The notes below the pieces were generated by a model. The model was not told where the DNA came from. It did no database searches and saw nothing but the letters and a program-made list of their open reading frames with translations. A stretch of 64,000 nt of DNA, from positions 806,001 through 870,000 of the forward strand of contig NZ_VOBC01000001.1 in the NCBI RefSeq assembly GCF_008369195.1, written 5' to 3'. Of the stretch, positions 1-64,000 are shown in pieces; the first letter of the stretch is position 1; each line of letters starts with the position of its first letter. Source of the DNA: Sporosarcina sp. ANT_H38 (lineage in GTDB: Bacteria > Bacillota > Bacilli > Bacillales_A > Planococcaceae). A program made the position numbers and the translations under genes.

Positions 1-1
1 A

Positions 2-115
2 GTGGATGCTAGTAAAAAGCCTATTAACCTGGAATGTTTAGTAGTTGATTCTGGTAAGCCAATAGACAGTTACATAGACAAGGTTGTTTTATATATTAAT
101 AATCACACGTGTTAA
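2..115 (+). CDS. 3' end of an unidentified protein (partial)
   Basis: The window opens inside an open frame that runs to TAA at 113-115 and gives 37 residues ending YINNHTC. It has no stop in that stretch and is followed directly by a strong hairpin, which fits the end of a transcription unit. The fragment is too short to assign to a family. The true start lies upstream of the window, so it could also be a chance frame; the hairpin six bases after the stop is the main argument for a real gene. Confidence 0.4.
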   Translation: MDASKKPINLECLVVDSGKPIDSYIDKVVLYINNHTC

Positions 116-120
116 TTAAC

Positions 121-172
121 TAGCGTCGCATGAATAATAACTGGAATTCCGGTTTTTATTCATGCGACGCTA
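121..172 (+). terminator. Long stem-loop, likely terminator
   Basis: A perfect 17-bp inverted repeat (TAGCGTCGCATGAATAA at 121-137 against 156-172) encloses an 18-nt loop that is itself partly palindromic (CTGGAATTCCGG). It sits just after the partial gene. The expected U-run is missing on the plus strand, so it could instead be a processing site or a bidirectional barrier. Confidence 0.5.
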
Positions 173-237
173 TTGGTGTACGATGTTTGAAAATTACATT
201 TTTTGTGCTAATCTTTATGTGAGAGGAGGCGTTGGGG

Positions 238-450
238 GTGAATAGAAACAAAATGAAAATGTCTGTGTTTATAATATGTATCTTTTTTATATTATCAACA
301 ACATTTTTTATGCTCTTCAATAATAACTCTAATTATCAAGCAAACAAACTTGAGATGACTAAATGCTTTGATAAGAAAGCGGGTATAAGCGTTGTCGTAG
401 AGAAAAAATTCTTGATATCCAATACTACTGTTTCTTGTGAAGAAAATTAA
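238..450 (+). CDS. Small single-pass membrane or secreted protein, unknown
   Basis: Encodes about 70 residues with a basic N-terminus (MNRNKMKM) followed by one hydrophobic segment (about residues 7-27) and a short polar tail with two cysteines, one near the middle and one at the C-terminus. The layout fits a signal-anchor or a small exported protein with a possible disulfide. I chose GTG 238 because GAGAGGAGG at 221-229 is then eight bases upstream; the TTG at 232 would be too close. A hairpin terminator follows at 460. I do not recognise the family, and no function is proposed. Confidence 0.6.
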   Translation: MNRNKMKMSVFIICIFFILSTTFFMLFNNNSNYQANKLEMTKCFDKKAGISVVVEKKFLISNTTVSCEEN

Positions 451-459
451 CTTGATTTT

Positions 460-482
460 AGACCTCTTTGTTGAGGTCTTTT
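460..482 (+). terminator. Rho-independent terminator
   Basis: AGACCTC, a 6-nt loop, GAGGTCT and a T-run (479-482), ten bases after the small membrane gene. Confidence 0.75.
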
Positions 483-571
483 ATGACGTACATCTCATTA
501 ACTCAATTGTCGTATTATTGGATTTTTGATATGTTCAATAACCGTCTAGTAAATAAATAGGAGTTGCTATT

Positions 572-1090
572 TTGAGGAAATTGAAAGTACATGTTGTACA
601 AGTACTGCCAAGAAAGATAATAGCTGCAGCGATTTCAGGTTCTATTTATGCAATACTTTTTGCACTGGTGAAATCGAACATCTATGAGAGTAATGGGCAT
701 TCGCCTTGGCAGTATGTAGAAATGATTGTAGTTACAACGATAGTATATATGCTATTCAGTTTTCCGGTCATTTTCCTATATGGATCGTTATCTTCTATAA
801 TAAGCGACTTACTTTCATCTGTTTTATCGAAAAATGGGTCTGTAAAGTTGGAGTTCTTGCTTTCATTACTTTTTCATTTGATTTTCGGATTACTATTGCT
901 TTGGACAAGTCTTCCTACGGCTATCATTTACTTTATAATAGACAGATATTTAAGGAAGAGAAAAATTCTGTATAAATGGAATGAAACTTATAAAATCCTA
1001 CTTATTCCAATCGGTTTATTCCTATTGTACGTAATGATTTTAGTAGTCGGAGATTTCACTGTGAACTGGAAGGACTATATGGTTTTTTGA
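572..1090 (+). CDS. Multi-pass membrane protein, unknown
   Basis: A 172-residue protein with four predicted hydrophobic segments (roughly residues 17-35, 48-78, 92-122 and 140-162) and short basic connecting loops such as RYLRKRK. It starts at TTG 572, with AGGAG at 559-563 eight bases upstream. No catalytic or binding motif is visible. It stands alone between a terminator and an acetyltransferase gene in the same direction, 44 bases away, so the two might be cotranscribed. I do not recognise the family. Confidence 0.65.
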   Translation: MRKLKVHVVQVLPRKIIAAAISGSIYAILFALVKSNIYESNGHSPWQYVEMIVVTTIVYMLFSFPVIFLYGSLSSIISDLLSSVLSKNGSVKLEFLLSLLFHLIFGLLLLWTSLPTAIIYFIIDRYLRKRKILYKWNETYKILLIPIGLFLLYVMILVVGDFTVNWKDYMVF

Positions 1091-1134
1091 TTCATTATCA
1101 TCGTTAATTCATTTGGAGAAATGAGGAATAAGTT

Positions 1135-1605
1135 ATGGTAGTTATGTTAGAAAAAGCAATTGAATCTGATGCGTACTCTATTTTTGATATTCAAGTAAAT
1201 GCATTTACACCTTTACTTGAAGTTTATAAGGATTACGATACTAATCCGGCGAATGAAACGATTGAAAAAATGAGAGCAAGGATAAACAATCCTTCGGGCG
1301 GATTTTATAAAATAATAGTCGATACTATCCTTGTTGGTGCTATTAATGTCTTATGTAAAGAGAATACTCAATTTTGGATCAGTCCACTATTTATTCTACC
1401 GGAATACCAGGGACAAGGAATAGCCCAAAAAGCAATAACACAAATAGAGAGAACTTTTCCTCAAGCAGCTAGTTGGGAACTAGCTACTGTAGCGGAAGAA
1501 AAACGTAATTGTTATTTATATGAAAAGATGGGCTTCGCAAAAACAGGTGAAATTAAGAGAATAAATGACATTATGACACTAGTTTATTATAAAAAGCTTG
1601 TATGA
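1135..1605 (+). CDS. GNAT-family N-acetyltransferase
   Basis: A 156-residue single-domain GNAT protein, a typical length for the family, expected to transfer an acetyl group from acetyl-CoA to an amine. The acetyl-CoA pyrophosphate loop is visible as LPEYQGQGIAQKAI (motif A, Q-x-x-G-x-A), preceded by the strand ISPLFILP, and the C-terminal strand LYEKMGFAKTG is the usual motif B. The start at ATG 1135 has GAGG eight bases upstream; a second ATG three codons later is possible. The substrate cannot be told from the sequence or the neighbours. Confidence 0.85.
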   Translation: MVVMLEKAIESDAYSIFDIQVNAFTPLLEVYKDYDTNPANETIEKMRARINNPSGGFYKIIVDTILVGAINVLCKENTQFWISPLFILPEYQGQGIAQKAITQIERTFPQAASWELATVAEEKRNCYLYEKMGFAKTGEIKRINDIMTLVYYKKLV

Positions 1606-1670
1606 AACTTGTATATTAACTTAGCTAACAGAAAATGATGGATGGGGTGGAGCTCATAGGAAGTTTAACG

Positions 1671-2009
1671 ATGAATATAGCACTGATCCTCATTTGTACG
1701 TTTTTCATTGCTAGTATTATTGCTATATTATCTTCTATAAAAAAAAATAACATTCGTAATAAACCTAGCAGTGCTGTTGTTATTGTGATTGCTTTACAAG
1801 TACTTGTCTTCATATTATTCTTTGCCAATATCTTAGCCAACCTACAGGAAGAAGTGGTTTCTATAATATGGTGGGGGATAGTTCTAGCTGGCTTTATTGT
1901 TAGCATAAAGGATTTTAAAAATAATTCTATGGCATCCACATTGTGTATTCTTTTAAGCATTTGTTTGGCTGCCCTGAAGCTACTGCTGTTTGCAATAACC
2001 TCAATGTAA
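1671..2009 (+). CDS. Four-helix small membrane protein, unknown
   Basis: About 112 residues, almost entirely hydrophobic, with four segments separated by short charged turns (SIKKNN, KDFKNNS). I place the start at ATG 1671 because AGGAAG at 1659 is well spaced; an in-frame ATG at 1635 would add 12 residues but lacks a ribosome binding site. No family is recognised. It is in the same direction as the acetyltransferase gene that ends 65 bases upstream. Confidence 0.55.
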   Translation: MNIALILICTFFIASIIAILSSIKKNNIRNKPSSAVVIVIALQVLVFILFFANILANLQEEVVSIIWWGIVLAGFIVSIKDFKNNSMASTLCILLSICLAALKLLLFAITSM

Positions 2010-2263
2010 AAAGGAATGGACTTGATTCCACTTCTCGTATCGTTAGTGTTTAGGGGATTCCTTTAATGAAGAGTGTGTATAATATCACGTTTGTTTATTA
2101 ACTAGATATATGTAATCGCTCCTAACTCGTTTAGTTGAGTTGTACTAATTTCAAAATAACAGAATAAATCCACTTGGGATGTTTGCCAAAAAAATAGATG
2201 AAATGTGTATTAATTTTTGACGTAGATCCACTGTGAAAAAAGAAGTAGTATAGGAGAGATATA
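2010..2263. other. Intergenic region before the beta-lactamase-like gene
   Basis: 254 bases with no credible gene. GGAATGGACTTGATTCC and a later GATTCCTTT near 2056 can pair with the AAAGGAAT at the start of the region, a weak terminator for the upstream membrane gene. The rest is AT-rich leader. Confidence 0.4.
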
Positions 2264-3286
2264 ATGAAAACCAATATTGTGGATCATATTACAGATGTTA
2301 TGATTGAAAATGACTTTTCTGGAACAGTTCTTGTCAAAAATGACAAAAAAACTTTGACAGTGAAAAGTTATGGTTACGCAAATCGTTCAGAACAAATTTT
2401 AAACAGTCTCGATACACGATTTGGAATAGCATCGGGTTGTAAACTCTTTACAGCAATAGCAATTTGTCAACTTGTAGAGAAGGGGCTACTGTCTTTTGAT
2501 ACAAAGTTAAAAGATTGTCTTAATGATTCTTTTCCTTTCTTTGATAAGGAAATAACAATACATCACCTATTAACACATACAGCGGGAATACCTGATTACT
2601 TTGACGAGGAGTTAATGGATGACTTTGAAGAGTTATGGATTAAGAACCCAATGTATCACATAAGAAATTTAACGGATTTCTTACCACTATTTCAGAATCA
2701 ACCAATGAAATTACAAGTAGGTGAAAGATTTCATTATAATAATGCTGGATATATTTTACTTGGACTAATTATAGAGCAAACAAGCCAGATTAAATTCGCT
2801 GATTACATTAAGGAGAATATTTTCAAAAAATCTGGAATGGCTGACTCGGGTTATTTTGAATTCGATTCTTTACCACCAGGAACAGCACTTGGTTATATTG
2901 ACTTCCCTAATGGTACTTGGAAGACGAACATTTACTCATTGCCTGCAAAAGGTGGTGCAGATGGTGGAGCATTCGTTACCGTGAACGAGATGGATAATTT
3001 ATGGGATGCGTTCATAAATAACCAATTATTAAATGGGAAATATACTCAGCAGCTACTTACTCCGTATATTAACACTAATGATGATAGTAGTTTTTATGGT
3101 TATGGCGTATGGATTGAGAAGAATGAGAATGAGATTTTCAAATATCACATAATGGGATATGACCCTGGAGTTAGTTTTCATTCTGCTTTTTATCCTAAGT
3201 CCTTAACTAAGGTGATAATATGTTCAAACAAGTCGGACGGAGCTTATGGCATTATGAAAGAAATTGAGAAAGAAATATTAAAATAA
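2264..3286 (+). CDS. Serine hydrolase, beta-lactamase / class C PBP-like
   Basis: A 340-residue protein of the beta-lactamase-related (ABC/PBP4*-like) family; members are D-aminopeptidases, esterases or peptidases rather than true antibiotic resistance enzymes. The catalytic SxxK motif is SGCK (S57, K60), the YxN motif is YNN (158-160), and HLLTHTAGIPDYF is the family signature. There is no signal peptide, so the enzyme should be cytosolic, unlike secreted beta-lactamases. The start at ATG 2264 has AGGAGAG upstream. It is a single-gene unit, flanked by hairpins downstream. A drug-modifying role is not supported by the context. Confidence 0.8.
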   Translation: MKTNIVDHITDVMIENDFSGTVLVKNDKKTLTVKSYGYANRSEQILNSLDTRFGIASGCKLFTAIAICQLVEKGLLSFDTKLKDCLNDSFPFFDKEITIHHLLTHTAGIPDYFDEELMDDFEELWIKNPMYHIRNLTDFLPLFQNQPMKLQVGERFHYNNAGYILLGLIIEQTSQIKFADYIKENIFKKSGMADSGYFEFDSLPPGTALGYIDFPNGTWKTNIYSLPAKGGADGGAFVTVNEMDNLWDAFINNQLLNGKYTQQLLTPYINTNDDSSFYGYGVWIEKNENEIFKYHIMGYDPGVSFHSAFYPKSLTKVIICSNKSDGAYGIMKEIEKEILK

Positions 3287-3436
3287 TAATCAATTAAATA
3301 ATGATACACTAAACTAAGATGAACAGATAAAATAAAGTTTTTTAAACTAAACATACAGGAGCGTGTAAAGGCGACACATGTTTTCTATCATTCAATTGTT
3401 GAAATAAGTAAGATTTTTTGGGGCTTTTAATTTAAC

Positions 3437-3486
3437 GCATTTTAAAGACCGCTAATTCATATGCGAATTAGTGGTCTTTAAAATGC
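3437..3486. repeat. 22-bp near-perfect inverted repeat
   Basis: GCATTTTAAAGACCGCTAAT (start of the arm at 3437-3458) pairs with 3465-3486 across a 6-nt loop, with a single mismatch. It lies between two convergent genes and is directly followed by another hairpin. Too long and lacking a U-run for a standard terminator; it could be a small repeat element or a bidirectional transcription barrier. Confidence 0.6.
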
Positions 3487-3491
3487 ATTGT

Positions 3492-3535
3492 ACCACTTAA
3501 CTGAAAGGGTTATAAATCGTCTAAGTGGTGTTTTT
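3492..3535 (+). terminator. Terminator-like hairpin
   Basis: ACCACTTA (3492-3499) pairs with TAAGTGGT (3522-3529) and is followed by GTTTTT, placing a rho-independent terminator on the plus strand about 200 bases after the hydrolase gene. Confidence 0.5.
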
Positions 3536-3590
3536 ACATTGTGGTAGTAGATTGTACCTGATGTGGTCTATTTCTTTAAATTACAATCCG

Positions 3591-4133
3591 TCAGTCAACG
3601 AGGATATCCGCTTTTCGTAATGCTTCTTCTGCATTTTTTATATGTACTTCATTGTCCGCCAAAATCGTATGAAGATGGATACCGCCTTCGGTCAGATTCG
3701 ACAAGTAAATGGCATCGGCCTCTTTGATTCGTGTGATGAATTCTTTTACTTCATTTCGATTAGAAACCATAATTGAAGCGCTGAGATCACCATATACAGG
3801 ATGCTCGATTTTGACATCTTTCACTGTGACTCCATTATCGACAAGGATATTCAGTTCTTCCATTGTCTGATCAGGTGAATGTTTGCAAACAATCGTTTTT
3901 TCGATTCTTCCCGGTGCCGTCTGTATCGGCATATAAATGTATCCTTGGCTTGTAGCAACAATTGGTTCATTTTTTGCCTTTAGCAGGGTAATATCTCCGA
4001 CAATCACCTGGCGGCTTACATTTGTCATTTCTCCGAGTACTCTTCCCGTTATAGGTTTTTCGGACGCTTGTAACGTGTCGACGATAAATCGGCGGCGTTC
4101 TTCCCCAAGGATTTTTTCGTTCTCATTCATCAT
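3591..4133 (-). CDS. niaR: NiaR transcriptional repressor of NAD biosynthesis
   Basis: A 180-residue protein matching the NiaR (YrxA) family, which represses de novo NAD synthesis and niacin uptake genes when niacin is available. An N-terminal HTH_11 winged helix (about 10-65; core GEMTNVSRQVIVGDI) is followed by the C-terminal 3H domain, named for its conserved histidines, seen here in CKHSP, IEHPVYG and GGIHLHT. The ribosome binding site GAGGTGG precedes the ATG pair at 4133/4130. It is monocistronic here; no nad genes are in the window, so its targets lie elsewhere. Strong family match. Confidence 0.92.
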   Translation of the reverse strand: MMNENEKILGEERRRFIVDTLQASEKPITGRVLGEMTNVSRQVIVGDITLLKAKNEPIVATSQGYIYMPIQTAPGRIEKTIVCKHSPDQTMEELNILVDNGVTVKDVKIEHPVYGDLSASIMVSNRNEVKEFITRIKEADAIYLSNLTEGGIHLHTILADNEVHIKNAEEALRKADILVD

Positions 4134-4215
4134 AAAACCACCTCACATAGCCATTTTACCATATTTCACGACTGAATCGCTGTACTTTAATTTGATGTGC
4201 TACTTTGAAAAGGGA

Positions 4216-4294
4216 AGCGGGTTTACGCGGGGAATTTGGAGATTCGCGGGTATTTTCTTGGAAACGCGGGTAAATCCGTAAAACCGCGGGTAAA
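4216..4294 (+). repeat. Tandem CGCGGGTA repeats, ~20-nt period
   Basis: The octamer CGCGGGTA or close variants starts at 4226, 4245, 4265 and 4285, with a partial copy at 4216. The spacing is 19-20 bases, with variable sequence between. The same motif with the same period recurs at 5458-5529 and 9702-9729, always between genes. Confidence 0.8.
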
Positions 4295-4410
4295 TCACAT
4301 ATACCAGAGAATTCACTCCAAACTGAAACGAACAAATGAGTAAATAAAGGACTTTCCCGTCGAATGAGGAAGTAATTAAGCAGCCAGGTAAATAGTGGAG
4401 GAGTGAAGGA

Positions 4411-5448
4411 TTGATTATTAAAACGCGAGAAAAGTCAGACTCTATAGTGGCATTACATTCAATTTTAAGGAGGATACCAAGTAAATTAATATCACATGAA
4501 TTGATTTTGAATCAACTATCTCCATTGGAAGCTGGATTCTCTGGTGAAATGAAAGTAGATTGGTACTTGAAGGAACTAAATCTATCTTCGAACTTTTTTA
4601 TTCTCCAAGATTTAATCATTCCCCGCTTACATTCGACTCTGCAACTAGACACCGTCCTCGTTACACCCAAATTTATTTGTATTTTGGAAATTAAAAATAT
4701 GACTGGTGAATTTTATTTTGATTCCGAAGAGTATCAATTTTATCGGATAAAAAAAGAGGGGGTAAAAGAGCCGCAACGAAGTCCCGAAATTCAATTGCGA
4801 CGTGCAGTTCGCACACTTCGACCTATACTACAACAAGCACAAATTGAACTTCCTATTGTTGGTATTATTGTTTTTGCAAGCAGATCGGGTTTAATCGTCG
4901 AAAAACCAAAACATTTCTCAGCAGTTTTACTTGATCGATTAAATGAACATATAGAAGCTATTGATAAATCTATGGACAATCGTTTAACGTATGATGAAAT
5001 GAATCAATTGGCTCAGCGTTTGCTTTCACTGCACCAACATGAAAAATTCAATTGCGTGTTCCAACGACATGGCATGAAAAAAAGCTGGGTAACGCCAGGT
5101 GTGATATGCCCAATATGCAAAAATAGTACTATGCAACGCCTAAACGCGAGGTGGTTGTGTCATTCATGTAAAAGTAATTCTAATGATGCACATTTAATTA
5201 CACTCCAAGAATATCGGGTGCTGTTTGATAAAGATATAAGCAATCGTGAGGCGAGTTGGTTTTTAAGTATACCTTCATCAGATACAACAAGGCGATTATT
5301 AATAAAAGCAGGTTTCCCATATACGGGATCTTTCAAAGATAGGATATATCAAGTTCCTAAGGAGGCAAGTCTCGTTAATCAAATTTTATTGGAGGACAGT
5401 TATCGAACATTTAAGAGAGCACCAACACAAATTTCTCCTTTGGAATAA
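4411..5448 (+). CDS. NERD-domain protein with C-terminal zinc ribbon
   Basis: A 345-residue protein. The N-terminal half (about 40-165) is a nuclease-related NERD domain: GFSGEMKVDWYL, then LDTVLVTPKFICILEIKNMTG, whose D...E-x-K pattern matches the restriction-endonuclease-like active site. A CxxC...CxxC zinc ribbon (CPICKN ... CHSC) follows at about 235-255, and the C-terminus is a helical region of unknown type. NERD proteins are widespread in Bacillales and their function is mostly untested. It starts at TTG 4411 with GGAGGAG upstream. It is flanked on both sides by the CGCGGGTA repeats. Confidence 0.85.
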   Translation: MIIKTREKSDSIVALHSILRRIPSKLISHELILNQLSPLEAGFSGEMKVDWYLKELNLSSNFFILQDLIIPRLHSTLQLDTVLVTPKFICILEIKNMTGEFYFDSEEYQFYRIKKEGVKEPQRSPEIQLRRAVRTLRPILQQAQIELPIVGIIVFASRSGLIVEKPKHFSAVLLDRLNEHIEAIDKSMDNRLTYDEMNQLAQRLLSLHQHEKFNCVFQRHGMKKSWVTPGVICPICKNSTMQRLNARWLCHSCKSNSNDAHLITLQEYRVLFDKDISNREASWFLSIPSSDTTRRLLIKAGFPYTGSFKDRIYQVPKEASLVNQILLEDSYRTFKRAPTQISPLE

Positions 5449-5457
5449 ATAGTGAAA

Positions 5458-5529
5458 CGCGGGTATTACCATGAAAGTCGCGGGTAAACCGATTGAAGTC
5501 GCGGGTAAAGCCCGAAAAACGCGGGTAAA
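5458..5529 (+). repeat. Tandem CGCGGGTA repeats, 20-21-nt period
   Basis: Four copies of CGCGGGTA(AA) start at 5458, 5479, 5500 and 5520, beginning ten bases after the stop of the NERD gene. Intervening bases differ. See the matching arrays at 4216 and 9702. Confidence 0.85.
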
Positions 5530-5635
5530 TCACTGCACTGCGTTAAGAACTCAGTGCATAAATTGGATTCCCCAAACGTGTATGGTAAGTTAGTAATCGT
5601 GATGATAGTATTTCGGGGAAAAGAGGAGACTTGAA

Positions 5636-6748
5636 ATGATTATAAAAGAAATTAACATTCGAAAAATGAAAATGACAATGAAGACTCCTTTTGTAACGGG
5701 CTTGGGTACTTTTCAAGAAAAGGACTTCTTGATTTTGGAAGTGAGAGATGAGCAAGGCAATACTGGGTGGGGGGAGTCCGTGGCATTCTCTACGCCTTGG
5801 TACACTGAAGAGACACTTGGAACGAATCTACATATGATCAACGACTTTCTGATTCCTATCGTTTTGGGAAAGGAAATCGGACATCCCGACGAGGTAAGTA
5901 AATTATTTGCCGCAATTCGTAAAAATAATATGGCGAAATCAGCTATTGAAGGTGCGATTTGGGATCTTTACGCAAAGCGCAATAAAATGACGTTGGCACA
6001 TGCACTAGGTGGCAAACAGGACAAAATCGAAGTTGGCATCAGCATCGGGATCCATGAAAATGTGGCTGATCTAGTTGAAACCGTACGAGGCTTTATCAAC
6101 GAAGGCTACAAACGTATAAAAGTTAAAATCAAACCAGGTCATGACATTGAAGTGCTGCGTGAACTTCGAAAAAAATTCCCGGACGTTCCTCTAATGGCAG
6201 ATGCTAACTCGGCCTATACTCTTGAAGACATCGAACTTCTTAAACAGCTAGATGAATTCAATTTGACAATGATTGAACAACCACTCGCTTCAGACGATAT
6301 TATTGACCATGCTAAATTACAAAAAGAATTGAAAACACCTATCTGTCTGGATGAAAGTATTCTTTCACTTGAAGATACGCGAAAAGCAATTGAACTCGGT
6401 AGTACGAAAGTTATAAACGTTAAAATCGGTCGCGTTGGTGGCTTAACAGAAGCGAAGAAAATCCATGATTACTGCATGGCGAAAAATATCCCTGTTTGGT
6501 GTGGCGGCATGCTTGAATCGGGAATTGGGCGTGCGCATAATATTGCATTGACGACCCTTCCGAATTTCATTCTCCCCGGCGACACAGCTGGATCTTCCCG
6601 CTACTGGGAACAAGATATTATCAGCCCGGAAGTCATCGTGAATGACGGCTATATCACCGTTCCAACCGCGTATGGTATTGGGTATGAGCCGAATATAGAA
6701 GCTATGGATTCATACACTGTAGAACATACGCAGTTTAAAGCTAATTGA
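5636..6748 (+). CDS. menC: o-Succinylbenzoate synthase / N-acylamino acid racemase
   Basis: A 370-residue enolase-superfamily enzyme of the MenC type 2 / NAAAR group. These proteins make o-succinylbenzoate in menaquinone synthesis and often racemise N-acylamino acids as well. The catalytic KxK motif is in KVKIK (162-166), the metal ligands are the D of MADANS, the E of MIEQPL and the D of CLDESI, and the second catalytic lysine is in [10 protein letters not shown]. The start has GAGGAG eight bases upstream. No other men gene is adjacent, so a pure racemase role (for example N-succinyl amino acids) is as likely as a menaquinone role. Confidence 0.85.
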
Positions 6749-6893
6749 TAGAAAATAGACTATTTCAAGAAGGTATTTTTCGACATTGAAAACTGGGAAA
6801 TGGTATTGTTTCTCGTTACTTCAGTAGGGGTAACAGTGTTATTTATTGTCCGTTCGTACCGTCTGAAGTAAAAGTAGTTCCCTCATTATAAAC

Positions 6894-6921
6894 TTGACAA
6901 TTAAATCTTCTGTTGTATGAT
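6894..6921 (+). promoter_or_regulatory. Sigma-A promoter of the proBA T-box leader
   Basis: TTGACA at 6894-6899 and TATGAT at 6916-6921, separated by 16 bases. Transcription would start near 6928, giving a leader of about 285 bases before proB. Confidence 0.7.
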
Positions 6922-6927
6922 TGTTTA

Positions 6928-7178
6928 TAATATTCTAAAACTTGAACGATGATGAAGGATTATTATGCGTTTAGAAGTTGTGAAAGAGAGCGGAATTTAT
7001 CAGCTGGAAGATTCCGTCACGACAATCGCAGAACCTACCTTCGTAGTCTTATGCAAACATAGGCGCGACCCTCGGCGTTATGAGGATAAGTGGGATGTGT
7101 TCACATGCATCCAATTATGGTGGTACCGCGGAAGCTAAGCTCTTTCGTCCTTAATAGTAGGACGAGTGGGCTTTTTTT
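6928..7178 (+). promoter_or_regulatory. T-box riboswitch, probably proline-specific
   Basis: A typical T-box leader. The conserved T-box sequence AATTATGGTGGTACCGCG is at 7113-7130, and the alternative terminator follows (CGTCCT 7146-7151 with AGGACG 7159-7164, outer AAGCTC/GGGCTT, T-run 7172-7178). Uncharged tRNA binding would favour the antiterminator and switch on proB-proA. The likely specifier is the proline codon CCT at 7034-7036 in GAACCTACC, on the 3' side of stem I; this is inferred from position and from the genes controlled. Confidence 0.92.
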
Positions 7179-7211
7179 GTTTTCCGCCACAAGAAGAAAT
7201 GGGGTATTGGG

Positions 7212-8312
7212 ATGAAAAAACAGCGGATTGTCGTAAAGATAGGAAGCAGTTCTTTAACAAATGTTAAAGGTGAAATCGATCAAGCTAAATTCAATGATCA
7301 TATTGAAGCGCTTGCCATACTGCGTAAAGCTGGGCATGAAGTGATTCTTGTTTCTTCTGGTGCAGTGGCGGCTGGGTTTGCAGGGCTAGGCTATTCATCA
7401 CGACCAATAACGATCAAAGGGAAACAGGCGGCTGCGGCGGTGGGCCAGGGATTGTTAATGCAATCATATATTGAAAAGTTTAGTGCTCATGGAATCGTGC
7501 CAGCTCAGATTTTATTGACAAGAATCGATTTTTCGAATCGAGAGCGCTATAGGAATGCATTTGCGACGATGACGGAACTATTGGAACGGGGCATCTTGCC
7601 CATTATTAATGAAAATGATACCGTCTCTGTTGAAGAACTTACTTTCGGTGACAATGATATGCTATCAGCGCTTGTCAGCGGCATTCTACATGCAGACCAG
7701 CTTATTATTTTAACGGATATTAATGGTCTTTATGAATCAAATCCACGCAAATATCCATTAGCAAAACGACTTGATTTTCTTGAACAGATTACAGATGACT
7801 TACTAAAAGGAGCTGAAAATACGGGATCCAAAGTCGGAACTGGAGGCATGAAGTCAAAACTACTTGCTGCCAAAACTGCAACATCACTTGGCGTCTCCGT
7901 TTTCATTGGGACCGGAGAAGGTTCGCATAAACTGCTGACGATTTTACAGGGCGGAGGGGACGGCACCTATATTTCCAATCCGGTTACCGCGAAGATTAAA
8001 ACGAGTAGACAGTGGATCGTGTTGCATTCCGAATCGACAGGCAAACTATACGTGGATCAAGGGGCGGAAGAGGCCATTTTATATAACGGAAAAAGCCTAT
8101 TACCTGCCGGTGTTGTTAATGTAAAGGGGGACTTTCACAAAGGCGAGGTCGTTGAAGTGTTTGGCATCAATGGGATTTTAGGAAAAGGGGAAGTCAGCTA
8201 TTCGTCGGATGAATTAAGAAACAAGATTGAAAATCGAAACAAGGAAAAAATTGAGGAGTTATTTTCATCGACCATTGAAGTCATTCACCGGGACCGCTGG
8301 GCACAATTTTAA
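7212..8312 (+). CDS. proB: Glutamate 5-kinase
   Basis: A 366-residue enzyme for the first step of proline synthesis: glutamate + ATP to gamma-glutamyl phosphate. The amino-acid kinase domain (1-255) shows the N-terminal VVKIGSSSLT loop, VSSGAVAAGF, and the substrate segment INENDTVS; SKVGTGGMKSK is the conserved nucleotide-side motif. A PUA domain (about 275-355) completes the usual long form. It sits downstream of the T-box and before proA, with a 126-base gap. Proline feedback inhibition at the kinase domain is known for the family. Confidence 0.95.
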   Translation: MKKQRIVVKIGSSSLTNVKGEIDQAKFNDHIEALAILRKAGHEVILVSSGAVAAGFAGLGYSSRPITIKGKQAAAAVGQGLLMQSYIEKFSAHGIVPAQILLTRIDFSNRERYRNAFATMTELLERGILPIINENDTVSVEELTFGDNDMLSALVSGILHADQLIILTDINGLYESNPRKYPLAKRLDFLEQITDDLLKGAENTGSKVGTGGMKSKLLAAKTATSLGVSVFIGTGEGSHKLLTILQGGGDGTYISNPVTAKIKTSRQWIVLHSESTGKLYVDQGAEEAILYNGKSLLPAGVVNVKGDFHKGEVVEVFGINGILGKGEVSYSSDELRNKIENRNKEKIEELFSSTIEVIHRDRWAQF

Positions 8313-8438
8313 CTTTACTCAGCAGTAGCACCTCATCAATAAGTAGCGGGGTGAAACATAAAGTGTGCATACAATGCAGTGGGGTTCAAAATCTGGACGC
8401 AAATACGCTGAGGCACATTTGATAAAGGGGGATTTAGA

Positions 8439-9686
8439 ATGAGCGAAGTACAACTAAAAGGGAAAGTTGCTAAGGAAGTAAGTTATTCGTTAGTGAACAT
8501 TACAACCGACCAAAAGAACAAAGCACTGGCATTAATTGCAGACCAATTAATGGCCGATCAAACGGCCATTCTGACAGAAAATCAGAAAGACTTGGACGAT
8601 GGAAAAGCGAAAGGGCTAACTGACGCAATTCTTGACCGCATTCTGCTCACTGCAAAACGGATCGAAGACATGGCCTGTGCCATCCGTCTGTTAATGGGAT
8701 TACAGGATCCGATTGGGGAGATAGTGGAAACCATCGAAAAAGATAATGGATTGCTAATTGAAGTGAAACGGGTACCAATTGGCGTTATCGGTATGATTTA
8801 TGAAGCAAGACCGAATGTGACTGTTGACGCAGCGACGCTCGCTCTCAAGACGGGAAATGCCGTCATTTTACGAGGAAGTTCCTCCGCAAAATATTCGAAT
8901 ATGGCTCTTATAAAGGCAATTCACGAGGCTCTTGATAAAAGCGATATCCCGAAGGTATCCATCCAATTAATTGAAGATACAAGCAGGGAAACTGCAAAAG
9001 AACTGTTCCGGCTCAACGAATACTTGGACGTCCTTATACCAAGGGGTGGTAAAACACTTATTGAAACAGTAGTTCGTGAAGCGACAGTTCCAGTTATTCA
9101 AACAGGAGCGGGGAATTGTCATATCTATATTGACGAAACAGCAGAACAAGAAATGGCTATAGAAATCGCATTAAATGCTAAAATCCAGCGCCCATCTGTC
9201 TGCAATGCGATTGAGACAATCTTAGTCCATGATAAGTGGTTTGCACTGAATGGAAAGGGACTTATTGAAAAATTGCAGGAAAGTAATGTGCAGATTTTTG
9301 GGGATGAAACAGTCGTTCGAGAATGTGGAAATGTGCCAGCTGCAACCGAATCAGATTGGTCAACGGAATACCTTGGGTTAGCTGTCAGTATAAAAATAGT
9401 TTCAGGGATATCTGAGGCGATTGAGCATATCACGAAGTACGGAACAAAACATTCTGAAGCCATTATTACAAGTGACGAATTGAATGCGACAATTTTCCTG
9501 AATTACATCGATGCTGCTGCAGTATATCATAATGCTTCTACGCGATTTACGGACGGTTTTGAATTCGGTTATGGCGCGGAAATTGGAATCAGCACACAGA
9601 AATTACATGCGCGAGGTCCAATGGGGTTAAAAGCGTTGACGACAATAAAGTATGTCATCCGTGGGAACGGGCAAGTGCGAGTATAG
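8439..9686 (+). CDS. proA: Gamma-glutamyl phosphate reductase
   Basis: A 415-residue NADPH-dependent reductase making glutamate-5-semialdehyde, the second step of proline synthesis. It is an aldehyde-dehydrogenase-fold protein: [17 protein letters not shown] at 110-125, the cofactor segment [12 protein letters not shown], and the catalytic cysteine in [10 protein letters not shown] near residue 255. The length is standard. The ribosome binding site is AAGGGGG. It is cotranscribed with proB under the T-box. proC is not in the window. Confidence 0.95.
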
Positions 9687-9701
9687 GGAGGTTGATAGGT
9701 T

Positions 9702-9729
9702 CGCGGGTATACTCCTCGACAAACGGGTA
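9702..9729 (+). repeat. Degenerate CGCGGGTA pair
   Basis: CGCGGGTA at 9702 and AAACGGGTA at 9721-9729 lie in register 20 bases apart, a decayed two-unit version of the arrays at 4216 and 5458. They fall between two convergent genes. Confidence 0.6.
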
Positions 9730-9756
9730 ACCCCTATCATTCACAGTGAACAACAT

Positions 9757-9790
9757 AAAAAAAGCCACGGAGATCAATCACTCCGCGGCT
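9757..9790 (-). terminator. Terminator of the LCP gene
   Basis: AGCCACGGAG (9763-9772) pairs with CTCCGCGGCT (9781-9790). On the minus strand the one odd pair becomes G-U and the stem is followed by seven Us (9757-9763), so it ends the minus-strand gene. It may also help end proA. Confidence 0.85.
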
Positions 9791-9794
9791 CCCT

Positions 9795-10727
9795 TTAATT
9801 CAATTCCAAATGCTGTTTCATAGCACTGGTAATTTCCAATAATTCAGTATCATCCATAATGTAATACCATATACCGTCGTTCATTCGCGTGCCTTCACCT
9901 TTTTCAAAATGAAGTTGTTCAACTTTATCAGCTGCGTCACGGTAGTCCTTCTGGATGTCTACCATTTCATCAAACGTCATATTCGTTGTCACATTATCAC
10001 CTAATGCATTGAAAACACTGCGGTATTTCAAGAGACTTTTCACAGAGGTTCCTTCGCGCAGTACGCCTTCAATCACCTGTTTCTGGCGGTCTTGACGGCC
10101 AAAATCACCACTCGGATCATCTTTACGCATCCGTACATAGGACAATGCTTCTTTACCGGTCAATGTGATATTACCAGCAGCGTATTGAATAGAATCCTGT
10201 GTAAATTCAAAAGGATTGTTAACGCTAACACCACCTACAGCATCCACAATTGATTGGAAACCTTCCATATTGACTTCCATAACATAGTCAATTGGAATAT
10301 CCAATAAATTCTCAACCGAATCCATCGACATTTGAATACCACCAAATGCATACGCATGATTCAGTTTATCTGTGGTACCATGACCGACAATTTCTGTATA
10401 CGTATCTCGTGGAATACTAACCATCTTTGTCGACTTCAACTTAGGATTGACTGCCATTACAATCATTGTATCCGAACGACCTTTATCCCCTTCGCGTTCA
10501 TCAACACCTAAAATAAGCACAGAGAATGGGTCCTGATTACGGAAAACAACTTCTTCTTCTCGCTTCTCGGACGATTCCCGGTCTATAGGTTTATACATAC
10601 CTTTCAACGTTGACGTCAAGTCAAAAAAGACACTAAATGCAAAGCAACCGATAATAAGGCCGATCACCGCAATAATCCAAGGCCATTTTTTACGTTTTTT
10701 TATTTTCTTACTATCTGTACGTTTCAT
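9795..10727 (-). CDS. LytR-CpsA-Psr (LCP) family cell-wall glycopolymer ligase
   Basis: A 310-residue membrane protein of the LCP family, which attaches teichoic acids or other anionic glycopolymers from polyprenyl-phosphate carriers to peptidoglycan. It has a lysine-rich cytosolic N-terminus, one transmembrane helix (about 19-40) and an extracellular LCP domain with the conserved arginines and aspartates in VDEREGDKGRSDTM, SIPRDTYTE and GRQDRQKQV. I start it at ATG 10727 because AGGAGGA sits just upstream; a longer frame has no such site. It has its own terminator and no wall-polymer genes next to it. Confidence 0.9.
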   Translation of the reverse strand: MKRTDSKKIKKRKKWPWIIAVIGLIIGCFAFSVFFDLTSTLKGMYKPIDRESSEKREEEVVFRNQDPFSVLILGVDEREGDKGRSDTMIVMAVNPKLKSTKMVSIPRDTYTEIVGHGTTDKLNHAYAFGGIQMSMDSVENLLDIPIDYVMEVNMEGFQSIVDAVGGVSVNNPFEFTQDSIQYAAGNITLTGKEALSYVRMRKDDPSGDFGRQDRQKQVIEGVLREGTSVKSLLKYRSVFNALGDNVTTNMTFDEMVDIQKDYRDAADKVEQLHFEKGEGTRMNDGIWYYIMDDTELLEITSAMKQHLELN

Positions 10728-10967
10728 TATATTTCCTCCAGTTGTTGTCAATCAAAAAAAGTGTCTCAAAAGCACTCTGTTTTAGACGTTATTCCTGCGA
10801 ACAAGTTTCATTGGCAATAAAAGAATATAAAATGCGGAATTTTGTTACTATATTGCCGATAAATATTTCAATCAAATTTTCTATTTCAATTATTTAGATT
10901 GAATGTCAAGTTATTCATGTATATAATTACTAGATATATTATACTTAAAATAGAATGGATGATACCT

Positions 10968-11771
10968 ATGCTAAAAGAATCAATTGAATTTCGAAATAAC
11001 GTAAAAATATACGGTGAGGGAACAAAAACGATAATGTTTGCACACGGATTTGGCTGTGATCAGCAAGTTTGGAACAGAATCACACCTGCATTTGAACAGG
11101 ACTTTAAAATAGTTCTTTTTGATTACGTTGGATCTGGCCATTCAGATAAAAGTGCGTATAAGAGTGAAAGATATAGCAATCCTGCAGGGTATGCTTCAGA
11201 TATACTAGAAATTTGTGAAGCTTTTGAGTTAACCAATATCATATTTGTCGGTCATTCCATTAGCGGGATGATTGGATTACTGGCATCTATCCAGAAGCCC
11301 GAGTTGTTTGACAGGCTTTGTCTTATAAGCCCATCACCGCGTTACATAAACGAACCGGGTTATCCGGGTGGTTTTGAAATAGAGGATATTAACGAATTAC
11401 TGGAAATGATGGAGAAAAACTACAAGGAATGGGTGAAATATTTGGCGCCTGTTGCTTCAAAAAATCCTAGTCGGCCAGAGTTAACGGAAGAATTCGAAGT
11501 TATGTTAATGTCAAATGATCAATTAATCGTTAGGCAATTTTGTGAAATGACCTTTAACATTGATGTCCGAAGTGAACTAACTAAAGTAGTCAGACCATCA
11601 CTCATTCTTCAGACAAAAGAAGATTCTATAGTACCTATTGAGATTGGTGAGTATTTGCATTCGCATATCGCTAACAGCAACTATATATTAATGGAGGCTA
11701 CTGGCCATAATCCGCATTTAAGCGCTCCTACTGAAACAATTCAGCATATTAAACATTTTATTAAGGGATAA
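10968..11771 (+). CDS. rsbQ: RsbQ-type alpha/beta hydrolase
   Basis: About 267 residues, closely resembling Bacillus RsbQ, the hydrolase required by the PAS phosphatase RsbP for energy-stress signalling. Conserved stretches include HGFGCDQQVWN, FDYVGSGHSD and LLEMMEKNY. The triad is the serine of GHSISG, the aspartate of TKEDSIVP and the histidine of TGHNPH. The start is probably ATG 10968 (MLKESIEF aligns with the RsbQ N-terminus); ATG 10959 is also possible. The gene is followed by a PAS-GGDEF gene, not an RsbP phosphatase: the partner output has been exchanged. The natural ligand of RsbQ is unknown. Confidence 0.88.
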   Translation: MLKESIEFRNNVKIYGEGTKTIMFAHGFGCDQQVWNRITPAFEQDFKIVLFDYVGSGHSDKSAYKSERYSNPAGYASDILEICEAFELTNIIFVGHSISGMIGLLASIQKPELFDRLCLISPSPRYINEPGYPGGFEIEDINELLEMMEKNYKEWVKYLAPVASKNPSRPELTEEFEVMLMSNDQLIVRQFCEMTFNIDVRSELTKVVRPSLILQTKEDSIVPIEIGEYLHSHIANSNYILMEATGHNPHLSAPTETIQHIKHFIKG

Positions 11772-11804
11772 AGACAGCTTAGGAATGGTGCAGGAGGTTG
11801 AAAA

Positions 11805-12767
11805 ATGGATGATCAGCTAAATTTCGCCCCGTGTGGCTATCTAACTATGGACCGTAATGGTTATATATTTGAGATGAATGCCACGCTCCAAAAAATGTTG
11901 GGACAACAAGAATTAGAATGGAATGGACAACATATTCACTCGCTATTAACGACGCCATCTCGTATTTATTATCAAACTTATTTCCTACCATTATTAGATA
12001 TTAATGGAGATGTAAATGAAATCTATTTGACATTGAAAAGTACAACGGGGAAAATTCCAGTTCTTATGAATGCCATTGAACGTAAAATAGAACACGAAAC
12101 GCGAATTGAGTGCGTTATTGTAGAAATGAAAATTAGAGATGAATATGAAAATGAACTTATTCAAGAAAGACGTAATGCTGAAAGTGTTGTTCAGAAGACA
12201 GACAAAGCCTATGAGGGCTTACAGCAATTATTAAAAGAAGTAGAGTGTAAAAAAAATGAGCTTGAGACCATCAATGAAAAACTAAAAGTGCTCGCTTTAA
12301 CAGATTCACTCACAGGATTAAAGAATAGAAGATACTTTGAAGAACAGTTATTGCTATTCATCGAGTCATACACAACTTCCCACATACCTTTTTCACTATT
12401 GGCCATAGATATTGATCATTTCAAACGTATAAATGATACTTTTGGTCATCCAATTGGAGATCTTGTCTTACAAGAAGTTTCGTTAATTTTACAAGAGTCG
12501 AAACGGCCTCACGATATAGTCGCTAGGATAGGCGGAGAAGAATTCATCATATTATTGCCGGAAACAAATCTAGAAAAAGCCTTTGACATTGCAGAATTGA
12601 CAAGGAAAAGATTTGAACTGTTTGAATGGTCTTATACTCCTTTAACAATCAGTTCAGGGGTGACAATGGTTAGGCAAGGAGATACGACTACAACAATAAT
12701 TAGAAGAACAGACGCTACCCTTTATGCATCTAAGAATGCGGGCAGAAATATAGTTTCTATTGGATGA
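11805..12767 (+). CDS. PAS-GGDEF diguanylate cyclase, likely RsbQ partner
   Basis: 320 residues. An N-terminal PAS domain (about 5-110; APCGYLTMDRNGYIFEMN) leads through a coiled coil (about 115-165) into a GGDEF domain (165-318). The active-site motif is GGEEF (243-247), and the product-inhibition I-site RxxD is present as RPHD (234-237) at the standard five-residue spacing, so the protein should make cyclic di-GMP from two GTP and be feedback-inhibited. No membrane segment is seen. It is 33 bases after the rsbQ-like gene with an AGGAGG site, so the hydrolase product probably acts on this PAS domain, by analogy with RsbQ-RsbP (inference). Confidence 0.9.
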   Translation: MDDQLNFAPCGYLTMDRNGYIFEMNATLQKMLGQQELEWNGQHIHSLLTTPSRIYYQTYFLPLLDINGDVNEIYLTLKSTTGKIPVLMNAIERKIEHETRIECVIVEMKIRDEYENELIQERRNAESVVQKTDKAYEGLQQLLKEVECKKNELETINEKLKVLALTDSLTGLKNRRYFEEQLLLFIESYTTSHIPFSLLAIDIDHFKRINDTFGHPIGDLVLQEVSLILQESKRPHDIVARIGGEEFIILLPETNLEKAFDIAELTRKRFELFEWSYTPLTISSGVTMVRQGDTTTTIIRRTDATLYASKNAGRNIVSIG

Positions 12768-12780
12768 ACGAATATCACTG

Positions 12781-12811
12781 CCCCAGGTAGTCAAAACATA
12801 CTTGGGGTTTT
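12781..12811 (+). terminator. Hairpin between the two cyclic-di-GMP genes
   Basis: CCCCAGGTA (12781-12789) pairs with TACTTGGGG (12799-12807), followed by TTTT. It would end or attenuate the rsbQ/diguanylate cyclase transcript before the HD-GYP gene. Confidence 0.7.
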
Positions 12812-12893
12812 AGTGTTTGATAAAACAGTATCCGTTATCAAATCAAAGACTTGGAAAATGATACTAAACGATGTTTGTAGAAGGGAATTAACG

Positions 12894-14048
12894 ATGAATA
12901 ACCAAAGGGAAATATTAAATAATAAAGTTCACAAAGACCTGCAATCAGATCGGATACTGGGTGTCATATTTGAATACATGGCAAAAGTATCAATGGAAAA
13001 TGATTTAGAAAAATCATTGATGATATTAGCCGATTTAGGAAAAAAACTTGTGGTAGCCGATCGTTGCTCTGTCTGGTTGTATGACACTTCGAAACAAACG
13101 ATATGGACCGTCGCAGCGCATGGCATTGAAAAAGTAATTATTCCGCAGGAAAGCGGATTTGTCGGTCATAGTATAGCAACCGGAAAAATCATCATCGTTG
13201 AGGATGCCTATTTGGATGAGCGATTTAACCAGGAAATTGATATTGAAACGGGATATAGAACGTGTTCAGTCCTCTGTATTCCTTTCCATAACAGCAATGG
13301 AACTGTAATTGGTGCATTTCAAGCGATAAATGAAATGACTGCTCAAGGTACTTTTAGTGAAAAAGATAGTGAAATATTAGGTTTAGCTGCTACGTATGCC
13401 GGTAAGTCCCTTGAGTCTGCAATTCTGTTAAAAGAAATTATCGAAACGCAAAAAGAAATGCTTGAGACTTTGGGCGAAATCGGGGAAAGTCGTTCCCAGG
13501 AAACGGGAAATCATGTGAAGCGTGTTGCATTATATTCTTATTTACTAGCTAAACTAGCTGGCATTTCTGAAGAAAAAGCCAACCTTTTGAGAGATGCATC
13601 ACCTATGCATGACATTGGTAAAGTAGCGATCCCTGACAGCATATTGCTAAAACCAGGCAAGTTAACAGTGGAAGAATTCGAAATCATGAAACAACATACG
13701 ATCATAGGTTACAATATTTTTAAAAATTCTCAACGCGATTTACTTCGCACTGCGGCAATTATTGCGTATGAGCACCATGAAAAATGGGATGGCACAGGAT
13801 ATCCAAATGGCTTAAAGGGTGAAGCGATTCATATTTTTGGACGAATTACTGCAGTTGCAGATGTTTTTGATGCACTGGGCAGCGACCGTGTTTATAAAAA
13901 AGCTTGGAAAATTGAACAGATTGTTGCGTATATGTCCGAGCAACAGGGGAAGTTTTTCGATCCGATATTGACGCAACTGTTTCTTAACAATCTTAAATTA
14001 TTTATCGCAATTCGGGACCAGCACAGTGATGTGGATAGGAGAAATTAA
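12894..14048 (+). CDS. GAF-HD-GYP cyclic di-GMP phosphodiesterase
   Basis: 384 residues. A GAF sensor domain (about 30-190) precedes an HD-GYP domain (205-375) with the metal-binding HDIGK, the HHEKWDGTGYP signature and ADVFDAL. HD-GYP enzymes degrade cyclic di-GMP to GMP, so this opposes the cyclase upstream. I start it at ATG 12894, preceded by GAAGGGA; an upstream TTG would add 27 unlikely residues. Its stop overlaps the start of the next gene (TAATG), which means tight translational coupling to the adenylate cyclase. Confidence 0.9.
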   Translation: MNNQREILNNKVHKDLQSDRILGVIFEYMAKVSMENDLEKSLMILADLGKKLVVADRCSVWLYDTSKQTIWTVAAHGIEKVIIPQESGFVGHSIATGKIIIVEDAYLDERFNQEIDIETGYRTCSVLCIPFHNSNGTVIGAFQAINEMTAQGTFSEKDSEILGLAATYAGKSLESAILLKEIIETQKEMLETLGEIGESRSQETGNHVKRVALYSYLLAKLAGISEEKANLLRDASPMHDIGKVAIPDSILLKPGKLTVEEFEIMKQHTIIGYNIFKNSQRDLLRTAAIIAYEHHEKWDGTGYPNGLKGEAIHIFGRITAVADVFDALGSDRVYKKAWKIEQIVAYMSEQQGKFFDPILTQLFLNNLKLFIAIRDQHSDVDRRN

Positions 14049-15847
14049 TGCGAAAAACAATCTGTTTTCAAGAAGAAAGAGTATTTAACATACCAATTGA
14101 GCAAATGTGGTCCTTGCTTGAAGACACCAATCAGTTGAATAAATATATAGGTTTGTTTCCAGTCCGATTTTCCCCTTTTACCCATGAAAATGGATCTCTC
14201 GTTCGACAGTCACGGGCAAAAGTATTTGGAGTGATAGAGATAGCCTGGCGTGAAAATGTATTTGAATGGATCAAACAGCAATCCTATTCAATAGAACGTG
14301 TGTATATAACAGGCCCAGCCGAGCGTGTGCTTTGGAAGGTTATTTTAGAACCACAAGGTGAAAGTAGAACTTTGTTAAGACTGAAAGGCGAGTTTACATA
14401 CCGCAATCTACTGGGCCGGCTTATCATGAAAGTGAATACAATTCCTCAATTAAGGAGGACTTTCCTTTATGCGTTGAAATTGGAGGGGAAAAGTGAAGTC
14501 ACAACAATTTTGCCACAAGCTAGGCGGACAGCTATTGTACAGAAGGAACATTTGGGGAGATTAACCGCAAAGCTTTACTCCGCCATCAGTAATAAGAAAA
14601 TGGTTGAAGAATTTATACAAACAATTGAGATGGGCAATGATAATGATGTGACGAGTATGAAGCCTCTACTATGGGCAGAGACTCATCAATATGATCGAAG
14701 GCAGACAGTCGAACTTTTTCTTGTCGCTACAAAAGTAGGGATTCTGGATCAAGAGTGGAGTCTAATGTGCCCCAATTGCCGAGTACCAAAAAGTCAGACG
14801 AATACGCTTAGACAACTAGATGATACAGTGCATTGTGATCTATGTGGAGTTGATTATGAAATCGATTTTGATCGCTATGTCGAGATGCGCTTTACTGTTA
14901 ACCCGAGTATACGGCAAGCGAGTCAGGAGTTATTCTGTATAAATGGGCCAATGAACTCTCCGCATATAGTCGCTCAATTTCGAATTCCGGGTAACTCGTC
15001 AAAGGAACTGAAATTGCCCGATTGGGATCAAAAACTGCGCTTACGCGTATTGAAGTTTAATTATACAGCTATCATTTATGAAGAAACGGATGACACCAAG
15101 TCACAATTGACAATTACAGAATCGGGAATCGCTGAAAAAGAAGTCGCTAAAACACGTTTCATGCAAGTAGAAAATCGTACTAGTCAAGAACTTGTTTTGG
15201 TAATAGAAGAAGTGGAGTGGGACCGATTTGCACTGACAGCAACTGAAGTAACTTCTCTTCAACTGTTTCGAGATTTGTTTGCGAAAGAAGTGTTATCGCC
15301 CGACCAGCAGATTGGCATTGGAAAAATGACCATTTTATTTACAGATTTAAAAGGGTCAACCCTACTTTATGAATCTATTGGAGATGCACTTGCTTATTCA
15401 GATGTGAAAAAGCATTTTGATTTTTTGAAAAAATATATTCAAGATAATAATGGCACTGTTGTTAAAACAATTGGCGATTCTGTTATGGCTGCATTCATTC
15501 GAGATAAGGATGCTTTTAATGCTGCCATTACGATACAGAAAAACATTCATTTGTTAAATGAAAATATATCACAAGCCGTGCAAGTGAAAATTGGGTTTCA
15601 CACTGGTCCTGTTATCGCTGTAAACGCAAATGAAATCCTCGATTATTTTGGGCGTACAGTGAATATGGCTGCACGAATCCAACAGCAAAGTGAGGGCAGT
15701 GATATTGTCATCAGTGAAAATGACTATCGAGATTTACTTGAGTCATCCGATATCTCACTACACGACACTTCTATTGAAATCGAATCTTTAACTAAACAAT
15801 TACACGGTGTAGATGGCGATACTTCATTAATAAGAATTCGATTATAA
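14048..15847 (+). CDS. Class III adenylate cyclase with SRPBCC N-terminus
   Basis: 599 residues. An SRPBCC-type lipid/ligand-binding domain (1-165), a middle region with a zinc ribbon (CPNC...CDLC, about 240-275) resembling DUF5939, and a C-terminal class III nucleotidyl cyclase domain (about 420-590). The metal aspartates are in FTDLKGST (D433) and IGDSVMA (D477); transition-state residues N539 and R543 are in NMAARI. The specificity pair is K474 and D532 (DYFGRTVN), the adenylate rather than guanylate pattern. So it should make cAMP, rare in Bacillales. It overlaps the HD-GYP gene by one base. The ligand of the SRPBCC domain is unknown. Confidence 0.88.
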   Translation: MRKTICFQEERVFNIPIEQMWSLLEDTNQLNKYIGLFPVRFSPFTHENGSLVRQSRAKVFGVIEIAWRENVFEWIKQQSYSIERVYITGPAERVLWKVILEPQGESRTLLRLKGEFTYRNLLGRLIMKVNTIPQLRRTFLYALKLEGKSEVTTILPQARRTAIVQKEHLGRLTAKLYSAISNKKMVEEFIQTIEMGNDNDVTSMKPLLWAETHQYDRRQTVELFLVATKVGILDQEWSLMCPNCRVPKSQTNTLRQLDDTVHCDLCGVDYEIDFDRYVEMRFTVNPSIRQASQELFCINGPMNSPHIVAQFRIPGNSSKELKLPDWDQKLRLRVLKFNYTAIIYEETDDTKSQLTITESGIAEKEVAKTRFMQVENRTSQELVLVIEEVEWDRFALTATEVTSLQLFRDLFAKEVLSPDQQIGIGKMTILFTDLKGSTLLYESIGDALAYSDVKKHFDFLKKYIQDNNGTVVKTIGDSVMAAFIRDKDAFNAAITIQKNIHLLNENISQAVQVKIGFHTGPVIAVNANEILDYFGRTVNMAARIQQQSEGSDIVISENDYRDLLESSDISLHDTSIEIESLTKQLHGVDGDTSLIRIRL

Positions 15848-15877
15848 TATTTGGAAACGACTTCAGGAGGTACTTCA

Positions 15878-17386
15878 TTGGGAGATAAAATACGATTACG
15901 CCTGGTATTGACAGGGATATTATTGGGGATATTGATGGCTGCAATGGATAACACGATTGTAGCGACAGCGCTCGGTTCGATATTGGGAGATTTGGGCGGT
16001 GTGGACAGCTACATTTGGATTACATCTGCTTATGCGGTAGCTGTTCTTGCAGGGATGCCGATTTTCGGGAAATTATCCGATATGTATGGACGAAAACGGT
16101 TCTTTTTATTTGGTATCATTGTTTTCTTAATCGGTTCTGCTCTTTGTGGATTGGCGCAAACGGTTCCGCAGCTTGCTGTATTCCGTGCGATCCAAGGTAT
16201 TGGGGGAGGGGCTTTATTGCCAATCGCATTCACGATTGTTTTCGATGTATTCCCTCCTGAACAGCGTGGGAAAATGACAGGGCTTCTTGGCGCAGTATTT
16301 GGCGCTTCAAGTGTTCTGGGACCTTTGCTTGGAGCTTGGATTACCGAATCAATTAGCTGGCACTGGGTATTTTACGTCAATATTCCAATTGGTGCGATTT
16401 CATTATTCTTAATCATTCGTTATTATAAGGAAGCTGCACAACCAATCAAGCAAAAGATAGACTGGCTTGGTGCAATTACACTTGTTACGGCCGTCGTCAG
16501 CTTGATGTTCGGACTGGAGTTGGGTGGAAAAACGTTTGAGTGGTCATCATGGCAGATTATTTCGCTTTTTAGTATATTTGCCCTCTTTTTCATTGTCTTC
16601 ATATGGGCTGAAACCAAAGCGAAAGAACCAATTATTTCGTTTTGGATGTTCAAGAACAGACTTTTTGCATCATCCCAGGCGCTGGCTTTCTTATATGGAG
16701 CTACATTTATTGGCTTGACGATTTTCATACCTCTTTTTGTGCAGGCCGTATACGGTGGATCTGCCACAAATGCGGGAATCATTCTTATGCCTATGCTTCT
16801 TGGCTCGGTCGCTGGGAGTGCACTTGGAGGAATATTGCAGACGAAAACATCGTATCGCAACATCATGGTGATTTCGGTTATTGCTTATTCAATCGGTATG
16901 GTGTTAATGAGTACGATTTCACCTGAGACGTCGCGAATAGCCTTATCCCTATTTATGGTACTTGTCGGCTTTGGTGTAGGTTTTTCATTTTCATTACTAC
17001 CTGCAGCATCGATGCATGAAATGGACTATCGCTATAGAGGATCAGCAAACGCAACGAACTCATTTTTCCGTTCGTTAGGTCTTGCATTAGGTATTACAAT
17101 TTTCGGTGCGATTCAAACAAAATTGCTAACAAGCGAAATGACCACTGGTTTTGCAAAACTTGGTGGAAGCGGGCAAGGAGGGCCGGAATCACTTGGTAAT
17201 ATCCAAACTGTATTTCAGCCTGAAACTCGCGCAAACATCCCGCCAGATATATTGGATGTGATTGTAAACGCAATGTCCACATCCATCTCGGCTACTTATC
17301 TATGGTCACTTATTCCAGTAGGAATTGCAGTTATTGCCGTTTTCTATATGGGAAATGAGAGATTAGATGTAACTAAAAAACAGTAA
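15878..17386 (+). CDS. MFS drug exporter, DHA2 (EmrB/QacA) family
   Basis: About 502 residues with 14 predicted transmembrane helices, the DHA2 layout. Motif A is GKLSDMYGRKRFF between helices 2 and 3, and motif C-type GAVFGASSVLGPLLGAW is in helix 5; MDNTIVATAL in helix 1 is typical of EmrB/QacA proton-drug antiporters. I use TTG 15878, eight bases after AGGAGG. It closely follows the cyclase gene and ends at a strong terminator. Substrates cannot be predicted. Confidence 0.9.
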   Translation: MGDKIRLRLVLTGILLGILMAAMDNTIVATALGSILGDLGGVDSYIWITSAYAVAVLAGMPIFGKLSDMYGRKRFFLFGIIVFLIGSALCGLAQTVPQLAVFRAIQGIGGGALLPIAFTIVFDVFPPEQRGKMTGLLGAVFGASSVLGPLLGAWITESISWHWVFYVNIPIGAISLFLIIRYYKEAAQPIKQKIDWLGAITLVTAVVSLMFGLELGGKTFEWSSWQIISLFSIFALFFIVFIWAETKAKEPIISFWMFKNRLFASSQALAFLYGATFIGLTIFIPLFVQAVYGGSATNAGIILMPMLLGSVAGSALGGILQTKTSYRNIMVISVIAYSIGMVLMSTISPETSRIALSLFMVLVGFGVGFSFSLLPAASMHEMDYRYRGSANATNSFFRSLGLALGITIFGAIQTKLLTSEMTTGFAKLGGSGQGGPESLGNIQTVFQPETRANIPPDILDVIVNAMSTSISATYLWSLIPVGIAVIAVFYMGNERLDVTKKQ

Positions 17387-17390
17387 AGCA

Positions 17391-17437
17391 AAAAAGCTGT
17401 CACATCCATTTCACAATGGATGTGACAGCTTTTTTCT
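17391..17437. terminator. Strong bidirectional terminator
   Basis: A perfect 20-bp stem (17391-17410 with 17415-17434, core GCTGTCACATCCATT) with a 4-nt loop, flanked by A-rich and T-rich tracts. It serves the convergent MFS gene and the minus-strand DUF3006-like gene. Confidence 0.92.
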
Positions 17438-17462
17438 AAGGTTTATTCAGTTGCTACTTTAA

Positions 17463-17726
17463 TTAGCTTCGCTTAAAACGACTGTTTTTTTTTGATTTCA
17501 GTCGGTGCAATCTGTCATTTACTTCTTGTTTCATTTCCGCAGTTTTTCCTTCGTCTATTTGGAATGAAGTGATTTCATCCCCTTGGATTTCGACTAAAAA
17601 CCATGTGCCGGGTGCACTGCTGGAAGGTATTGTAGAAATGTCGACATGGAATTCTTTCTGCAGTTCTTCAACTAAAAGAAGTGCTTTTTCGTTGTCTGTA
17701 AACCGATCAAGATATGCTGAATACAT
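17463..17726 (-). CDS. DUF3006-like small protein
   Basis: 87 residues starting MYSAYLDRFTDNEKALLLVEE, with a beta-rich middle (GTWFLVEIQGDEIT) and a charged helical end. The pattern fits DUF3006, small proteins commonly encoded beside ComEC-like metallo-beta-lactamase proteins in Firmicutes. ATG 17726 lies two bases after the stop of the upstream lipoprotein gene and its AGGAGG overlaps that gene's end, so the two are translationally coupled. No biochemical function is known. Confidence 0.75.
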   Translation of the reverse strand: MYSAYLDRFTDNEKALLLVEELQKEFHVDISTIPSSSAPGTWFLVEIQGDEITSFQIDEGKTAEMKQEVNDRLHRLKSKKNSRFKRS

Positions 17727-17728
17727 AA

Positions 17729-18976
17729 TTAGCCTCCTATGCACGCAATTCCTTGCGCAAGAATGTCGGCAATGCGGGCAGGTCCAATGCCTTTGATTTT
17801 ACTAAGGTCGTCAACTGATTGGTAAGGACGGAGCTGGATTAAGTCTTGTGAACGAGCAGGACCAATATGGATAATCCGCTGTATCTCCGCTTCACTCGCT
17901 GAGTTGATATCCACACAAGTTCCACTTGAAACGGGTTGCACTTCTTTTTTGGGTTCAGGTGTAGGGGCAACTTCAGTTTCTATTTCTGGAGGCGTGTGTT
18001 TTATAGTCCCTTGGTTATTTGTCTGGACATTAAATGTCTCGCCATCTGTTTCTACAATAACTGTTCCGTGGGCATCTGTTCCATAAACGAGAGCACCGCT
18101 TTTTTTAAGTCGATTAATCGTTTCGATATGAGGATGTCCGTATTGATTGTCAACACTTGCCGAATAAATTGCTATATCTGGTTTAACAGCGTTTAAAAAT
18201 CTGTCTGTTGTTGATGTTTTCGATCCGTGGTGACCCACTTGTAAGATGTCTGCCTGCAGATTTGCACCACGACTAAGCATTTCACTTTCTGCATCTTCTT
18301 CACTGTCACCAGTAAAGAGGAAGGAAACGTCGCCGTATTGCAAACGAATCGCAAGCGAGTTGTTATTGGTATCGCCTGCTAGCGATTGTGGATGAAGAAC
18401 CGCAAGCTCAAGCGGGCCTATGTCGAAAACATCTCCAACTTCCGGCTCATAGTAATCTACATTATTGTCTTCGATTACAGCAAGTGATTGTGCGAAAACT
18501 TGCGATTCCGATGTTTCACCATTCATCCAAACTTCTGCTACATTAAATGTATTGATGATTTTATCCAGTTGCCCAATATGATCTGCATGAGGATGCGTAA
18601 CCGCGACAATATCAATGTCTGTTATGTTCTGATCTTGAAGATAGGATACCACCTCTGTTGAGTTCCAATCCCCGGTATCGATGAGTACTGCAAATGCTTC
18701 TTCACCCTGACTGTATTCAATCAATGTGGCGTCCGCCTGCCCAACATCTATGTAATGGACTTTCATTTTCGAGAACGGAAGTTTCTGCTGTTCAACAGGA
18801 TCTGAGACATCTACTTCAACAACTTCTCTCTGTTCATCTTTTGTTTCTTCCTCTACTAACTCAAGATCATCATTTACATTGTCAGGTATGGTCGGCTGTG
18901 TAGTACCTTGCCCACAGCCTGCAAAAATAAGTAGACCTGCGAATAAATAAAGACTGGTGAAGATTTTTTTAATCAT
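17729..18976 (-). CDS. Secreted lipoprotein: ComEC-like metallo-beta-lactamase plus ComEA-like HhH
   Basis: 415 residues. A lipoprotein signal peptide ends at IFAGC (cysteine near 21), followed by an acidic linker. A metallo-beta-lactamase domain (about 70-320) has the metal motif THPHADHIG and IDTGDWNS, like the extracellular hydrolase part of ComEC/Rec2. The C-terminus (about 350-415) is a double helix-hairpin-helix (INSASEAEIQRIIHIGPARS, then IKGIGPARIADI) as in the DNA receptor ComEA. The fusion predicts a surface-anchored nuclease or phosphodiesterase that holds DNA. Being outside com operons, it may serve DNA uptake or extracellular DNA scavenging (inference). Confidence 0.88.
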   Translation of the reverse strand: MIKKIFTSLYLFAGLLIFAGCGQGTTQPTIPDNVNDDLELVEEETKDEQREVVEVDVSDPVEQQKLPFSKMKVHYIDVGQADATLIEYSQGEEAFAVLIDTGDWNSTEVVSYLQDQNITDIDIVAVTHPHADHIGQLDKIINTFNVAEVWMNGETSESQVFAQSLAVIEDNNVDYYEPEVGDVFDIGPLELAVLHPQSLAGDTNNNSLAIRLQYGDVSFLFTGDSEEDAESEMLSRGANLQADILQVGHHGSKTSTTDRFLNAVKPDIAIYSASVDNQYGHPHIETINRLKKSGALVYGTDAHGTVIVETDGETFNVQTNNQGTIKHTPPEIETEVAPTPEPKKEVQPVSSGTCVDINSASEAEIQRIIHIGPARSQDLIQLRPYQSVDDLSKIKGIGPARIADILAQGIACIGG

Positions 18977-19023
18977 TTTTTCTCCTCTATCATGTGGTTA
19001 TTTTCTTATTATATATGTTGAGA

Positions 19024-19130
19024 GAAAGAATCCCGTTGAACTCGCTGCGCCTACCCGCCGTCCAGTTACTGGACATTCTAAGGCGACTTCGCTCAGTTCG
19101 TTTAAGTACTCAATTGTTCATCATATATAG
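19024..19130 (+). repeat. Dispersed ~100-bp repeat, copy R1
   Basis: Starts GAAAGAATCCCGTTGAA and ends near CGCTCAGTTCG...TTGTTCATCATATATAG, with an internal palindrome GTCCAGTTACTGGAC. Matching copies are R2 (30742), R3 (36545) and R4 (49441, inverted). It lies between the divergent lipoprotein and FtsH-like genes. Confidence 0.7.
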
Positions 19131-19294
19131 TATAGTGTAGCAGACATAGTCACTTTGGATAATATTATTATTAAAACTTCATGTAAATAATCAAACGTTC
19201 ATTCTTTCTACAAAAACTCCCAATAATTTAACCTGTTTTAATAGTCAGTTAGCATTTATAATAGAAGTATATTCTAAAAGGAGTTGTCGTAAGC

Positions 19295-21013
19295 TTGAAG
19301 CTTATTTCGAAGTTTGCAACAAAGATTATAGTTCTCGTCCTCTTAGTCACTGGAATAGTAGCAAGTGTAGGGTGGTACTTCTTTGATGCAAATAAAGGAA
19401 TCGCAGTATCTTTTTCCGAATTAGAAAAAACAATCCAAGCACAAAACGATCGAGTTGTATCGCTTAAAGAAACGTCTAATGGAACAGTGTACTTACAGAC
19501 GAAAGACGAGCAATACGTAACTCAAGTTCGTCCCGAAAGCCAGTTAGTCGAACAATTAGTCGAAAAATATAATATCTCATATAACTATTCCGATCAAAGC
19601 CAATATGGTAGTTTATTGTTCGGAGGAGTGTTCATTACGCTACTAGTTACATTAATTGTGCTTCATAAAAAAGGAAAGATTGGTGTCGGTGCATCGACTA
19701 TGAAAAATAGCGCATCCAAATCGACACCTTTGCCCGAAATAACAATGCAAGATATTGGTGGGCTTCCAGAAGAAATGAAGGAAGAGATTTTACAAACGTT
19801 ATCCATTGTGAAAAATCCGAAACGGTCCGCCCAAGTTGGAATTCAGCCACCGAAAGGGATTCTTTTATATGGACCACCTGGTACAGGGAAAACGTTACTG
19901 GCTCAAGCCATCGCGCGTGAAATAGGAGCAACTTTTTATTCAGCCAGTGGGTCAGCTTTTACAGAATTATTTGTAGGAGTAGGAGCCTCCCGTGTACGTT
20001 CGCTGTTTGAAAATGCAAGAAAGCAGCGACCAGCAGTCATTTTTATTGACGAAGTTGATGCGCTTGCAGCTAAACGGAAAACACATGGCGGGGAAGAAGC
20101 GGAAAAAACATTAACTGAACTGCTCGTTCAGCTTGATGGTGGAAATAATAACGATGGTGTGCTATTCATCGCAGCAACGAACCGTAAAGACATGCTAGAT
20201 GAAGCATTTCTTCGCCCAGGTCGGATTGATTATTCTTTCCAAGTTCCTCTGCCCGATACGACTGGAAGAAGAGAAATCATCGATATTCATACGAGAGGCA
20301 AGCTGTTGGCTGATGAAGTCTTTGCTTCGTTAGATACTCTTGCCGAAAGTACATCAGGGTTTTCAGGGGCTGAACTGAGTTCTCTCTTTAAAACAGCGAG
20401 CAGAAGAGCAATCCGAGACGGGCGTGAAAAAATTGCAAAGAGTGATCTTGATTTTGCAATTGACCGCACCATTCTTGGAAGTGCCTCCCGTTCAATGAAC
20501 GACCCAGAGACAAAAAGAAGAGTAGCCATACATGAATCCGGGCACGCGCTAGTCGCTGCAATAACAAAACCCGGGTCAGTAAGGAAAGCAACGATTATTC
20601 CACGCGGCCAAGCACTTGGATATGTTGCGCCAATTCAGAAAGAGCTTCACTTGTCTACGTATAGTGAATTATTGGATCAAGTTAGCATGATTCTTGCTGG
20701 TGGCGTTGCTGAACGTGTCTATCTTGGCGAGCACAGTATCGGTGTAAGTGGCGATGTACAACAAGCGAAAGAAATCATTGAGCGTATGGTTGACACGGGT
20801 TTATTACAAGACGGGTTCACGTTAACTTTCAATAAAAGCGAGAAAGAAGCAAAGATGCAAATTCTTTTTGATAAAGCACTTCGCAAAACAGAAAGTCTCA
20901 TTCAAGGACACGCGTCAGAATTTGAACAGTTGGTGGATCTATTAATGCAAAAGGAAACACTGGACGGTTCAGAAATCCAACAGATTGTCGGCAAGAACGC
21001 AGTTGAAATATAA
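19295..21013 (+). CDS. FtsH-like membrane AAA+ zinc metalloprotease (divergent paralogue)
   Basis: 572 residues. Two N-terminal transmembrane helices (about 8-27 and 107-125) flank an extracellular loop, followed by an AAA+ domain with Walker A GPPGTGKT (193-200), Walker B VIFIDEVDAL and the sensor region ATNRKDMLDEAFLRPGRID, then an M41 protease with HESGH (413-417) and the third zinc ligand in SGDVQQAKEI. It is about 80-100 residues shorter than housekeeping FtsH and lacks the long acidic tail, so it is probably a second, specialised copy. It starts at TTG 19295 after AAAGGAG. It would degrade membrane or misfolded proteins using ATP. Confidence 0.9.
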   Translation: MKLISKFATKIIVLVLLVTGIVASVGWYFFDANKGIAVSFSELEKTIQAQNDRVVSLKETSNGTVYLQTKDEQYVTQVRPESQLVEQLVEKYNISYNYSDQSQYGSLLFGGVFITLLVTLIVLHKKGKIGVGASTMKNSASKSTPLPEITMQDIGGLPEEMKEEILQTLSIVKNPKRSAQVGIQPPKGILLYGPPGTGKTLLAQAIAREIGATFYSASGSAFTELFVGVGASRVRSLFENARKQRPAVIFIDEVDALAAKRKTHGGEEAEKTLTELLVQLDGGNNNDGVLFIAATNRKDMLDEAFLRPGRIDYSFQVPLPDTTGRREIIDIHTRGKLLADEVFASLDTLAESTSGFSGAELSSLFKTASRRAIRDGREKIAKSDLDFAIDRTILGSASRSMNDPETKRRVAIHESGHALVAAITKPGSVRKATIIPRGQALGYVAPIQKELHLSTYSELLDQVSMILAGGVAERVYLGEHSIGVSGDVQQAKEIIERMVDTGLLQDGFTLTFNKSEKEAKMQILFDKALRKTESLIQGHASEFEQLVDLLMQKETLDGSEIQQIVGKNAVEI

Positions 21014-21068
21014 GGCTGTTAAAAAAGTAATCAGTAGGAGAGGCATTTGTCTCTTCTTTTTTGCATTG

Positions 21069-21360
21069 GGATCAGAGCATATAAGGGACTTGCCCAAGCA
21101 TATATCGGAGTCGACCGATCATATAAGGTTTTTGCCCAAGCATAAATCAGAGTTGACCGATCATATTAGATTCTTGACCAAGCATAAATCAGAGTTGACC
21201 GATCATATAAAATTCTTGACCAAGCATAAATCAGAGTTGACCGATCATATAAAATTCTTGACCAAGCATAAATCAGAGTCGACCGATCATATAAGGTTTT
21301 TGACCAAACATAAATCGGCGTTGCCCAATCATAAATATTGTTCAATCAATCATAACCTCA
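21069..21360 (+). repeat. Tandem 21-nt repeat array, 14 units
   Basis: Units of exactly 21 bases begin at 21069, 21090, 21111 and so on to 21321, with a last 20-nt step. Two unit types alternate, TTGACCAAGCATAAATCAGAG and TTGACCGATCATATAAAATT(C), making a 42-nt higher-order period. No unique spacers separate the units. The array lies between ftsH-like and patatin genes. A frame stays open across it only because 21 is a multiple of three. Confidence 0.9.
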
Positions 21361-21461
21361 AAAAACTCCCCATTACCTTGCTTATGAATTCAGAAGTTCG
21401 TTCTAATTTCTTCTCGTTGCTCCTACAGTGTAACAAGGCATGAAATTGGGAGGGATTATTA

Positions 21462-22340
21462 ATGCTAATAGATGGGGTCTTTTCAGGAGGGGGTTTGAAG
21501 GGGTTTGCGTTAGTAGGTGCTTATCAAGTGCTCGAAGAAAAAGGGTATCGTTTTCATCGAGTAGCTGGAACAAGTGCGGGTGCTATTCTTGCTAGTTTCA
21601 TAGCGGCTGGCTATACAGCTAAGGAAATCGAAATGATGCTAGATGAACAAGATTTCCAGGTGCTTCTTGACCCAAGGAAAACAATTATTCCCTTACCTTT
21701 AATGAAATGGTTTCTACTGTACTGGAGACTTGGTTTATACCAGGGGAAAGCTTTAGAAAATTGGTTTTTAGAAAAGTTAGCGGCAAAAGGAGTTTATACA
21801 TTTTCGGATTTACCGCCAGGGAAATTAAAACTTGTTGCTTCGGATTTAACGAACGGTAAGATGATGGTTCTTCCAGACGATTTAGAGGGTTATGGATTAT
21901 CAGCAGATACCTTTCCAATTGCTCGTGCTTTACGCATGAGTTGCGGAATTCCATTTTTCTTCGAACCGGTACGGTTAAAAGTAGGAAAAGGTGAGACAAT
22001 TGTTGTAGATGGTGGGGTATTAAGCAACTTTCCAATGTGGATATTTAACGACGAAAATGGAAATACAGAACGACCTGTCCTTGGATTGAGACTTAGTCGT
22101 AGCCAAGAAGAAATGCCAGGACATAATATCGACAATGCCTTAGACTTATTTGAGGCCCTTTTTTCAACGATGAAGAATGCGCATGATGAAAGGTATATTT
22201 CTCGAAAGCATGAAAGAAATATTATTTTCATACCGGTGGATGATTATAGCGCAACTCAGTTTGATATGGATGAAGAAACAAAAGAGTCGCTAATGGATGC
22301 AGGACGTAACAGTACGCTTAAATTTTTGAAATCATGGTGA
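21462..22340 (+). CDS. Patatin-like phospholipase
   Basis: 292 residues. The oxyanion-hole motif GGGLKGFALVG is at 9-19, the nucleophile elbow GTSAG near 38-42, and the catalytic aspartate in VDGG near 188; together these give the Ser-Asp dyad of patatins, which hydrolyse acyl esters of membrane lipids. There is no signal peptide, so it is cytosolic, similar in size to RssA/YchK-type bacterial patatins. The ribosome binding site is GGGAGG. It is a single-gene unit ending at a terminator. Confidence 0.9.
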   Translation: MLIDGVFSGGGLKGFALVGAYQVLEEKGYRFHRVAGTSAGAILASFIAAGYTAKEIEMMLDEQDFQVLLDPRKTIIPLPLMKWFLLYWRLGLYQGKALENWFLEKLAAKGVYTFSDLPPGKLKLVASDLTNGKMMVLPDDLEGYGLSADTFPIARALRMSCGIPFFFEPVRLKVGKGETIVVDGGVLSNFPMWIFNDENGNTERPVLGLRLSRSQEEMPGHNIDNALDLFEALFSTMKNAHDERYISRKHERNIIFIPVDDYSATQFDMDEETKESLMDAGRNSTLKFLKSW

Positions 22341-22345
22341 AAAGT

Positions 22346-22396
22346 ACTGGGGACCAAAACGATTTCGAGTCGTTTTGTTCCCTGGTATTTTTTTGT
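22346..22396 (+). terminator. Terminator of the patatin gene
   Basis: ACTGGGGACCAAAACGA pairs with TCGTTTTGTTCCCTGGT around a 7-nt loop, followed by ATTTTTTT. Confidence 0.85.
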
Positions 22397-22690
22397 AGCT
22401 ACTTTGGACGACTATTCCGTATGAAAATTGCCCTCTTTAGGTATGTGCACCAAAATAATCACGCTGTATCTAGATTAGGTTGTTGGCGATGACTCAGTAC
22501 GATTACTATCACAGTAAGCCAATGTATTTGAAAAGAATGAATTTGAACTCCAAGTTGAATGACGACAATTACTACTTGTCGAAGTGCATTCTGATAGACA
22601 CCTACTATCTCTCGGAAATAAGCATCAACTCTTACGGTAGAACATACCACGAATGTCCTCAGTTTCAACTGACTATGAGTTCACTTTTTT
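22397..22690. other. Unassigned stretch upstream of hxlA
   Basis: Both strands are open for about 200 bases in 22459-22692 (70 residues each way), but neither product resembles a known protein and neither has a good ribosome binding site. Base composition looks different from the AT-rich leader that follows. It may be a remnant gene or a non-coding element; I cannot decide. Confidence 0.3.
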
Positions 22691-22708
22691 AAAAAGTAAT
22701 TTAACTTT

Positions 22709-22800
22709 TTTGTAACTAAGATATTAACTAAGGTACAGTAATGAAATAATGATATATGATTTTGTAACTCCATTACTTTAAAGGATATTCACAGTATACT
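22709..22800 (+). promoter_or_regulatory. hxlA promoter with candidate HxlR sites
   Basis: A -10-like TATACT is at 22795-22800 with ATTACT at 22772-22777 (17-base spacing) as a weak -35, as expected for an activated promoter. TTTTGTAACT occurs twice (ends 22718 and 22769), each followed by a similar TA-rich tract, 51 bases apart. In B. subtilis HxlR binds two direct repeats just upstream of the hxlA -35. Assignment here is inference. Confidence 0.4.
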
Positions 22801-22900
22801 ATTTGTCTGTATGTGATTTAAAAGTGCGTACTTCACAAGTGTGATTATGAAATATATACTTAGTTTGCACCAAAAAAACGAACAAAAGGAGAATGAAAAA

Positions 22901-23542
22901 ATGAAATTACAATTAGCGTTAGATCTTGTTAACATTCCAGAAGCCATTGAAATCATAAAAGAAATAGGGGAGCATATCGATATAGTTGAAATCGGAACGC
23001 CCGTTATCAACAAAGAAGGTCTTAAAGCTGTTACAGAAATTAAAGCTGCATTCCCTAACTTAGAAGTTCTTGCAGACGTTAAAATCATGGATGCTGCAGG
23101 TTATGAAGTATCTCAAGCTTCTACAGCAGGTGCTGACATAATAACTATTCTTGCACAAGCTGAAGATTCTTCAATCAAAGGTGCTGTTGAAGAAGCGAAA
23201 AAACTAGGTAAACAAATATTGATAGATATGATTGCTGTAAAAGACATCAAAAAACGTGCAGCAGAACTTGATCAGCTTGGTGCTGATTACATCTGTGTTC
23301 ACACAGGTTATGATTTACAAGCCGAAGGTAAGGATTCATTAGAAGACCTGCGTACAATCAAAAGCGTTGTGAAAAATGCTAAAACAGCAATTGCAGGTGG
23401 AATTAAGCTTGAAACGTTAGCTGAAGTGATTAAAGTACAACCAGATTTAATCATTGTTGGTGGTGGAATCACAAGTAAAGTCGACAAAAAAGCTGAAGCT
23501 TCAAAAATTCAAAAGTTAATCAAAGAAAGCGTGATCGTGTAA
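22901..23542 (+). CDS. hxlA: 3-Hexulose-6-phosphate synthase
   Basis: 213 residues of the orotidine-5'-phosphate decarboxylase superfamily. It condenses formaldehyde with ribulose 5-phosphate to D-arabino-3-hexulose 6-phosphate, the first step of the ribulose monophosphate pathway. Signature segments are LALDLVNIPEA, EIGTPVIN, DVKIMDAAG (the D-x-K metal/catalytic motif) and HTGYDLQAEG. The start is ATG 22901 after AAAGGAG; an upstream ATG adds 20 unlikely residues. hxlB follows after one base, so both enzymes are made together. In non-methylotrophs this pair detoxifies formaldehyde. Confidence 0.95.
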   Translation: MKLQLALDLVNIPEAIEIIKEIGEHIDIVEIGTPVINKEGLKAVTEIKAAFPNLEVLADVKIMDAAGYEVSQASTAGADIITILAQAEDSSIKGAVEEAKKLGKQILIDMIAVKDIKKRAAELDQLGADYICVHTGYDLQAEGKDSLEDLRTIKSVVKNAKTAIAGGIKLETLAEVIKVQPDLIIVGGGITSKVDKKAEASKIQKLIKESVIV

Positions 23543-23543
23543 C

Positions 23544-24098
23544 ATGAACACGATAGGTTACGCAGATGAAATTTTGGCCGAGCTAAAGCGAACCATTAAT
23601 CTAATTAATAGTGAAGAAACCGAAAAATTAGTAGAAGGAATTTTACATGCGAAAAAGGTATTTGTTGCAGGTGGAGGCCGCTCTGGCTTCATGGCTAAGG
23701 CATTTGTAATGCGTATGATGCACGTTGGTCTTGATTCATACATTGTAGGTGAGACGGTAACGCCGAATTTAGAACTGGATGATATTTTCATTGTCGGTTC
23801 TGGATCCGGTGAGACCCAAAGTTTGGTCGCTATGACTAAAAAAGCGAAGAGCATTGGTGCAACAGTGGTAGCAGTTACCATTAATCCTGATTCTACAATA
23901 GGAAAGTTAGCTGACATTAAGATTGAAATACCTGCCCAAGTAAAAGGGGATGGCAACAGTGGGAAGTCAATTCAACCGATGGGATCACTGTTCGAACAAT
24001 CGCTACTCCTATATTTTGATGCAGTTATTTTGAGAGTTATGGAGAAAAAAGGGCTGAATTCTGAAATGATGTATGGACGACATGCTAATTTGGAATGA
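23544..24098 (+). CDS. hxlB: 6-Phospho-3-hexuloisomerase
   Basis: 184 residues, a single SIS domain. It isomerises 3-hexulose 6-phosphate to fructose 6-phosphate, linking formaldehyde fixation to glycolysis. GGGRSGFMAKAFVMRMMHVG and VGSGSGETQS are the sugar-phosphate binding motifs, and the C-terminal HANLE is typical. It begins one base after the hxlA stop with no strong site of its own, so translation is probably coupled. A terminator follows. The activator gene hxlR lies 1.4 kb downstream in the same direction, whereas in B. subtilis it is adjacent. Confidence 0.95.
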   Translation: MNTIGYADEILAELKRTINLINSEETEKLVEGILHAKKVFVAGGGRSGFMAKAFVMRMMHVGLDSYIVGETVTPNLELDDIFIVGSGSGETQSLVAMTKKAKSIGATVVAVTINPDSTIGKLADIKIEIPAQVKGDGNSGKSIQPMGSLFEQSLLLYFDAVILRVMEKKGLNSEMMYGRHANLE

Positions 24099-24229
24099 AA
24101 TCTCTTTCCTATTTACGAAGATTTCAGGGTATTCTGCAGGCCATTTAAGTACATATTTATATAGATTTTAAAGTGTGTATACTTTTTGTGAGCTGATCAT
24201 ATAACCGAATCTAAGTTGGTTTAAAGAAT

Positions 24230-24272
24230 AAAAAAGAACTGATTTCCCTTTTAGAAAAGGAAATCAGTTTCT
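24230..24272 (+). terminator. Terminator of hxlAB
   Basis: AACTGATTTCCCTTTT pairs with AAAAGGAAATCAGTT across a 2-nt loop; TTTCTT follows. Confidence 0.7.
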
Positions 24273-24406
24273 TAGGTTCTTTCATATTATCGTTGCAATT
24301 TTTGGTGTAGCTATCGTATGTCAAAAGTGGCTTTACTAGACAGCTTCCTAAATAACATGCGAGGATAGCTTTATAGCTAGAAAAGAATAAAGGGGGAGTT
24401 GTTACA

Positions 24407-24520
24407 ATTAAAAAGTATGATGTAACACCTACCATTTATGAAGGTATGGCTATATATACGAAAAAACAACCAAAGTTGAATCGAGAAAAGAATAGCGGGA
24501 GTTCGTTTAAAGAGAATTGA
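24407..24520 (+). pseudogene. Remnant of a cyclase-family (kynurenine formamidase-like) gene
   Basis: After AAGGGGGAG and an 8-base gap, the frame beginning with ATT 24407 reads IKKYDVTPTIYEGMAIYTKK, which matches the N-terminal signature of the cyclase family (metal-dependent hydrolases), usually about 210 residues. It departs from the family and stops at TGA 24518 after 37 codons. Both the lost ATG (ATT in its place) and the early end mark it as dead. The remaining bases up to 24620 hold nothing recognisable. Confidence 0.6.
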
Positions 24521-24620
24521 TCATGGAGACTGTTTTATGGTTGCTGCACCTGCAAGAGTATTGTGAACGAAGGGCTAAGATAAGTGCAGTTTCGCAATTC
24601 ATAATAAAAGGAGAGATTCT

Positions 24621-25433
24621 ATGTATAAAATGATTGCCATCGACCTTGATGGTACGTTGCTCACAGACGATTTTATGATTTCGCCAGATACAGTCAAGGC
24701 AATTCAAAAAGCGGTAGAAATAGGAGTGATTGTAACGATTGCTACCGGTCGCATGTTCCCTTCAGCAAAACAGTTTGCGCAGCAGTTAGGTATAAATGTA
24801 CCACTTATTACTTATCAGGGGGCAATTATCAAGGATACCGAAGAAAAAGAAGTAATGTATGAGCGCATAATTCCACCAGATATTGCACAAAAGTTAGTTG
24901 ACATTGCTTGCGAGAAAAAAATACATTTACAAGTGTATCAAGATGATATTCTCTATGGCGCGTCAGAAAATGATAAGCTTATTTCTTATGCCGAAGCAGT
25001 TAAGGTCCCATATACAATAGAACCGAATCTTGCCAAGCTTGCTAAACATGGATTTACGAAAGCTCTCTTTATTGAAAAACCTGAATACCTTGACAAATTA
25101 CAAGGAGAATTACGAACACTGTTCGGAGAGCGGGCTCATATCGCGAAATCAAAAGTAGACTATCTCGAGGTTACACACCCAGAAGCAAACAAAGGGAGTG
25201 CGCTGTTACATCTAGCAGAAAAACTGGGCATTGACCGTTCCGAAATTATTGGGATAGGGGACAACCACAATGATTTAGAATTGATTAAAACAGCGGGTTT
25301 AGGTATTGCAATGGGTAATGCAGTAAAGGAATTGAAAGATAGTGCTGATTACATCTCACTTACTAACAATGAAGAGGGAGTACTACATGTTATAGAAAAG
25401 TTCGTTTTGGAGCCAAATAGCGTAATTATCTAA
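24621..25433 (+). CDS. Cof-type HAD family phosphatase
   Basis: 270 residues. The four HAD motifs are clear: DLDGTLL (nucleophile and acid aspartates at 8 and 10), ATGRM, the lysine in the VTHPEANKG region, and IGDNHNDLEL. A class IIB cap domain fills the middle, as in YidA/Cof sugar phosphatases. Such enzymes dephosphorylate sugar phosphates or FMN with broad range. The start has AAAGGAGAG upstream. It stands alone between hxlAB and hxlR and might act on a pathway intermediate, though this is only positional. Confidence 0.9.
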   Translation: MYKMIAIDLDGTLLTDDFMISPDTVKAIQKAVEIGVIVTIATGRMFPSAKQFAQQLGINVPLITYQGAIIKDTEEKEVMYERIIPPDIAQKLVDIACEKKIHLQVYQDDILYGASENDKLISYAEAVKVPYTIEPNLAKLAKHGFTKALFIEKPEYLDKLQGELRTLFGERAHIAKSKVDYLEVTHPEANKGSALLHLAEKLGIDRSEIIGIGDNHNDLELIKTAGLGIAMGNAVKELKDSADYISLTNNEEGVLHVIEKFVLEPNSVII

Positions 25434-25522
25434 TAGGACATAGTTGATGGTTTATTTTTTAAATTACAAATATATAGTGGTGGAGAAAATACGTACATTG
25501 ATCAGGAAAGGAGGCGGAGTAA

Positions 25523-25876
25523 ATTCCGAATTTAGGGCAGAAAGCGTTTAATTGTGAAAAAGAATTGACGCTTGCTATTATTGGCGGTAAGTGGAAAATG
25601 CTTGTATTATGGCATCTTGGCAAGGAAGGAACCAAACGTTTTGGTGAACTAAAGAACCTTATTCCCGGTATTACGCAACGAATGCTTGTGAATCAATTAC
25701 GTGAACTTGAAGACCATTTGATTGTCCATCGGGAAGTATATCCAGTTGTCCCTCCAAAAGTTGAGTATTCACTTACTGAACATGGGAGAAGTCTTATGCC
25801 GATATTGGAGAGTATGTATGAATGGGGGAAGGATTATATAGAGAATGTCTTGGAAGATCAAACTGACGACCTATAA
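25523..25876 (+). CDS. hxlR: HxlR formaldehyde-responsive activator, non-canonical start
   Basis: A winged-helix HxlR-family activator, very similar to B. subtilis HxlR, which turns on hxlAB in response to formaldehyde; the family cysteine is in [17 protein letters not shown]. This conserved stretch lies upstream of the first usual start codon (TTG 25565), so translation must begin earlier. A stop (TAA 25520-25522) limits the frame, and the only well-placed codon after AGGAGG (25510-25515) is ATT 25523, giving [14 protein letters not shown] and 117 residues. Either ATT is used, as in infC, or the original start was mutated and the gene is weak or silent. Confidence 0.8.
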
Positions 25877-25895
25877 AGGGGGCGTCAGTTTTTTT
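25861..25895 (+). terminator. Terminator overlapping the hxlR stop
   Basis: AACTGACG (25861-25868) pairs with CGTCAGTT (25883-25890), followed by a T-run to 25895. The left arm is inside the last codons of hxlR. Confidence 0.85.
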
Positions 25896-26238
25896 GATGA
25901 AGTACGCAAGGCTCATATAATGCGACACCTTGCAACATATAGTTTAGAATTTCTTATGAATATAGAAAATGAAATGGCATTCGTCAGTAGAACATATCTT
26001 AATAGCGTGTCCTCTTAATGCATTATCCAGCTGTAATTCTGCGACTGGTGTTCCTAGCGTATTTAATAGTAAATTACCATGTCACGTCAGTTAAGTAGCC
26101 ATTTATTTGCACATAATACTGGTGAATAGCGCTGCGCCTTGTTTACTTTCTGCAAATATTAGGCATGTATTCATGTGATGCCAAATAGAAAGTGACACTT
26201 CTTTAAAATAAATAAGAAAAAAACATAATGAAAGCATC

Positions 26239-26269
26239 AGCCGCCAAAATTGTATCTTTGGCGGCTTTT
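26239..26269 (+). terminator. Orphan terminator-like hairpin
   Basis: AGCCGCCAAA (26239-26248) pairs perfectly with TTTGGCGGCT (26257-26266), followed by TTTATT. No gene ends nearby on the plus strand: the nearest is hxlR, which has its own terminator. Confidence 0.6.
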
Positions 26270-26362
26270 ATTCATGTAGATGCCCCTCTATTCTTTCGTC
26301 CCAAAAAGCTTTAGCACTTCGTGTACTTATGCATGTGGAGAGCGATGGATGAAGAACTACCA

Positions 26363-26436
26363 TACGATTACCGGGAAAATATGTAGGGATACGACGAAGT
26401 AGCATCCCTACATATCCAGACATCACGTTAATCGTA
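26363..26436. repeat. Imperfect inverted repeat
   Basis: TACGATTA...ATATGTAGGGAT (26363-26390) pairs with ATCCCTACATAT...TAATCGTA (26404-26436) through two paired blocks with an unpaired internal loop. Confidence 0.6.
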
Positions 26437-26559
26437 ATAGAAGTCATTCAATCCAAAGCGTAACTATACAAGTAGTGGGCAGTGGGTGATCAAGTTATTT
26501 ACTGGTTTCTTTTTGTTAATCAACAGACGTATTAGTATGTAATATACCTAGGGGAAATG

Positions 26560-27186
26560 TTATGTTAGTGCTCCTTTTTTCTTCTCTATCCGCGCAAATG
26601 ACCTGAAACTTATTAGTGTAGCTACATATGCAAAAACGCTTCCAGTAAATAACGGGATAATCCCAGGATATAGTGTAGCAACAAAGTAGATACTTCCAGC
26701 TAAAGCGCCAATCGTGATGACTTCAATCGGAGATGTAATTGCGATTAAGAAAGACTGTTTGAGGTATTGAAAGAACTTTAAGTTGAAATGTACGTAGACT
26801 GGGAAGAAAAAGAATAATGTGATGATGCTTGAAATAAGTATGAAAATTAATACGGGGTATAAAAATTGCAATTCACCACGATTCAACTGTAAGAAAGAGA
26901 AATTGAAATAAAAGCAGTAGCTGATAACTAGAAAAATAAGGCCAAAACCATTTGTCTTTAAAAAGTCAGCCCGAAATAAAGCCCAGAACGAAGGAAGTAT
27001 TTTGAATTTCTCTTCGTCTCGAATTAATTTGCGGACGACTGCAAACATAGCGGCTGTAGCCGGAAAGATTCCAAAAGCAACTAACCCTACTAATGTGAAA
27101 AAAACCCAAAGCAAATTAATATACGCTAATTCAATCATTCTATAAGAAATTCTATTAAATTTCTCCCATCCAATCAAATTAATCAC
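26560..27186 (-). CDS. DUF624 (YesL-like) membrane protein
   Basis: 208 residues, five or six transmembrane helices, with the family pattern FNRISYRMIELAYINLLWVFFTLVGLVAFGIFPATAAMFAVVRK. DUF624/YesL proteins occur beside carbohydrate ABC importers and YesM/YesN systems in Bacillales; their role is unknown but tied to sugar use. It is divergent from the sugar-binding protein gene at 27589, with a TTGGAA-17-CATAAT promoter at 27234-27262. The context supports a link to the adjacent ABC importer. Confidence 0.85.
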   Translation of the reverse strand: MINLIGWEKFNRISYRMIELAYINLLWVFFTLVGLVAFGIFPATAAMFAVVRKLIRDEEKFKILPSFWALFRADFLKTNGFGLIFLVISYCFYFNFSFLQLNRGELQFLYPVLIFILISSIITLFFFFPVYVHFNLKFFQYLKQSFLIAITSPIEVITIGALAGSIYFVATLYPGIIPLFTGSVFAYVATLISFRSFARIEKKKGALT

Positions 27187-27233
27187 CTCTCGATGTTAAC
27201 TATATATTAATAACAAAGAAAGTAGCAACCATT

Positions 27234-27262
27234 ATTATGCATAATTAATAGGTTGTTTCCAA
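27234..27262 (-). promoter_or_regulatory. Promoter of the DUF624 gene
   Basis: On the minus strand TTGGAA (27257-27262), a 17-base spacer and CATAAT (27234-27239). The start point would be near 27228. Confidence 0.5.
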
Positions 27263-27300
27263 AAAAATATTAATCTCAAGCCTCCAATTAAAGACGCTTT

Positions 27301-27314
27301 AGAGACTTGTCTCT
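27301..27314. promoter_or_regulatory. Operator-like palindrome AGAGACTTGTCTCT
   Basis: AGAGAC-TT-GTCTCT, a 6+6 inverted repeat. Its core AGACTTGTCT recurs at 33355-33366 upstream of the 33455 operon. It lies in the divergent region between the DUF624 gene and the first ABC operon; a TTGTCT -35 within it has only a weak -10 (TAATCT 27330). Confidence 0.6.
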
Positions 27315-27588
27315 TGATGAGAAATAATGTAATCTGATAAAAACGGGCGAACAATTCAATTACTTCAGTCTATTCGATGGATTTGAAAAGGTAATCACAC
27401 GTATTTTTGTTAATTGCAGTAGTGTCATTTGAAAGAGTACTAAAAGGTTATTACCCAATCGGTTGAGACACCGAGAAAAGTATAGTGTGCAGAGGAAGTA
27501 GCTGTCAAATTGTAAAGGGGGTGTAAATCATATAGTAGTTGAATAGCAAATGATAACTAATCAGTAAAATTTGAGAGGGGTCATTTAG

Positions 27589-28893
27589 ATGAGAAGAATT
27601 GGATTTTTTCTATTACTACTTTTACTTGGGGCTTTAATTGTGGGATGTAGCGCAAGTGACACTGATACTGGCACAGAAAAAGAAGAAACTGGTGGAGAAA
27701 AACCAGCAGAAGAAGTAGTAGGAGAAACTGAAAAAGAAGCGGGACTCTCTGGAGAAATAACAGTTTGGGCACATCCATTTACAGGTGATCAAGAAACTGA
27801 AGGAGCGATGTGGAAAGAGGTTATTGCTTCTTATGAAGAGCAAACTGGGGTAAAAGTCAACTTCGAACAAATACCATGGGCTAATCGTGACCAAAAAGTA
27901 CTTACAGCTCTAGCGGCAAACAATGGACCCGATGTGTTTTACGTAATACCAGATCAGATGCCACAATACGCAGACGCGGGTATGTTACTAGCACTAGATC
28001 CCTATTTAGAAGGCTTTGATATTGATGATTTTGTAGATACAGCGTTAGTTTCTACAACATGGAAAGATGAGTTGTATGGACTACCAATCTTACAAGAAGC
28101 GTACACGTATTTATATAATGCCGATGTAATCAAAGCAATTGGTGAAGATCCTGCAAAATTACCTGCAACATGGGAAGAGTTTGAGAAATGGGCTGAAAAA
28201 GCAAAGGATAAGGGCTTTTATGCAACAAGTTTCCAAGGTGGAGGATCAATGAATGGAACATTATATCCATTCCTATGGCAAGCAGGCGGAGAAGTTATTA
28301 CGGCAGATAATGACGTATTAATTAATAACGAAGCAGGAGTAGAAGCATTTGAATTTATTAACAAGATGTATAAAGAAGGCTGGATCCCGAAAGATTCAAT
28401 TACTGCATTAGAACATGATGCGCTATGGGAAAGCGGAAAAATGTTAGCAGTTCAAGGTTCAGGTATTTCAGTAAGCCGTATGCTAAGTCAAAATCTTTTT
28501 GAATTCGTTATTGCGCCACCAATGAAAAACAAAGAGCAACTAACGTATGGGACAACAGGGATGTTTGTAGCCCCAATTAACACGGATAACCCTGCGGCAG
28601 CAGCAGAATTCATCAAAGTAGTAACGAGTTCGGATAATCAGAAGAAGTTTAATACAGTCACACAGTATATACCTACTCGAGAATCTGCAAAAGATATCTT
28701 TGGAGAGCAAAAATATTTGGCACAGTTAGCGGATTACACTCAATTTGCATTACCGGGAGTTATCCATCCAGAGGGACGCACAATCATGCCGTTAATTCAA
28801 GCTGAACTTCAAACAATGATGGAAGGAAAGAAAACACCAAAAGAAGCAGCAGATGCCGCTGCAAAAGCGATTGAAGGCAAGATAGGCAAATAA
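27589..28893 (+). CDS. Sugar ABC importer, substrate-binding lipoprotein (system 1)
   Basis: 434 residues of the SBP_bac_1 family. A lipoprotein signal ends at LIVGC (cysteine 20), followed by an acidic, glutamate-rich linker and the binding domain from about 55 (GEITVWAHPFTGDQET). It captures a sugar or oligosaccharide outside the membrane for the two permeases that follow. The ribosome binding site is GAGAGGGG. No ATPase is encoded in the cluster, so a shared MsmX-type ATPase elsewhere must drive it, as is usual in Bacillales. A strong hairpin separates it from the permease genes. Confidence 0.92.
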   Translation: MRRIGFFLLLLLLGALIVGCSASDTDTGTEKEETGGEKPAEEVVGETEKEAGLSGEITVWAHPFTGDQETEGAMWKEVIASYEEQTGVKVNFEQIPWANRDQKVLTALAANNGPDVFYVIPDQMPQYADAGMLLALDPYLEGFDIDDFVDTALVSTTWKDELYGLPILQEAYTYLYNADVIKAIGEDPAKLPATWEEFEKWAEKAKDKGFYATSFQGGGSMNGTLYPFLWQAGGEVITADNDVLINNEAGVEAFEFINKMYKEGWIPKDSITALEHDALWESGKMLAVQGSGISVSRMLSQNLFEFVIAPPMKNKEQLTYGTTGMFVAPINTDNPAAAAEFIKVVTSSDNQKKFNTVTQYIPTRESAKDIFGEQKYLAQLADYTQFALPGVIHPEGRTIMPLIQAELQTMMEGKKTPKEAADAAAKAIEGKIGK

Positions 28894-28896
28894 AAT

Positions 28897-28950
28897 GTTA
28901 GTAAAGCAGAGAGCTTGATCAATACACGATCAAGCTCTCTGTTACTAACT
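28897..28950 (+). terminator. Intra-operon hairpin after the binding-protein gene
   Basis: CAGAGAGCTTGATC (28907-28920) pairs perfectly with 28928-28941; the flanking GTTAGTAA/TTACTAAC extends the stem. Without a long U-run it is probably a partial terminator or RNA stabiliser that raises binding-protein level over the permeases. Confidence 0.7.
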
Positions 28951-28972
28951 TACATAGGAAAGGGTGATTACA

Positions 28973-29902
28973 CTGAGTAAAGCAGTAACTTCTAAAAAGA
29001 GTAAGTTGCCACTCGGAGAAAGAGTGAAGCGTGAATGGAACCGTAATGCTATCGTATATATCTTTCTAATCCCTGTTTTAGTTCACTTCATTATTTTTCA
29101 GATATATCCTTTTGCATTGAGCTTTTATTTAACGTTTATGGATTGGAAGGTAATTGGCGATCCGGAATTTGTAGGACTTAAACATTGGAAGTATTTCCTA
29201 ACCGATACATTGGCTTGGAAAGCTATTTGGAATACGGTGAAATTTTCAGTTTATTATATCGTGCCAACAATGGCCTTAGGATTACTTTTAGCGTTAATTA
29301 TTAATTCTGGTGTTAAATCAGCAGGATTCTTTAAAGGAATCTTTTTCTTACCAGTGGTCACTTCATTTGTAATCATAGCGGGGATCTGGGGCTGGTTATT
29401 TAGAGGTACAGAGGCTGGAATGATCAACTACTTACTTAGTTTTGTAGGCATCGAACCGCAATTATTTCTCTCTGATTCTAGCCAAGCCTTAGCGGTTTTA
29501 GCAGGTTTGAGTATATTTAAAGTTGCTGGAAGTACGATGATTTATTATTTTGCGGGACTGCAGTCAATTGATCGACAATTGTATGAGGCGGCACGGATTG
29601 ATGGGGCTTCATCATTTAAAATATTTTGGACGATAACATTTCCGTTATTAAAACCCATTCACTTTTTTGTCGCGATTACAACAACGATCGGTTCTTTCCA
29701 AATATTCGATTCGGCCTATTTATTAACGGGTGGGGGTCCGAATTATGCTACGACAACCATAGTATATTATTTGTATGAACAAGGATTTACGAGTCTCAAC
29801 TTAAGCTATGCTGCTGTACTTTCTTATGTATTATTTTTTATTATCCTAGTTATCTCGCTAATACAGCGAAAATACCTAGGACAGGAATCTAATAATTACT
29901 AA
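28973..29902 (+). CDS. Sugar ABC importer permease 1 (system 1)
   Basis: About 310 residues, six transmembrane helices, MalF/LacF type, with the ATPase-docking EAA loop at EAARIDGASSFKIFWTITFPLL. It forms the membrane channel with the next gene product. The start is unusual: the site GGAAAGGGTGAT ends only about five bases before CTG 28973, while the GTG at 28964 lies inside that site. I therefore favour CTG (or GTG 28964 if forced). Transcribed with the binding-protein gene. Confidence 0.9.
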   Translation: MSKAVTSKKSKLPLGERVKREWNRNAIVYIFLIPVLVHFIIFQIYPFALSFYLTFMDWKVIGDPEFVGLKHWKYFLTDTLAWKAIWNTVKFSVYYIVPTMALGLLLALIINSGVKSAGFFKGIFFLPVVTSFVIIAGIWGWLFRGTEAGMINYLLSFVGIEPQLFLSDSSQALAVLAGLSIFKVAGSTMIYYFAGLQSIDRQLYEAARIDGASSFKIFWTITFPLLKPIHFFVAITTTIGSFQIFDSAYLLTGGGPNYATTTIVYYLYEQGFTSLNLSYAAVLSYVLFFIILVISLIQRKYLGQESNNY

Positions 29903-29935
29903 TCTGTAGATGCCCGCAGAAAGGAGATTGAAAAA

Positions 29936-30742
29936 ATGCTGAAAAAAGTGATCTCATATATAGCATTAATTGTTTTGGGATTTTGTTTCCTATTGCCCTT
30001 TCTTATTATGATTTTAGGATCTTTTAAGGATGTTCAATATGCACAATTAGATCCGCTATTTTGGATTCCAGATCATCCTACAATGAAAAACTATTTATAT
30101 ATAATGAGAGACGGAATATTCGTCAGATGGATTTTCAACTCGGTTATTATTACTGTCATTCCGGTAGCGAGTCAGATGATATTTTGTGCGGTTTTAGGTT
30201 ACATTTTTGCAAAGAAACAATTCCCAGGGCGAGAAATCGTATTTTGGATTTTCATGGCGGTTATCATGATTCCACAACAGCTATTAATTATCCCTAAGTT
30301 CATTATGTTTTCCGATTTCGGTTGGATAAACACATATTGGGCGTTGATCATCCCAGAGTTATGGGGGATTATGGGTGTGTTTTTAGTAAGGCAATTTCTG
30401 CAAAATATACCGAATGATTTGGAGGAAGCTGCATATATTGATGGTGCAAATGATATACAAATATTTTTTAAAGTCATTTTACCACTTTCGATACCGGTTG
30501 TTGCAACAGTGGGAACATTTTCATTTATATCAAACTGGAATGATCTATTCCAACCGCTAATTTACTTAACGCAGGAGAAAATGTTCCCAGTAACGCTCGG
30601 TTTAGCTTCAATGCTTGGGAAAGAAGGGAACTTTGGCATCGAAATGGCTGGTTCGACAGTTTCATTTATACCGACTTTCCTAATATTCTTGTTCTTCCAG
30701 CGTTACTTTACGGAAGGAATTCAAATGTCAGGATTGAAATAA
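29936..30742 (+). CDS. Sugar ABC importer permease 2 (system 1)
   Basis: 268 residues, six transmembrane helices, MalG/AraQ type. The EAA loop is EEAAYIDGANDIQIFFKVILPL. It pairs with the product of the gene 33 bases upstream. ATG 29936 has GAAAGGAG in front. The C-terminus (FQRYFTEGIQMSGLK) is typical for this permease class. The stop codon abuts repeat R2. Confidence 0.92.
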   Translation: MLKKVISYIALIVLGFCFLLPFLIMILGSFKDVQYAQLDPLFWIPDHPTMKNYLYIMRDGIFVRWIFNSVIITVIPVASQMIFCAVLGYIFAKKQFPGREIVFWIFMAVIMIPQQLLIIPKFIMFSDFGWINTYWALIIPELWGIMGVFLVRQFLQNIPNDLEEAAYIDGANDIQIFFKVILPLSIPVVATVGTFSFISNWNDLFQPLIYLTQEKMFPVTLGLASMLGKEGNFGIEMAGSTVSFIPTFLIFLFFQRYFTEGIQMSGLK

Positions 30743-30813
30743 AGAATTCCATCGAATTCGCTAGGGTATGTCTACGCTTAGTTCATATAGGTATATATAT
30801 GTTCAATATATAG
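30742..30813 (+). repeat. Dispersed repeat, short copy R2
   Basis: Begins AAAGAATTCCATCGAATTCGC and ends TATATGTTCAATATATAG, matching the two ends of R1/R3/R4 but missing the middle. It starts at the permease stop codon. Confidence 0.6.
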
Positions 30814-30819
30814 AAAGGA

Positions 30820-31734
30820 GTGGAGGGCACCGTTTGTACTTTAAAGATCGGCATTATTGGGTTAGATACAACGCATGTAGTGGCTTTTACTAAGTTATTA
30901 AATGATCCGAGTGAAAGATACCATGTGCAAGGTGGAAAAATAGTTGTTGCTTTTTCCGGGGGATCACCTGATTTTGAGCTTAGCATGTCTCGAGTTGAAG
31001 GCTTTACAAGAGAGCTTAGGGATAATTTTGAAGTTAAAATTGTGAATTCTATTGAGGAAGTTGCCAATGAAAGTGATGCGATATTAGTAGAATCAGTCGA
31101 TGGGGCAGTCCATCATGAGCAATTACGAAAGCTTGTTGCGTTTAAAAAACCTATATTCATCGATAAACCATTTAGTCTAAGTTCGAAAGTTGCAGTCGAA
31201 ATGATTCGATTAGCTGCGGACAATCAGACTCCTATTATGAGTACATCCGCGCTTCGTTATGCAGAAAGTTTGACGAATGTCCTTAAAATTTCCGATAGGG
31301 GAAGAGTTATAGGTGCTGATTGCTTTGGTCCAATGGAGCTACAGGATAAACAACAAGGTTTCTTTTGGTATGGAATTCATATGATAGAAATGCTTTTCAC
31401 TATTCTAGGTGAAGGATCAAAGTCAGTAACGGCCATAACGAACAATGAACATGACGTTATTACGGGCGTTTGGGAGGATGGGCGCATAGGAACGGTTAGA
31501 GGTAATCGAAAAGGAAACTCTCAGTTTGGTGCAATGATTCACTTTGAACAAGGTTCGGAATATGTCGATATAAATTTAAATCAAAGACCTTATTATGCTA
31601 GTTTATTGGAGCAGATTATGGATTTTTTTCGTGACGGAATTTCGAGGGTGCCTTTAAGTGAAACAAAAGAGGTTATCCGTTTCGTTGAGGCGTCTAACGA
31701 AAGTAGCCATTATGGAAAAACGATAATTATGTAA
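30820..31734 (+). CDS. Gfo/Idh/MocA-family oxidoreductase (1)
   Basis: 304 residues. The N-terminal half is a Rossmann fold (LKIGIIGLDTTHV) with the family's DKPF motif (FIDKPFSLS) in place of EKP; the C-terminal half is the substrate domain. These NAD(P) enzymes oxidise or reduce a sugar hydroxyl. The start is uncertain: GTG 30820 overlaps the ribosome binding site GAAAGGAG, and protein alignment suggests translation begins near GTT 30832 or just after. It follows the permease genes and repeat R2, so it likely belongs to system 1. Confidence 0.85.
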   Translation: MEGTVCTLKIGIIGLDTTHVVAFTKLLNDPSERYHVQGGKIVVAFSGGSPDFELSMSRVEGFTRELRDNFEVKIVNSIEEVANESDAILVESVDGAVHHEQLRKLVAFKKPIFIDKPFSLSSKVAVEMIRLAADNQTPIMSTSALRYAESLTNVLKISDRGRVIGADCFGPMELQDKQQGFFWYGIHMIEMLFTILGEGSKSVTAITNNEHDVITGVWEDGRIGTVRGNRKGNSQFGAMIHFEQGSEYVDINLNQRPYYASLLEQIMDFFRDGISRVPLSETKEVIRFVEASNESSHYGKTIIM

Positions 31735-31838
31735 CAATAAGTTAAAAAAATTCATGTTTTAGAGCCGGAGTGTTTTGTAGTGGAATGCAAGCCGATGAAA
31801 AATACAGCGATTCTCCCATCGGCGAATAAAGGTGATCA

Positions 31839-33194
31839 TTATGTTTGCTCTTCCTCAATAAAGCTTAGTCGATAAATGCGGCGGGGTCTTCCTTTATGTG
31901 CTAATTTTTCTTCACCAATGATATCAACTAGTTCAGCATCCATCCATTTTAAAAGAATTCGATTGGCGCTTCTAATGGTTACATTGAGTGTTGAAGCTAA
32001 TTCTTGGGCAGTATAATCAATTTTTTTATGTCTAGAAACGCGTGCCATTAATTTTGTCATATAGGATGCTGACATTCCTGCCATTTCAGCTTTATCTAAC
32101 AGAAGTGGATCTGTAATGGCTAAATTGTATCTTTCATATTGTTTATGACTTGTTATATCGACAGGCCCCAGGACGCTGCGATCTTCGCGAACAATATAAC
32201 AAACGTTGCCACCTAAATCTTTTGATTGACGAAGTGCTAATCGGGCGTGATTGCCTGCTTCGGCAGCCGTACGGCCAAAGCCAACACCAAGACTTATCGT
32301 AATGCCTAGTTCATTTTTAACATCTTGGAGTAAGGGGATGAATTTATACCCCCTTGTTTCACGTTCGAAAATACCGCGAGTAGTAATGAATGAATATTCT
32401 TCACCGCCTAAATTGATCAGATGTCCATCAAGCAGTTTAATATAATCGAGAAGCATTTGTTGGATCGTTAATTTTAATAATTGAACATCATGCTCAGAAG
32501 AATATTTTTCTGTTACCCCTTTAAAATTATCGATATTAATTAAACCGAAGACAATTTGCGACTCTTTATTTCTTCGTGTATTTGTTGCTAAGAGCGCTCG
32601 TTCCAATGAAACGATCATATCCTGTTGTGTAGGAGTTACCCATTCATGGGGAATTTGGAGTGCAGATAATTGAATAGCTACGTCCTGAATCCCTGTAAGC
32701 GCAATTGCATTATGGCTTTGATAATTATCTATATGGAATTGTACTATTTCCTCGATGATTGTATTTTGTAAAGGGCTTTTATAGATAAGGAGTTCATAAT
32801 TAACTTCTTCAAGCTCTGATAAAATTTGTTCAACATACTTTTCTTCAACCGTATCAATGGACAGGCACTTTAAATTGTACCTACTTTTAATAATAAATAA
32901 TGACCTATAAAGTCCAGTGCCCATTAATGGCATATGATGCACAGGGATTATAAAATCTACAACTTGTTTGACGATATTGTATGAGTGATATTCTGTAAAC
33001 ATTAAAACTTCGACGTCATCCATTAATTCCGTTGTTATTTCTGTGATAAGACTAGTAGGTTCTATGATTCTGAAAACAGGTTTAAAGTTTGGAAATGTTT
33101 TCAGCGTTTCCCGTGTTTGATCGACGAGTGCTTTTGGTCCGATGATTCCGATATTAATATCTGAATTATCTTGTACAATACTTTTTCTAAGCAT
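31839..33194 (-). CDS. Regulator with GTP-cyclohydrolase-III/GGDEF-like core and winged helix
   Basis: 451 residues. The N-terminal ~190 resemble a receiver-like sensing region. Residues about 215-345 have a nucleotidyl-cyclase-like fold: FGLINIDNFKGVTEKY, LGGEEYSF (a GGDEF-type turn) and the archaeal GCH III-like ISLGVGFGRTAAEAGNHARLAL. A C-terminal winged helix follows (about 385-445; TAQELASTLNVTIRSANRILLKWMDAEL). This is probably a DNA-binding protein sensing a nucleotide or a sugar-nucleotide. A sigma-A promoter drives it (33266-33294), and it is divergent from the dehydrogenase operon at 33455. I infer it controls this island. Confidence 0.7.
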   Translation of the reverse strand: MLRKSIVQDNSDINIGIIGPKALVDQTRETLKTFPNFKPVFRIIEPTSLITEITTELMDDVEVLMFTEYHSYNIVKQVVDFIIPVHHMPLMGTGLYRSLFIIKSRYNLKCLSIDTVEEKYVEQILSELEEVNYELLIYKSPLQNTIIEEIVQFHIDNYQSHNAIALTGIQDVAIQLSALQIPHEWVTPTQQDMIVSLERALLATNTRRNKESQIVFGLINIDNFKGVTEKYSSEHDVQLLKLTIQQMLLDYIKLLDGHLINLGGEEYSFITTRGIFERETRGYKFIPLLQDVKNELGITISLGVGFGRTAAEAGNHARLALRQSKDLGGNVCYIVREDRSVLGPVDITSHKQYERYNLAITDPLLLDKAEMAGMSASYMTKLMARVSRHKKIDYTAQELASTLNVTIRSANRILLKWMDAELVDIIGEEKLAHKGRPRRIYRLSFIEEEQT

Positions 33195-33265
33195 AAATTT
33201 TTCCTCCTTATCATCATGAGAATGTAAGATAACGGGCTAGTGTCTCTTAATCTAATGTTTTGTTT

Positions 33266-33294
33266 ATAATACTTACTTCTGGTAATTATGTCAA
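33266..33294 (-). promoter_or_regulatory. Sigma-A promoter of the regulator gene
   Basis: On the minus strand TTGACA (33289-33294), 17 bases, TATTAT (33266-33271): a near-consensus promoter 72 bases before the regulator start. The early transcript carries AGAGACA, half of the operator palindrome. Confidence 0.8.
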
Positions 33295-33354
33295 AAACAA
33301 GTGATGATGGCGCTAATTCATTACGAAAGTTAAATGGTATAAAAGGACTTAATT

Positions 33355-33388
33355 AAGACTTGTCTTTTAGTGGAGGTCTACATACAAT
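33355..33388 (+). promoter_or_regulatory. Promoter and overlapping operator for the 33455 operon
   Basis: The palindrome AAGACTTGTCTT (33355-33366) contains the -35 hexamer TTGTCT (33360-33365); TACAAT (33383-33388) is a -10 at 17-base spacing. A protein bound there would block RNA polymerase, so it is probably the repressor site. CTTAATTAAG at 33348-33357 is a second, overlapping palindrome. Confidence 0.65.
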
Positions 33389-33454
33389 ACTACTGAATAA
33401 CAATTTAGATATATCTGATAACTGGTTGTGTTAAAACAAAAAGGGAGTGATGAT

Positions 33455-34471
33455 ATGAAGACACTTGCAGAGCTTGAAGACTTTATGACAAAACCATCAT
33501 CAGAACTAATCAATGATCTTAGATTAGTAGATGGTGATATCTTAATTTTAGGTGTTGGTGGAAAAATGGGACCGACATTAGCGAAGATGACGAAACGAGC
33601 AATTGATGAAGCTGGGTTAGATAAGAAGGTGATTGGGGTTTCTCGGTTTTCAACTGGCAGTTTAAAAGAAGAGTTAGAGGACTTTGGAATTGAAACAATT
33701 GCTGTTGATTTATTAAATGATGAGCAACTACAATCACTCCCTAATGTTAAAAACATTATTTTAATGGCAGGCAATAAATTTGGAACTGCCGGCAATGAAC
33801 ATTTTACATGGGCAATGAATGCTTATTTACCGGGTAGGATTGCAGAGAAATTTAAAAACTCCCGGATTATTGCATTTTCATCAGGTAATATTTATCCGTT
33901 AACGAATGTGGTGGGTGGTAATTGTTCTGAGGAGACAGCCGCTAATCCAATAGGGGAGTATGCACAATCATGTTTAGGAAGAGAGCGTGTCCTTACAAAC
34001 TTTTCACGTAATAACGAAACTCCAATGCTCATATTCCGACTAAATTATGCAATTGACATGCGATACGGAGTGTTAGTCGAAATCGCTCAACATGTTTTAG
34101 AGGGTAAAGCCATTGATTTAAAAATGGGGAGTGTAAATGTAATTTGGCAAGGAGATGCAAACGAATACGCAGTAAGGTCATTACTACAATGTAATACACC
34201 TCCGAAAATATTGAATGTGACTGGACCAGAAACTATTTCAGTCCGTTGGTTGGCTGAAGAATTTGGGGCTAGATTTGAAAAGAAGCCTCTGTTTGTCAAT
34301 GAAGAGCAGCCGACAGCATTATTAAATAATGCTTCCAAAGCGCATCAATTATTCGGCTATCCAAAAGTATCACTTCAACAAATGATTGATATGACAGCAG
34401 ACTGGCTGGTGAATAACGGGGAAACGTATAATAAACCAACCCATTTCCAAGAGCGAAAAGGAGCTTTTTAA
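33455..34471 (+). CDS. NAD(P)-dependent SDR-type oxidoreductase (epimerase family)
   Basis: 338 residues, extended short-chain dehydrogenase fold. GVGGKMGPTLA (about 23-33) is the Rossmann glycine loop. The catalytic tyrosine is in IGEYAQSCLGRE; the lysine of the usual YxxxK is replaced by cysteine (YAQSC), so catalysis may differ or be lost. First gene of an operon under the operator at 33355. ATG 33455 has AAAGGGAGTGATG upstream. A role in the island as a sugar-nucleotide or keto-sugar modifying enzyme is inference. Confidence 0.85.
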   Translation: MKTLAELEDFMTKPSSELINDLRLVDGDILILGVGGKMGPTLAKMTKRAIDEAGLDKKVIGVSRFSTGSLKEELEDFGIETIAVDLLNDEQLQSLPNVKNIILMAGNKFGTAGNEHFTWAMNAYLPGRIAEKFKNSRIIAFSSGNIYPLTNVVGGNCSEETAANPIGEYAQSCLGRERVLTNFSRNNETPMLIFRLNYAIDMRYGVLVEIAQHVLEGKAIDLKMGSVNVIWQGDANEYAVRSLLQCNTPPKILNVTGPETISVRWLAEEFGARFEKKPLFVNEEQPTALLNNASKAHQLFGYPKVSLQQMIDMTADWLVNNGETYNKPTHFQERKGAF

Positions 34472-35527
34472 ATGTTGAGTCCTGCAGTGAAAAAACAATT
34501 ACACGAGGGAACTGTAATTCCAGCTCATCCTCTTGCTCTAACCGAAAATCGGCAACTTGATGAAGCGGGTCAACGTGCACTTACTCGCTATTATATTGAT
34601 GCAGGTGTGGGGGGGGTTGCAGTTGGTGTCCATACAACCCAGTTTGAAATTCGTGATCCGCAGTTTAATTTATTTGAAAAAGTATTAACCCTTGCGATTG
34701 AAGAGATGAGAAAGGCACAAGTTCCTGATTCATTCATAAAAATTGGTGGAATAAGTGGCCCCATAGAACAGGCGTTAGAAGAGGCGAAATTTATAAAAGC
34801 GATCGGATATGACCTCGGGCTGTTAAGTATGGGGGGATTACACAATGCTACTGAGGAAGATCTACTTAATCGGACTGAAAAAATAGCGGAGATTATTCCA
34901 GTTATAGGATTTTACTTACAGCCGGCAGTAGGAGGGCGCATTCTTTCCTATGATTTTTGGAGAAGGCTTGCTGATATACCGAATGTTTATGGCATAAAGA
35001 TAGCACCTTTTAATAGATATCAATCTCTTGACGTGATTCGGGCGGTTTGCCATTCAAAAAGAAATGAAGAAATCGCTATTTATACCGGCAATGATGACAA
35101 TATTGTTAATGACTTGTTAACAATATATCGAATCAATGTGGACGGGGAAAAGATAGAAAAGCAAATAGTGGGTGGCCTACTTGGTCACTGGTCAGTCTGG
35201 ACGAAAACAACAGTGGCTATTTTTAATGAAATAAAAAGGGTTCGAGCAAAAGGCGAGATTCCAAATGAATTACTAACATTAGGGCAAGAAATAACCGATG
35301 CAAACGCCGCTTTCTTCGACCCGAATAATCAATTTAAAGGGAGCATTGCAGGTATTAATGAAGTATTGGCGAGACAAGGACTTTTGAAAGGTCGTTGGTG
35401 TTTACTTGATAAAGAACAATTAAGCCCAAATCAACTAGCAGAAATAGATCGTGTGTATGTCGACTATCCGCATTTGCATGATGATGCATTTGTGAAAGAG
35501 AACTTAGCCAAATGGTTCAAAGAGTAA
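34472..35527 (+). CDS. Dihydrodipicolinate synthase-family aldolase/lyase
   Basis: 351 residues, DHDPS/N-acetylneuraminate lyase superfamily TIM barrel. GTVIPAHPLALTENRQLDE at the start resembles the substrate loop, and the Schiff-base lysine is in VYGIKIAPFNR. Superfamily members make or break bonds to pyruvate or another 2-oxo acid. It begins directly after the stop of the SDR gene (TAAATG), with AAAAGGAGC upstream, so the pair is coupled. In the island it probably performs the carbon-carbon cleavage or a related aldol step. Confidence 0.85.
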   Translation: MLSPAVKKQLHEGTVIPAHPLALTENRQLDEAGQRALTRYYIDAGVGGVAVGVHTTQFEIRDPQFNLFEKVLTLAIEEMRKAQVPDSFIKIGGISGPIEQALEEAKFIKAIGYDLGLLSMGGLHNATEEDLLNRTEKIAEIIPVIGFYLQPAVGGRILSYDFWRRLADIPNVYGIKIAPFNRYQSLDVIRAVCHSKRNEEIAIYTGNDDNIVNDLLTIYRINVDGEKIEKQIVGGLLGHWSVWTKTTVAIFNEIKRVRAKGEIPNELLTLGQEITDANAAFFDPNNQFKGSIAGINEVLARQGLLKGRWCLLDKEQLSPNQLAEIDRVYVDYPHLHDDAFVKENLAKWFKE

Positions 35528-35539
35528 GGAGTGAATGAA

Positions 35540-36544
35540 ATGAAGTCAATTGTTGCAAGAAGTCAAAAAGTCCATATTATCGAGCGCACGAAACCCATGA
35601 TTAAACCTTCCTATCTATTAATTAAAACACTGCACTCGGTCATTTCACCTGGGACTGAACTAAGCTTGATTGGAATTAGTGAGGAGAGAGAAATCACATT
35701 AGGCTACAGTGCGGTTGGGGTTGTTATGGAATGTGGTGAGGGTGTAGATGACTATCAAAAAGGGGATATTGTTGCCTGTTATGGGGCTCCCTATGTAGGT
35801 CATTCTGACTGTCTACTAGTTCCAACCACATTATGTGCGAAGGTCCCGTCTGGCGTAGAGCCGGAGGAAGCGGCTTTAGCAGGAATTGGCGCGATTGCGA
35901 TTCACGCACTTAGGATTGCAAAACTCGAATTCGGGGAAACGGTTGTTATTGTTGGCTTAGGATTACTTGGTCAAATGATTGCTAAAATAGCCAATGCCGC
36001 TGCATATAATGTGGTTGCCTTCGATATTCAAGCAGAACGGGCAGCAATGCTTCATGAAGAAACCAGTATTCGTTCTTTTTCTACTATCCCGGAGATGGAA
36101 AGTGAAATAGAGAATTGCACGAGAAAATATGGTGCAGATGCGGTTCTTTTATGTGCAGGCGGTAAACGTTCATCACTGACAAATCAGAGTTTAGAGTGGG
36201 TTCGACAACAAGGTAAAGTTGTAATTGTAGGTGATATAGAACCAGACTTCCCTCGAAATCTACTGTTTGCGAAGGAAGCACAAATTCTTATTTCACGTGC
36301 TGGTGGACCAGGGCGATATGACGAAGCGTATGAAAAACAGGCAATCGACTATCCATATGGCTATGTACGCTGGACAGAGGGAAGAAATGTAGCAGAGTAC
36401 CTACGTTTAGTAAAAGACAAACGAATTAATGTCCAACCATTTCTAACGGATCAAGTTGGTTTTAAGGATGCGCCAGCTGCTTATGAAGAGTTGATTAATA
36501 AAAAGTCAATGTCATTGACGAAAATTATTAACTATATAGTTTGA
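35540..36544 (+). CDS. MDR-family alcohol/polyol dehydrogenase
   Basis: 334 residues, medium-chain dehydrogenase fold with a GroES-like N-terminus (ISPGTELSLIGI, GYSAVGVVMECG) and a Rossmann domain with GLGLLG near 145. The catalytic-zinc cysteine and histidine pattern is incomplete and the structural zinc loop is absent, as in several sugar-cluster MDR proteins. ATG 35540 has AAGGAG eight bases upstream. Third gene of the 33455 operon. It probably oxidises a sugar hydroxyl with NAD(P). Confidence 0.85.
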   Translation: MKSIVARSQKVHIIERTKPMIKPSYLLIKTLHSVISPGTELSLIGISEEREITLGYSAVGVVMECGEGVDDYQKGDIVACYGAPYVGHSDCLLVPTTLCAKVPSGVEPEEAALAGIGAIAIHALRIAKLEFGETVVIVGLGLLGQMIAKIANAAAYNVVAFDIQAERAAMLHEETSIRSFSTIPEMESEIENCTRKYGADAVLLCAGGKRSSLTNQSLEWVRQQGKVVIVGDIEPDFPRNLLFAKEAQILISRAGGPGRYDEAYEKQAIDYPYGYVRWTEGRNVAEYLRLVKDKRINVQPFLTDQVGFKDAPAAYEELINKKSMSLTKIINYIV

Positions 36545-36653
36545 AATAAAGAACCCAATTGAATTCGCTTCGGCTACCCAGTGTCCTGTTACTGGACGCT
36601 GTAAAGCGCATTCGCTCAGTATATATTGGTATTCATTTGTTCAATGTTTATAG
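36545..36653 (+). repeat. Dispersed repeat, copy R3
   Basis: AAAGAACCCAATTGAATTCGC to TTGTTCAATGTTTATAG, with GTCCTGTTACTGGAC in the middle. It starts at the dehydrogenase stop codon and ends two bases before the MITE-like element. Confidence 0.75.
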
Positions 36654-36655
36654 AA

Positions 36656-37032
36656 ATGAATCGATTTCACAATTACTTATTTCATGTATAAAGACGAACG
36701 ATATAATTCATCTACCTATTCATTGTCCGTCAATTTTCCGAACTACTCTCGTTGATTGTAGCGCAAGGTGGCGACTCCTGCGGGAACAGCGCGAGCTGAA
36801 GACCCCGCAGGAAGAGACGTCACGTAGGACGGCTTTTGCGACCAAAAGCGAAGCGTTGGGAGCAGTGGGAGCAATGGATGTAAAATTTCTGCAAAAGGCG
36901 CAGAAATTATTACAAATCGAACCCTGCGCTGTTCGATTGGCTGAAGCCGTGCCCGCGGAAAGCGTCCACCTGGAGCGGAAATCAACATTGTTCGTTTTTC
37001 CCGTTTAATAATCCTATTATGAAATTGATTCA
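36656..37032 (-). mobile_element. MITE-like element, copy A
   Basis: 377 bp bounded by inverted ends ATGAATCGATTTCA (36656-36669) and TGAAATTGATTCA (37020-37032). The core is highly conserved with copies B and C, including the palindromic GCGGGAACAGCGCGAGCTGAAG. It codes for nothing, though one frame stays open. Inverted relative to B and C; no transposase is near. Confidence 0.85.
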
Positions 37033-37102
37033 AATGAGTATATTAAAACCTTTAACTAGAGTGTCGCCTACTATTCCTATTATATAGAAGGGAGTTATGT
37101 GT

Positions 37103-38155
37103 ATGTTGAAAGTTGGTGTTATTGGAGGGGGTTCTATTTCTGAGTTCCATATTAATCCGTATATGAAAAATGATGAAGTAGAGTTAGTTGCGTTATGTGA
37201 TAGCAATGAACAGCGACTAGTCAAAGTTGGTGAACGCTATAGTGTAACTGAATTGTATAGCAACTATGAAGAGTTATTGCGAAATTCGGAAATCGATGCG
37301 GTTAGTATTTGTACGTGGAATAACACGCATGCAGTGATTGCAATTGCAGCATTGGAAGCAGGAAAGCATGTATTGGTTGAGAAGCCATTATGTATGACTG
37401 TCGAACAAGCAGAAGCTGTAGAATCGGCAGTTAAGAAATCAGGTAAAATACTACAGGTTGGTTTTGTCAGGCGTCATGGAGATAATACAAAGCTACTCAA
37501 GCAATTTATCGATCAAGATGAACTTGGTGAAATTTATTATGCAAAGGCTTCTTGTTTAAGAAGGCTTGGTAATCCTGGTGGCTGGTTTAGTGATCAGTCG
37601 AAATCAGGTGGGGGACCGCTTATTGATTTAGGTGTTCACATGATTGATATCTGTTGGTATCTGATGGGGAAACCACGACCTGTCTCGGTTAGTGGGAATA
37701 CATATTCAAAGTTAGGCAATCGGAGCCATATACAAAACCTATCATTCTACCAAGCGGCTGACTATGATCCAGCCTTAAATGATGTGGAAGATTTGGCAAA
37801 TGCGCTCATTCGGTTTGACAATGGTGCATCTTTGTTCGTAGATGTTAGCTTTACACTTCACGCCAAAGAGGATGAGTTATACGTTAAATTGTTTGGAGAA
37901 AAAGGTGGCGCAGAAATTGAACCGGAATTAGCAATGGTGACTGAGAAAAATAATACGATTTTAAATATTACACCACAAATTGATAATCTAAGCTTCGATT
38001 TTGAAAAAGCCTTTAGAAACGAAATCAATCATTTCGTTGACTGTTGTTCAAAAGGAAAAGAATCGATTGCACCTGTCGCTGATGGTGTGCAAGTTATGAA
38101 AATGTTGAATGCCGTCTATGAGTCAGCAAAAACGGGCAAAGAAGTTTATGTATAA
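37103..38155 (+). CDS. Gfo/Idh/MocA-family oxidoreductase (2)
   Basis: 350 residues. Rossmann motif GVIGGGSISEFH, the NAD-binding EKP motif (VLVEKPLCM, about 91-99), and the catalytic-side DLGVHMIDICWYLMG of sugar dehydrogenases such as inositol and glucose-fructose oxidoreductases. ATG 37103 has GGGAG nine bases upstream; an ATG two codons earlier is too close. It opens the second operon of the island, whose five genes are packed tightly, 61 bases beyond the MITE. Confidence 0.9.
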   Translation: MLKVGVIGGGSISEFHINPYMKNDEVELVALCDSNEQRLVKVGERYSVTELYSNYEELLRNSEIDAVSICTWNNTHAVIAIAALEAGKHVLVEKPLCMTVEQAEAVESAVKKSGKILQVGFVRRHGDNTKLLKQFIDQDELGEIYYAKASCLRRLGNPGGWFSDQSKSGGGPLIDLGVHMIDICWYLMGKPRPVSVSGNTYSKLGNRSHIQNLSFYQAADYDPALNDVEDLANALIRFDNGASLFVDVSFTLHAKEDELYVKLFGEKGGAEIEPELAMVTEKNNTILNITPQIDNLSFDFEKAFRNEINHFVDCCSKGKESIAPVADGVQVMKMLNAVYESAKTGKEVYV

Positions 38156-39718
38156 ATGAAAACGGTGGATAAAGATGTTGTCATTATAGGTGGTGGACTT
38201 GGTGGTTGTGCAGCAGCGTTATCAGCATGTGCCAATGGCTTACACGTCTTATTAACTGAAGAAACCGATTGGATAGGTGGTCAAGTTACTTCACAAGGGG
38301 TTCCACCTGACGAACATCAGTGGATCGAAGAATTTGGTTCAACACGGAGGTACCAAACGTATCGAAGAAAGGTACGAGAATTTTATTTACGAACAATGGA
38401 TGTAAAAATTACTAAAACACCATTTAATCCGGGGAATGGTTTGGTAAGTAGCATTTGTCATGATCCGAGAGTTAGTCTGCATGTATTGAATGAAATGCTC
38501 CTGCCATATGTCTTAACAAACCAACTTACGATTCTATTGAACACGATAGTTACCAAGGTTAATAGAAATGAAAGAACAGTAACTAGCGTAACTTATAAAA
38601 ATGCAGTGACTGGTATAGAAGAAATGGCTACTGCACCCTATTTCATCGATGCTACAGAGGCTGGAGATCTATTACCATTAGCTGGTGTTGGCTATGTAAC
38701 AGGTGCGGAAGCAAAAGCTGACACACATGAACCGCATGCATTAGAAGTCGCGGACCCGAATGATATTCAAGCTTTCACATATGTACTTGGAATGGAATAC
38801 CGACAAGGAGAAAATCATACGATACCTGAGCCGAAGATGTACGAGTTTTGGAAAGAATTTCATCCAGCTATATGGCCTGATAACTATTTAAGCTTTTTTG
38901 CGCCACATCCGATTACGAAAGAGATAAGAGAATATACGCTGTTTCGCGAAGAGACAGGCTTTCCTCTCTGGGATTACCGACGTTGCTTTGATAAAGAACA
39001 GTTTAATGCACCGGTCGATGCTGGTGATGTCAGCCTAATGAATTGGCCACAAAGTGATTACTTCTTAGGTAATATTTACGATGTGTCCGACGTAGAAAAA
39101 GAGAAACATCTCTATCAAGCTAAACAGTTAAGTTTGTCGCTATTGTATTGGTTACAAACCGAAGCACCACGGCCTAATGGGGAAAAAGGATATCCAGGGT
39201 TGAAACTTCGTAAAGATCTATTTGTAACTGAAGATGGCTTAGCAAAAGCAGCCTATATAAGAGAAGCGAGACGGATCAAAGCAGAGTACACCATAGTAGA
39301 GCAGGATGTTTCAGCTGATTTTAATGAAGGAAAGACAGGGAAGGTATATGTTGACCGGATAGGGATTGGATCATATAGCATCGATTTACATCCAAGTATG
39401 TCAGGGAGAACCTATCTGGATATAAAAGCATTACCATTTCATATCCCATTAGGTGCGCTGATCCCGAAAGATACAGCTAATCTGTTAGCAGGCAGTAAAA
39501 ATATTGGCACAACACATATAACAAACGGCTGCTATCGTCTTCATCCAACAGAGTGGAATATAGGTGAGGCATGCGGTGCCTTAGTGGCTTTTTGTATAAC
39601 AAACAAAACTGATCCAAAAACAGTTCGAGAAAATAATCTGATAGTAAAAAGGTTTCAAGATATGTTAAGAGCAGACGGTTTTGAATTAGAGTGGCCTGCA
39701 GAATTTTATTGTGAGTAA
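38156..39718 (+). CDS. FAD-dependent oxidoreductase (PF12831 type), 1
   Basis: 520 residues. The dinucleotide motif is VVIIGGGLGGCAAAL (8-22) and FAD-side TEETDWIGGQVTSQG. The C-terminus has LAGSKNIGTTHITNGCYRLHPTEWNIGEACG, where the FAD/flavin-binding family FAD_oxidored is conserved. These enzymes occur in glycan and sugar-acid catabolic clusters and may oxidise a keto-sugar or sugar hydroxyl. It starts immediately after the stop of the Gfo/Idh gene (TAAATG). A second homologue is at 51302. Confidence 0.85.
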   Translation: MKTVDKDVVIIGGGLGGCAAALSACANGLHVLLTEETDWIGGQVTSQGVPPDEHQWIEEFGSTRRYQTYRRKVREFYLRTMDVKITKTPFNPGNGLVSSICHDPRVSLHVLNEMLLPYVLTNQLTILLNTIVTKVNRNERTVTSVTYKNAVTGIEEMATAPYFIDATEAGDLLPLAGVGYVTGAEAKADTHEPHALEVADPNDIQAFTYVLGMEYRQGENHTIPEPKMYEFWKEFHPAIWPDNYLSFFAPHPITKEIREYTLFREETGFPLWDYRRCFDKEQFNAPVDAGDVSLMNWPQSDYFLGNIYDVSDVEKEKHLYQAKQLSLSLLYWLQTEAPRPNGEKGYPGLKLRKDLFVTEDGLAKAAYIREARRIKAEYTIVEQDVSADFNEGKTGKVYVDRIGIGSYSIDLHPSMSGRTYLDIKALPFHIPLGALIPKDTANLLAGSKNIGTTHITNGCYRLHPTEWNIGEACGALVAFCITNKTDPKTVRENNLIVKRFQDMLRADGFELEWPAEFYCE

Positions 39719-39743
39719 AGGACAATTGAATTGGAGGAGTAGT

Positions 39744-40586
39744 ATGAAAATTAGTGTGAGTATGTATAGCTTGGCATCGACTATCAGAAAAGAGAACTGG
39801 TCGATCGTCGATTTTATTGACTATGCAAGCAGTATTTCATCGGATTGGGTGGAATTGCTCGATATTTATTGGACGAATAAAGAAGATAAATACGAAGAAA
39901 TCGGTGAAGTACTAACCGCATTGAAAAGCTGTCAATTACAAGTGTCTGCATACGATATCATGAATAACTTTGTGAAAGAATAAGTCCAAGAACGTGCTGA
40001 AGAAGTGGTAAAGGTTTTGAATGGTATTCAGATTGCAAAAAAACTTGGCACGAATATTGTGCGCATATTTTGTGGCGATATCCAACGTGACAAAACATAT
40101 GAAAATGGTTCAGCCTGGATTATCGAAGGTTTGAAGAAATGTGCCGAAACAGCTGAAAAAGAGCAAGTCTATTTAGCTATTGAAAATCACGGCTTATTAG
40201 CCGGTAAGAGTAAGCAAGTAAGCGAGATTATAAAGGCAGTGAATAGTCCTTTTGTAAAATCAACGTTTGATACTGGAAACTTTTTGCTTGTCCATGAAAA
40301 ACCGTCACAAGCATTTGAGCAGTTGAAAAATGAAATTGTTCATGTTCATTTTAAAGATTTTCGTGAAAAAGTAGAAAATGAGTCACTCCATGGGTTTCTT
40401 TCAACAGAAGGGGTTGAGTTAATCGGGGTTATTCCTGGTGATGGAGAAGTAGATCTTGCTTATATTGTAAATGGATTAAAAAGTAGTAAGTATGATGGCT
40501 GGTTATCAATTGAATATGAAGGATATGACGACGCTAAAATGGCAAATAAAGAAGCGGTTAACCGTTTAAGAAACCTATTGAGATAG
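39744..40586 (+). pseudogene. TIM-barrel sugar isomerase/epimerase interrupted by one TAA
   Basis: Read straight through, this is a 281-codon protein of the xylose-isomerase-like TIM-barrel family: MKISVSMYSLASTIRK at the start, later AIENHGL, STFDTGNFLL, VHVHFKDF and LSIEYEGYDD, the metal-binding strands. A single TAA (39981-39983, codon 80) breaks the frame; before and after it the reading frame is the same and family-like. As written only an 80-residue fragment could be made, unless the stop is read through or the downstream part restarts. ATG 39744 has GGAGGAG upstream. Confidence 0.85.
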
Positions 40587-40602
40587 GGAGTTGAAAGTAA
40601 AC

Positions 40603-41322
40603 ATGAAAATCGTATTTGCTAGCTTAGAGAAACTCGACTTTCGTAATACATTAGAAAATGTAAGTCTAATAGAGTCTGTTGAACAACTAAAAAATGCTAC
40701 TAATGAAGATACAACATATGTGTTAGCGGAATCTGAAGAGTATTTAAAAATTGTGGGCGATAGCAAAAATGCAGTATATATTCCATTCACTGAGTTAACA
40801 GCTGACTATCAAAGACTAGGTTGGCATGTCTATTTTGATTTAGAAAATTACCCGTTTTATCAAAAGGTAAAAGAGATGGTCGAAAAAGATGATAAACCTA
40901 AAGGGGTTCTCCGTTTTAGACGCATGGTGAATCAATATGAAAACAATTCGATACTCACGGGTGATTTATATGTATTATCGTCATTACTTGGGAAGGCGCA
41001 AGGTATTCAAGTGAAAAAAACGGATCAATCTGTAATACCCACACATACGATTATTTTAATGGATTTTGGTGAGGGAACAATGGCACATATTGAATATACA
41101 GTGGCTGAGCAAGAGCGAATTGAGTTTGAATGGAGCGGGATTAAAACGATTATCGAATTTGATAGTGATCAGATGAGACCAATTCAGCGAGGAAGTCAGC
41201 CGCCTCTACCATTAGCCTATTCGGTCGATGCCATTTTAGCATCAGCACAGAAAGTAGATCAGGAGCTAGTAAATCAAATGAATTATTTTAGTAAGCTAAT
41301 AAATGGGGGAGATCATTTATGA
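40603..41322 (+). CDS. Unknown protein in the sugar operon
   Basis: 239 residues. The N-terminal half is a Rossmann-like alpha/beta arrangement without a glycine loop; the C-terminal half (about 120-225) has the beta-sheet look of the Gfo/Idh C-terminal domain (ILTGDLYVLSSLLGKAQGI). It may be a substrate-binding or inactive relative of those dehydrogenases. It overlaps the next gene by four bases (ATGA). An alternative TTG start at 40591 adds four residues. I do not recognise a named family. Confidence 0.7.
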   Translation: MKIVFASLEKLDFRNTLENVSLIESVEQLKNATNEDTTYVLAESEEYLKIVGDSKNAVYIPFTELTADYQRLGWHVYFDLENYPFYQKVKEMVEKDDKPKGVLRFRRMVNQYENNSILTGDLYVLSSLLGKAQGIQVKKTDQSVIPTHTIILMDFGEGTMAHIEYTVAEQERIEFEWSGIKTIIEFDSDQMRPIQRGSQPPLPLAYSVDAILASAQKVDQELVNQMNYFSKLINGGDHL

Positions 41323-42293
41323 AGGCCGGCATGATGAGTTTTGCGCATATGCATGCATACAGTTATGCGGATAGTGTAAAGAGAATACCAAACGTTGAGT
41401 TAGTAGGCATCTTTGATGAAAACGTTGAAAGAGGACAACTAGTTGCGAAAACATATAATACGGTCCACTACAGTGATCAAGTAGAATTTCTAGAATTGGA
41501 AATGGATGCTGTCATTATTTGCAGTGAAAACAATCGACACAAAGAAATGGTTGTAAATGCTGCGAAAGCAAAGAAACATATCCTTTGTGAAAAACCAATT
41601 GCAACAAACCTTACAGACGCTAAAGAAATGATCCAAGTATGTAAAGATCATGCTGTTATTTTGCAAATTGCATATCCTGTACGATTCAGCTCGCCAATTC
41701 AACAAGTAAAAGAAATGATTGATAACGGAGATCTGGGTGAAATTATAGCTTTTCGGACGACCAATCGAGGGCAAAATCCTGGGGGCTGGTTTATAGATGA
41801 AGAACAATCTGGTGGTGGTGCTGTATTAGATCATACCGTACATATGGTTGATATCATGAGATGGTATTTAAATGAAGAAGTCATAGAGGTAAAGGCAATT
41901 ATTGATTCCTATTTTCATGATATAGCGATTGATGATGCTGGACTTCTCACATTAGAATTCGCTAATGGCGTAATTGCTTCACATGATGCAAGTTGGTCTC
42001 GTTTTACAGAGTATCCAACATGGGGAGATGTGACGATTGAAGTGATTGGGACGAAGCAAACTGTGAAAGTCGATGCATTAAAAGAGCATGTGAGGATGTT
42101 CAGCAGTGTAAAAAAATCATTGGAGCACGTTTTTTATGGAAACGACATGGACTTGGGATTGATTCGTGATTTTATCAACTGTGTGAAAGAAGGAAGAGAA
42201 CCGTCTATCACAGGTTATGACGGACTGAAATCATTGGAGGTTTCATTGGCAGCATATGAATCAAGTAAACTTAAAAAGGCGATTAGGTTATAA
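41319..42293 (+). CDS. Gfo/Idh/MocA-family oxidoreductase (3)
   Basis: 324 residues. N-terminal Rossmann domain (MKAGMMSFAHMHAYSYADS), EKP motif CEKPIATN near 90-97, and catalytic GGGAVLDHTVHMVDIMRWYL at about 165-184. Its start overlaps the upstream stop, so the two are translationally coupled. It ends the second island operon, followed by a terminator that is an exact copy of one at 49367. Confidence 0.9.
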   Translation: MKAGMMSFAHMHAYSYADSVKRIPNVELVGIFDENVERGQLVAKTYNTVHYSDQVEFLELEMDAVIICSENNRHKEMVVNAAKAKKHILCEKPIATNLTDAKEMIQVCKDHAVILQIAYPVRFSSPIQQVKEMIDNGDLGEIIAFRTTNRGQNPGGWFIDEEQSGGGAVLDHTVHMVDIMRWYLNEEVIEVKAIIDSYFHDIAIDDAGLLTLEFANGVIASHDASWSRFTEYPTWGDVTIEVIGTKQTVKVDALKEHVRMFSSVKKSLEHVFYGNDMDLGLIRDFINCVKEGREPSITGYDGLKSLEVSLAAYESSKLKKAIRL

Positions 42294-42298
42294 ACACT

Positions 42299-42357
42299 AA
42301 TAAAGGCACTAGTTTTCATCGATTTTGATAGGAAGCTGTAGTGTCCTTTTATTGTTT
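42299..42357 (+). terminator. Terminator, copy 1 of an exact 59-bp repeat
   Basis: AAAGGCACTA pairs with TAGTGTCCTTT (one bulge) and T-rich sequence follows. The 59 bases are identical to 49367-49425. Confidence 0.9.
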
Positions 42358-42477
42358 GATTTTTAATATGGGGATATCATTTAGAAAAAAGTGTTAAATT
42401 GCTTTTTGTGGTAGTCATTGGAGAAGTGCTTGGATTATAATGTCGCTAGGTGAATATTCTGTTTTCGGAATATAAGT

Positions 42478-42842
42478 GAGTCAATTTCATAATTGAGGAA
42501 TCAGCCATAAAAATTTGAACAAAGTTGATTGCCGCTTCAGGTAGACGCTTTCCGTAGGCACGGCTTCAGCCAATCGAACAGCGCAGGGTACGATTTGTGA
42601 ATTTCTACGTCTTTCGCAGAAATATTACATCCACTGCTCCCAACACTTCGCTTTTGGTCGCAAAAGCTGTCCTACCTGACGTCTCTTCCTGGGGGGGCTT
42701 CAGCTCGCGCTGTTCCCGCAGGAGTCGCCACCTTCCGCTATAATCAACGAAATTAGTCCGGGAAATTGACGGACATTGAATTGATAGATGAATTATATCA
42801 TTCGACTTTACACATGAAATAAGTAATTGTGAAATCGATTTA
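42478..42842 (+). mobile_element. MITE-like element, copy B
   Basis: 365 bp from GAGTCAATTTCA (42478-42489) to TGAAATCGATTTA (42830-42842). It carries the full-length core found in A, including the CGAACAGCGCAGGGT block missing from C, but in the opposite orientation to A. The ends are slightly worn. Confidence 0.85.
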
Positions 42843-42993
42843 AGTAAAAACTTATTCGCGGTTTAATTGATAGCGAAAGAGGACGCAGTAGTTAACTAAC
42901 TATATGCTGTAAAGCTGGATGAATCTGTTTTTGCTTTAGCAAAGATATATTTTTGGTAACTCCAAAATTAGTAGATTAGGGGGATTAACTAAA

Positions 42994-44733
42994 ATGACTT
43001 TAAGAAATAAGATTTTCATTACCTTTTCCTTATTACTATTACTTCCCCTTATAGTAGTTGGAATAGTTGTACAAAATATATTTATGTCTTCTAAAAGTGA
43101 AGAAGCTATTACTAAAGTTGAAAATACGATTATACAACTAAATTATAATTTAGATTTAATGTTAGAAGATGCATCAAGGTCTACAATATCAATCTTATAC
43201 AACAAAGAACTAGTTGATGTTTTAAGGGAATATGATTTGAATACCCCCGTAATCCATAAAAAGTATAGCCATATTAAATTACTTTCATTGCATTTGTCGA
43301 GTATGACCTTTAATAAAGATCAAATATACGGGATACATATATTCGCAAAAAATGGTCAATTATTTAGTCATATGGATAATTACAGAATTGAAGATCATAT
43401 TAATTTAGAAGAACAGGAATGGTATCCGAAAGTAAAGGAGCAAGAAGGCGGATGGATCACATTTTATGATGAAAATCCTATTTATTATAAAAATAACAGT
43501 GAAAAGTATGTAAGTTTCTTAAGGTTACTAAGAGATCCAGAGAATCACAATGAATTAGGGGTAGTAAGAATTGACTTTGCACCAAAGTATATAAAGGAGA
43601 TCACTGAGCAACTTGGAAGCGAGAACTGGCAAATAACCACGGTACATAATGAGCCACTAATAGGAAGCAAGAGTGACTATCTATTGTCTAGTTGCCAGAC
43701 AAATCAAAGTTGGATAAAGAGTGAGCAATCTAATCAAAAGTATTTTTGTGTTACACATACATCAAGTAAGACTGGTCTGAAAATTAGTAATGTTATACCT
43801 ATAGATTATTTATACAGTGAAATAAGTGAATTCAACAACATATTACTTTTATTAATTGGATTTTGTTTACTAATTTCTTTACTTATTTCTTACTATATGA
43901 CGAACTATCTACTAAAACCATTGGAATTATTAAAAACACGTATTAGATGGTTTCAAGAAACTAAGATATCAAATAGTAATAGCATTCAGTCTAAAAATGA
44001 ATTAGTAGAACTGCGTGTTGCCTATGATGGAATGTTATCTGATATAGATTATTTGGTTGCAGAAGTGTATGAAACAAATTTGAGAAACTCTGAAGCTGAA
44101 TATAAGGCTTTACAGTCCCAAATGGACCCACATTTTATCTTTAATACACTAGAATCAATTAACATGAAGGCAATAAATAATGATCAGTTTGAAATATCCG
44201 ACATGATTGCCGAATTAGGAAAATTAATTAGATACCGTTTGAAAAATGAAGAACAACAGATACCTTTGCAAGAAGAAATAATATTTGCAAAAACCTATGT
44301 AAGCATTATGAAAAATAGATTGGAGGATGCCCTAGATGTTAATTGGGAAGTAGAGGGGGATATCGTGGATCATTTGGTACCAAAATATATAATTCAACCA
44401 CTAATTGAAAATTCGATAATGTATGGGTACAGTAATAGAGTCAAAAGAGTTGAGATACTTGTGAAAGTAAAAATGGAAGGATCTGCTCTTACTATATCAG
44501 TTAGTGATAATGGTAATGGGATAGACCACTTCAAACTAATGGAAATACAAGAATCATTAAAATATAGTGTAATGAAAAATGATTATGGGAAAAATCATGG
44601 AAAAGTGAAAAATGGTATTGCATTATTGAATATTAATAGGCGGTTAAGACTTATTCATGGAGTTAATAGTAAGTTGTTTATTTCATCGATAGTAGGTACA
44701 GGAACTGAGGTAGAAATTATCATTAGAAAGTAG
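42994..44733 (+). CDS. YesM-type sensor histidine kinase
   Basis: 579 residues. Transmembrane helix at about 7-30, an extracellular sensing region (about 35-280), a second helix (about 285-308), a HAMP linker, then a His_kinase (PF06580) domain with the phospho-acceptor H380 in QMDPHFIFNTLES. The ATP site shows QPLIENSIMYGY and SVSDNGNGID. Members sense extracellular carbohydrates, often with the binding protein of a neighbouring importer. It is cotranscribed with the response regulator gene, ten bases away, and with importer system 2 downstream. Confidence 0.92.
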   Translation: MTLRNKIFITFSLLLLLPLIVVGIVVQNIFMSSKSEEAITKVENTIIQLNYNLDLMLEDASRSTISILYNKELVDVLREYDLNTPVIHKKYSHIKLLSLHLSSMTFNKDQIYGIHIFAKNGQLFSHMDNYRIEDHINLEEQEWYPKVKEQEGGWITFYDENPIYYKNNSEKYVSFLRLLRDPENHNELGVVRIDFAPKYIKEITEQLGSENWQITTVHNEPLIGSKSDYLLSSCQTNQSWIKSEQSNQKYFCVTHTSSKTGLKISNVIPIDYLYSEISEFNNILLLLIGFCLLISLLISYYMTNYLLKPLELLKTRIRWFQETKISNSNSIQSKNELVELRVAYDGMLSDIDYLVAEVYETNLRNSEAEYKALQSQMDPHFIFNTLESINMKAINNDQFEISDMIAELGKLIRYRLKNEEQQIPLQEEIIFAKTYVSIMKNRLEDALDVNWEVEGDIVDHLVPKYIIQPLIENSIMYGYSNRVKRVEILVKVKMEGSALTISVSDNGNGIDHFKLMEIQESLKYSVMKNDYGKNHGKVKNGIALLNINRRLRLIHGVNSKLFISSIVGTGTEVEIIIRK

Positions 44734-44742
44734 GTGATGAGG

Positions 44743-45459
44743 TTGAAAAATGTCCTGTTAGTGGATGACGAAAAAGTAATAAGAAAAGGGATAAAGAAAT
44801 TATTAGAGGATGTTATAACCGGTTACAAGGTAATGTGGGAAGCATCTAATGGTTACGAAGCTCTAGAAATTGCAAATATAGAAGTACCTGATCTTGTGAT
44901 TACTGACATTAGAATGCCTGTAATGAATGGAATTGATTTCATTTCATATTTTAAAAAGAGACATCCATTAGTTTCAGTAATCGTAATCAGTGGTCATGAC
45001 GATTTTAGCTATGTAAGAGAGGCTTTAAAATTAGGAGTGAAGGATTATTTGTTAAAACCAATAAGTCGAAGTGAGCTCGCAAGTATTCTTCAAAATATAG
45101 ATAAAGAGCATGCTAATAATAACGATTTTATTAACCCTGGAGAATCTGTGAATATAAGTAAAATTAAAGATGTTATCAAAAAGAACTTAGAAAAAGAGAT
45201 AACTTTAAATTTCATTTCAAACACGTTAAATCTTCATCCAAATTATATTAGTCAACTGTTTAAACAACAAACAAATATAAAATTATCTGATTACATAATG
45301 CAACAAAGAATAGATAAATCCAAAGAATTATTAACTCAAACTCAGCTAAAAATATATGATATTGCACATTTAGTTGGTTATGTGAATTCGAAACATTTTT
45401 CTGTGGTTTTTAAAAAAGTAGTTGGGAAGACTCCTTATCAATATAGACAAGGGATTTGA
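44743..45459 (+). CDS. YesN-type AraC-family response regulator
   Basis: About 238 residues. Receiver domain (1-120) with the phospho-aspartate in LVITDIRMPVMNG and the conserved lysine in LLKPISRSE; a C-terminal AraC helix-turn-helix pair (about 140-238; FISNTLNLHPNYISQLFKQQ, then AHLVGYVNSKHFSVVFKKVVG). It would switch on the importer genes after phosphorylation by the YesM-like kinase. TTG 44743 is the likely start, given AGGTGATGAGG in front; a GTG at 44734 adds three residues. Confidence 0.92.
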   Translation: MKNVLLVDDEKVIRKGIKKLLEDVITGYKVMWEASNGYEALEIANIEVPDLVITDIRMPVMNGIDFISYFKKRHPLVSVIVISGHDDFSYVREALKLGVKDYLLKPISRSELASILQNIDKEHANNNDFINPGESVNISKIKDVIKKNLEKEITLNFISNTLNLHPNYISQLFKQQTNIKLSDYIMQQRIDKSKELLTQTQLKIYDIAHLVGYVNSKHFSVVFKKVVGKTPYQYRQGI

Positions 45460-45501
45460 AATATCTTAATATTACAAACCTTTTCTTAATGTTAACCAAT
45501 T

Positions 45502-45515
45502 ATAAAGCGCTTTCA
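45502..45515 (+). promoter_or_regulatory. CcpA cre-like site before importer system 2
   Basis: ATAAAGCGCTTTCA; on the other strand TGAAAGCGCTTTAT, two bases from the consensus TGAAAGCGCTTTCA. It overlaps the promoter area 44 bases before the binding-protein gene, a place suited to carbon catabolite repression. Confidence 0.7.
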
Positions 45516-45558
45516 TTATTAGTATTATGGTAATAAGAAAAAGGGGGGGGGCAAGGAT

Positions 45559-46863
45559 ATGAAAAAGTATTCATTGATTTTTTTTAGTCTAATATTGATT
45601 TTTCTTGCAGCATGTAGTAGTGATGATTCAAAAGGTGAGAGTAAAGATGATGGAACACCGAAAAGTGTTGATAAAAAAGAGAATGTTGAATTGACATTTT
45701 CAATATGGGGAAACGATCAGCACGCAGAAATGTATGAGGAACTTCTAAAAGGTTTTTATGATGAAAATCCAAACATTAAAGTGAAAATTGATCTTATCCC
45801 GTTTCCAGACTATCAACAAAAGATGTCTGTACTTGCTGCAGGTAATGAATTACCAGACGTAGGTTGGGTTTCTGAAGCAATGGTCTCTCAATTTACCAAG
45901 AATGATATTTTAAGTGATATTTCAGAGTTTAGTAAGGATGACAACTTCGATATGAATGATTTTATTCCATCGACTTTAGAATTATGGAAACATGACGGAA
46001 AGCTATTAGGGTTACCGTTTTCTACACCGCCTATGATTTTATACTATAACAAAACAATGTTTAAAGAGGCCGGATTAGAAACGCCGACAGAACTAGCAAT
46101 GAAAGATGAATGGACATGGGAACAATTTGAGGAAGTTTCTAAAGCATTATCGAGTGGTGAAGGAACCAACAGGACTTATGGTGCAAGGTTGTTTAGGGAA
46201 TGGACTAACTTTGCAACGTTACCTTCTCATACAATCTCTTATGGGGGGGCAATCTTTTCCGATGATATGAAAGAGTTTACGTGGGATTCCTCTGAAGGGG
46301 TGAAGACCTTTGAAATGCTGAATCGGATGATGTTTGAGGATAAGTCACATGTACCACCAGGTGAGAATATTGAATATGAAGGCGGAAAAGTTGGAATGTA
46401 CTCCGCTATGTATAGTTATATGACAAATGCCAGAGAGATTACTGACTTCGAATGGGATATTGCCCCACTACCTAAAGGCCCTGAAGGAAGGGTACCATTA
46501 CTTGGGCAGGCTGGAATTGTTGCTTTTGAGGGTGGTAAGCATCCAGAAGAGGCAAAGGAATTATTGAAATTTTTGGCTAGTAAAGTAGGGATTCAAGCAC
46601 AATCTGTTTTCTTCGTTCCAGCAAGAAAAAGTGTACTAGAATCGGATGAATTTATCAATATCCCTAATAATCCGTCAAGAGAATCTATTCAGTTAGCGAT
46701 GATTGATCAGATGAATCATGGTTATACCTACCCATTACATGAAGACTGGACAAAGATTGAAAGTGAAATTATCAAAGGTATTGATAAGCTTTTTGCACAA
46801 ATGGAAACTCCAGCTGTAATACTTGAGCAAATGGAAAAAGATATAAAACCTTTATTAAAATAA
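45559..46863 (+). CDS. Sugar ABC importer, substrate-binding lipoprotein (system 2)
   Basis: 434 residues, SBP_bac_1 family, with lipobox LAAC (cysteine 20) and an acidic serine-rich linker. The binding domain begins near 45 with ELTFSIWGNDQHAEMYEE. The ribosome binding site lies in a long G tract. The binding protein is regulated by the adjacent YesM/YesN pair and the cre-like site. No ATPase is encoded nearby; a shared one must be used. The following hairpin probably raises its level relative to the permeases. Confidence 0.92.
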   Translation: MKKYSLIFFSLILIFLAACSSDDSKGESKDDGTPKSVDKKENVELTFSIWGNDQHAEMYEELLKGFYDENPNIKVKIDLIPFPDYQQKMSVLAAGNELPDVGWVSEAMVSQFTKNDILSDISEFSKDDNFDMNDFIPSTLELWKHDGKLLGLPFSTPPMILYYNKTMFKEAGLETPTELAMKDEWTWEQFEEVSKALSSGEGTNRTYGARLFREWTNFATLPSHTISYGGAIFSDDMKEFTWDSSEGVKTFEMLNRMMFEDKSHVPPGENIEYEGGKVGMYSAMYSYMTNAREITDFEWDIAPLPKGPEGRVPLLGQAGIVAFEGGKHPEEAKELLKFLASKVGIQAQSVFFVPARKSVLESDEFINIPNNPSRESIQLAMIDQMNHGYTYPLHEDWTKIESEIIKGIDKLFAQMETPAVILEQMEKDIKPLLK

Positions 46864-46873
46864 GAAATGCTAC

Positions 46874-46915
46874 AAGATTAAAAGTAACGGTTTCTAATTC
46901 GTTACTTTTAATCTT
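46874..46915 (+). terminator. Intra-operon hairpin after binding-protein gene 2
   Basis: AAGATTAAAAGTAACG (46874-46889) pairs perfectly with 46900-46915 across a 10-nt loop, 16 bp. It mirrors the hairpin after binding-protein gene 1, and has no long U-run. Confidence 0.75.
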
Positions 46916-46933
46916 ATAAAGGGGACATTGTAA

Positions 46934-47614
46934 ATGGAAACTACATTAAATAAGATGTTACTTTGTGAGAAAATGTCTATAATTGCAAGTCTTCCAGAGA
47001 ATCGTATAGATTTAGCGCAAGCAGCTATCGATGCAGGTGTAGATGGGCTTAAATTTCATATTAATGTTTCACATCGGGCTAGTGGGAATGAATTTAAAGA
47101 TGTAGCATATTATCTTGAGATGTTTGGAGAAGTAAGACGAAAATTTAGTGGACCAATTGGTTTAGTCATAGGTGATGAAATTGAAAAGGTACTTGGTACA
47201 AATACGAAACAGTTAAAAGAGCTAGGCTTTAACTATTATTCACTATATGCAAAAGATATTGGGTCGAAAATGCTACTTCAGAATGACTTGGAGCGGACAG
47301 TAGCAGTTAATGATAAGTTTTGTATCGAAAAGGTACGGATGATTGAGTCATTTAATATCCAGGCAGTTGAGCTGTCAATTGTTAAAAAAGAAGATTATGG
47401 AAGTCCATTGAACTTTGAAGACTTAATTACTTATAAAAGCTATCGAGATAATACAAAGCTACCACTTATTGTACCTTCTCAAAAAAATCTCGTACCAGAT
47501 GATATGGTTATTCTTCAAGAAATCGGCATAAATGCAGTTATGTTGGGGGCAGTAACAATTGGTAGTACAGTAGAGTCTATTTTTGAAAAGATTTCACGAT
47601 TCACCAAAAAATAG
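46934..47614 (+). CDS. Putative TIM-barrel enzyme, unassigned
   Basis: 226 residues. The repeat of strand-helix units (IASLPENRIDLAQAAIDAGVDGLKFHINV, FNIQAVELSIVKKE, PLIVPSQKNL, GINAVMLGA) looks like a phosphate-binding beta/alpha barrel related to NanE or HisA-type proteins; the C-terminal IGINAVMLGAVTIGSTVESIF would be the phosphate loop. It lies between the binding-protein and permease genes of importer 2, so it may act on the imported sugar or its phosphate. The exact reaction is unknown. Confidence 0.65.
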   Translation: METTLNKMLLCEKMSIIASLPENRIDLAQAAIDAGVDGLKFHINVSHRASGNEFKDVAYYLEMFGEVRRKFSGPIGLVIGDEIEKVLGTNTKQLKELGFNYYSLYAKDIGSKMLLQNDLERTVAVNDKFCIEKVRMIESFNIQAVELSIVKKEDYGSPLNFEDLITYKSYRDNTKLPLIVPSQKNLVPDDMVILQEIGINAVMLGAVTIGSTVESIFEKISRFTKK

Positions 47615-47638
47615 AATGATTATTGAGGGTGAGATAAA

Positions 47639-48547
47639 ATGCTCAGACACTTCACAAAAGGAAAAAAACTTAGTTCTAAATGGAGTGACAATATAGCAGG
47701 CTGGTTATTTGTCTCGCCTATGTTAATAGGATTTTCCATATTTATGTTTGGTCCTTTGCTATATGCTTTTTTTATAAGTTTGAATGATTGGCCATTACTC
47801 GGAGAAGAAACCTTTATAGGGATGAAAAACTACGAATCCTTGGCTAATGATCCTACATTTATTAAATCCTTAATTAATACATTATTATTCAGTTTAGGTT
47901 TAGTCCCTTTCAATATAATATTAGCAATGTTTTTAGCATCACTATTAAAAAATAAGTTTTGGGGGATTGGCTTATTTAGAACTGCTATATTTGTACCAGT
48001 AGTGACTTCGTTAATTGTTTGGTCGATTGTCTGGAAGTATTTATTGGCCTCTGAATTAGGATTTATCAATCAAATGTTAGCTTTGATTGGTATAGAAGGA
48101 CCTTCATGGCTTTTAAGTGTATCAACTGCTTTACCAGTAGTTATTTTTGTAAGTGTTCTTAAAAATGTTGGACTAAATATGATTTTATTTTTAACGGCAA
48201 TGCAACAAGTTCCAGTTGAATTATATGAAGCATCTGAGCTTGATGGTGCATCAAATTTCAGGAAATTTAGAAGCGTAACATTGCCACTAATTACTCCAAC
48301 AGTATTTTTAACTATGATTATTACTACAATTGGTGCTATGAAAGTTTTTGGACAAATCTACGTTATGACCCGAGGAGGACCAGTCGATAGCACGAAGGTT
48401 CTAGTGTACTATATTTGGGAAACTGCGTTTAAACATTTTGATATGGGCTATGCTTCAGCGTTAGCATTTGTATTGTTCTTTATCTTATTAGCATTTACTA
48501 TTCTATCTTGGATTGTTAGAAAGAGGTGGGTTTTCTATGAGGAGTAA
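47639..48547 (+). CDS. Sugar ABC importer permease 1 (system 2)
   Basis: 302 residues, six transmembrane helices, MalF/UgpA type, with EAA loop EASELDGASNFRKFRSVTLPLI and the later GQIYVMTRGGPVDST. ATG 47639 follows GAGGGTGAG. It ends inside the start of the next permease gene (overlap of eleven bases). Confidence 0.92.
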   Translation: MLRHFTKGKKLSSKWSDNIAGWLFVSPMLIGFSIFMFGPLLYAFFISLNDWPLLGEETFIGMKNYESLANDPTFIKSLINTLLFSLGLVPFNIILAMFLASLLKNKFWGIGLFRTAIFVPVVTSLIVWSIVWKYLLASELGFINQMLALIGIEGPSWLLSVSTALPVVIFVSVLKNVGLNMILFLTAMQQVPVELYEASELDGASNFRKFRSVTLPLITPTVFLTMIITTIGAMKVFGQIYVMTRGGPVDSTKVLVYYIWETAFKHFDMGYASALAFVLFFILLAFTILSWIVRKRWVFYEE

Positions 48548-49355
48548 AGGAAGCAATCTATTTAAGTATATTACTCTTTTGATAATAACATCCTTAATGA
48601 TTGGTCCTTTGTTATGGATGATTTCAACTTCTTTAAAGGAGCCCGCCAAAACGTTCACACAGTTCCTGCCTAATCCGCTAAGATGGGCAAATTATGCTGA
48701 AGTATTAGGCAATTCAACTTTTTTGAAGCAGTATTGGAATAGTATATATATATCTATATTAGTAACACTATTGGTTTTGTTGTTCTCCTCAATGGCTGGC
48801 TACGCTTTTGCTAGAATAAAATTTATGGGCAGGAATGTTATTTTTCTATTGTTATTAAGTGTACTGATGATTCCCGCAGAAGTGACTATTATTCCGTTAT
48901 TTTTATTCATGCGGGAACTTGGATTTATTAATACTCACCTTCCATTAATATTACTGCCTACATTTGGTGCTTCGGGAGCCTTTGGTGTTTTTTTAATGCG
49001 ACAGTTTTTTATTATGATACCAAAAGAATTAGAAGAGGCAGCGATAATGGATGGTTGTTCAAAGTTTAAGATTTATTGGAGAATAATGTTGCCATTATCT
49101 GTTCCAGCTCTATCCACATTGACTATATTTACATTTTTGGCAAATTGGGATGAGTTTTTATATCCACTAATATTCATAAATTCACGTGAACTCATGACAT
49201 TACCTATTGGGTTGTCACTATTTACTGATGAGACAGGTACAGCATGGCATCACTTAATGAGTGCAACAACACTAGCTACAATACCATTATTAATTATATT
49301 TTTCTTTGCCCAAAAGAAATTTATAGAAGGAATGACGGCGGGGAGTATTAAGTGA
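48537..49355 (+). CDS. Sugar ABC importer permease 2 (system 2)
   Basis: 272 residues, six helices, MalG/UgpE type, with EAA loop EEAAIMDGCSKFKIYWRIMLPL. ATG 48537 overlaps the upstream permease by eleven bases and has AGAGGTGGG in front. Last gene before the second copy of the 59-bp terminator. Confidence 0.92.
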   Translation: MRSKGSNLFKYITLLIITSLMIGPLLWMISTSLKEPAKTFTQFLPNPLRWANYAEVLGNSTFLKQYWNSIYISILVTLLVLLFSSMAGYAFARIKFMGRNVIFLLLLSVLMIPAEVTIIPLFLFMRELGFINTHLPLILLPTFGASGAFGVFLMRQFFIMIPKELEEAAIMDGCSKFKIYWRIMLPLSVPALSTLTIFTFLANWDEFLYPLIFINSRELMTLPIGLSLFTDETGTAWHHLMSATTLATIPLLIIFFFAQKKFIEGMTAGSIK

Positions 49356-49366
49356 ATATAAATGAC

Positions 49367-49425
49367 AATAAAGGCACTAGTTTTCATCGATTTTGATAGG
49401 AAGCTGTAGTGTCCTTTTATTGTTT
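49367..49425 (+). terminator. Terminator, copy 2 of an exact 59-bp repeat
   Basis: Identical over 59 bases to 42299-42357. It ends importer operon 2. Confidence 0.9.
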
Positions 49426-49440
49426 AATGAAAAAATCCAT

Positions 49441-49541
49441 CTATAAATGTTGAACAAATAGATACCTATATTAACTGAGCGAAGGCGCCTTACTAGGGAA
49501 AGGGGTATCCCTTAGGGCCATAACATATTCAATGGGATTGT
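49441..49541 (-). repeat. Dispersed repeat, copy R4 (inverted)
   Basis: On the minus strand it reads AATCCCATTGAAT...CGCTCAGTTAATATAGGTAT...TTGTTCAACATTTATAG, matching the ends of R1 and R3. The middle holds a different palindrome (AGGGATACCCCTTTCCCT). Confidence 0.65.
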
Positions 49542-49568
49542 TTATAACAACCTATCTATTTAGGAAAG

Positions 49569-51272
49569 GTGCTGTTCATCATAGACAAAATTATTTACTG
49601 GAATAATCACGAAACGATTTTGTTCGCTGTTGAAGAGTTAAGAAGGTTAATGAGAGAAGCGGGAAATGAATGTACAATCCAAGCTCGAGCAGAATTCACT
49701 TCACGTAATGAAAAAACGAATAGGGTTATCCTACTAACTACTAACGAATATCATTCTTTGAAGGATATGAAAAAAGCAATAACAATAAATGCTGATGGTT
49801 TTGCATTGGTTAGATCAGAAAATGATATGTGGATTATTGGGAATGAACCTCGTTCTATTCTCTATGGCGTATATATGTATTGTAAAAAACAGTTTGGCTA
49901 CCAGTGGATTGATTTGGAGAAAGAAACAATCGTTAACGATCATTCAGTAACGAAAGAAGAACTATATATCCATGAGCCAATGTTTGCGAGACGTGGAAAT
50001 ATTATTGAAACCATTAATGACCCTAGTTATATCAATAGTCTCATTGATTGGGGAGTTAAAAATGGTCAAAATGAATATTTTTTCACATTTTTCTTATGGG
50101 ATGAAATTAAATCGTACGTAACGCCTGCATTACGAAAACGAGATGTGCACGTAACATTAGGCGGTCATAGTTTAAGTTACTTGCTTAGAGAGATACAAAA
50201 AGACACGAATGAGAACACGCTTAAGCAAGACGAGAAACTCAAGTTCTTTGCTGAAAATACATATCTTCAGGATAAAGTCATTCAAAAAATAGTCGCTAGC
50301 TGTTTGGAAAACAAAGTGATTACTAGAATCTCGTTGTGGCCTGAAGATATCGGAATAGATGAGAAAAATGCGAGTGGATTTTTACCAACATATATTCGAT
50401 TTACTGAAAAATTGAAAGAAGCCCTTGGTAAGGAAAGTTTACAGGTAGAAGTAGAATATATTGTGTACAATGCCGGGTTATCTTGGAACATGTTGGAAAG
50501 GGAAGAGCAAACGGAAGCATCTACGCAAGTCGATGCTCTATATGCCTATTGGGGAAGGGATTATTCATCAGCCATTGATTCAAGTGAACCTAGACAAGTT
50601 AGGGCCAATCAAGCTTTACAAGATTGGAATGAGCAAACCAAAAAAGGTGGAAAATCGTTAACAGTTCTTGAGTACTATAGTGATCATTTTATGTTAACGG
50701 AGTTATTCCCTCCTCTTCTTACGAGAATAGAGCAGGATTTACGTGATTATAAACAATTGACGTTAAACGGTGTTTTAAATTTAATTGTACCGACACATCG
50801 AAAACAACAATATTCAGAGTTAGAGGTCAACTATCCTTGGAAATGGATCCACCATTTTAATAATTACGTATACTCTAGGATTGCCTGGGGTGAAAAATAT
50901 GTAGTGATTGTCGAAGAATATTTTACCGTTTTTAATGATGATAAAGCAGCATTTCACGAGATGCTGATTGAATTAGAAACACTAGTTTCACAGCATACGA
51001 AATGGAATGTTCCACTATTTCCTGCTAGAGTAGTCGATCCGGAAAAAGTCCATGAGCCAATGACTGACTTAAAGATTCCTTGCTATTTACGCGAAGTGTA
51101 TGAGCGTTTAGTAAAGTGGGATATGAAGGATATCGAATCATTGCTAGTAATTCAGACAAAGGATAACTTTAATACATTTACACCAAAAGAAATGATGTCA
51201 ATTTATTTTTATTATCTAAAAAAAGGAACCAAAATTTATTTAGATGCATGGGCATTAAAAGATGAACAATAA
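49569..51272 (+). CDS. Glycoside-hydrolase-like protein (DUF4838/GH67-like)
   Basis: 567 residues. The N-terminal 130 (ILFAVEELRRLMREAG, then DMWIIGNEPRSILYGVYMYCKKQFGYQWID) match the alpha/beta domain that precedes the barrel in alpha-glucuronidases and DUF4838 proteins; the middle (FTFFLWDEIKSYV, RISLWPEDIGID, EYIVYNAGLSWN) reads like a TIM barrel. No signal peptide is present, so it would act in the cytosol on imported oligosaccharides. The start is unclear: GTG 49569 overlaps AGGAAAGG; CTG 49572, ATC 49578 and ATA 49581 are better spaced. Substrate unknown. Confidence 0.7.
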   Translation: MLFIIDKIIYWNNHETILFAVEELRRLMREAGNECTIQARAEFTSRNEKTNRVILLTTNEYHSLKDMKKAITINADGFALVRSENDMWIIGNEPRSILYGVYMYCKKQFGYQWIDLEKETIVNDHSVTKEELYIHEPMFARRGNIIETINDPSYINSLIDWGVKNGQNEYFFTFFLWDEIKSYVTPALRKRDVHVTLGGHSLSYLLREIQKDTNENTLKQDEKLKFFAENTYLQDKVIQKIVASCLENKVITRISLWPEDIGIDEKNASGFLPTYIRFTEKLKEALGKESLQVEVEYIVYNAGLSWNMLEREEQTEASTQVDALYAYWGRDYSSAIDSSEPRQVRANQALQDWNEQTKKGGKSLTVLEYYSDHFMLTELFPPLLTRIEQDLRDYKQLTLNGVLNLIVPTHRKQQYSELEVNYPWKWIHHFNNYVYSRIAWGEKYVVIVEEYFTVFNDDKAAFHEMLIELETLVSQHTKWNVPLFPARVVDPEKVHEPMTDLKIPCYLREVYERLVKWDMKDIESLLVIQTKDNFNTFTPKEMMSIYFYYLKKGTKIYLDAWALKDEQ

Positions 51273-51301
51273 CCCTAACAGGATATGCGGAGGTTTTTCT
51301 A

Positions 51302-52894
51302 ATGGATTTTAGTAATCTATATTATTATGTACCAACAGAAAGAGTCGATAAGCCAAAGTTAATTGAAAAAAATCTAATTATATACGGAGGGACACCAGCC
51401 GGTATAACGGCAGCTATTCAAGCAACTAGAATGGGTCTCGCTGTTGCGATTATTGAGTTTAGCAGAAATATTGGTGGGATGACTGCGAGCGGATTAGGAG
51501 CTACAGATCTTGGCGCAGAAGATGCAGTAGGTGGTCTTTCAAGGGAGTTTTATCAAGAAATTGCAAAGTACTATGGAAAGGAGAAACAATGGAAATTTGA
51601 ACCGAAAGCGGCTAAGTACGTGTTTGATAAATGGATGAAAGACTATGATATTCCGGTTTATTTAAACCAACATTTAGCAGAAGTTAGTAAAGAGAATGGA
51701 GAAATCACTGAAATTGTTATGGACAATGGCACACGTTATAAAGGGAAAGTCTTTATGGATTGCAGTTATGAAGGTGATTTATTGGCTAAATCAGGTGTTA
51801 GTTATTTTGTTGGACGAGAATCGAATGCAACGTATCAAGAAATTTATAATGGAATTCAGTTTGGAGCACCGCATCATAAATTTGAAAAGTGGATTGACCC
51901 TTATGTTGTTGTGGGGGAGCCAGAAAGTGGCTTGTTGTCTGGAATTACAGAAAATGACACAGAGAAATTGGGTGTTCAAGGGCAAGGAGATCATCGGATT
52001 CAAGCTTATAATTTCCGGATTTGCTTGACGAAAGACCCAGAGAATCGTATTCCATTTCCAAAGCCGCCACATTATGATGCAGATAGATACCGGCTTCTAC
52101 TTCGCTATATTCAAGCGGGTGTTTGGGATGCAATGAACCTTCACACGATGTTGCCAAACAAAAAAACTGATTTAAATAATTACGGTGCAATATCGACGGA
52201 CAATATTGGAATGAATTATGACTGGCCAGAAGGTAGTTATCAAAGACGTGAGGAGATTTTTCAAGATCATCTAAATTATGATCTGGGGATGTTGTATTTT
52301 TTAGCTAATGATTTACGTGTGCCAGTAGCTATACGTAAGGAAGTAGCTGATTGGGGGTTACCGAAAGATGAATTTGAAAAAACGGGGCACTGGCCACATC
52401 AATTGTATATCCGAGAAGCGAGAAGAATGATTTCTGATTATGTCATGACAGATCATAATTGCCTAAAACAGACATTTGTTGATGATCCAATCGGGTTGGC
52501 ATCATTCCATATGGATTCACATAATTGCCGACGTGTCGTGATTGATGGAAGATGTGTGAATGAGGGAGATGTTCAGGTGCCAATTGCCCCTTATGCAATT
52601 TCGTATCGTTCCATTCGCCCGAAATATGAGGATTGTACAAATTTACTTGTCCCCGTTTGCTTATCAAGTTCACATATTGCTTATGGTTCGATTCGAATGG
52701 AGCCGATATTTATGATTCTAGGACAGTCGGCAGGGACGGCGGCAGCTCTTGCCTATAAACATGAAATAGCTGTCCAAGATGTAGATTATGAGGAATTAAA
52801 ACAGGAATTATTAAAAGCAAATCAAGTTGTCGAATGGGGCGACGATATGGTGGATGATCCGATTAAACGAATGGAAGAAACGTTCGGAAAGTAA
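51302..52894 (+). CDS. FAD-dependent oxidoreductase (PF12831 type), 2
   Basis: 530 residues. Dinucleotide motif LIIYGGTPAGITAAIQA (25-41), FAD contact FSRNIGGMTASGLGATDLG, and the C-terminal family block SSSHIAYGSIRMEPIFMILGQSAG. A paralogue of the 38156 gene with different inner regions. The ribosome binding site is GGAGG, eight bases from ATG. It follows the glycosidase-like gene by 29 bases, so both belong to one transcript. Confidence 0.85.
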   Translation: MDFSNLYYYVPTERVDKPKLIEKNLIIYGGTPAGITAAIQATRMGLAVAIIEFSRNIGGMTASGLGATDLGAEDAVGGLSREFYQEIAKYYGKEKQWKFEPKAAKYVFDKWMKDYDIPVYLNQHLAEVSKENGEITEIVMDNGTRYKGKVFMDCSYEGDLLAKSGVSYFVGRESNATYQEIYNGIQFGAPHHKFEKWIDPYVVVGEPESGLLSGITENDTEKLGVQGQGDHRIQAYNFRICLTKDPENRIPFPKPPHYDADRYRLLLRYIQAGVWDAMNLHTMLPNKKTDLNNYGAISTDNIGMNYDWPEGSYQRREEIFQDHLNYDLGMLYFLANDLRVPVAIRKEVADWGLPKDEFEKTGHWPHQLYIREARRMISDYVMTDHNCLKQTFVDDPIGLASFHMDSHNCRRVVIDGRCVNEGDVQVPIAPYAISYRSIRPKYEDCTNLLVPVCLSSSHIAYGSIRMEPIFMILGQSAGTAAALAYKHEIAVQDVDYEELKQELLKANQVVEWGDDMVDDPIKRMEETFGK

Positions 52895-52922
52895 TAACCA
52901 TTACAGTAATGGAGGAGTCAAC

Positions 52923-53882
52923 ATGAAAATCATTGCTTGGAATCGTAATAGATTAGAAGAACTAGTAGAGTTATGGAATAAAGAATTAGCCGATGATTTC
53001 CCAATGCGTGAAGAGTTGTTTATACAGAATAGTTTCGCTGACGTGAACGTCAGCTATGACAGTTCTTTTATTGCAGTAGATGATCTAGACCGTGTGATTG
53101 GATTTGTAGTTGCTAAACGATGGCAAGAGCAAATAGATGTGAAAATGGAATCTAAAAGAGGTTGGATCCAAGTTCTTTTAGTAGATAGTGCTCACCGTGG
53201 AAAAGGTATGGGTACACTGTTACTTGAACGTGTAGAAGCACATTTAAAGGGAAATGGTGTTGAGGAGATGCAATTGGGTGGCGATCCCTTTCACTATTTC
53301 TCAGGGATACCTAATCAATATAAGGAAGCCCAAAAGTGGGTAGAACAACATGGCTACGCTAAAAGAATAGACACATATGATTTGATCAATCACCTGGATA
53401 TGAAATATGACTTACCTGCTGATAATTCAATTGCATTTTCAATTCTTAAAAAGGAGGAAGAAGCAGACCTAATTTTATTTTTAGAAAGATGTTTTCCTGG
53501 CAGATGGGTCTATGAAACGATGAAGTACTTTGAAATGAATGGGGACGGACGAGAATTTGTTGTCGTCAAAAAGAAAGGTCAAATCATTGGGTTTTGTAGA
53601 ATAAATGATAGCCACTCACCATTCATTGCACAAAACGTTTATTGGAGTCCTCTTTTTGAACAAGAAGTCGGTGGGATTGGTCCATTAGGAATTGATGTAA
53701 ATGAACAAAAGCAAGGGTACGGATTAGGGATTGTTCAAGCAGCAATTGCTTATTTACAAGAACGAAATATTAAAACAATCATTATTGATTGGACAATTTT
53801 AGTTGACTTTTATAAAAAACTAGACTTTAATCCTTGGAAATCATATGGCGTATATTTAAAGGATATTTCGAAGGGGGGGTAG
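52923..53882 (+). CDS. Tandem GNAT acetyltransferase (two domains)
   Basis: 319 residues with two GNAT domains. The N-terminal one has the acetyl-CoA loop DSAHRGKGMGTLLLERV (about 82-98); the C-terminal one has VNEQKQGYGLGIVQAAI near 265-280 and ends FYKKLDFNPWKSYGVYL. ATG 52923 has GGAGGAG upstream. In a sugar island it may acetylate an amino sugar or remove a toxic amine, but no substrate is evident. It is cotranscribed with the next, broken GNAT gene. Confidence 0.88.
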   Translation: MKIIAWNRNRLEELVELWNKELADDFPMREELFIQNSFADVNVSYDSSFIAVDDLDRVIGFVVAKRWQEQIDVKMESKRGWIQVLLVDSAHRGKGMGTLLLERVEAHLKGNGVEEMQLGGDPFHYFSGIPNQYKEAQKWVEQHGYAKRIDTYDLINHLDMKYDLPADNSIAFSILKKEEEADLILFLERCFPGRWVYETMKYFEMNGDGREFVVVKKKGQIIGFCRINDSHSPFIAQNVYWSPLFEQEVGGIGPLGIDVNEQKQGYGLGIVQAAIAYLQERNIKTIIIDWTILVDFYKKLDFNPWKSYGVYLKDISKGG

Positions 53883-53888
53883 GGAGTA

Positions 53889-54995
53889 ATGGAAGTCCGC
53901 CAACTCAAGGCTGATGATTTTGAACAGGCGATTCAATTAGCTAATGATACATTTCGTGAACAGGGACATACATCGATGGAACAGGAATTCCCACAAGTAT
54001 TTTCAAAAGAACTGCAGCAATCTTTTGGCGCTTTTGATGGGGAGGCCTTACTGAGTTTAATTGGATTAGTCCCTTCGAACGTCCGAATTGGTGAAGCAAC
54101 GCTTACTGTTTTTTTGCTTGGTTCTGTCTGTACGCACAGGGATTTCCGTCAACAAGGCATTTCAACAACTATTTTAAAAGAAGTTTATCGTTATGTCGAT
54201 CAAGTAGGTGCTTCATTATTACTTGTTTCCGGTGACCGGGGAATGTATATGAGAAATCATTGCTACCATTTTGGTGAAGCCAATAAATATATAATCGGTA
54301 AATCGAACGTAAATAAAGAAGGGTTTATAGGGGAAGTACGTAAAGGTCCAACGACTGATATTTTTCAAATAGATCGTCTAAAGCGAGAGAAAAAAGTGCG
54401 ATATGACAGCAGTATTTTGGAATGGCAAGTTCATTTAGTCGCAGGTGGTTATGTGAGTATTTTTAAAATGGAACAAGTGTTATATGTAGCAAGTCATAAT
54501 GGCGTGATAGAAGGGTATGCAGTGATTGGTATGCCTTCTTCCGATAGTACAAAAGAAAAGACGATTGTAACGGAATGGGGAGGTGATTCAAGAGCTGTAT
54601 ATGGAATTTTCCTAAAGCTGCTAGAAAATAATCTAGAAGCAGAAATTGAAATAACGATTCCATGGCATGAAAAATTCATCGAAGTTGTGAGTGAGCATCC
54701 ATGTGAGAAATTACGAAATGCTGGAACCATCAATATTGTTAATGCAGAAAGACTTATTAATCAATTGTGGCCCTATTTACAAGAGAAAAATCCTACATTA
54801 GCTCAAAGCCTCGTCATTTGAAATGTAGATGAATATAGCGTGAGTCTTCAATATAATAAGGAGTCGAAAATAAATCTGGCGTATGAGGATTTAGTGAAAC
54901 TGTTGTTTGGACCGCAGGGTGAGTCTGAAATTAGCGAGTTGAAAACAGTTTTTCCGATTCCATTACCACATTCAGAGGACATGTTCTTTTTATAG
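53889..54995 (+). pseudogene. GNAT protein with C-terminal SCP2-like extension, one in-frame TGA
   Basis: The full frame is 368 codons, interrupted only by TGA at 54819-54821 (codon 311). The N-terminal part is a GNAT domain (VCTHRDFRQQGISTTIL). After the stop the same frame continues VDEYSVSLQYNKESKINL, then YEDLVKLLFGPQG and FPIPLPHSEDMFFL, the typical C-terminal ending of long GNAT proteins with an SCP2-like tail. So one nonsense change cuts off about 57 residues. The truncated form still has the whole acetyltransferase domain and may keep some activity. Confidence 0.85.
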
Positions 54996-55173
54996 GTAGG
55001 GTGTTAAAGTAGACGATTAAAAGCTCGAAGACGAACGTACTGAGAGTGGAACAAACTCACATTATACCTAACACAGGGTAACACAAAAAACATCTTACTC
55101 TATGGAGCGAGCTGTTTTTTTATGTATACCTTTTTTATTGCCACAGTCTGTAGAAGAATTTTCTGTTGGGAAA

Positions 55174-55188
55174 TGTAAGCGTTTTACA
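55174..55188 (+). promoter_or_regulatory. cre-like site before the MATE gene
   Basis: TGTAAGCGTTTTACA resembles a CcpA site but has one extra base between the half-sites, so it is a weak candidate. It lies 80 bases before the likely MATE start. The preceding stretch (54996-55173) holds no gene. Confidence 0.35.
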
Positions 55189-55268
55189 TATTATTTTATA
55201 GTTCGCATTCGAAATGTATGGTAAGATATGTATTATTTGAAATTGGATACAGAAAAGAAGGCGTTAAA

Positions 55269-56639
55269 ATGGCATCAGTCGCAACGAAAAAAAGTCCGGT
55301 CAAAAAACTAAATTTATTTCATCTGACATGGCCAATTTTTTTAGAAGTTTTTCTTTTTATGTTGATGGGTATTGCAGATACATTTATGTTGAGTGCATTA
55401 TCAGATGATGCTGTGTCAGGTGTAGGGGCGGCAAATCAGTATGTTCACATTGCCATTCTCATCCTTGAAGTTGTCGGAAACGGGGCAGCGATTGTTGTAT
55501 CTCAATATCTCGGTTCGAAAAGATATCTCGAAGCTTCCAAAATTTCAGCATTAGCGGTTACATTAAATTTAATTGTCGGCCTTATCATGAGTGTTATTTT
55601 CGTTGTATTTTCAAAAAATATGATGATTGCTATGAATTTACAAGGCGATGTACTGGAGCATGCTTCAAAATATTTAATCATTGTGGGCGGAGCGATTTTC
55701 TTACAAGCCATTATCAATTCATTGTCAGCCATTATCCGTGTGCATGGATTTACAAAACAAACGATGTTTGTTTCATTAGGAATGAATATCGTTCACGTAG
55801 TCGGCAATTATGCGCTGATTTTTGGGAAGTTCGGTTTTCCAGAGTTAGGGGTGCAAGGTGCAGCCATTTCTTCTGTTGTCAGCCGTTTGCTTGCATTAAT
55901 TGTATTCATTTGGATACTTTATCGAGTAATGGAATACCGCGTGGAGTTCCGTTATTATATTACACTGACAAAAGAATATATCCGTAAAATATTACAGATT
56001 GGCATTCCATCTGCGTTTGAACAAGTAATGTATCAAGGGTGCCAAATTGTCTTCTTATACTATGTAACGTATTTAGGAGCGGAATCATTAGCCGCAAGGC
56101 AATATGCTGTGAATATATCGATGTTTACGTATTTATTCGCGATTGCGATTGGTATGGGGACGGCAATCATTGTTGGCCGTTTTGTTGGTGCAGATGAACA
56201 AGACGAAGCGTATATAAGTGTTAAGACAAGTGTCAAATGGGCATTTATGTTTACGTTATCTATGGTGACGCTCGTGATTATATTCCGCTATCCATTGATG
56301 AAGTTGTTTACAGATAACTCGGCTATAATTGAAATAGGGGCATCCGTTTTACTTCTGAGTATTTTACTCGAAACTGGCCGGACGCTGAACATTGTAATCA
56401 TCTCTTCATTACGTGCAGCTGGAGATGCAAAATATCCGGTCATCATTGGTTCTTTTTCAATGGTAGCGATGAGTTTGCCATTAGGCTATTTTTTAGTGTT
56501 CGAATTAAACCTGGGACTTGTCGGAGTGTGGCTAGCAATTACTGTAGATGAATGGACACGTGCTATTATTATGTACTTACGATGGAAGAGTAGGAAATGG
56601 GAAAGATACGCTCTCGTGTCGCCGAAAAAGAATCATTGA
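55269..56639 (+). CDS. MATE-family efflux transporter
   Basis: 456 residues, 12 predicted transmembrane helices in two similar halves, the MATE layout. The N-terminal helix has WPIFLEVFLFMLMGIADTFMLS, and the second half GIPSAFEQVMYQGCQIVFLYY. Such proteins expel cationic compounds using sodium or proton gradients. The start is ATG 55269, with AAGAAGG just upstream; an earlier ATG adds a non-family stretch. A terminator follows at 56701. Confidence 0.9.
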   Translation: MASVATKKSPVKKLNLFHLTWPIFLEVFLFMLMGIADTFMLSALSDDAVSGVGAANQYVHIAILILEVVGNGAAIVVSQYLGSKRYLEASKISALAVTLNLIVGLIMSVIFVVFSKNMMIAMNLQGDVLEHASKYLIIVGGAIFLQAIINSLSAIIRVHGFTKQTMFVSLGMNIVHVVGNYALIFGKFGFPELGVQGAAISSVVSRLLALIVFIWILYRVMEYRVEFRYYITLTKEYIRKILQIGIPSAFEQVMYQGCQIVFLYYVTYLGAESLAARQYAVNISMFTYLFAIAIGMGTAIIVGRFVGADEQDEAYISVKTSVKWAFMFTLSMVTLVIIFRYPLMKLFTDNSAIIEIGASVLLLSILLETGRTLNIVIISSLRAAGDAKYPVIIGSFSMVAMSLPLGYFLVFELNLGLVGVWLAITVDEWTRAIIMYLRWKSRKWERYALVSPKKNH

Positions 56640-56700
56640 TGATGTTCACCTTATCAAATAACGAAATTGAAAATATCTATTTTAACTAAGTAATTAACTG

Positions 56701-56748
56701 AAAAACCAGCAACTCAGGCGAATTTAATCGACCGGGTTGCTGGTTTTT
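56701..56748. terminator. Bidirectional terminator
   Basis: AAAAACCAGCAAC (56701-56713) pairs with GTTGCTGGTTTTT (56736-56748), flanked by A and T tracts; it ends the MATE gene and the convergent ABC operon. Confidence 0.9.
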
Positions 56749-56762
56749 GTATAATAATTGAT

Positions 56763-57485
56763 TCATAAAATCTTCTCTAAAAAATCTTGTGCACGTTTAC
56801 TTTTTGGTGCAGAAAAGAAAGTGGCAGGGGGGGCGTCTTCAACTAATTGCCCATCGTCCAAAAATAGCACACGATCTGCGACTTCTCGAGCAAATCCCAT
56901 TTCATGTGTTACAATCGCCATCGTCATACCTGTAAGCGCTAATGATTTAATAACTTCTAGCACTTCCTTAACCATTTCAGGGTCAAGAGCGGAAGTGGGT
57001 TCATCGAACAACATCATTTCAGGTGACATGGCCAAAGCTCTTGCGATGGCGACACGTTGTTTCTGTCCACCCGATAACCGGACGGGATGTTCGTTCTCTT
57101 TTTCTACAAGTCCCACTTTTTTTAACAATTCGCGGGCCAGTTTTTCTGCTTCACTCTTCGAAATTCCTTTCACCATCATTGGGGCATAAATAATATTTTC
57201 AAGAACAGTTTTATGGGGGAAGAGATTAAATTGCTGAAATACCATTCCAACCTGTTGTCTAACCTTCATGATATTCACTTTAGGATTTGTTACTTCATTT
57301 TCATTCACCCAAATTTGTCCGTCGGTAGGGGTTTCAAGGAGATTAATACAACGAAGAAATGTTGATTTCCCAGAACCTGAAGGCCCGATTATCGCAATGA
57401 TTTCGCCTTTTTGAATAGTGGTTGAAATGCCTTTTAACACTTCGGTTTTTCCGAAACTTTTACGGAGATCCTGGATTTTAATCAC
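56763..57485 (-). CDS. Amino-acid ABC importer ATPase (GlnQ type)
   Basis: 240 residues, a complete ABC ATPase: Walker [11 protein letters not shown]-loop, signature [15 protein letters not shown] and Walker [14 protein letters not shown]. It closely matches polar amino-acid uptake ATPases. It is the last gene of the minus-strand operon and overlaps the permease gene by eight bases. Confidence 0.95.
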
Positions 57486-58137
57486 TTCTTCTCATCCTCC
57501 TTTCAACTGCTTTACCGATTAGTGTTAACACGATTACCATCAGATAATAGATAACACCCGCGAAGATAAGCGATTCAAAATAACGATAAGTATTGCCGCC
57601 TACGATATATGCTCTTCTCATAATATCTGTTACGCCAATGACAGTTACAATCGCAGATTCCTTCGTTAATGTGATAAATTCATTCATCAAAGCGGGTAAA
57701 ATATTTTTCAAAGCTTGTGGTAAAACAATATCCTTCATCATTTTCTTATAGGGAATACCGAGAGCCATAGAAGCTTCTAACTGCCCTTTATCCACCGCTA
57801 AAATACCTGCTCTAATAATTTCAGAAATGTATGCCCCCGAATTAAATCCGAATGCCAAGACAGCCGCGGTAAATGCGCTGACTTTAATATCAAATAGTTG
57901 CGGTGTACCATAATAGATAATAAGAAGTTGGAGAATTAACGGTGTTCCGCGGAAAATAGACGTATAGATATCGGCAAGCCATTTTAACCCTTTAAATCGT
58001 CCAATTTTACATAATGCTAACAAAATCCCGATAGCAAAACCAATGAGTGCTGCGACACCAACAATTTTTAAAGTGACTCCGATACCTTGTAAAATATAAG
58101 GTATCGAAGAAGTAATTTGGGTAAAGTCTAAATTCAT
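57478..58137 (-). CDS. Amino-acid ABC importer permease
   Basis: 219 residues, four to five transmembrane helices of the HisM/GlnP family, with EAA motif [25 protein letters not shown]. It overlaps the ATPase gene. The system probably imports a polar amino acid. Confidence 0.93.
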
Positions 58138-58167
58138 CCGTCAACATTCCTTTCTATCTCGAATGAA

Positions 58168-58953
58168 TTAGTTGCTGAACCATTTCAAAACTAATTTTTC
58201 TACTTCACCTTTATCTTGTAATTCCTTGAGAACACGGTCAAATTCGGCAGTCAATGCGCTGTCTTTTTGGAATGCCATTGATAAACCTAGTTTATGTTCT
58301 TCAGGAAGTTCAAAACTGGATAAATCTTTATTTGAGTCGATATAGCCTTTTGCTACAACGTCTGTAATGACGATTGCATCAAGATGTCCAGATTTGATTT
58401 CTTGGAATAGATCCGGAACGCGGTCACGGCTTTCAACAGAGTAACCATATTGTTTTTCAAGTGATTTCGCACCTGATTCTTGAACAGACGCAGTTTGAGC
58501 ACCCACTTTTTTACCTTTAAGATCTTCCGCACTTTTGATGTTGCTGTCCTTCATTGTAATAACCATATTTGTAGTTGTAAAATAAGCAGTTGAGAAATCA
58601 ATTACTTTTTTACGTTCTTCGTTGTTGCCATCCATTCCTGCAACGACCATGTCAAGACTTTTTGCTTGAAGAGCGGGAATTAAGCCGTTGAAATCCATAT
58701 CTTCAATTTCTAGAGTGTAACCTAGTTCCTTGGCAACCATTTTTGCCAAATCAATATCAAATCCAACAATTTCATCACTTACTGCTGTATCAACAAATTC
58801 GAAAGGTGGATAATCCGCTGAAGTTCCCATTTTAAGTATTTTTGTATCTGATGCACCTGTTTTCCCGCCGTCTGCTTCGTCCTTTGTTCCACATGCACTT
58901 AGTACACTCATCACTAGAACGAATAGAAGAGCAATCCCTGACCATTTTTTCAT
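58168..58953 (-). CDS. Amino-acid ABC importer binding lipoprotein
   Basis: 261 residues, SBP_bac_3 family. Lipobox LSAC with cysteine 21, then a short acidic linker and the ligand-binding domain (KMGTSADYPPFEFVD, DFNGLIPALQAKSLDMVVAGM). Ligand-defining residues cannot be read reliably, but the adjacent aminotransferase suggests an amino acid or an omega-amino acid such as GABA. Confidence 0.93.
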   Translation of the reverse strand: MKKWSGIALLFVLVMSVLSACGTKDEADGGKTGASDTKILKMGTSADYPPFEFVDTAVSDEIVGFDIDLAKMVAKELGYTLEIEDMDFNGLIPALQAKSLDMVVAGMDGNNEERKKVIDFSTAYFTTTNMVITMKDSNIKSAEDLKGKKVGAQTASVQESGAKSLEKQYGYSVESRDRVPDLFQEIKSGHLDAIVITDVVAKGYIDSNKDLSSFELPEEHKLGLSMAFQKDSALTAEFDRVLKELQDKGEVEKLVLKWFSN

Positions 58954-58970
58954 AATAAATCACTCCATTT

Positions 58971-60299
58971 CTAATTTTTTTTATTTTCTAATTCCGTTAA
59001 AGCTTCATCTAATATAGTCAATCCATCATCAATCTGTTCTTTTGTTATCGTTAGCGGGGGAATCATTCGGATTACTTCACCAGAGTTGCCGCATAAGTAG
59101 AACAGCACACCTTTGTGAAGGCAACCATCAAGAACAGCCATTACTGCTTCGCCATCAGGTTCACCTGTTTCAGGATTGCCAAGCTCGATACCAATCATCA
59201 AGCCAACACCTCTAATATCTGTAATAACTGGGTGTTTTTCTTTCATTAAAATCAGGCGCTCCATCGCATAGGCACCCATTACGATTGCGTTTTCCAATAA
59301 CTTTTCCTCTTTCATCACTTCAAGGGAAGCGAGGGCAGCGGAACAAGCGATAGGATTGCCTCCAAAGGTTGTTCCATGTGTGCCGAGAGGCCATTGGTCC
59401 ATTAGTTCTTTCGAAGCAACTGTAGCGCTAAGCGGAAGCCCTGCAGCAATCCCTTTAGCGATTGCCATGATGTCCGGTTTGACATCGAATGTCTGTGCAG
59501 CAAACCAATTTCCAGTACGGCCGAATCCTGTTTGGACTTCATCGAAAATAAGTAGAATACCATGGCGGTCGCAAATTTCACGCACCTTTTTCAGCCAAGC
59601 TTTTGGTGGGATAATGTATCCACCTTCACCGAGAACCGGTTCAATAATCATACAAGCGACTTCTTCGGGATTTACTTGGTGGTTGAATAGTTTTTTCACG
59701 TCTTGTTCAAGTTTTTCAGGGAAGAAGACGTCTGGATCTGCTCCTTCCGGAAGGTACTCAGGCAATGCATATGGCAACTGATAGGAAAGCCAAGTGGGCT
59801 GCAAATGTTTTCGGTATTTACTTTTCGATGTTGTCACACTTAATGCACCCATCGAACGTCCATGGAAACAGCCAGTGAAAGAAATGATGTAAGGTCTTCT
59901 TGAAGTATATTTTGCAAGTTTCAGAGCACCTTCAATTGCTTCTGTGCCGCTGTTCGCAAAAAAGAAGTTATCAAGTTTTGGTGGTAAAATAGTTTGCAAT
60001 TCAGCTGCCAATCTTAAAATAGATTCGTAAATGATAACACCTGATGGACCATGAATCAGGTGGTCTGCACTATCTTTGATGGCCTGAACGACTTTAGGGT
60101 GCCGATGTCCTACGTTCTCGACAGCAATGCCAGATGTGAAATCCAAATACCTCTTGCAATCAGCGCCGTAATAATAGCATCCTTCTGCTTTTACTACAGG
60201 TAAGTTAGGATGATCTTTTGCCATACTTGGTGCGAGAAAGTTTCCAATGTTGTCGACCATATGTAGCCAGCCTTGTTGTTCTTCTAATTTTTGCTGCAC
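58971..60299 (-). CDS. Class III PLP aminotransferase (GABA/ornithine type)
   Basis: 442 residues, ornithine/4-aminobutyrate aminotransferase family. The PLP lysine is in [17 protein letters not shown], the cofactor aspartate in [15 protein letters not shown], and the phosphate loop in [17 protein letters not shown]. It starts at GTG 60299 with GGAGGA just upstream. It would remove the amino group of an omega-amino acid imported by the adjacent ABC system and pass it to 2-oxoglutarate or pyruvate. The exact substrate is unclear. Confidence 0.9.
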
Positions 60300-60310
60300 T
60301 ATAAATCCTC

Positions 60311-61675
60311 CTACTCGATATCCGTATATTTTTTCAGTTTGCGAACGACAGAAGGTTGGCTTATTCCAAGGAATTTAGCGATTTCAGTCGTTGTACGATA
60401 GCGCTCCTGCGCATCCCTTAGCACTTTCATTTCCACGTCTTCCAAAATGCTTGGAAGTGTTCGGCCCTCTAAATGGATAATAGACAAGTCTTCAGAAATC
60501 TCTTTACGATACTCTGGTGGCAAGTCTTTTATAATAATGATATTGGATGGACTTTGAACAACGAGGCGTTCCATTACGTTTTTGAGTTCACTGATGTTCC
60601 CATCCCATTGAAGAAGGAGCAACTGCTTAAATAAATCATCCGATAGTTTTTTTGCAGTATTATAGGCAGTTGAATATCTATTTAAATAGTTGGTAATCAA
60701 TGCACTCAAATCTTCTTTCCGTTCACGAAGCGGTTTTAAATGGATAGGAACAATGTGCAGCATGTAATACAAATCTTGATGGAATGTTTTTTCGGAAACT
60801 GCTTCTGTTAATGTACTTTCGGAAGAGCTAATCAGTCTTGTTTCAAGTGGAAGAGCTGTTTCCGTATTGGTAGGAGTGTATTTGCGTTCTTTCAAGACTT
60901 TAGCAAGTTTCCCTTGAAGATGAAGCGAAAGTTTATCAATCCCTTTTAAATAGAGACTACCTCCACGTGATAACGTCAACAATCCTGTTTCTTTGTCTTC
61001 AAATTCACCACCGAATAGTTCACGTTCAAACATCGCTTCAGGCGTTGTTTCACAGTCAATTTCAATGTAAGGTCCATCTTTTCGAGTACTTTCGTTATGA
61101 ATTACCTTCGCCATTGTCGATTTACCTGTTCCGGATTCACCATAAAGGACCACAGGAACATCGAGGGTTGCAGCATTCCTAGCAGTTTCAAAAGCAACTC
61201 GAGTGGATCTGTTTTCGATTGTTAGGCCTTCTATTATTAGATTTTCTTTTCGTAGCAACGAAAGCTCTTCTTTAGCTAAGGACATCTCATATTCAAGTTC
61301 TTTCATATATTCCTGGATTACGAGAAGTTCGGCTACTTCATAGGAATAGCTAAGGACAAATTCAACTTCGCCGAACTCATTAAAGAAAGGCATACCTGTA
61401 ATGAGTGCTTTTCGTCCGGAAGGAGTCGCTTGTATGATAACTACCTTCTTTTTTTGAAGGAGTACCATCGGAGTAATCGCAGGAGAGAATACCCCTCATT
61501 TTTCCAACTCATATACGGACTTTCCGAGAAGATCTTCTGCACGTATCCCGTAATATCGTCCACTAATTTGTGAAGCTTTTACGATAATACCCGCGTGATT
61601 GGTAACAATGATATCTTCTTCATACGAATCAATAATTTCTTCTTTTGAATTTGGATGTAAGAAAAACCCTGTCAT
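60311..61675 (-). pseudogene. TyrR-like PAS-AAA+ regulator with one in-frame TGA
   Basis: The full frame is 455 codons from ATG 61675 (AGGAAAGGTGG upstream) with a TGA at 61498-61496 (codon 60). Before it lies a PAS domain (EEDIIVTNHAGIIVKASQ); after it, in the same frame, GVFSPAITPMVLLQKKKVVI, an AAA+ domain with Walker A GESGTGKST, and a C-terminal HTH ([21 protein letters not shown]). The GAFTGA sigma-54 loop is missing (ELFGGEFEDKETG), and the Walker B acidic pair is replaced (SLYLKGID). It therefore resembles TyrR, which acts without sigma-54. It heads the amino-acid operon. Confidence 0.8.
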
Positions 61676-61898
61676 ACGACCACCTTTCCTGAAAGTAACA
61701 GTATTCATTAATGAATAATTATTTGTTTGTAAATAAAATATACTTCACTATCGGAATATTAGTAATATAAATTTAATTCAATGGCGAATGTTAAGGTAGT
61801 TGTATTCGCGATGTCAAAAATTATAACATGCATTCAAATGCAATTACAAGTATAATTATGCAGTGAGGAGTGTAGATACTGAGAATTTCATTTTTTCT

Positions 61899-62170
61899 TA
61901 TATGAATCAATTTCATAATAGGATTATTAAACGGAAAAACGAACAATGTTGATTTCCGCTTCAGATGGACGCTTTCCGCGGGCACGGCTTCAGCCTCCTC
62001 GTCGTTTCACTCCTGCGGGGTCTTCAGCTCGCGCTGTTCCCGCAGGAGTCGCCATCTTCCGCTACAATCAACGAGAGTAGTCCGTAAAATTGACGGACAA
62101 TGAATTAGTAGATTAATTATATCGTTCGTCTTTATACATGAAATAAGTAATTGTGAAATTGATTCATATA
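61899..62170 (+). mobile_element. MITE-like element, copy C (short form)
   Basis: 272 bp with perfect 17-bp inverted ends, TATATGAATCAATTTCA (61899-61915) and TGAAATTGATTCATATA (62154-62170). The core is nearly identical to copy A, but about 100 bases of the middle are absent. Confidence 0.9.
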
Positions 62171-62532
62171 TATGATTAAATACAGGTCAAGTAATTCGTA
62201 TATTATTCAATAATGAATTGAAGGAAAGGGGAATAGTTGATGTTGTATGGTATGTTCATCAATAAAATAGTGGAATCTAGTGAGAAATGATTTGCGTCTG
62301 TAGTCATTTTCAAGTGCATCCGGATTTGTAACACCAAGAAATTGAAAAAAACAACGCCTTTGCCAACCACTTGGTTGACTTAGGAATCGAAGTGCGGAGG
62401 GGAGTTGTGGGAGAATGTGCTGGGTATAATACGGGGAGACATTCGTTTATATTTCTGGAAATATGTACAGAGTATTGATGTGGTTTCATACTTATTGATA
62501 GAAATTTTTCGTTATTTTTTAATGAAAGATAA
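62171..62532. other. 362-base region between MITE C and the MFS terminator
   Basis: No convincing gene. AAGGAAAGGGG at 62221 precedes an ATG, but only a short frame follows. I see no conserved element here. Confidence 0.35.
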
Positions 62533-62562
62533 GAGCCTTCCGGAAAATATTCCAGAAGGCTC
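62533..62562 (-). terminator. Terminator of the MFS carrier gene
   Basis: GAGCCTTC (62533-62540) pairs with GAAGGCTC (62555-62562), with inner GGAA/TTCC pairing; the minus strand continues TTATCTTT. Confidence 0.75.
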
Positions 62563-62596
62563 CAATGCATTTTTATATCAAACAGTTAATGTTTGT

Positions 62597-63862
62597 TTAA
62601 TTCCATAATCCTGCTTTTTCAAGTTTCTTTTTACCTCTAAACGCCAAGATGATAAAGAGAATATTGACAGCAAGCATTGCAAGAATTGTATAGAGGACTA
62701 ATGTATACGATCCTGTTAAATCAAATACAAATCCATATCCAGGTAAAGCTACAACACCCGCAACAGCTAGTCCTATTGCAGCTGTTGAAAAAATTTGACT
62801 AAATTCTTTATTACCGAAAAGGGCAGTTGTAAGAATCGGCCCAAGTGTACCGACCGATGCAGACACAACTCCGAAAATCCCGATTGCGATCAAGAAAATT
62901 GTCGAGTTATCTGCGAATGTAAGCAGAAGACCGATTGAAATCAATCCCGTAAACATTGAGAAGATAGCTGTATTTCTCGCGCCAACCTTGTCGCTTAAGA
63001 AACCGAAAAGGATAGCTCCGATTAGCAAACCAAACATCCAAATCCCCAAAGCATTGCCGGCGAATTGAACCGTGTAGCCAAGGCCCATTGCGAATGGGGG
63101 AATATGTTGCCCAAAGGCGGCAATTGCTGTGATGAAGAAGAAAAAGGTAACTAATGCATAAAATGCAGAAGATTTTCTTGCTACGGTAGCTACTACCCCT
63201 CTATTAGGCTCAGCTTTAGTTTCACTTTCACCTTCACCTTTTTTAACTTCATCCATACCAACTGGTAGCAGACCTTTTTGTTGAGGAGCTATTCTAATTG
63301 TAAAGATGATAATAGGAATAACTATTGCCATTACGACAAGTCCTAATGTAATGTAAGCCGATCTCCAACCATTGTCGGCAATAAGATTACCAACGATTGG
63401 TGAGATAACAGCACCGCCTACACCAACAAATGCCATCATTACGCCCATAGCTAATCCATTATGTTTTTTAAACCAGTTATTGATCAGTACTGGACCAGCC
63501 ATTGTAGCGACAAATACCGAACCCATCGCCATTGGAATAGCGAATAAATACCATCCCCAAACCGAAGTCATAAGACCAAACATGGCAAAAGAACCAGCTT
63601 GTAAAAGTACACCGGCAATTAGTAGTAACCTAATATCATATTTCGCCATCATTTTACCGGCAATCGGTAAAAATATCATTGTTACAATTGAAGAAACACT
63701 AAAGTATAATGTCAAACTACCCATACCAATATCTAAGTCTTCAGAAACTGGAGTTAAAAATAATGCACCTGAACTATTAATACCACCACGTGTAAATGCT
63801 GCCATGAGCGAAATACCAATGAGTACCCACCAGCCAAAGTGAATTTTTTTCTTGTTAGTCAT
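62597..63862 (-). CDS. MFS carrier, oxalate/formate antiporter-like
   Basis: 421 residues, 12 transmembrane helices, OxlT/monocarboxylate-type MFS. The N-terminus FGWWVLIGISLMAAFTRGGINSSGALFLTP is characteristic, and the loop between helices 8 and 9 reads GFLSDKVGARNTAI. It probably exchanges or imports a small carboxylate. ATG 63862 has AAAAGGATGG upstream. About 140 bases after its start, at the window end, nothing recognisable is present. Confidence 0.88.
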   Translation of the reverse strand: MTNKKKIHFGWWVLIGISLMAAFTRGGINSSGALFLTPVSEDLDIGMGSLTLYFSVSSIVTMIFLPIAGKMMAKYDIRLLLIAGVLLQAGSFAMFGLMTSVWGWYLFAIPMAMGSVFVATMAGPVLINNWFKKHNGLAMGVMMAFVGVGGAVISPIVGNLIADNGWRSAYITLGLVVMAIVIPIIIFTIRIAPQQKGLLPVGMDEVKKGEGESETKAEPNRGVVATVARKSSAFYALVTFFFFITAIAAFGQHIPPFAMGLGYTVQFAGNALGIWMFGLLIGAILFGFLSDKVGARNTAIFSMFTGLISIGLLLTFADNSTIFLIAIGIFGVVSASVGTLGPILTTALFGNKEFSQIFSTAAIGLAVAGVVALPGYGFVFDLTGSYTLVLYTILAMLAVNILFIILAFRGKKKLEKAGLWN

Positions 63863-64000
63863 TAAGAGAAACCATCCTTTTTTCTTTTACATTAATAAAA
63901 CCGTATAACGAAATGTCCATTACCTTTTTCCACGATAAGTTCATACAGCAATGTTAATTTAACATCAAACTATCTTATGTGTCAATAAGGTGAATTTTTT

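Follow-up and report, generated by a model that had tools for sequence, protein, structure and literature searches.

Two adjacent genes in the window, the stretch of 64,000 nucleotides analyzed here (C1:806001-870000 of a 4.63 Mb host genome in 19 contigs), most likely form a bicistronic RsbQ-PAS sensing module with cyclic di-GMP as its output. The direct basis for this reading consists of the two genes themselves, the triad of the hydrolase, the residues of the PAS class, the linker length, a predicted helix, the GGEEF and RPHD motifs, the failure to find an RsbP in the host genome, and the co-occurrence of the two components in related genomes. Together these make the module the best explanation.

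Modules of this type are known. A 2011 study by Nadezhdin, Brody and Price (PMC3183031) reported 45 RsbQ-PAS modules, whose outputs are PPM phosphatases, histidine kinases or diguanylate cyclases, and those with a cyclase output were found in both Gram-positive and Gram-negative lineages. The coupling of the module to GGDEF domains and kinases was restated in 2025, with models containing two RsbP and two RsbQ (PMC12143880). The pair in the window is a further member of the module described in 2011 and is mostly ordinary. A literature search turned up no experiments on an RsbQ-cyclase pair; among the titles and abstracts searched, such a pair appears only in PMC3183031 and PMC12143880.

The rsbQ and cyclase genes

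Both genes lie where the sequence-only reading had placed them, as confirmed from the ORFs (Table 1). The best solved match of the hydrolase is B. subtilis RsbQ (1wom; 299 bits, E 1.7e-88, query residues 5-266), and next come an RsbQ-like protein from a different bacterium and plant KAI2/D14 proteins. The triad S97, D219 and H247 is intact in the alignment, in columns that we take to be the catalytic ones from the alignment to solved RsbQ and from general knowledge. Full-length similarity to solved RsbQ and the intact triad mark the protein as an RsbQ ortholog. The identification as RsbQ was thus borne out, and the resemblance to karrikin/strigolactone-type hydrolases that had been pointed out is a real kinship by sequence to KAI2/D14, as the solved-structure matches indicate. 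The Ser-Asp-His triad is intact in all 146 RsbQ rows of the tree described below. The host genome has a single RsbQ (E 5e-183), its sole other match being weak (2.8e-8, 32%).

Table 1. Features of the rsbQ-cyclase region, in window coordinates.
Feature	Position	Strand	Basis
Possible sigma-70 promoter TTGAAT-17-TATAAT upstream of rsbQ	10899..10927	+	consensus match only
RsbQ-family alpha/beta hydrolase, 267 aa	10968..11771	+	ORF, Pfam, structure-match alignment
PAS-helix-GGDEF diguanylate cyclase (predicted), 320 aa	11805..12767	+	ORF, Pfam, alignment, model
RsbP-type PAS, residues 1-108; C10, L13, L48, R53, Y55, Y56, Y59, P62, E72, P85	11805..12128	+	alignment to RsbP P0047, model
Single predicted helix, residues 112-165	12138..12299	+	model
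I-site RPHD (234-237), five residues, then GGEEF (243-247)	12504..12545	+	sequence motif
Hairpin CCCCAGGTA-loop-TACTTGGGG then TTTT, probable intrinsic terminator of the two-gene unit	12780..12811	+	sequence, fold

Pfam identifies a PAS domain (E 1.5e-6) and a GGDEF domain (E 2.3e-43) in the second protein, and the stretch from the I-site to the active site reads RPHD-IVARI-GGEEF. With a GG[DE]EF motif and an RxxD five residues upstream of it, the protein is predicted to be a diguanylate cyclase with an I-site, and the earlier description of the neighbor as a PAS protein with a GGDEF output and an intact I-site holds. Its closest named relatives are from Sporosarcina (P0130, 61%; P0193, 75% over 55% of the query). 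All 118 cyclase-type relatives among the matches listed have GGEEF, the class itself having been selected by the GG[DE]EF pattern. RxxD is found in just 50 of these 118 (among the matches listed), so the I-site is optional and no constant of the RsbQ-PAS-cyclase module. A role for the I-site as part of the module design was rejected on the same count, its absence from the other 68, which include L123.

The PAS domain and linker were compared with those of B. subtilis RsbP, for which protein P0047, located by name, served as the reference; its letters match those printed in PMC3183031 (C10, L13, L48, Q53, F55, C56, Y59, P62, E72, P86). The window protein is identical to P0047 at 64 of 160 positions (40%), and the similarity stops at residue 159, near the start of the output domain. 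Nine marker positions of the PAS class are all class-consistent in the window (C10, L13, L48, R53, Y55, Y56, Y59, E72, P85); the class consensus is basic at 53, aromatic at 55, and histidine or tyrosine at 59 (PMC3183031). The PAS domain and linker are homologous to those of RsbP. At the contact position F55 the window has a tyrosine, but 42 of the 118 cyclase-type relatives among the matches listed carry I, L, M or V there (29, 7, 4 and 2, respectively), a point against the module mechanism proposed below. No DIT motif is present at window residues 91-125, the end of the PAS domain, and a simple pattern for this motif is absent in 117 of 118 relatives among the matches listed.

The linker of the window cyclase measures 56 residues, counted from R111 up to the DxLTG motif (D167). 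The pattern was measurable in 104 of the 118 relatives and not in 14; the length is 56 in 102 of these 104 cyclases (among the matches listed), and the other two have 54 and 63. A length of 56 corresponds to eight heptads and 63 to nine; 54 does not fit. This heptad spacing would fit a coiled-coil lever, and a coiled coil of at least 21 residues leads to the output domain in 36 of the 45 published modules (PMC3183031). In an AlphaFold2 model of the cyclase (36 aligned sequences; mean pLDDT 88.5) the PAS domain extends to about residue 108 and is followed by one helix and then by the GGDEF domain, whose placement relative to the PAS domain is not to be read from a model with a pTM of 0.56. A further predicted helix, residues 50-67, lies at the F-alpha position and carries R53, Y55 and Y59.

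The gap between the rsbQ stop and the cyclase start is 33 nt and contains GGAGG. Since rsbQ is followed immediately by a gene whose product has an RsbP-type PAS at its N terminus, the pair is classed, from its sequence, as an RsbQ-PAS module. The hairpin 3' of the cyclase gene is probably an intrinsic terminator that closes the two-gene unit. Positions 12770-12825 fold at -18.9 kcal/mol versus -9.6 for shuffles (z -3.24; 2 of 200 shuffles were equally good), and a terminator consensus scan with a loop limit of 8 did not list the hairpin at 12780-12811. A sigma-70 scan gave as many promoter-like sites in the region as in shuffles and proves nothing.

Window 12813-15847 holds a GAF-HD-GYP phosphodiesterase gene, the end of which overlaps the start of a gene for an SRPBCC-DUF5939-class III nucleotide cyclase, and an MFS transporter gene begins at 15851, after the class III cyclase gene. 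The GGDEF, HD-GYP and class III cyclase ORFs share one strand, as they would if RsbQ, the cyclase, GAF-HD-GYP and the class III nucleotide cyclase formed one operon balancing the cyclic di-GMP made and destroyed. Such a large operon is considered unlikely, because the cyclase gene is separated from the HD-GYP gene by the probable terminator and because GAF, HD-GYP, SRPBCC, DUF5939 and class III cyclase matches occur in 0 of 140 relatives' regions among the matches listed; these regions mostly include about 6 kb downstream, and some end at contig ends.

RsbQ and its partners in the host family

The two-gene module was surveyed in 261 genomes of the host family, at thresholds of E<=1e-40 for RsbQ and E<=1e-6 for PAS. 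RsbQ is present in 135 of the 261 and an RsbP-type PAS in 132. Both occur in 131 genomes and neither in 125; four have RsbQ only (G088, G100, G108, G118) and one has PAS only (G055). In G055 the PAS has stops and RsbQ matches in two pieces, both being interrupted. RsbQ and PAS occur in the same genomes more often than by chance (Fisher 9e-69, uncorrected for relatedness). An order-wide search covered the same number of genomes (261) and added nothing. With the cyclase as query, a search of genome contigs kept 80 loci that were 30-48% identical, mostly over the GGDEF half, and RsbQ (E<=1e-15) or PAS (E<=1e-3) was found in 0 of 80; these loci are other GGDEF proteins and say nothing on the module outside the host family.

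Neighbors were recorded for 146 RsbQ genes in 140 regions, all from the host family and from among the matches listed. The gene after RsbQ encodes a PAS-GGDEF protein in 118 cases, a PAS-PPM protein in 13 and an RsbR-like protein in 9. The rest comprise three PAS genes with a cut or odd output (L234, L244, L251), one helicase-like gene, one opposite-strand gene and one split RsbQ. An rsbQ gene beside a GGDEF gene is therefore the commonest arrangement in the family. The proposal that the GGDEF output is a new change of wiring was rejected; the arrangement was published in 2011 (PMC3183031) and is the usual one in this survey.

At L203, RsbQ is split in two frames and followed by a PAS-GGDEF gene; it was counted once as "next to RsbQ" and left out of the tree for its length. 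L168 and L205, the second RsbQ genes of G103 and G109, have neither a PAS nor an RsbR neighbor; the former precedes a 1052-aa helicase-like ORF and the latter an opposite-strand gene. Places in G009, G235 and G015 were retrieved later and are outside the 146. In ten of eleven extra places RsbQ lies beside PAS; in three of these RsbQ is in two pieces, and one match is short near a contig end. The eleventh is L280, the PAS-phosphatase locus of G146.

Several genomes combine outputs. RsbQ-cyclase and RsbQ-phosphatase pairs occur together in G084 (L144 and L254) and in G087 (L153 and L262), which are natural two-output controls. At L199 (G197 C7), RsbQ and PAS-GGDEF are followed on the same strand by a 373-aa protein that matches a PPM phosphatase domain at 27%. 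L280 (G146 C1) encodes an RsbP-like PAS-PPM phosphatase with no RsbQ within the 4.7 kb retrieved around it, and the same genome has two RsbQ-cyclase pairs elsewhere (L231, L247), for which reason RsbQ might also serve other partners.

A FastTree phylogeny of 146 RsbQ rows (the window and 145 others) was calculated quickly and lacks a true root. The 13 phosphatase-partnered RsbQ among the matches listed form one clade on one side of a single branch with a support of 100. The label changes five times for cyclase and twice for RsbR. The sister of the window RsbQ among the tree rows is L123, which is cyclase-partnered and lacks the I-site. As far as the sequences indicate, output type and RsbQ lineage go together. 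Because the phosphatase-partnered RsbQ form one clade, nothing suggests a rewiring peculiar to the host organism, and nothing in the RsbQ tree suggests a recent output swap in the lineage of the window.

Sigma-B in the host and RsbQ beside RsbR

RsbQP is the energy branch of the sigma-B pathway (PMC9847131, PMC7522486). In that branch a PPM phosphatase follows the PAS domain; in the protein beside the window RsbQ it is absent, and Pfam finds GGDEF there instead. The host genome does have an operon that reads as STAS/stressosome proteins, RsbT, RsbU, RsbV, RsbW, SigB and an RsbX-like protein, named by order and sequence. The genome contains three SpoIIE/PPM matches. The first is RsbU, which carries the RsbU_N domain; the second, a protein of 197 aa encoded downstream of SigB, is RsbX-like by its place; the third is in a frame of 806 aa, which we take to be SpoIIE by its length only.

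The sequence-only reading would have been contradicted by an RsbP partner elsewhere that uses this RsbQ. Such a PAS-phosphatase was looked for and not found in the host genome, among the three SpoIIE/PPM matches (the 806-aa frame judged by its length) or by the PAS search, in which the RsbP-type PAS occurs once at E<=1e-6, inside the window cyclase. RsbQ could still serve sigma-B through an unrecognized phosphatase or the stressosome, the adjoining PAS-cyclase being a passenger or a second client. The sigma-B operon of the host, the paralogs in one genus that lie beside RsbR and not beside a PAS gene, and a report cited in PMC9847131 of RsbP acting with the stressosome speak for this. It is nevertheless rather unlikely, as no PAS-phosphatase is among the three matches as far as tested, the sole RsbP-type PAS sits in the cyclase, and the RsbQ-adjacent RsbR has no counterpart in the host at E<=1e-40. 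A cyclic di-GMP output remains the preferred reading. Domain matches in the host genome number 13 for GGDEF, 9 for EAL and 2 for PilZ, so the window cyclase is far from the only one, and candidate receptors are present.

The RsbR-adjacent genes are 9 of the 146 RsbQ among the matches listed (L146, L149, L161, L164, L173, L175, L176, L183, L201). All are from genus g13, called Planococcus-like after protein P0001 of G084, which is named Planococcus donghaensis, and each is followed immediately by an RsbR-type STAS gene, without an intervening PAS gene. The protein that follows has 284-301 aa; a STAS domain was found in two that were scanned and in one relative, and over its last 140 residues the scanned relative is similar to the stressosome RsbR (7b0u, E 2e-25). 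The first five of these RsbQ are the second RsbQ at a locus that also holds an RsbQ-cyclase pair. The other four are the sole RsbQ of G088, G100, G108 and G118, in which no RsbP-type PAS was found at E<=1e-6. The triad is intact in 9 of 9. In the quick tree, rooted at its midpoint, these RsbQ share an ancestor with one orphan RsbQ only (10 rows). Thirteen other loci among the matches listed have the order RsbQ, cyclase, RsbR. The available text of PMC9847131 and PMC7522486 does not mention a pairing of RsbQ with RsbR.

It is conceivable, though doubtful, that RsbQ is a portable receptor able to work without PAS, and that the g13 paralog has been re-paired with the stressosome RsbR. If so, one signal could be passed on to cyclic di-GMP, the case in the window, to an RsbV-type phosphatase, or to the stressosome itself. 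The adjacency may instead be an accident of the locus and of the loss of a cyclase gene, because RsbR keeps its downstream neighbor without RsbQ in 10 of 10 retrieved genomes, out of 18 g13 genomes with RsbR and no RsbQ, and because one of these ten (L271) has a GGDEF remnant upstream of RsbR.

Proposed mechanism and relation to known systems

In the proposed RsbQ-PAS-cyclase module, RsbQ would bind or turn over a small molecule in its Ser-Asp-His pocket and would then contact the F-alpha helix of the cyclase PAS (Y55, Y59). The change may travel along the signaling helix 112-165, which spans most of the eight heptads between R111 and D167, and, once it arrives at a GGEEF dimer, alter its activity; the I-site could provide product feedback on the cyclase. 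The same RsbQ-PAS contact in the cyclase, dimerization, the direction of the effect and the identity of the signal are all inferred. In B. subtilis, RsbP F55A and Y59A reduce the interaction with RsbQ (PMC3183031), and a need for the RsbQ triad is cited in the same paper. It offers two models, in which RsbQ delivers a ligand or the hydrolase is the sensor; both need direct RsbQ-PAS contact. When cell extract was left out, pull-downs showed no binding between purified RsbQ and RsbP (PMC3183031), which hints that the contact may require an additional factor.

The finding by itself overturns nothing known. A cyclic di-GMP output provides a read-out separate from sigma-B for finding the RsbQ signal; among the plant kin of RsbQ, KAI2 and D14 act as hormone receptors. 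Natural controls exist within the family, in genomes that have just the cyclase (the host is one), just the phosphatase, both of these, or an RsbQ accompanied by neither.

The window pair shares with the RsbQ-PAS-cyclase modules of PMC3183031 an RsbQ directly upstream, a PAS that is the most N-terminal domain, a helical linker, GGDEF, the marker residues and the lack of a DIT motif. It shows no difference of kind from them, and the named proteins closest to its cyclase are from Sporosarcina. With the B. subtilis RsbQ-RsbP energy branch of sigma-B it shares an orthologous RsbQ and a homologous PAS and linker; it differs in having GGDEF where RsbP has a PPM phosphatase, and no RsbP was found in the host. 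The plant karrikin and strigolactone receptors KAI2 and D14 belong, by their sequences, to the same alpha/beta hydrolase subfamily as the window RsbQ, but they work with F-box proteins and are not known to pair with a PAS domain. In Moorella thermoacetica, the RsbU-N/GAF/GGDEF protein MtG is controlled by RsbT (Quin et al. 2012, as cited in PMC12143880). MtG and the window cyclase are alike in that, by way of a helical linker, a diguanylate cyclase appears to have acquired a sigma-B-type sensory partner by a swap, whereas MtG has another partner, RsbT, and another sensor domain.
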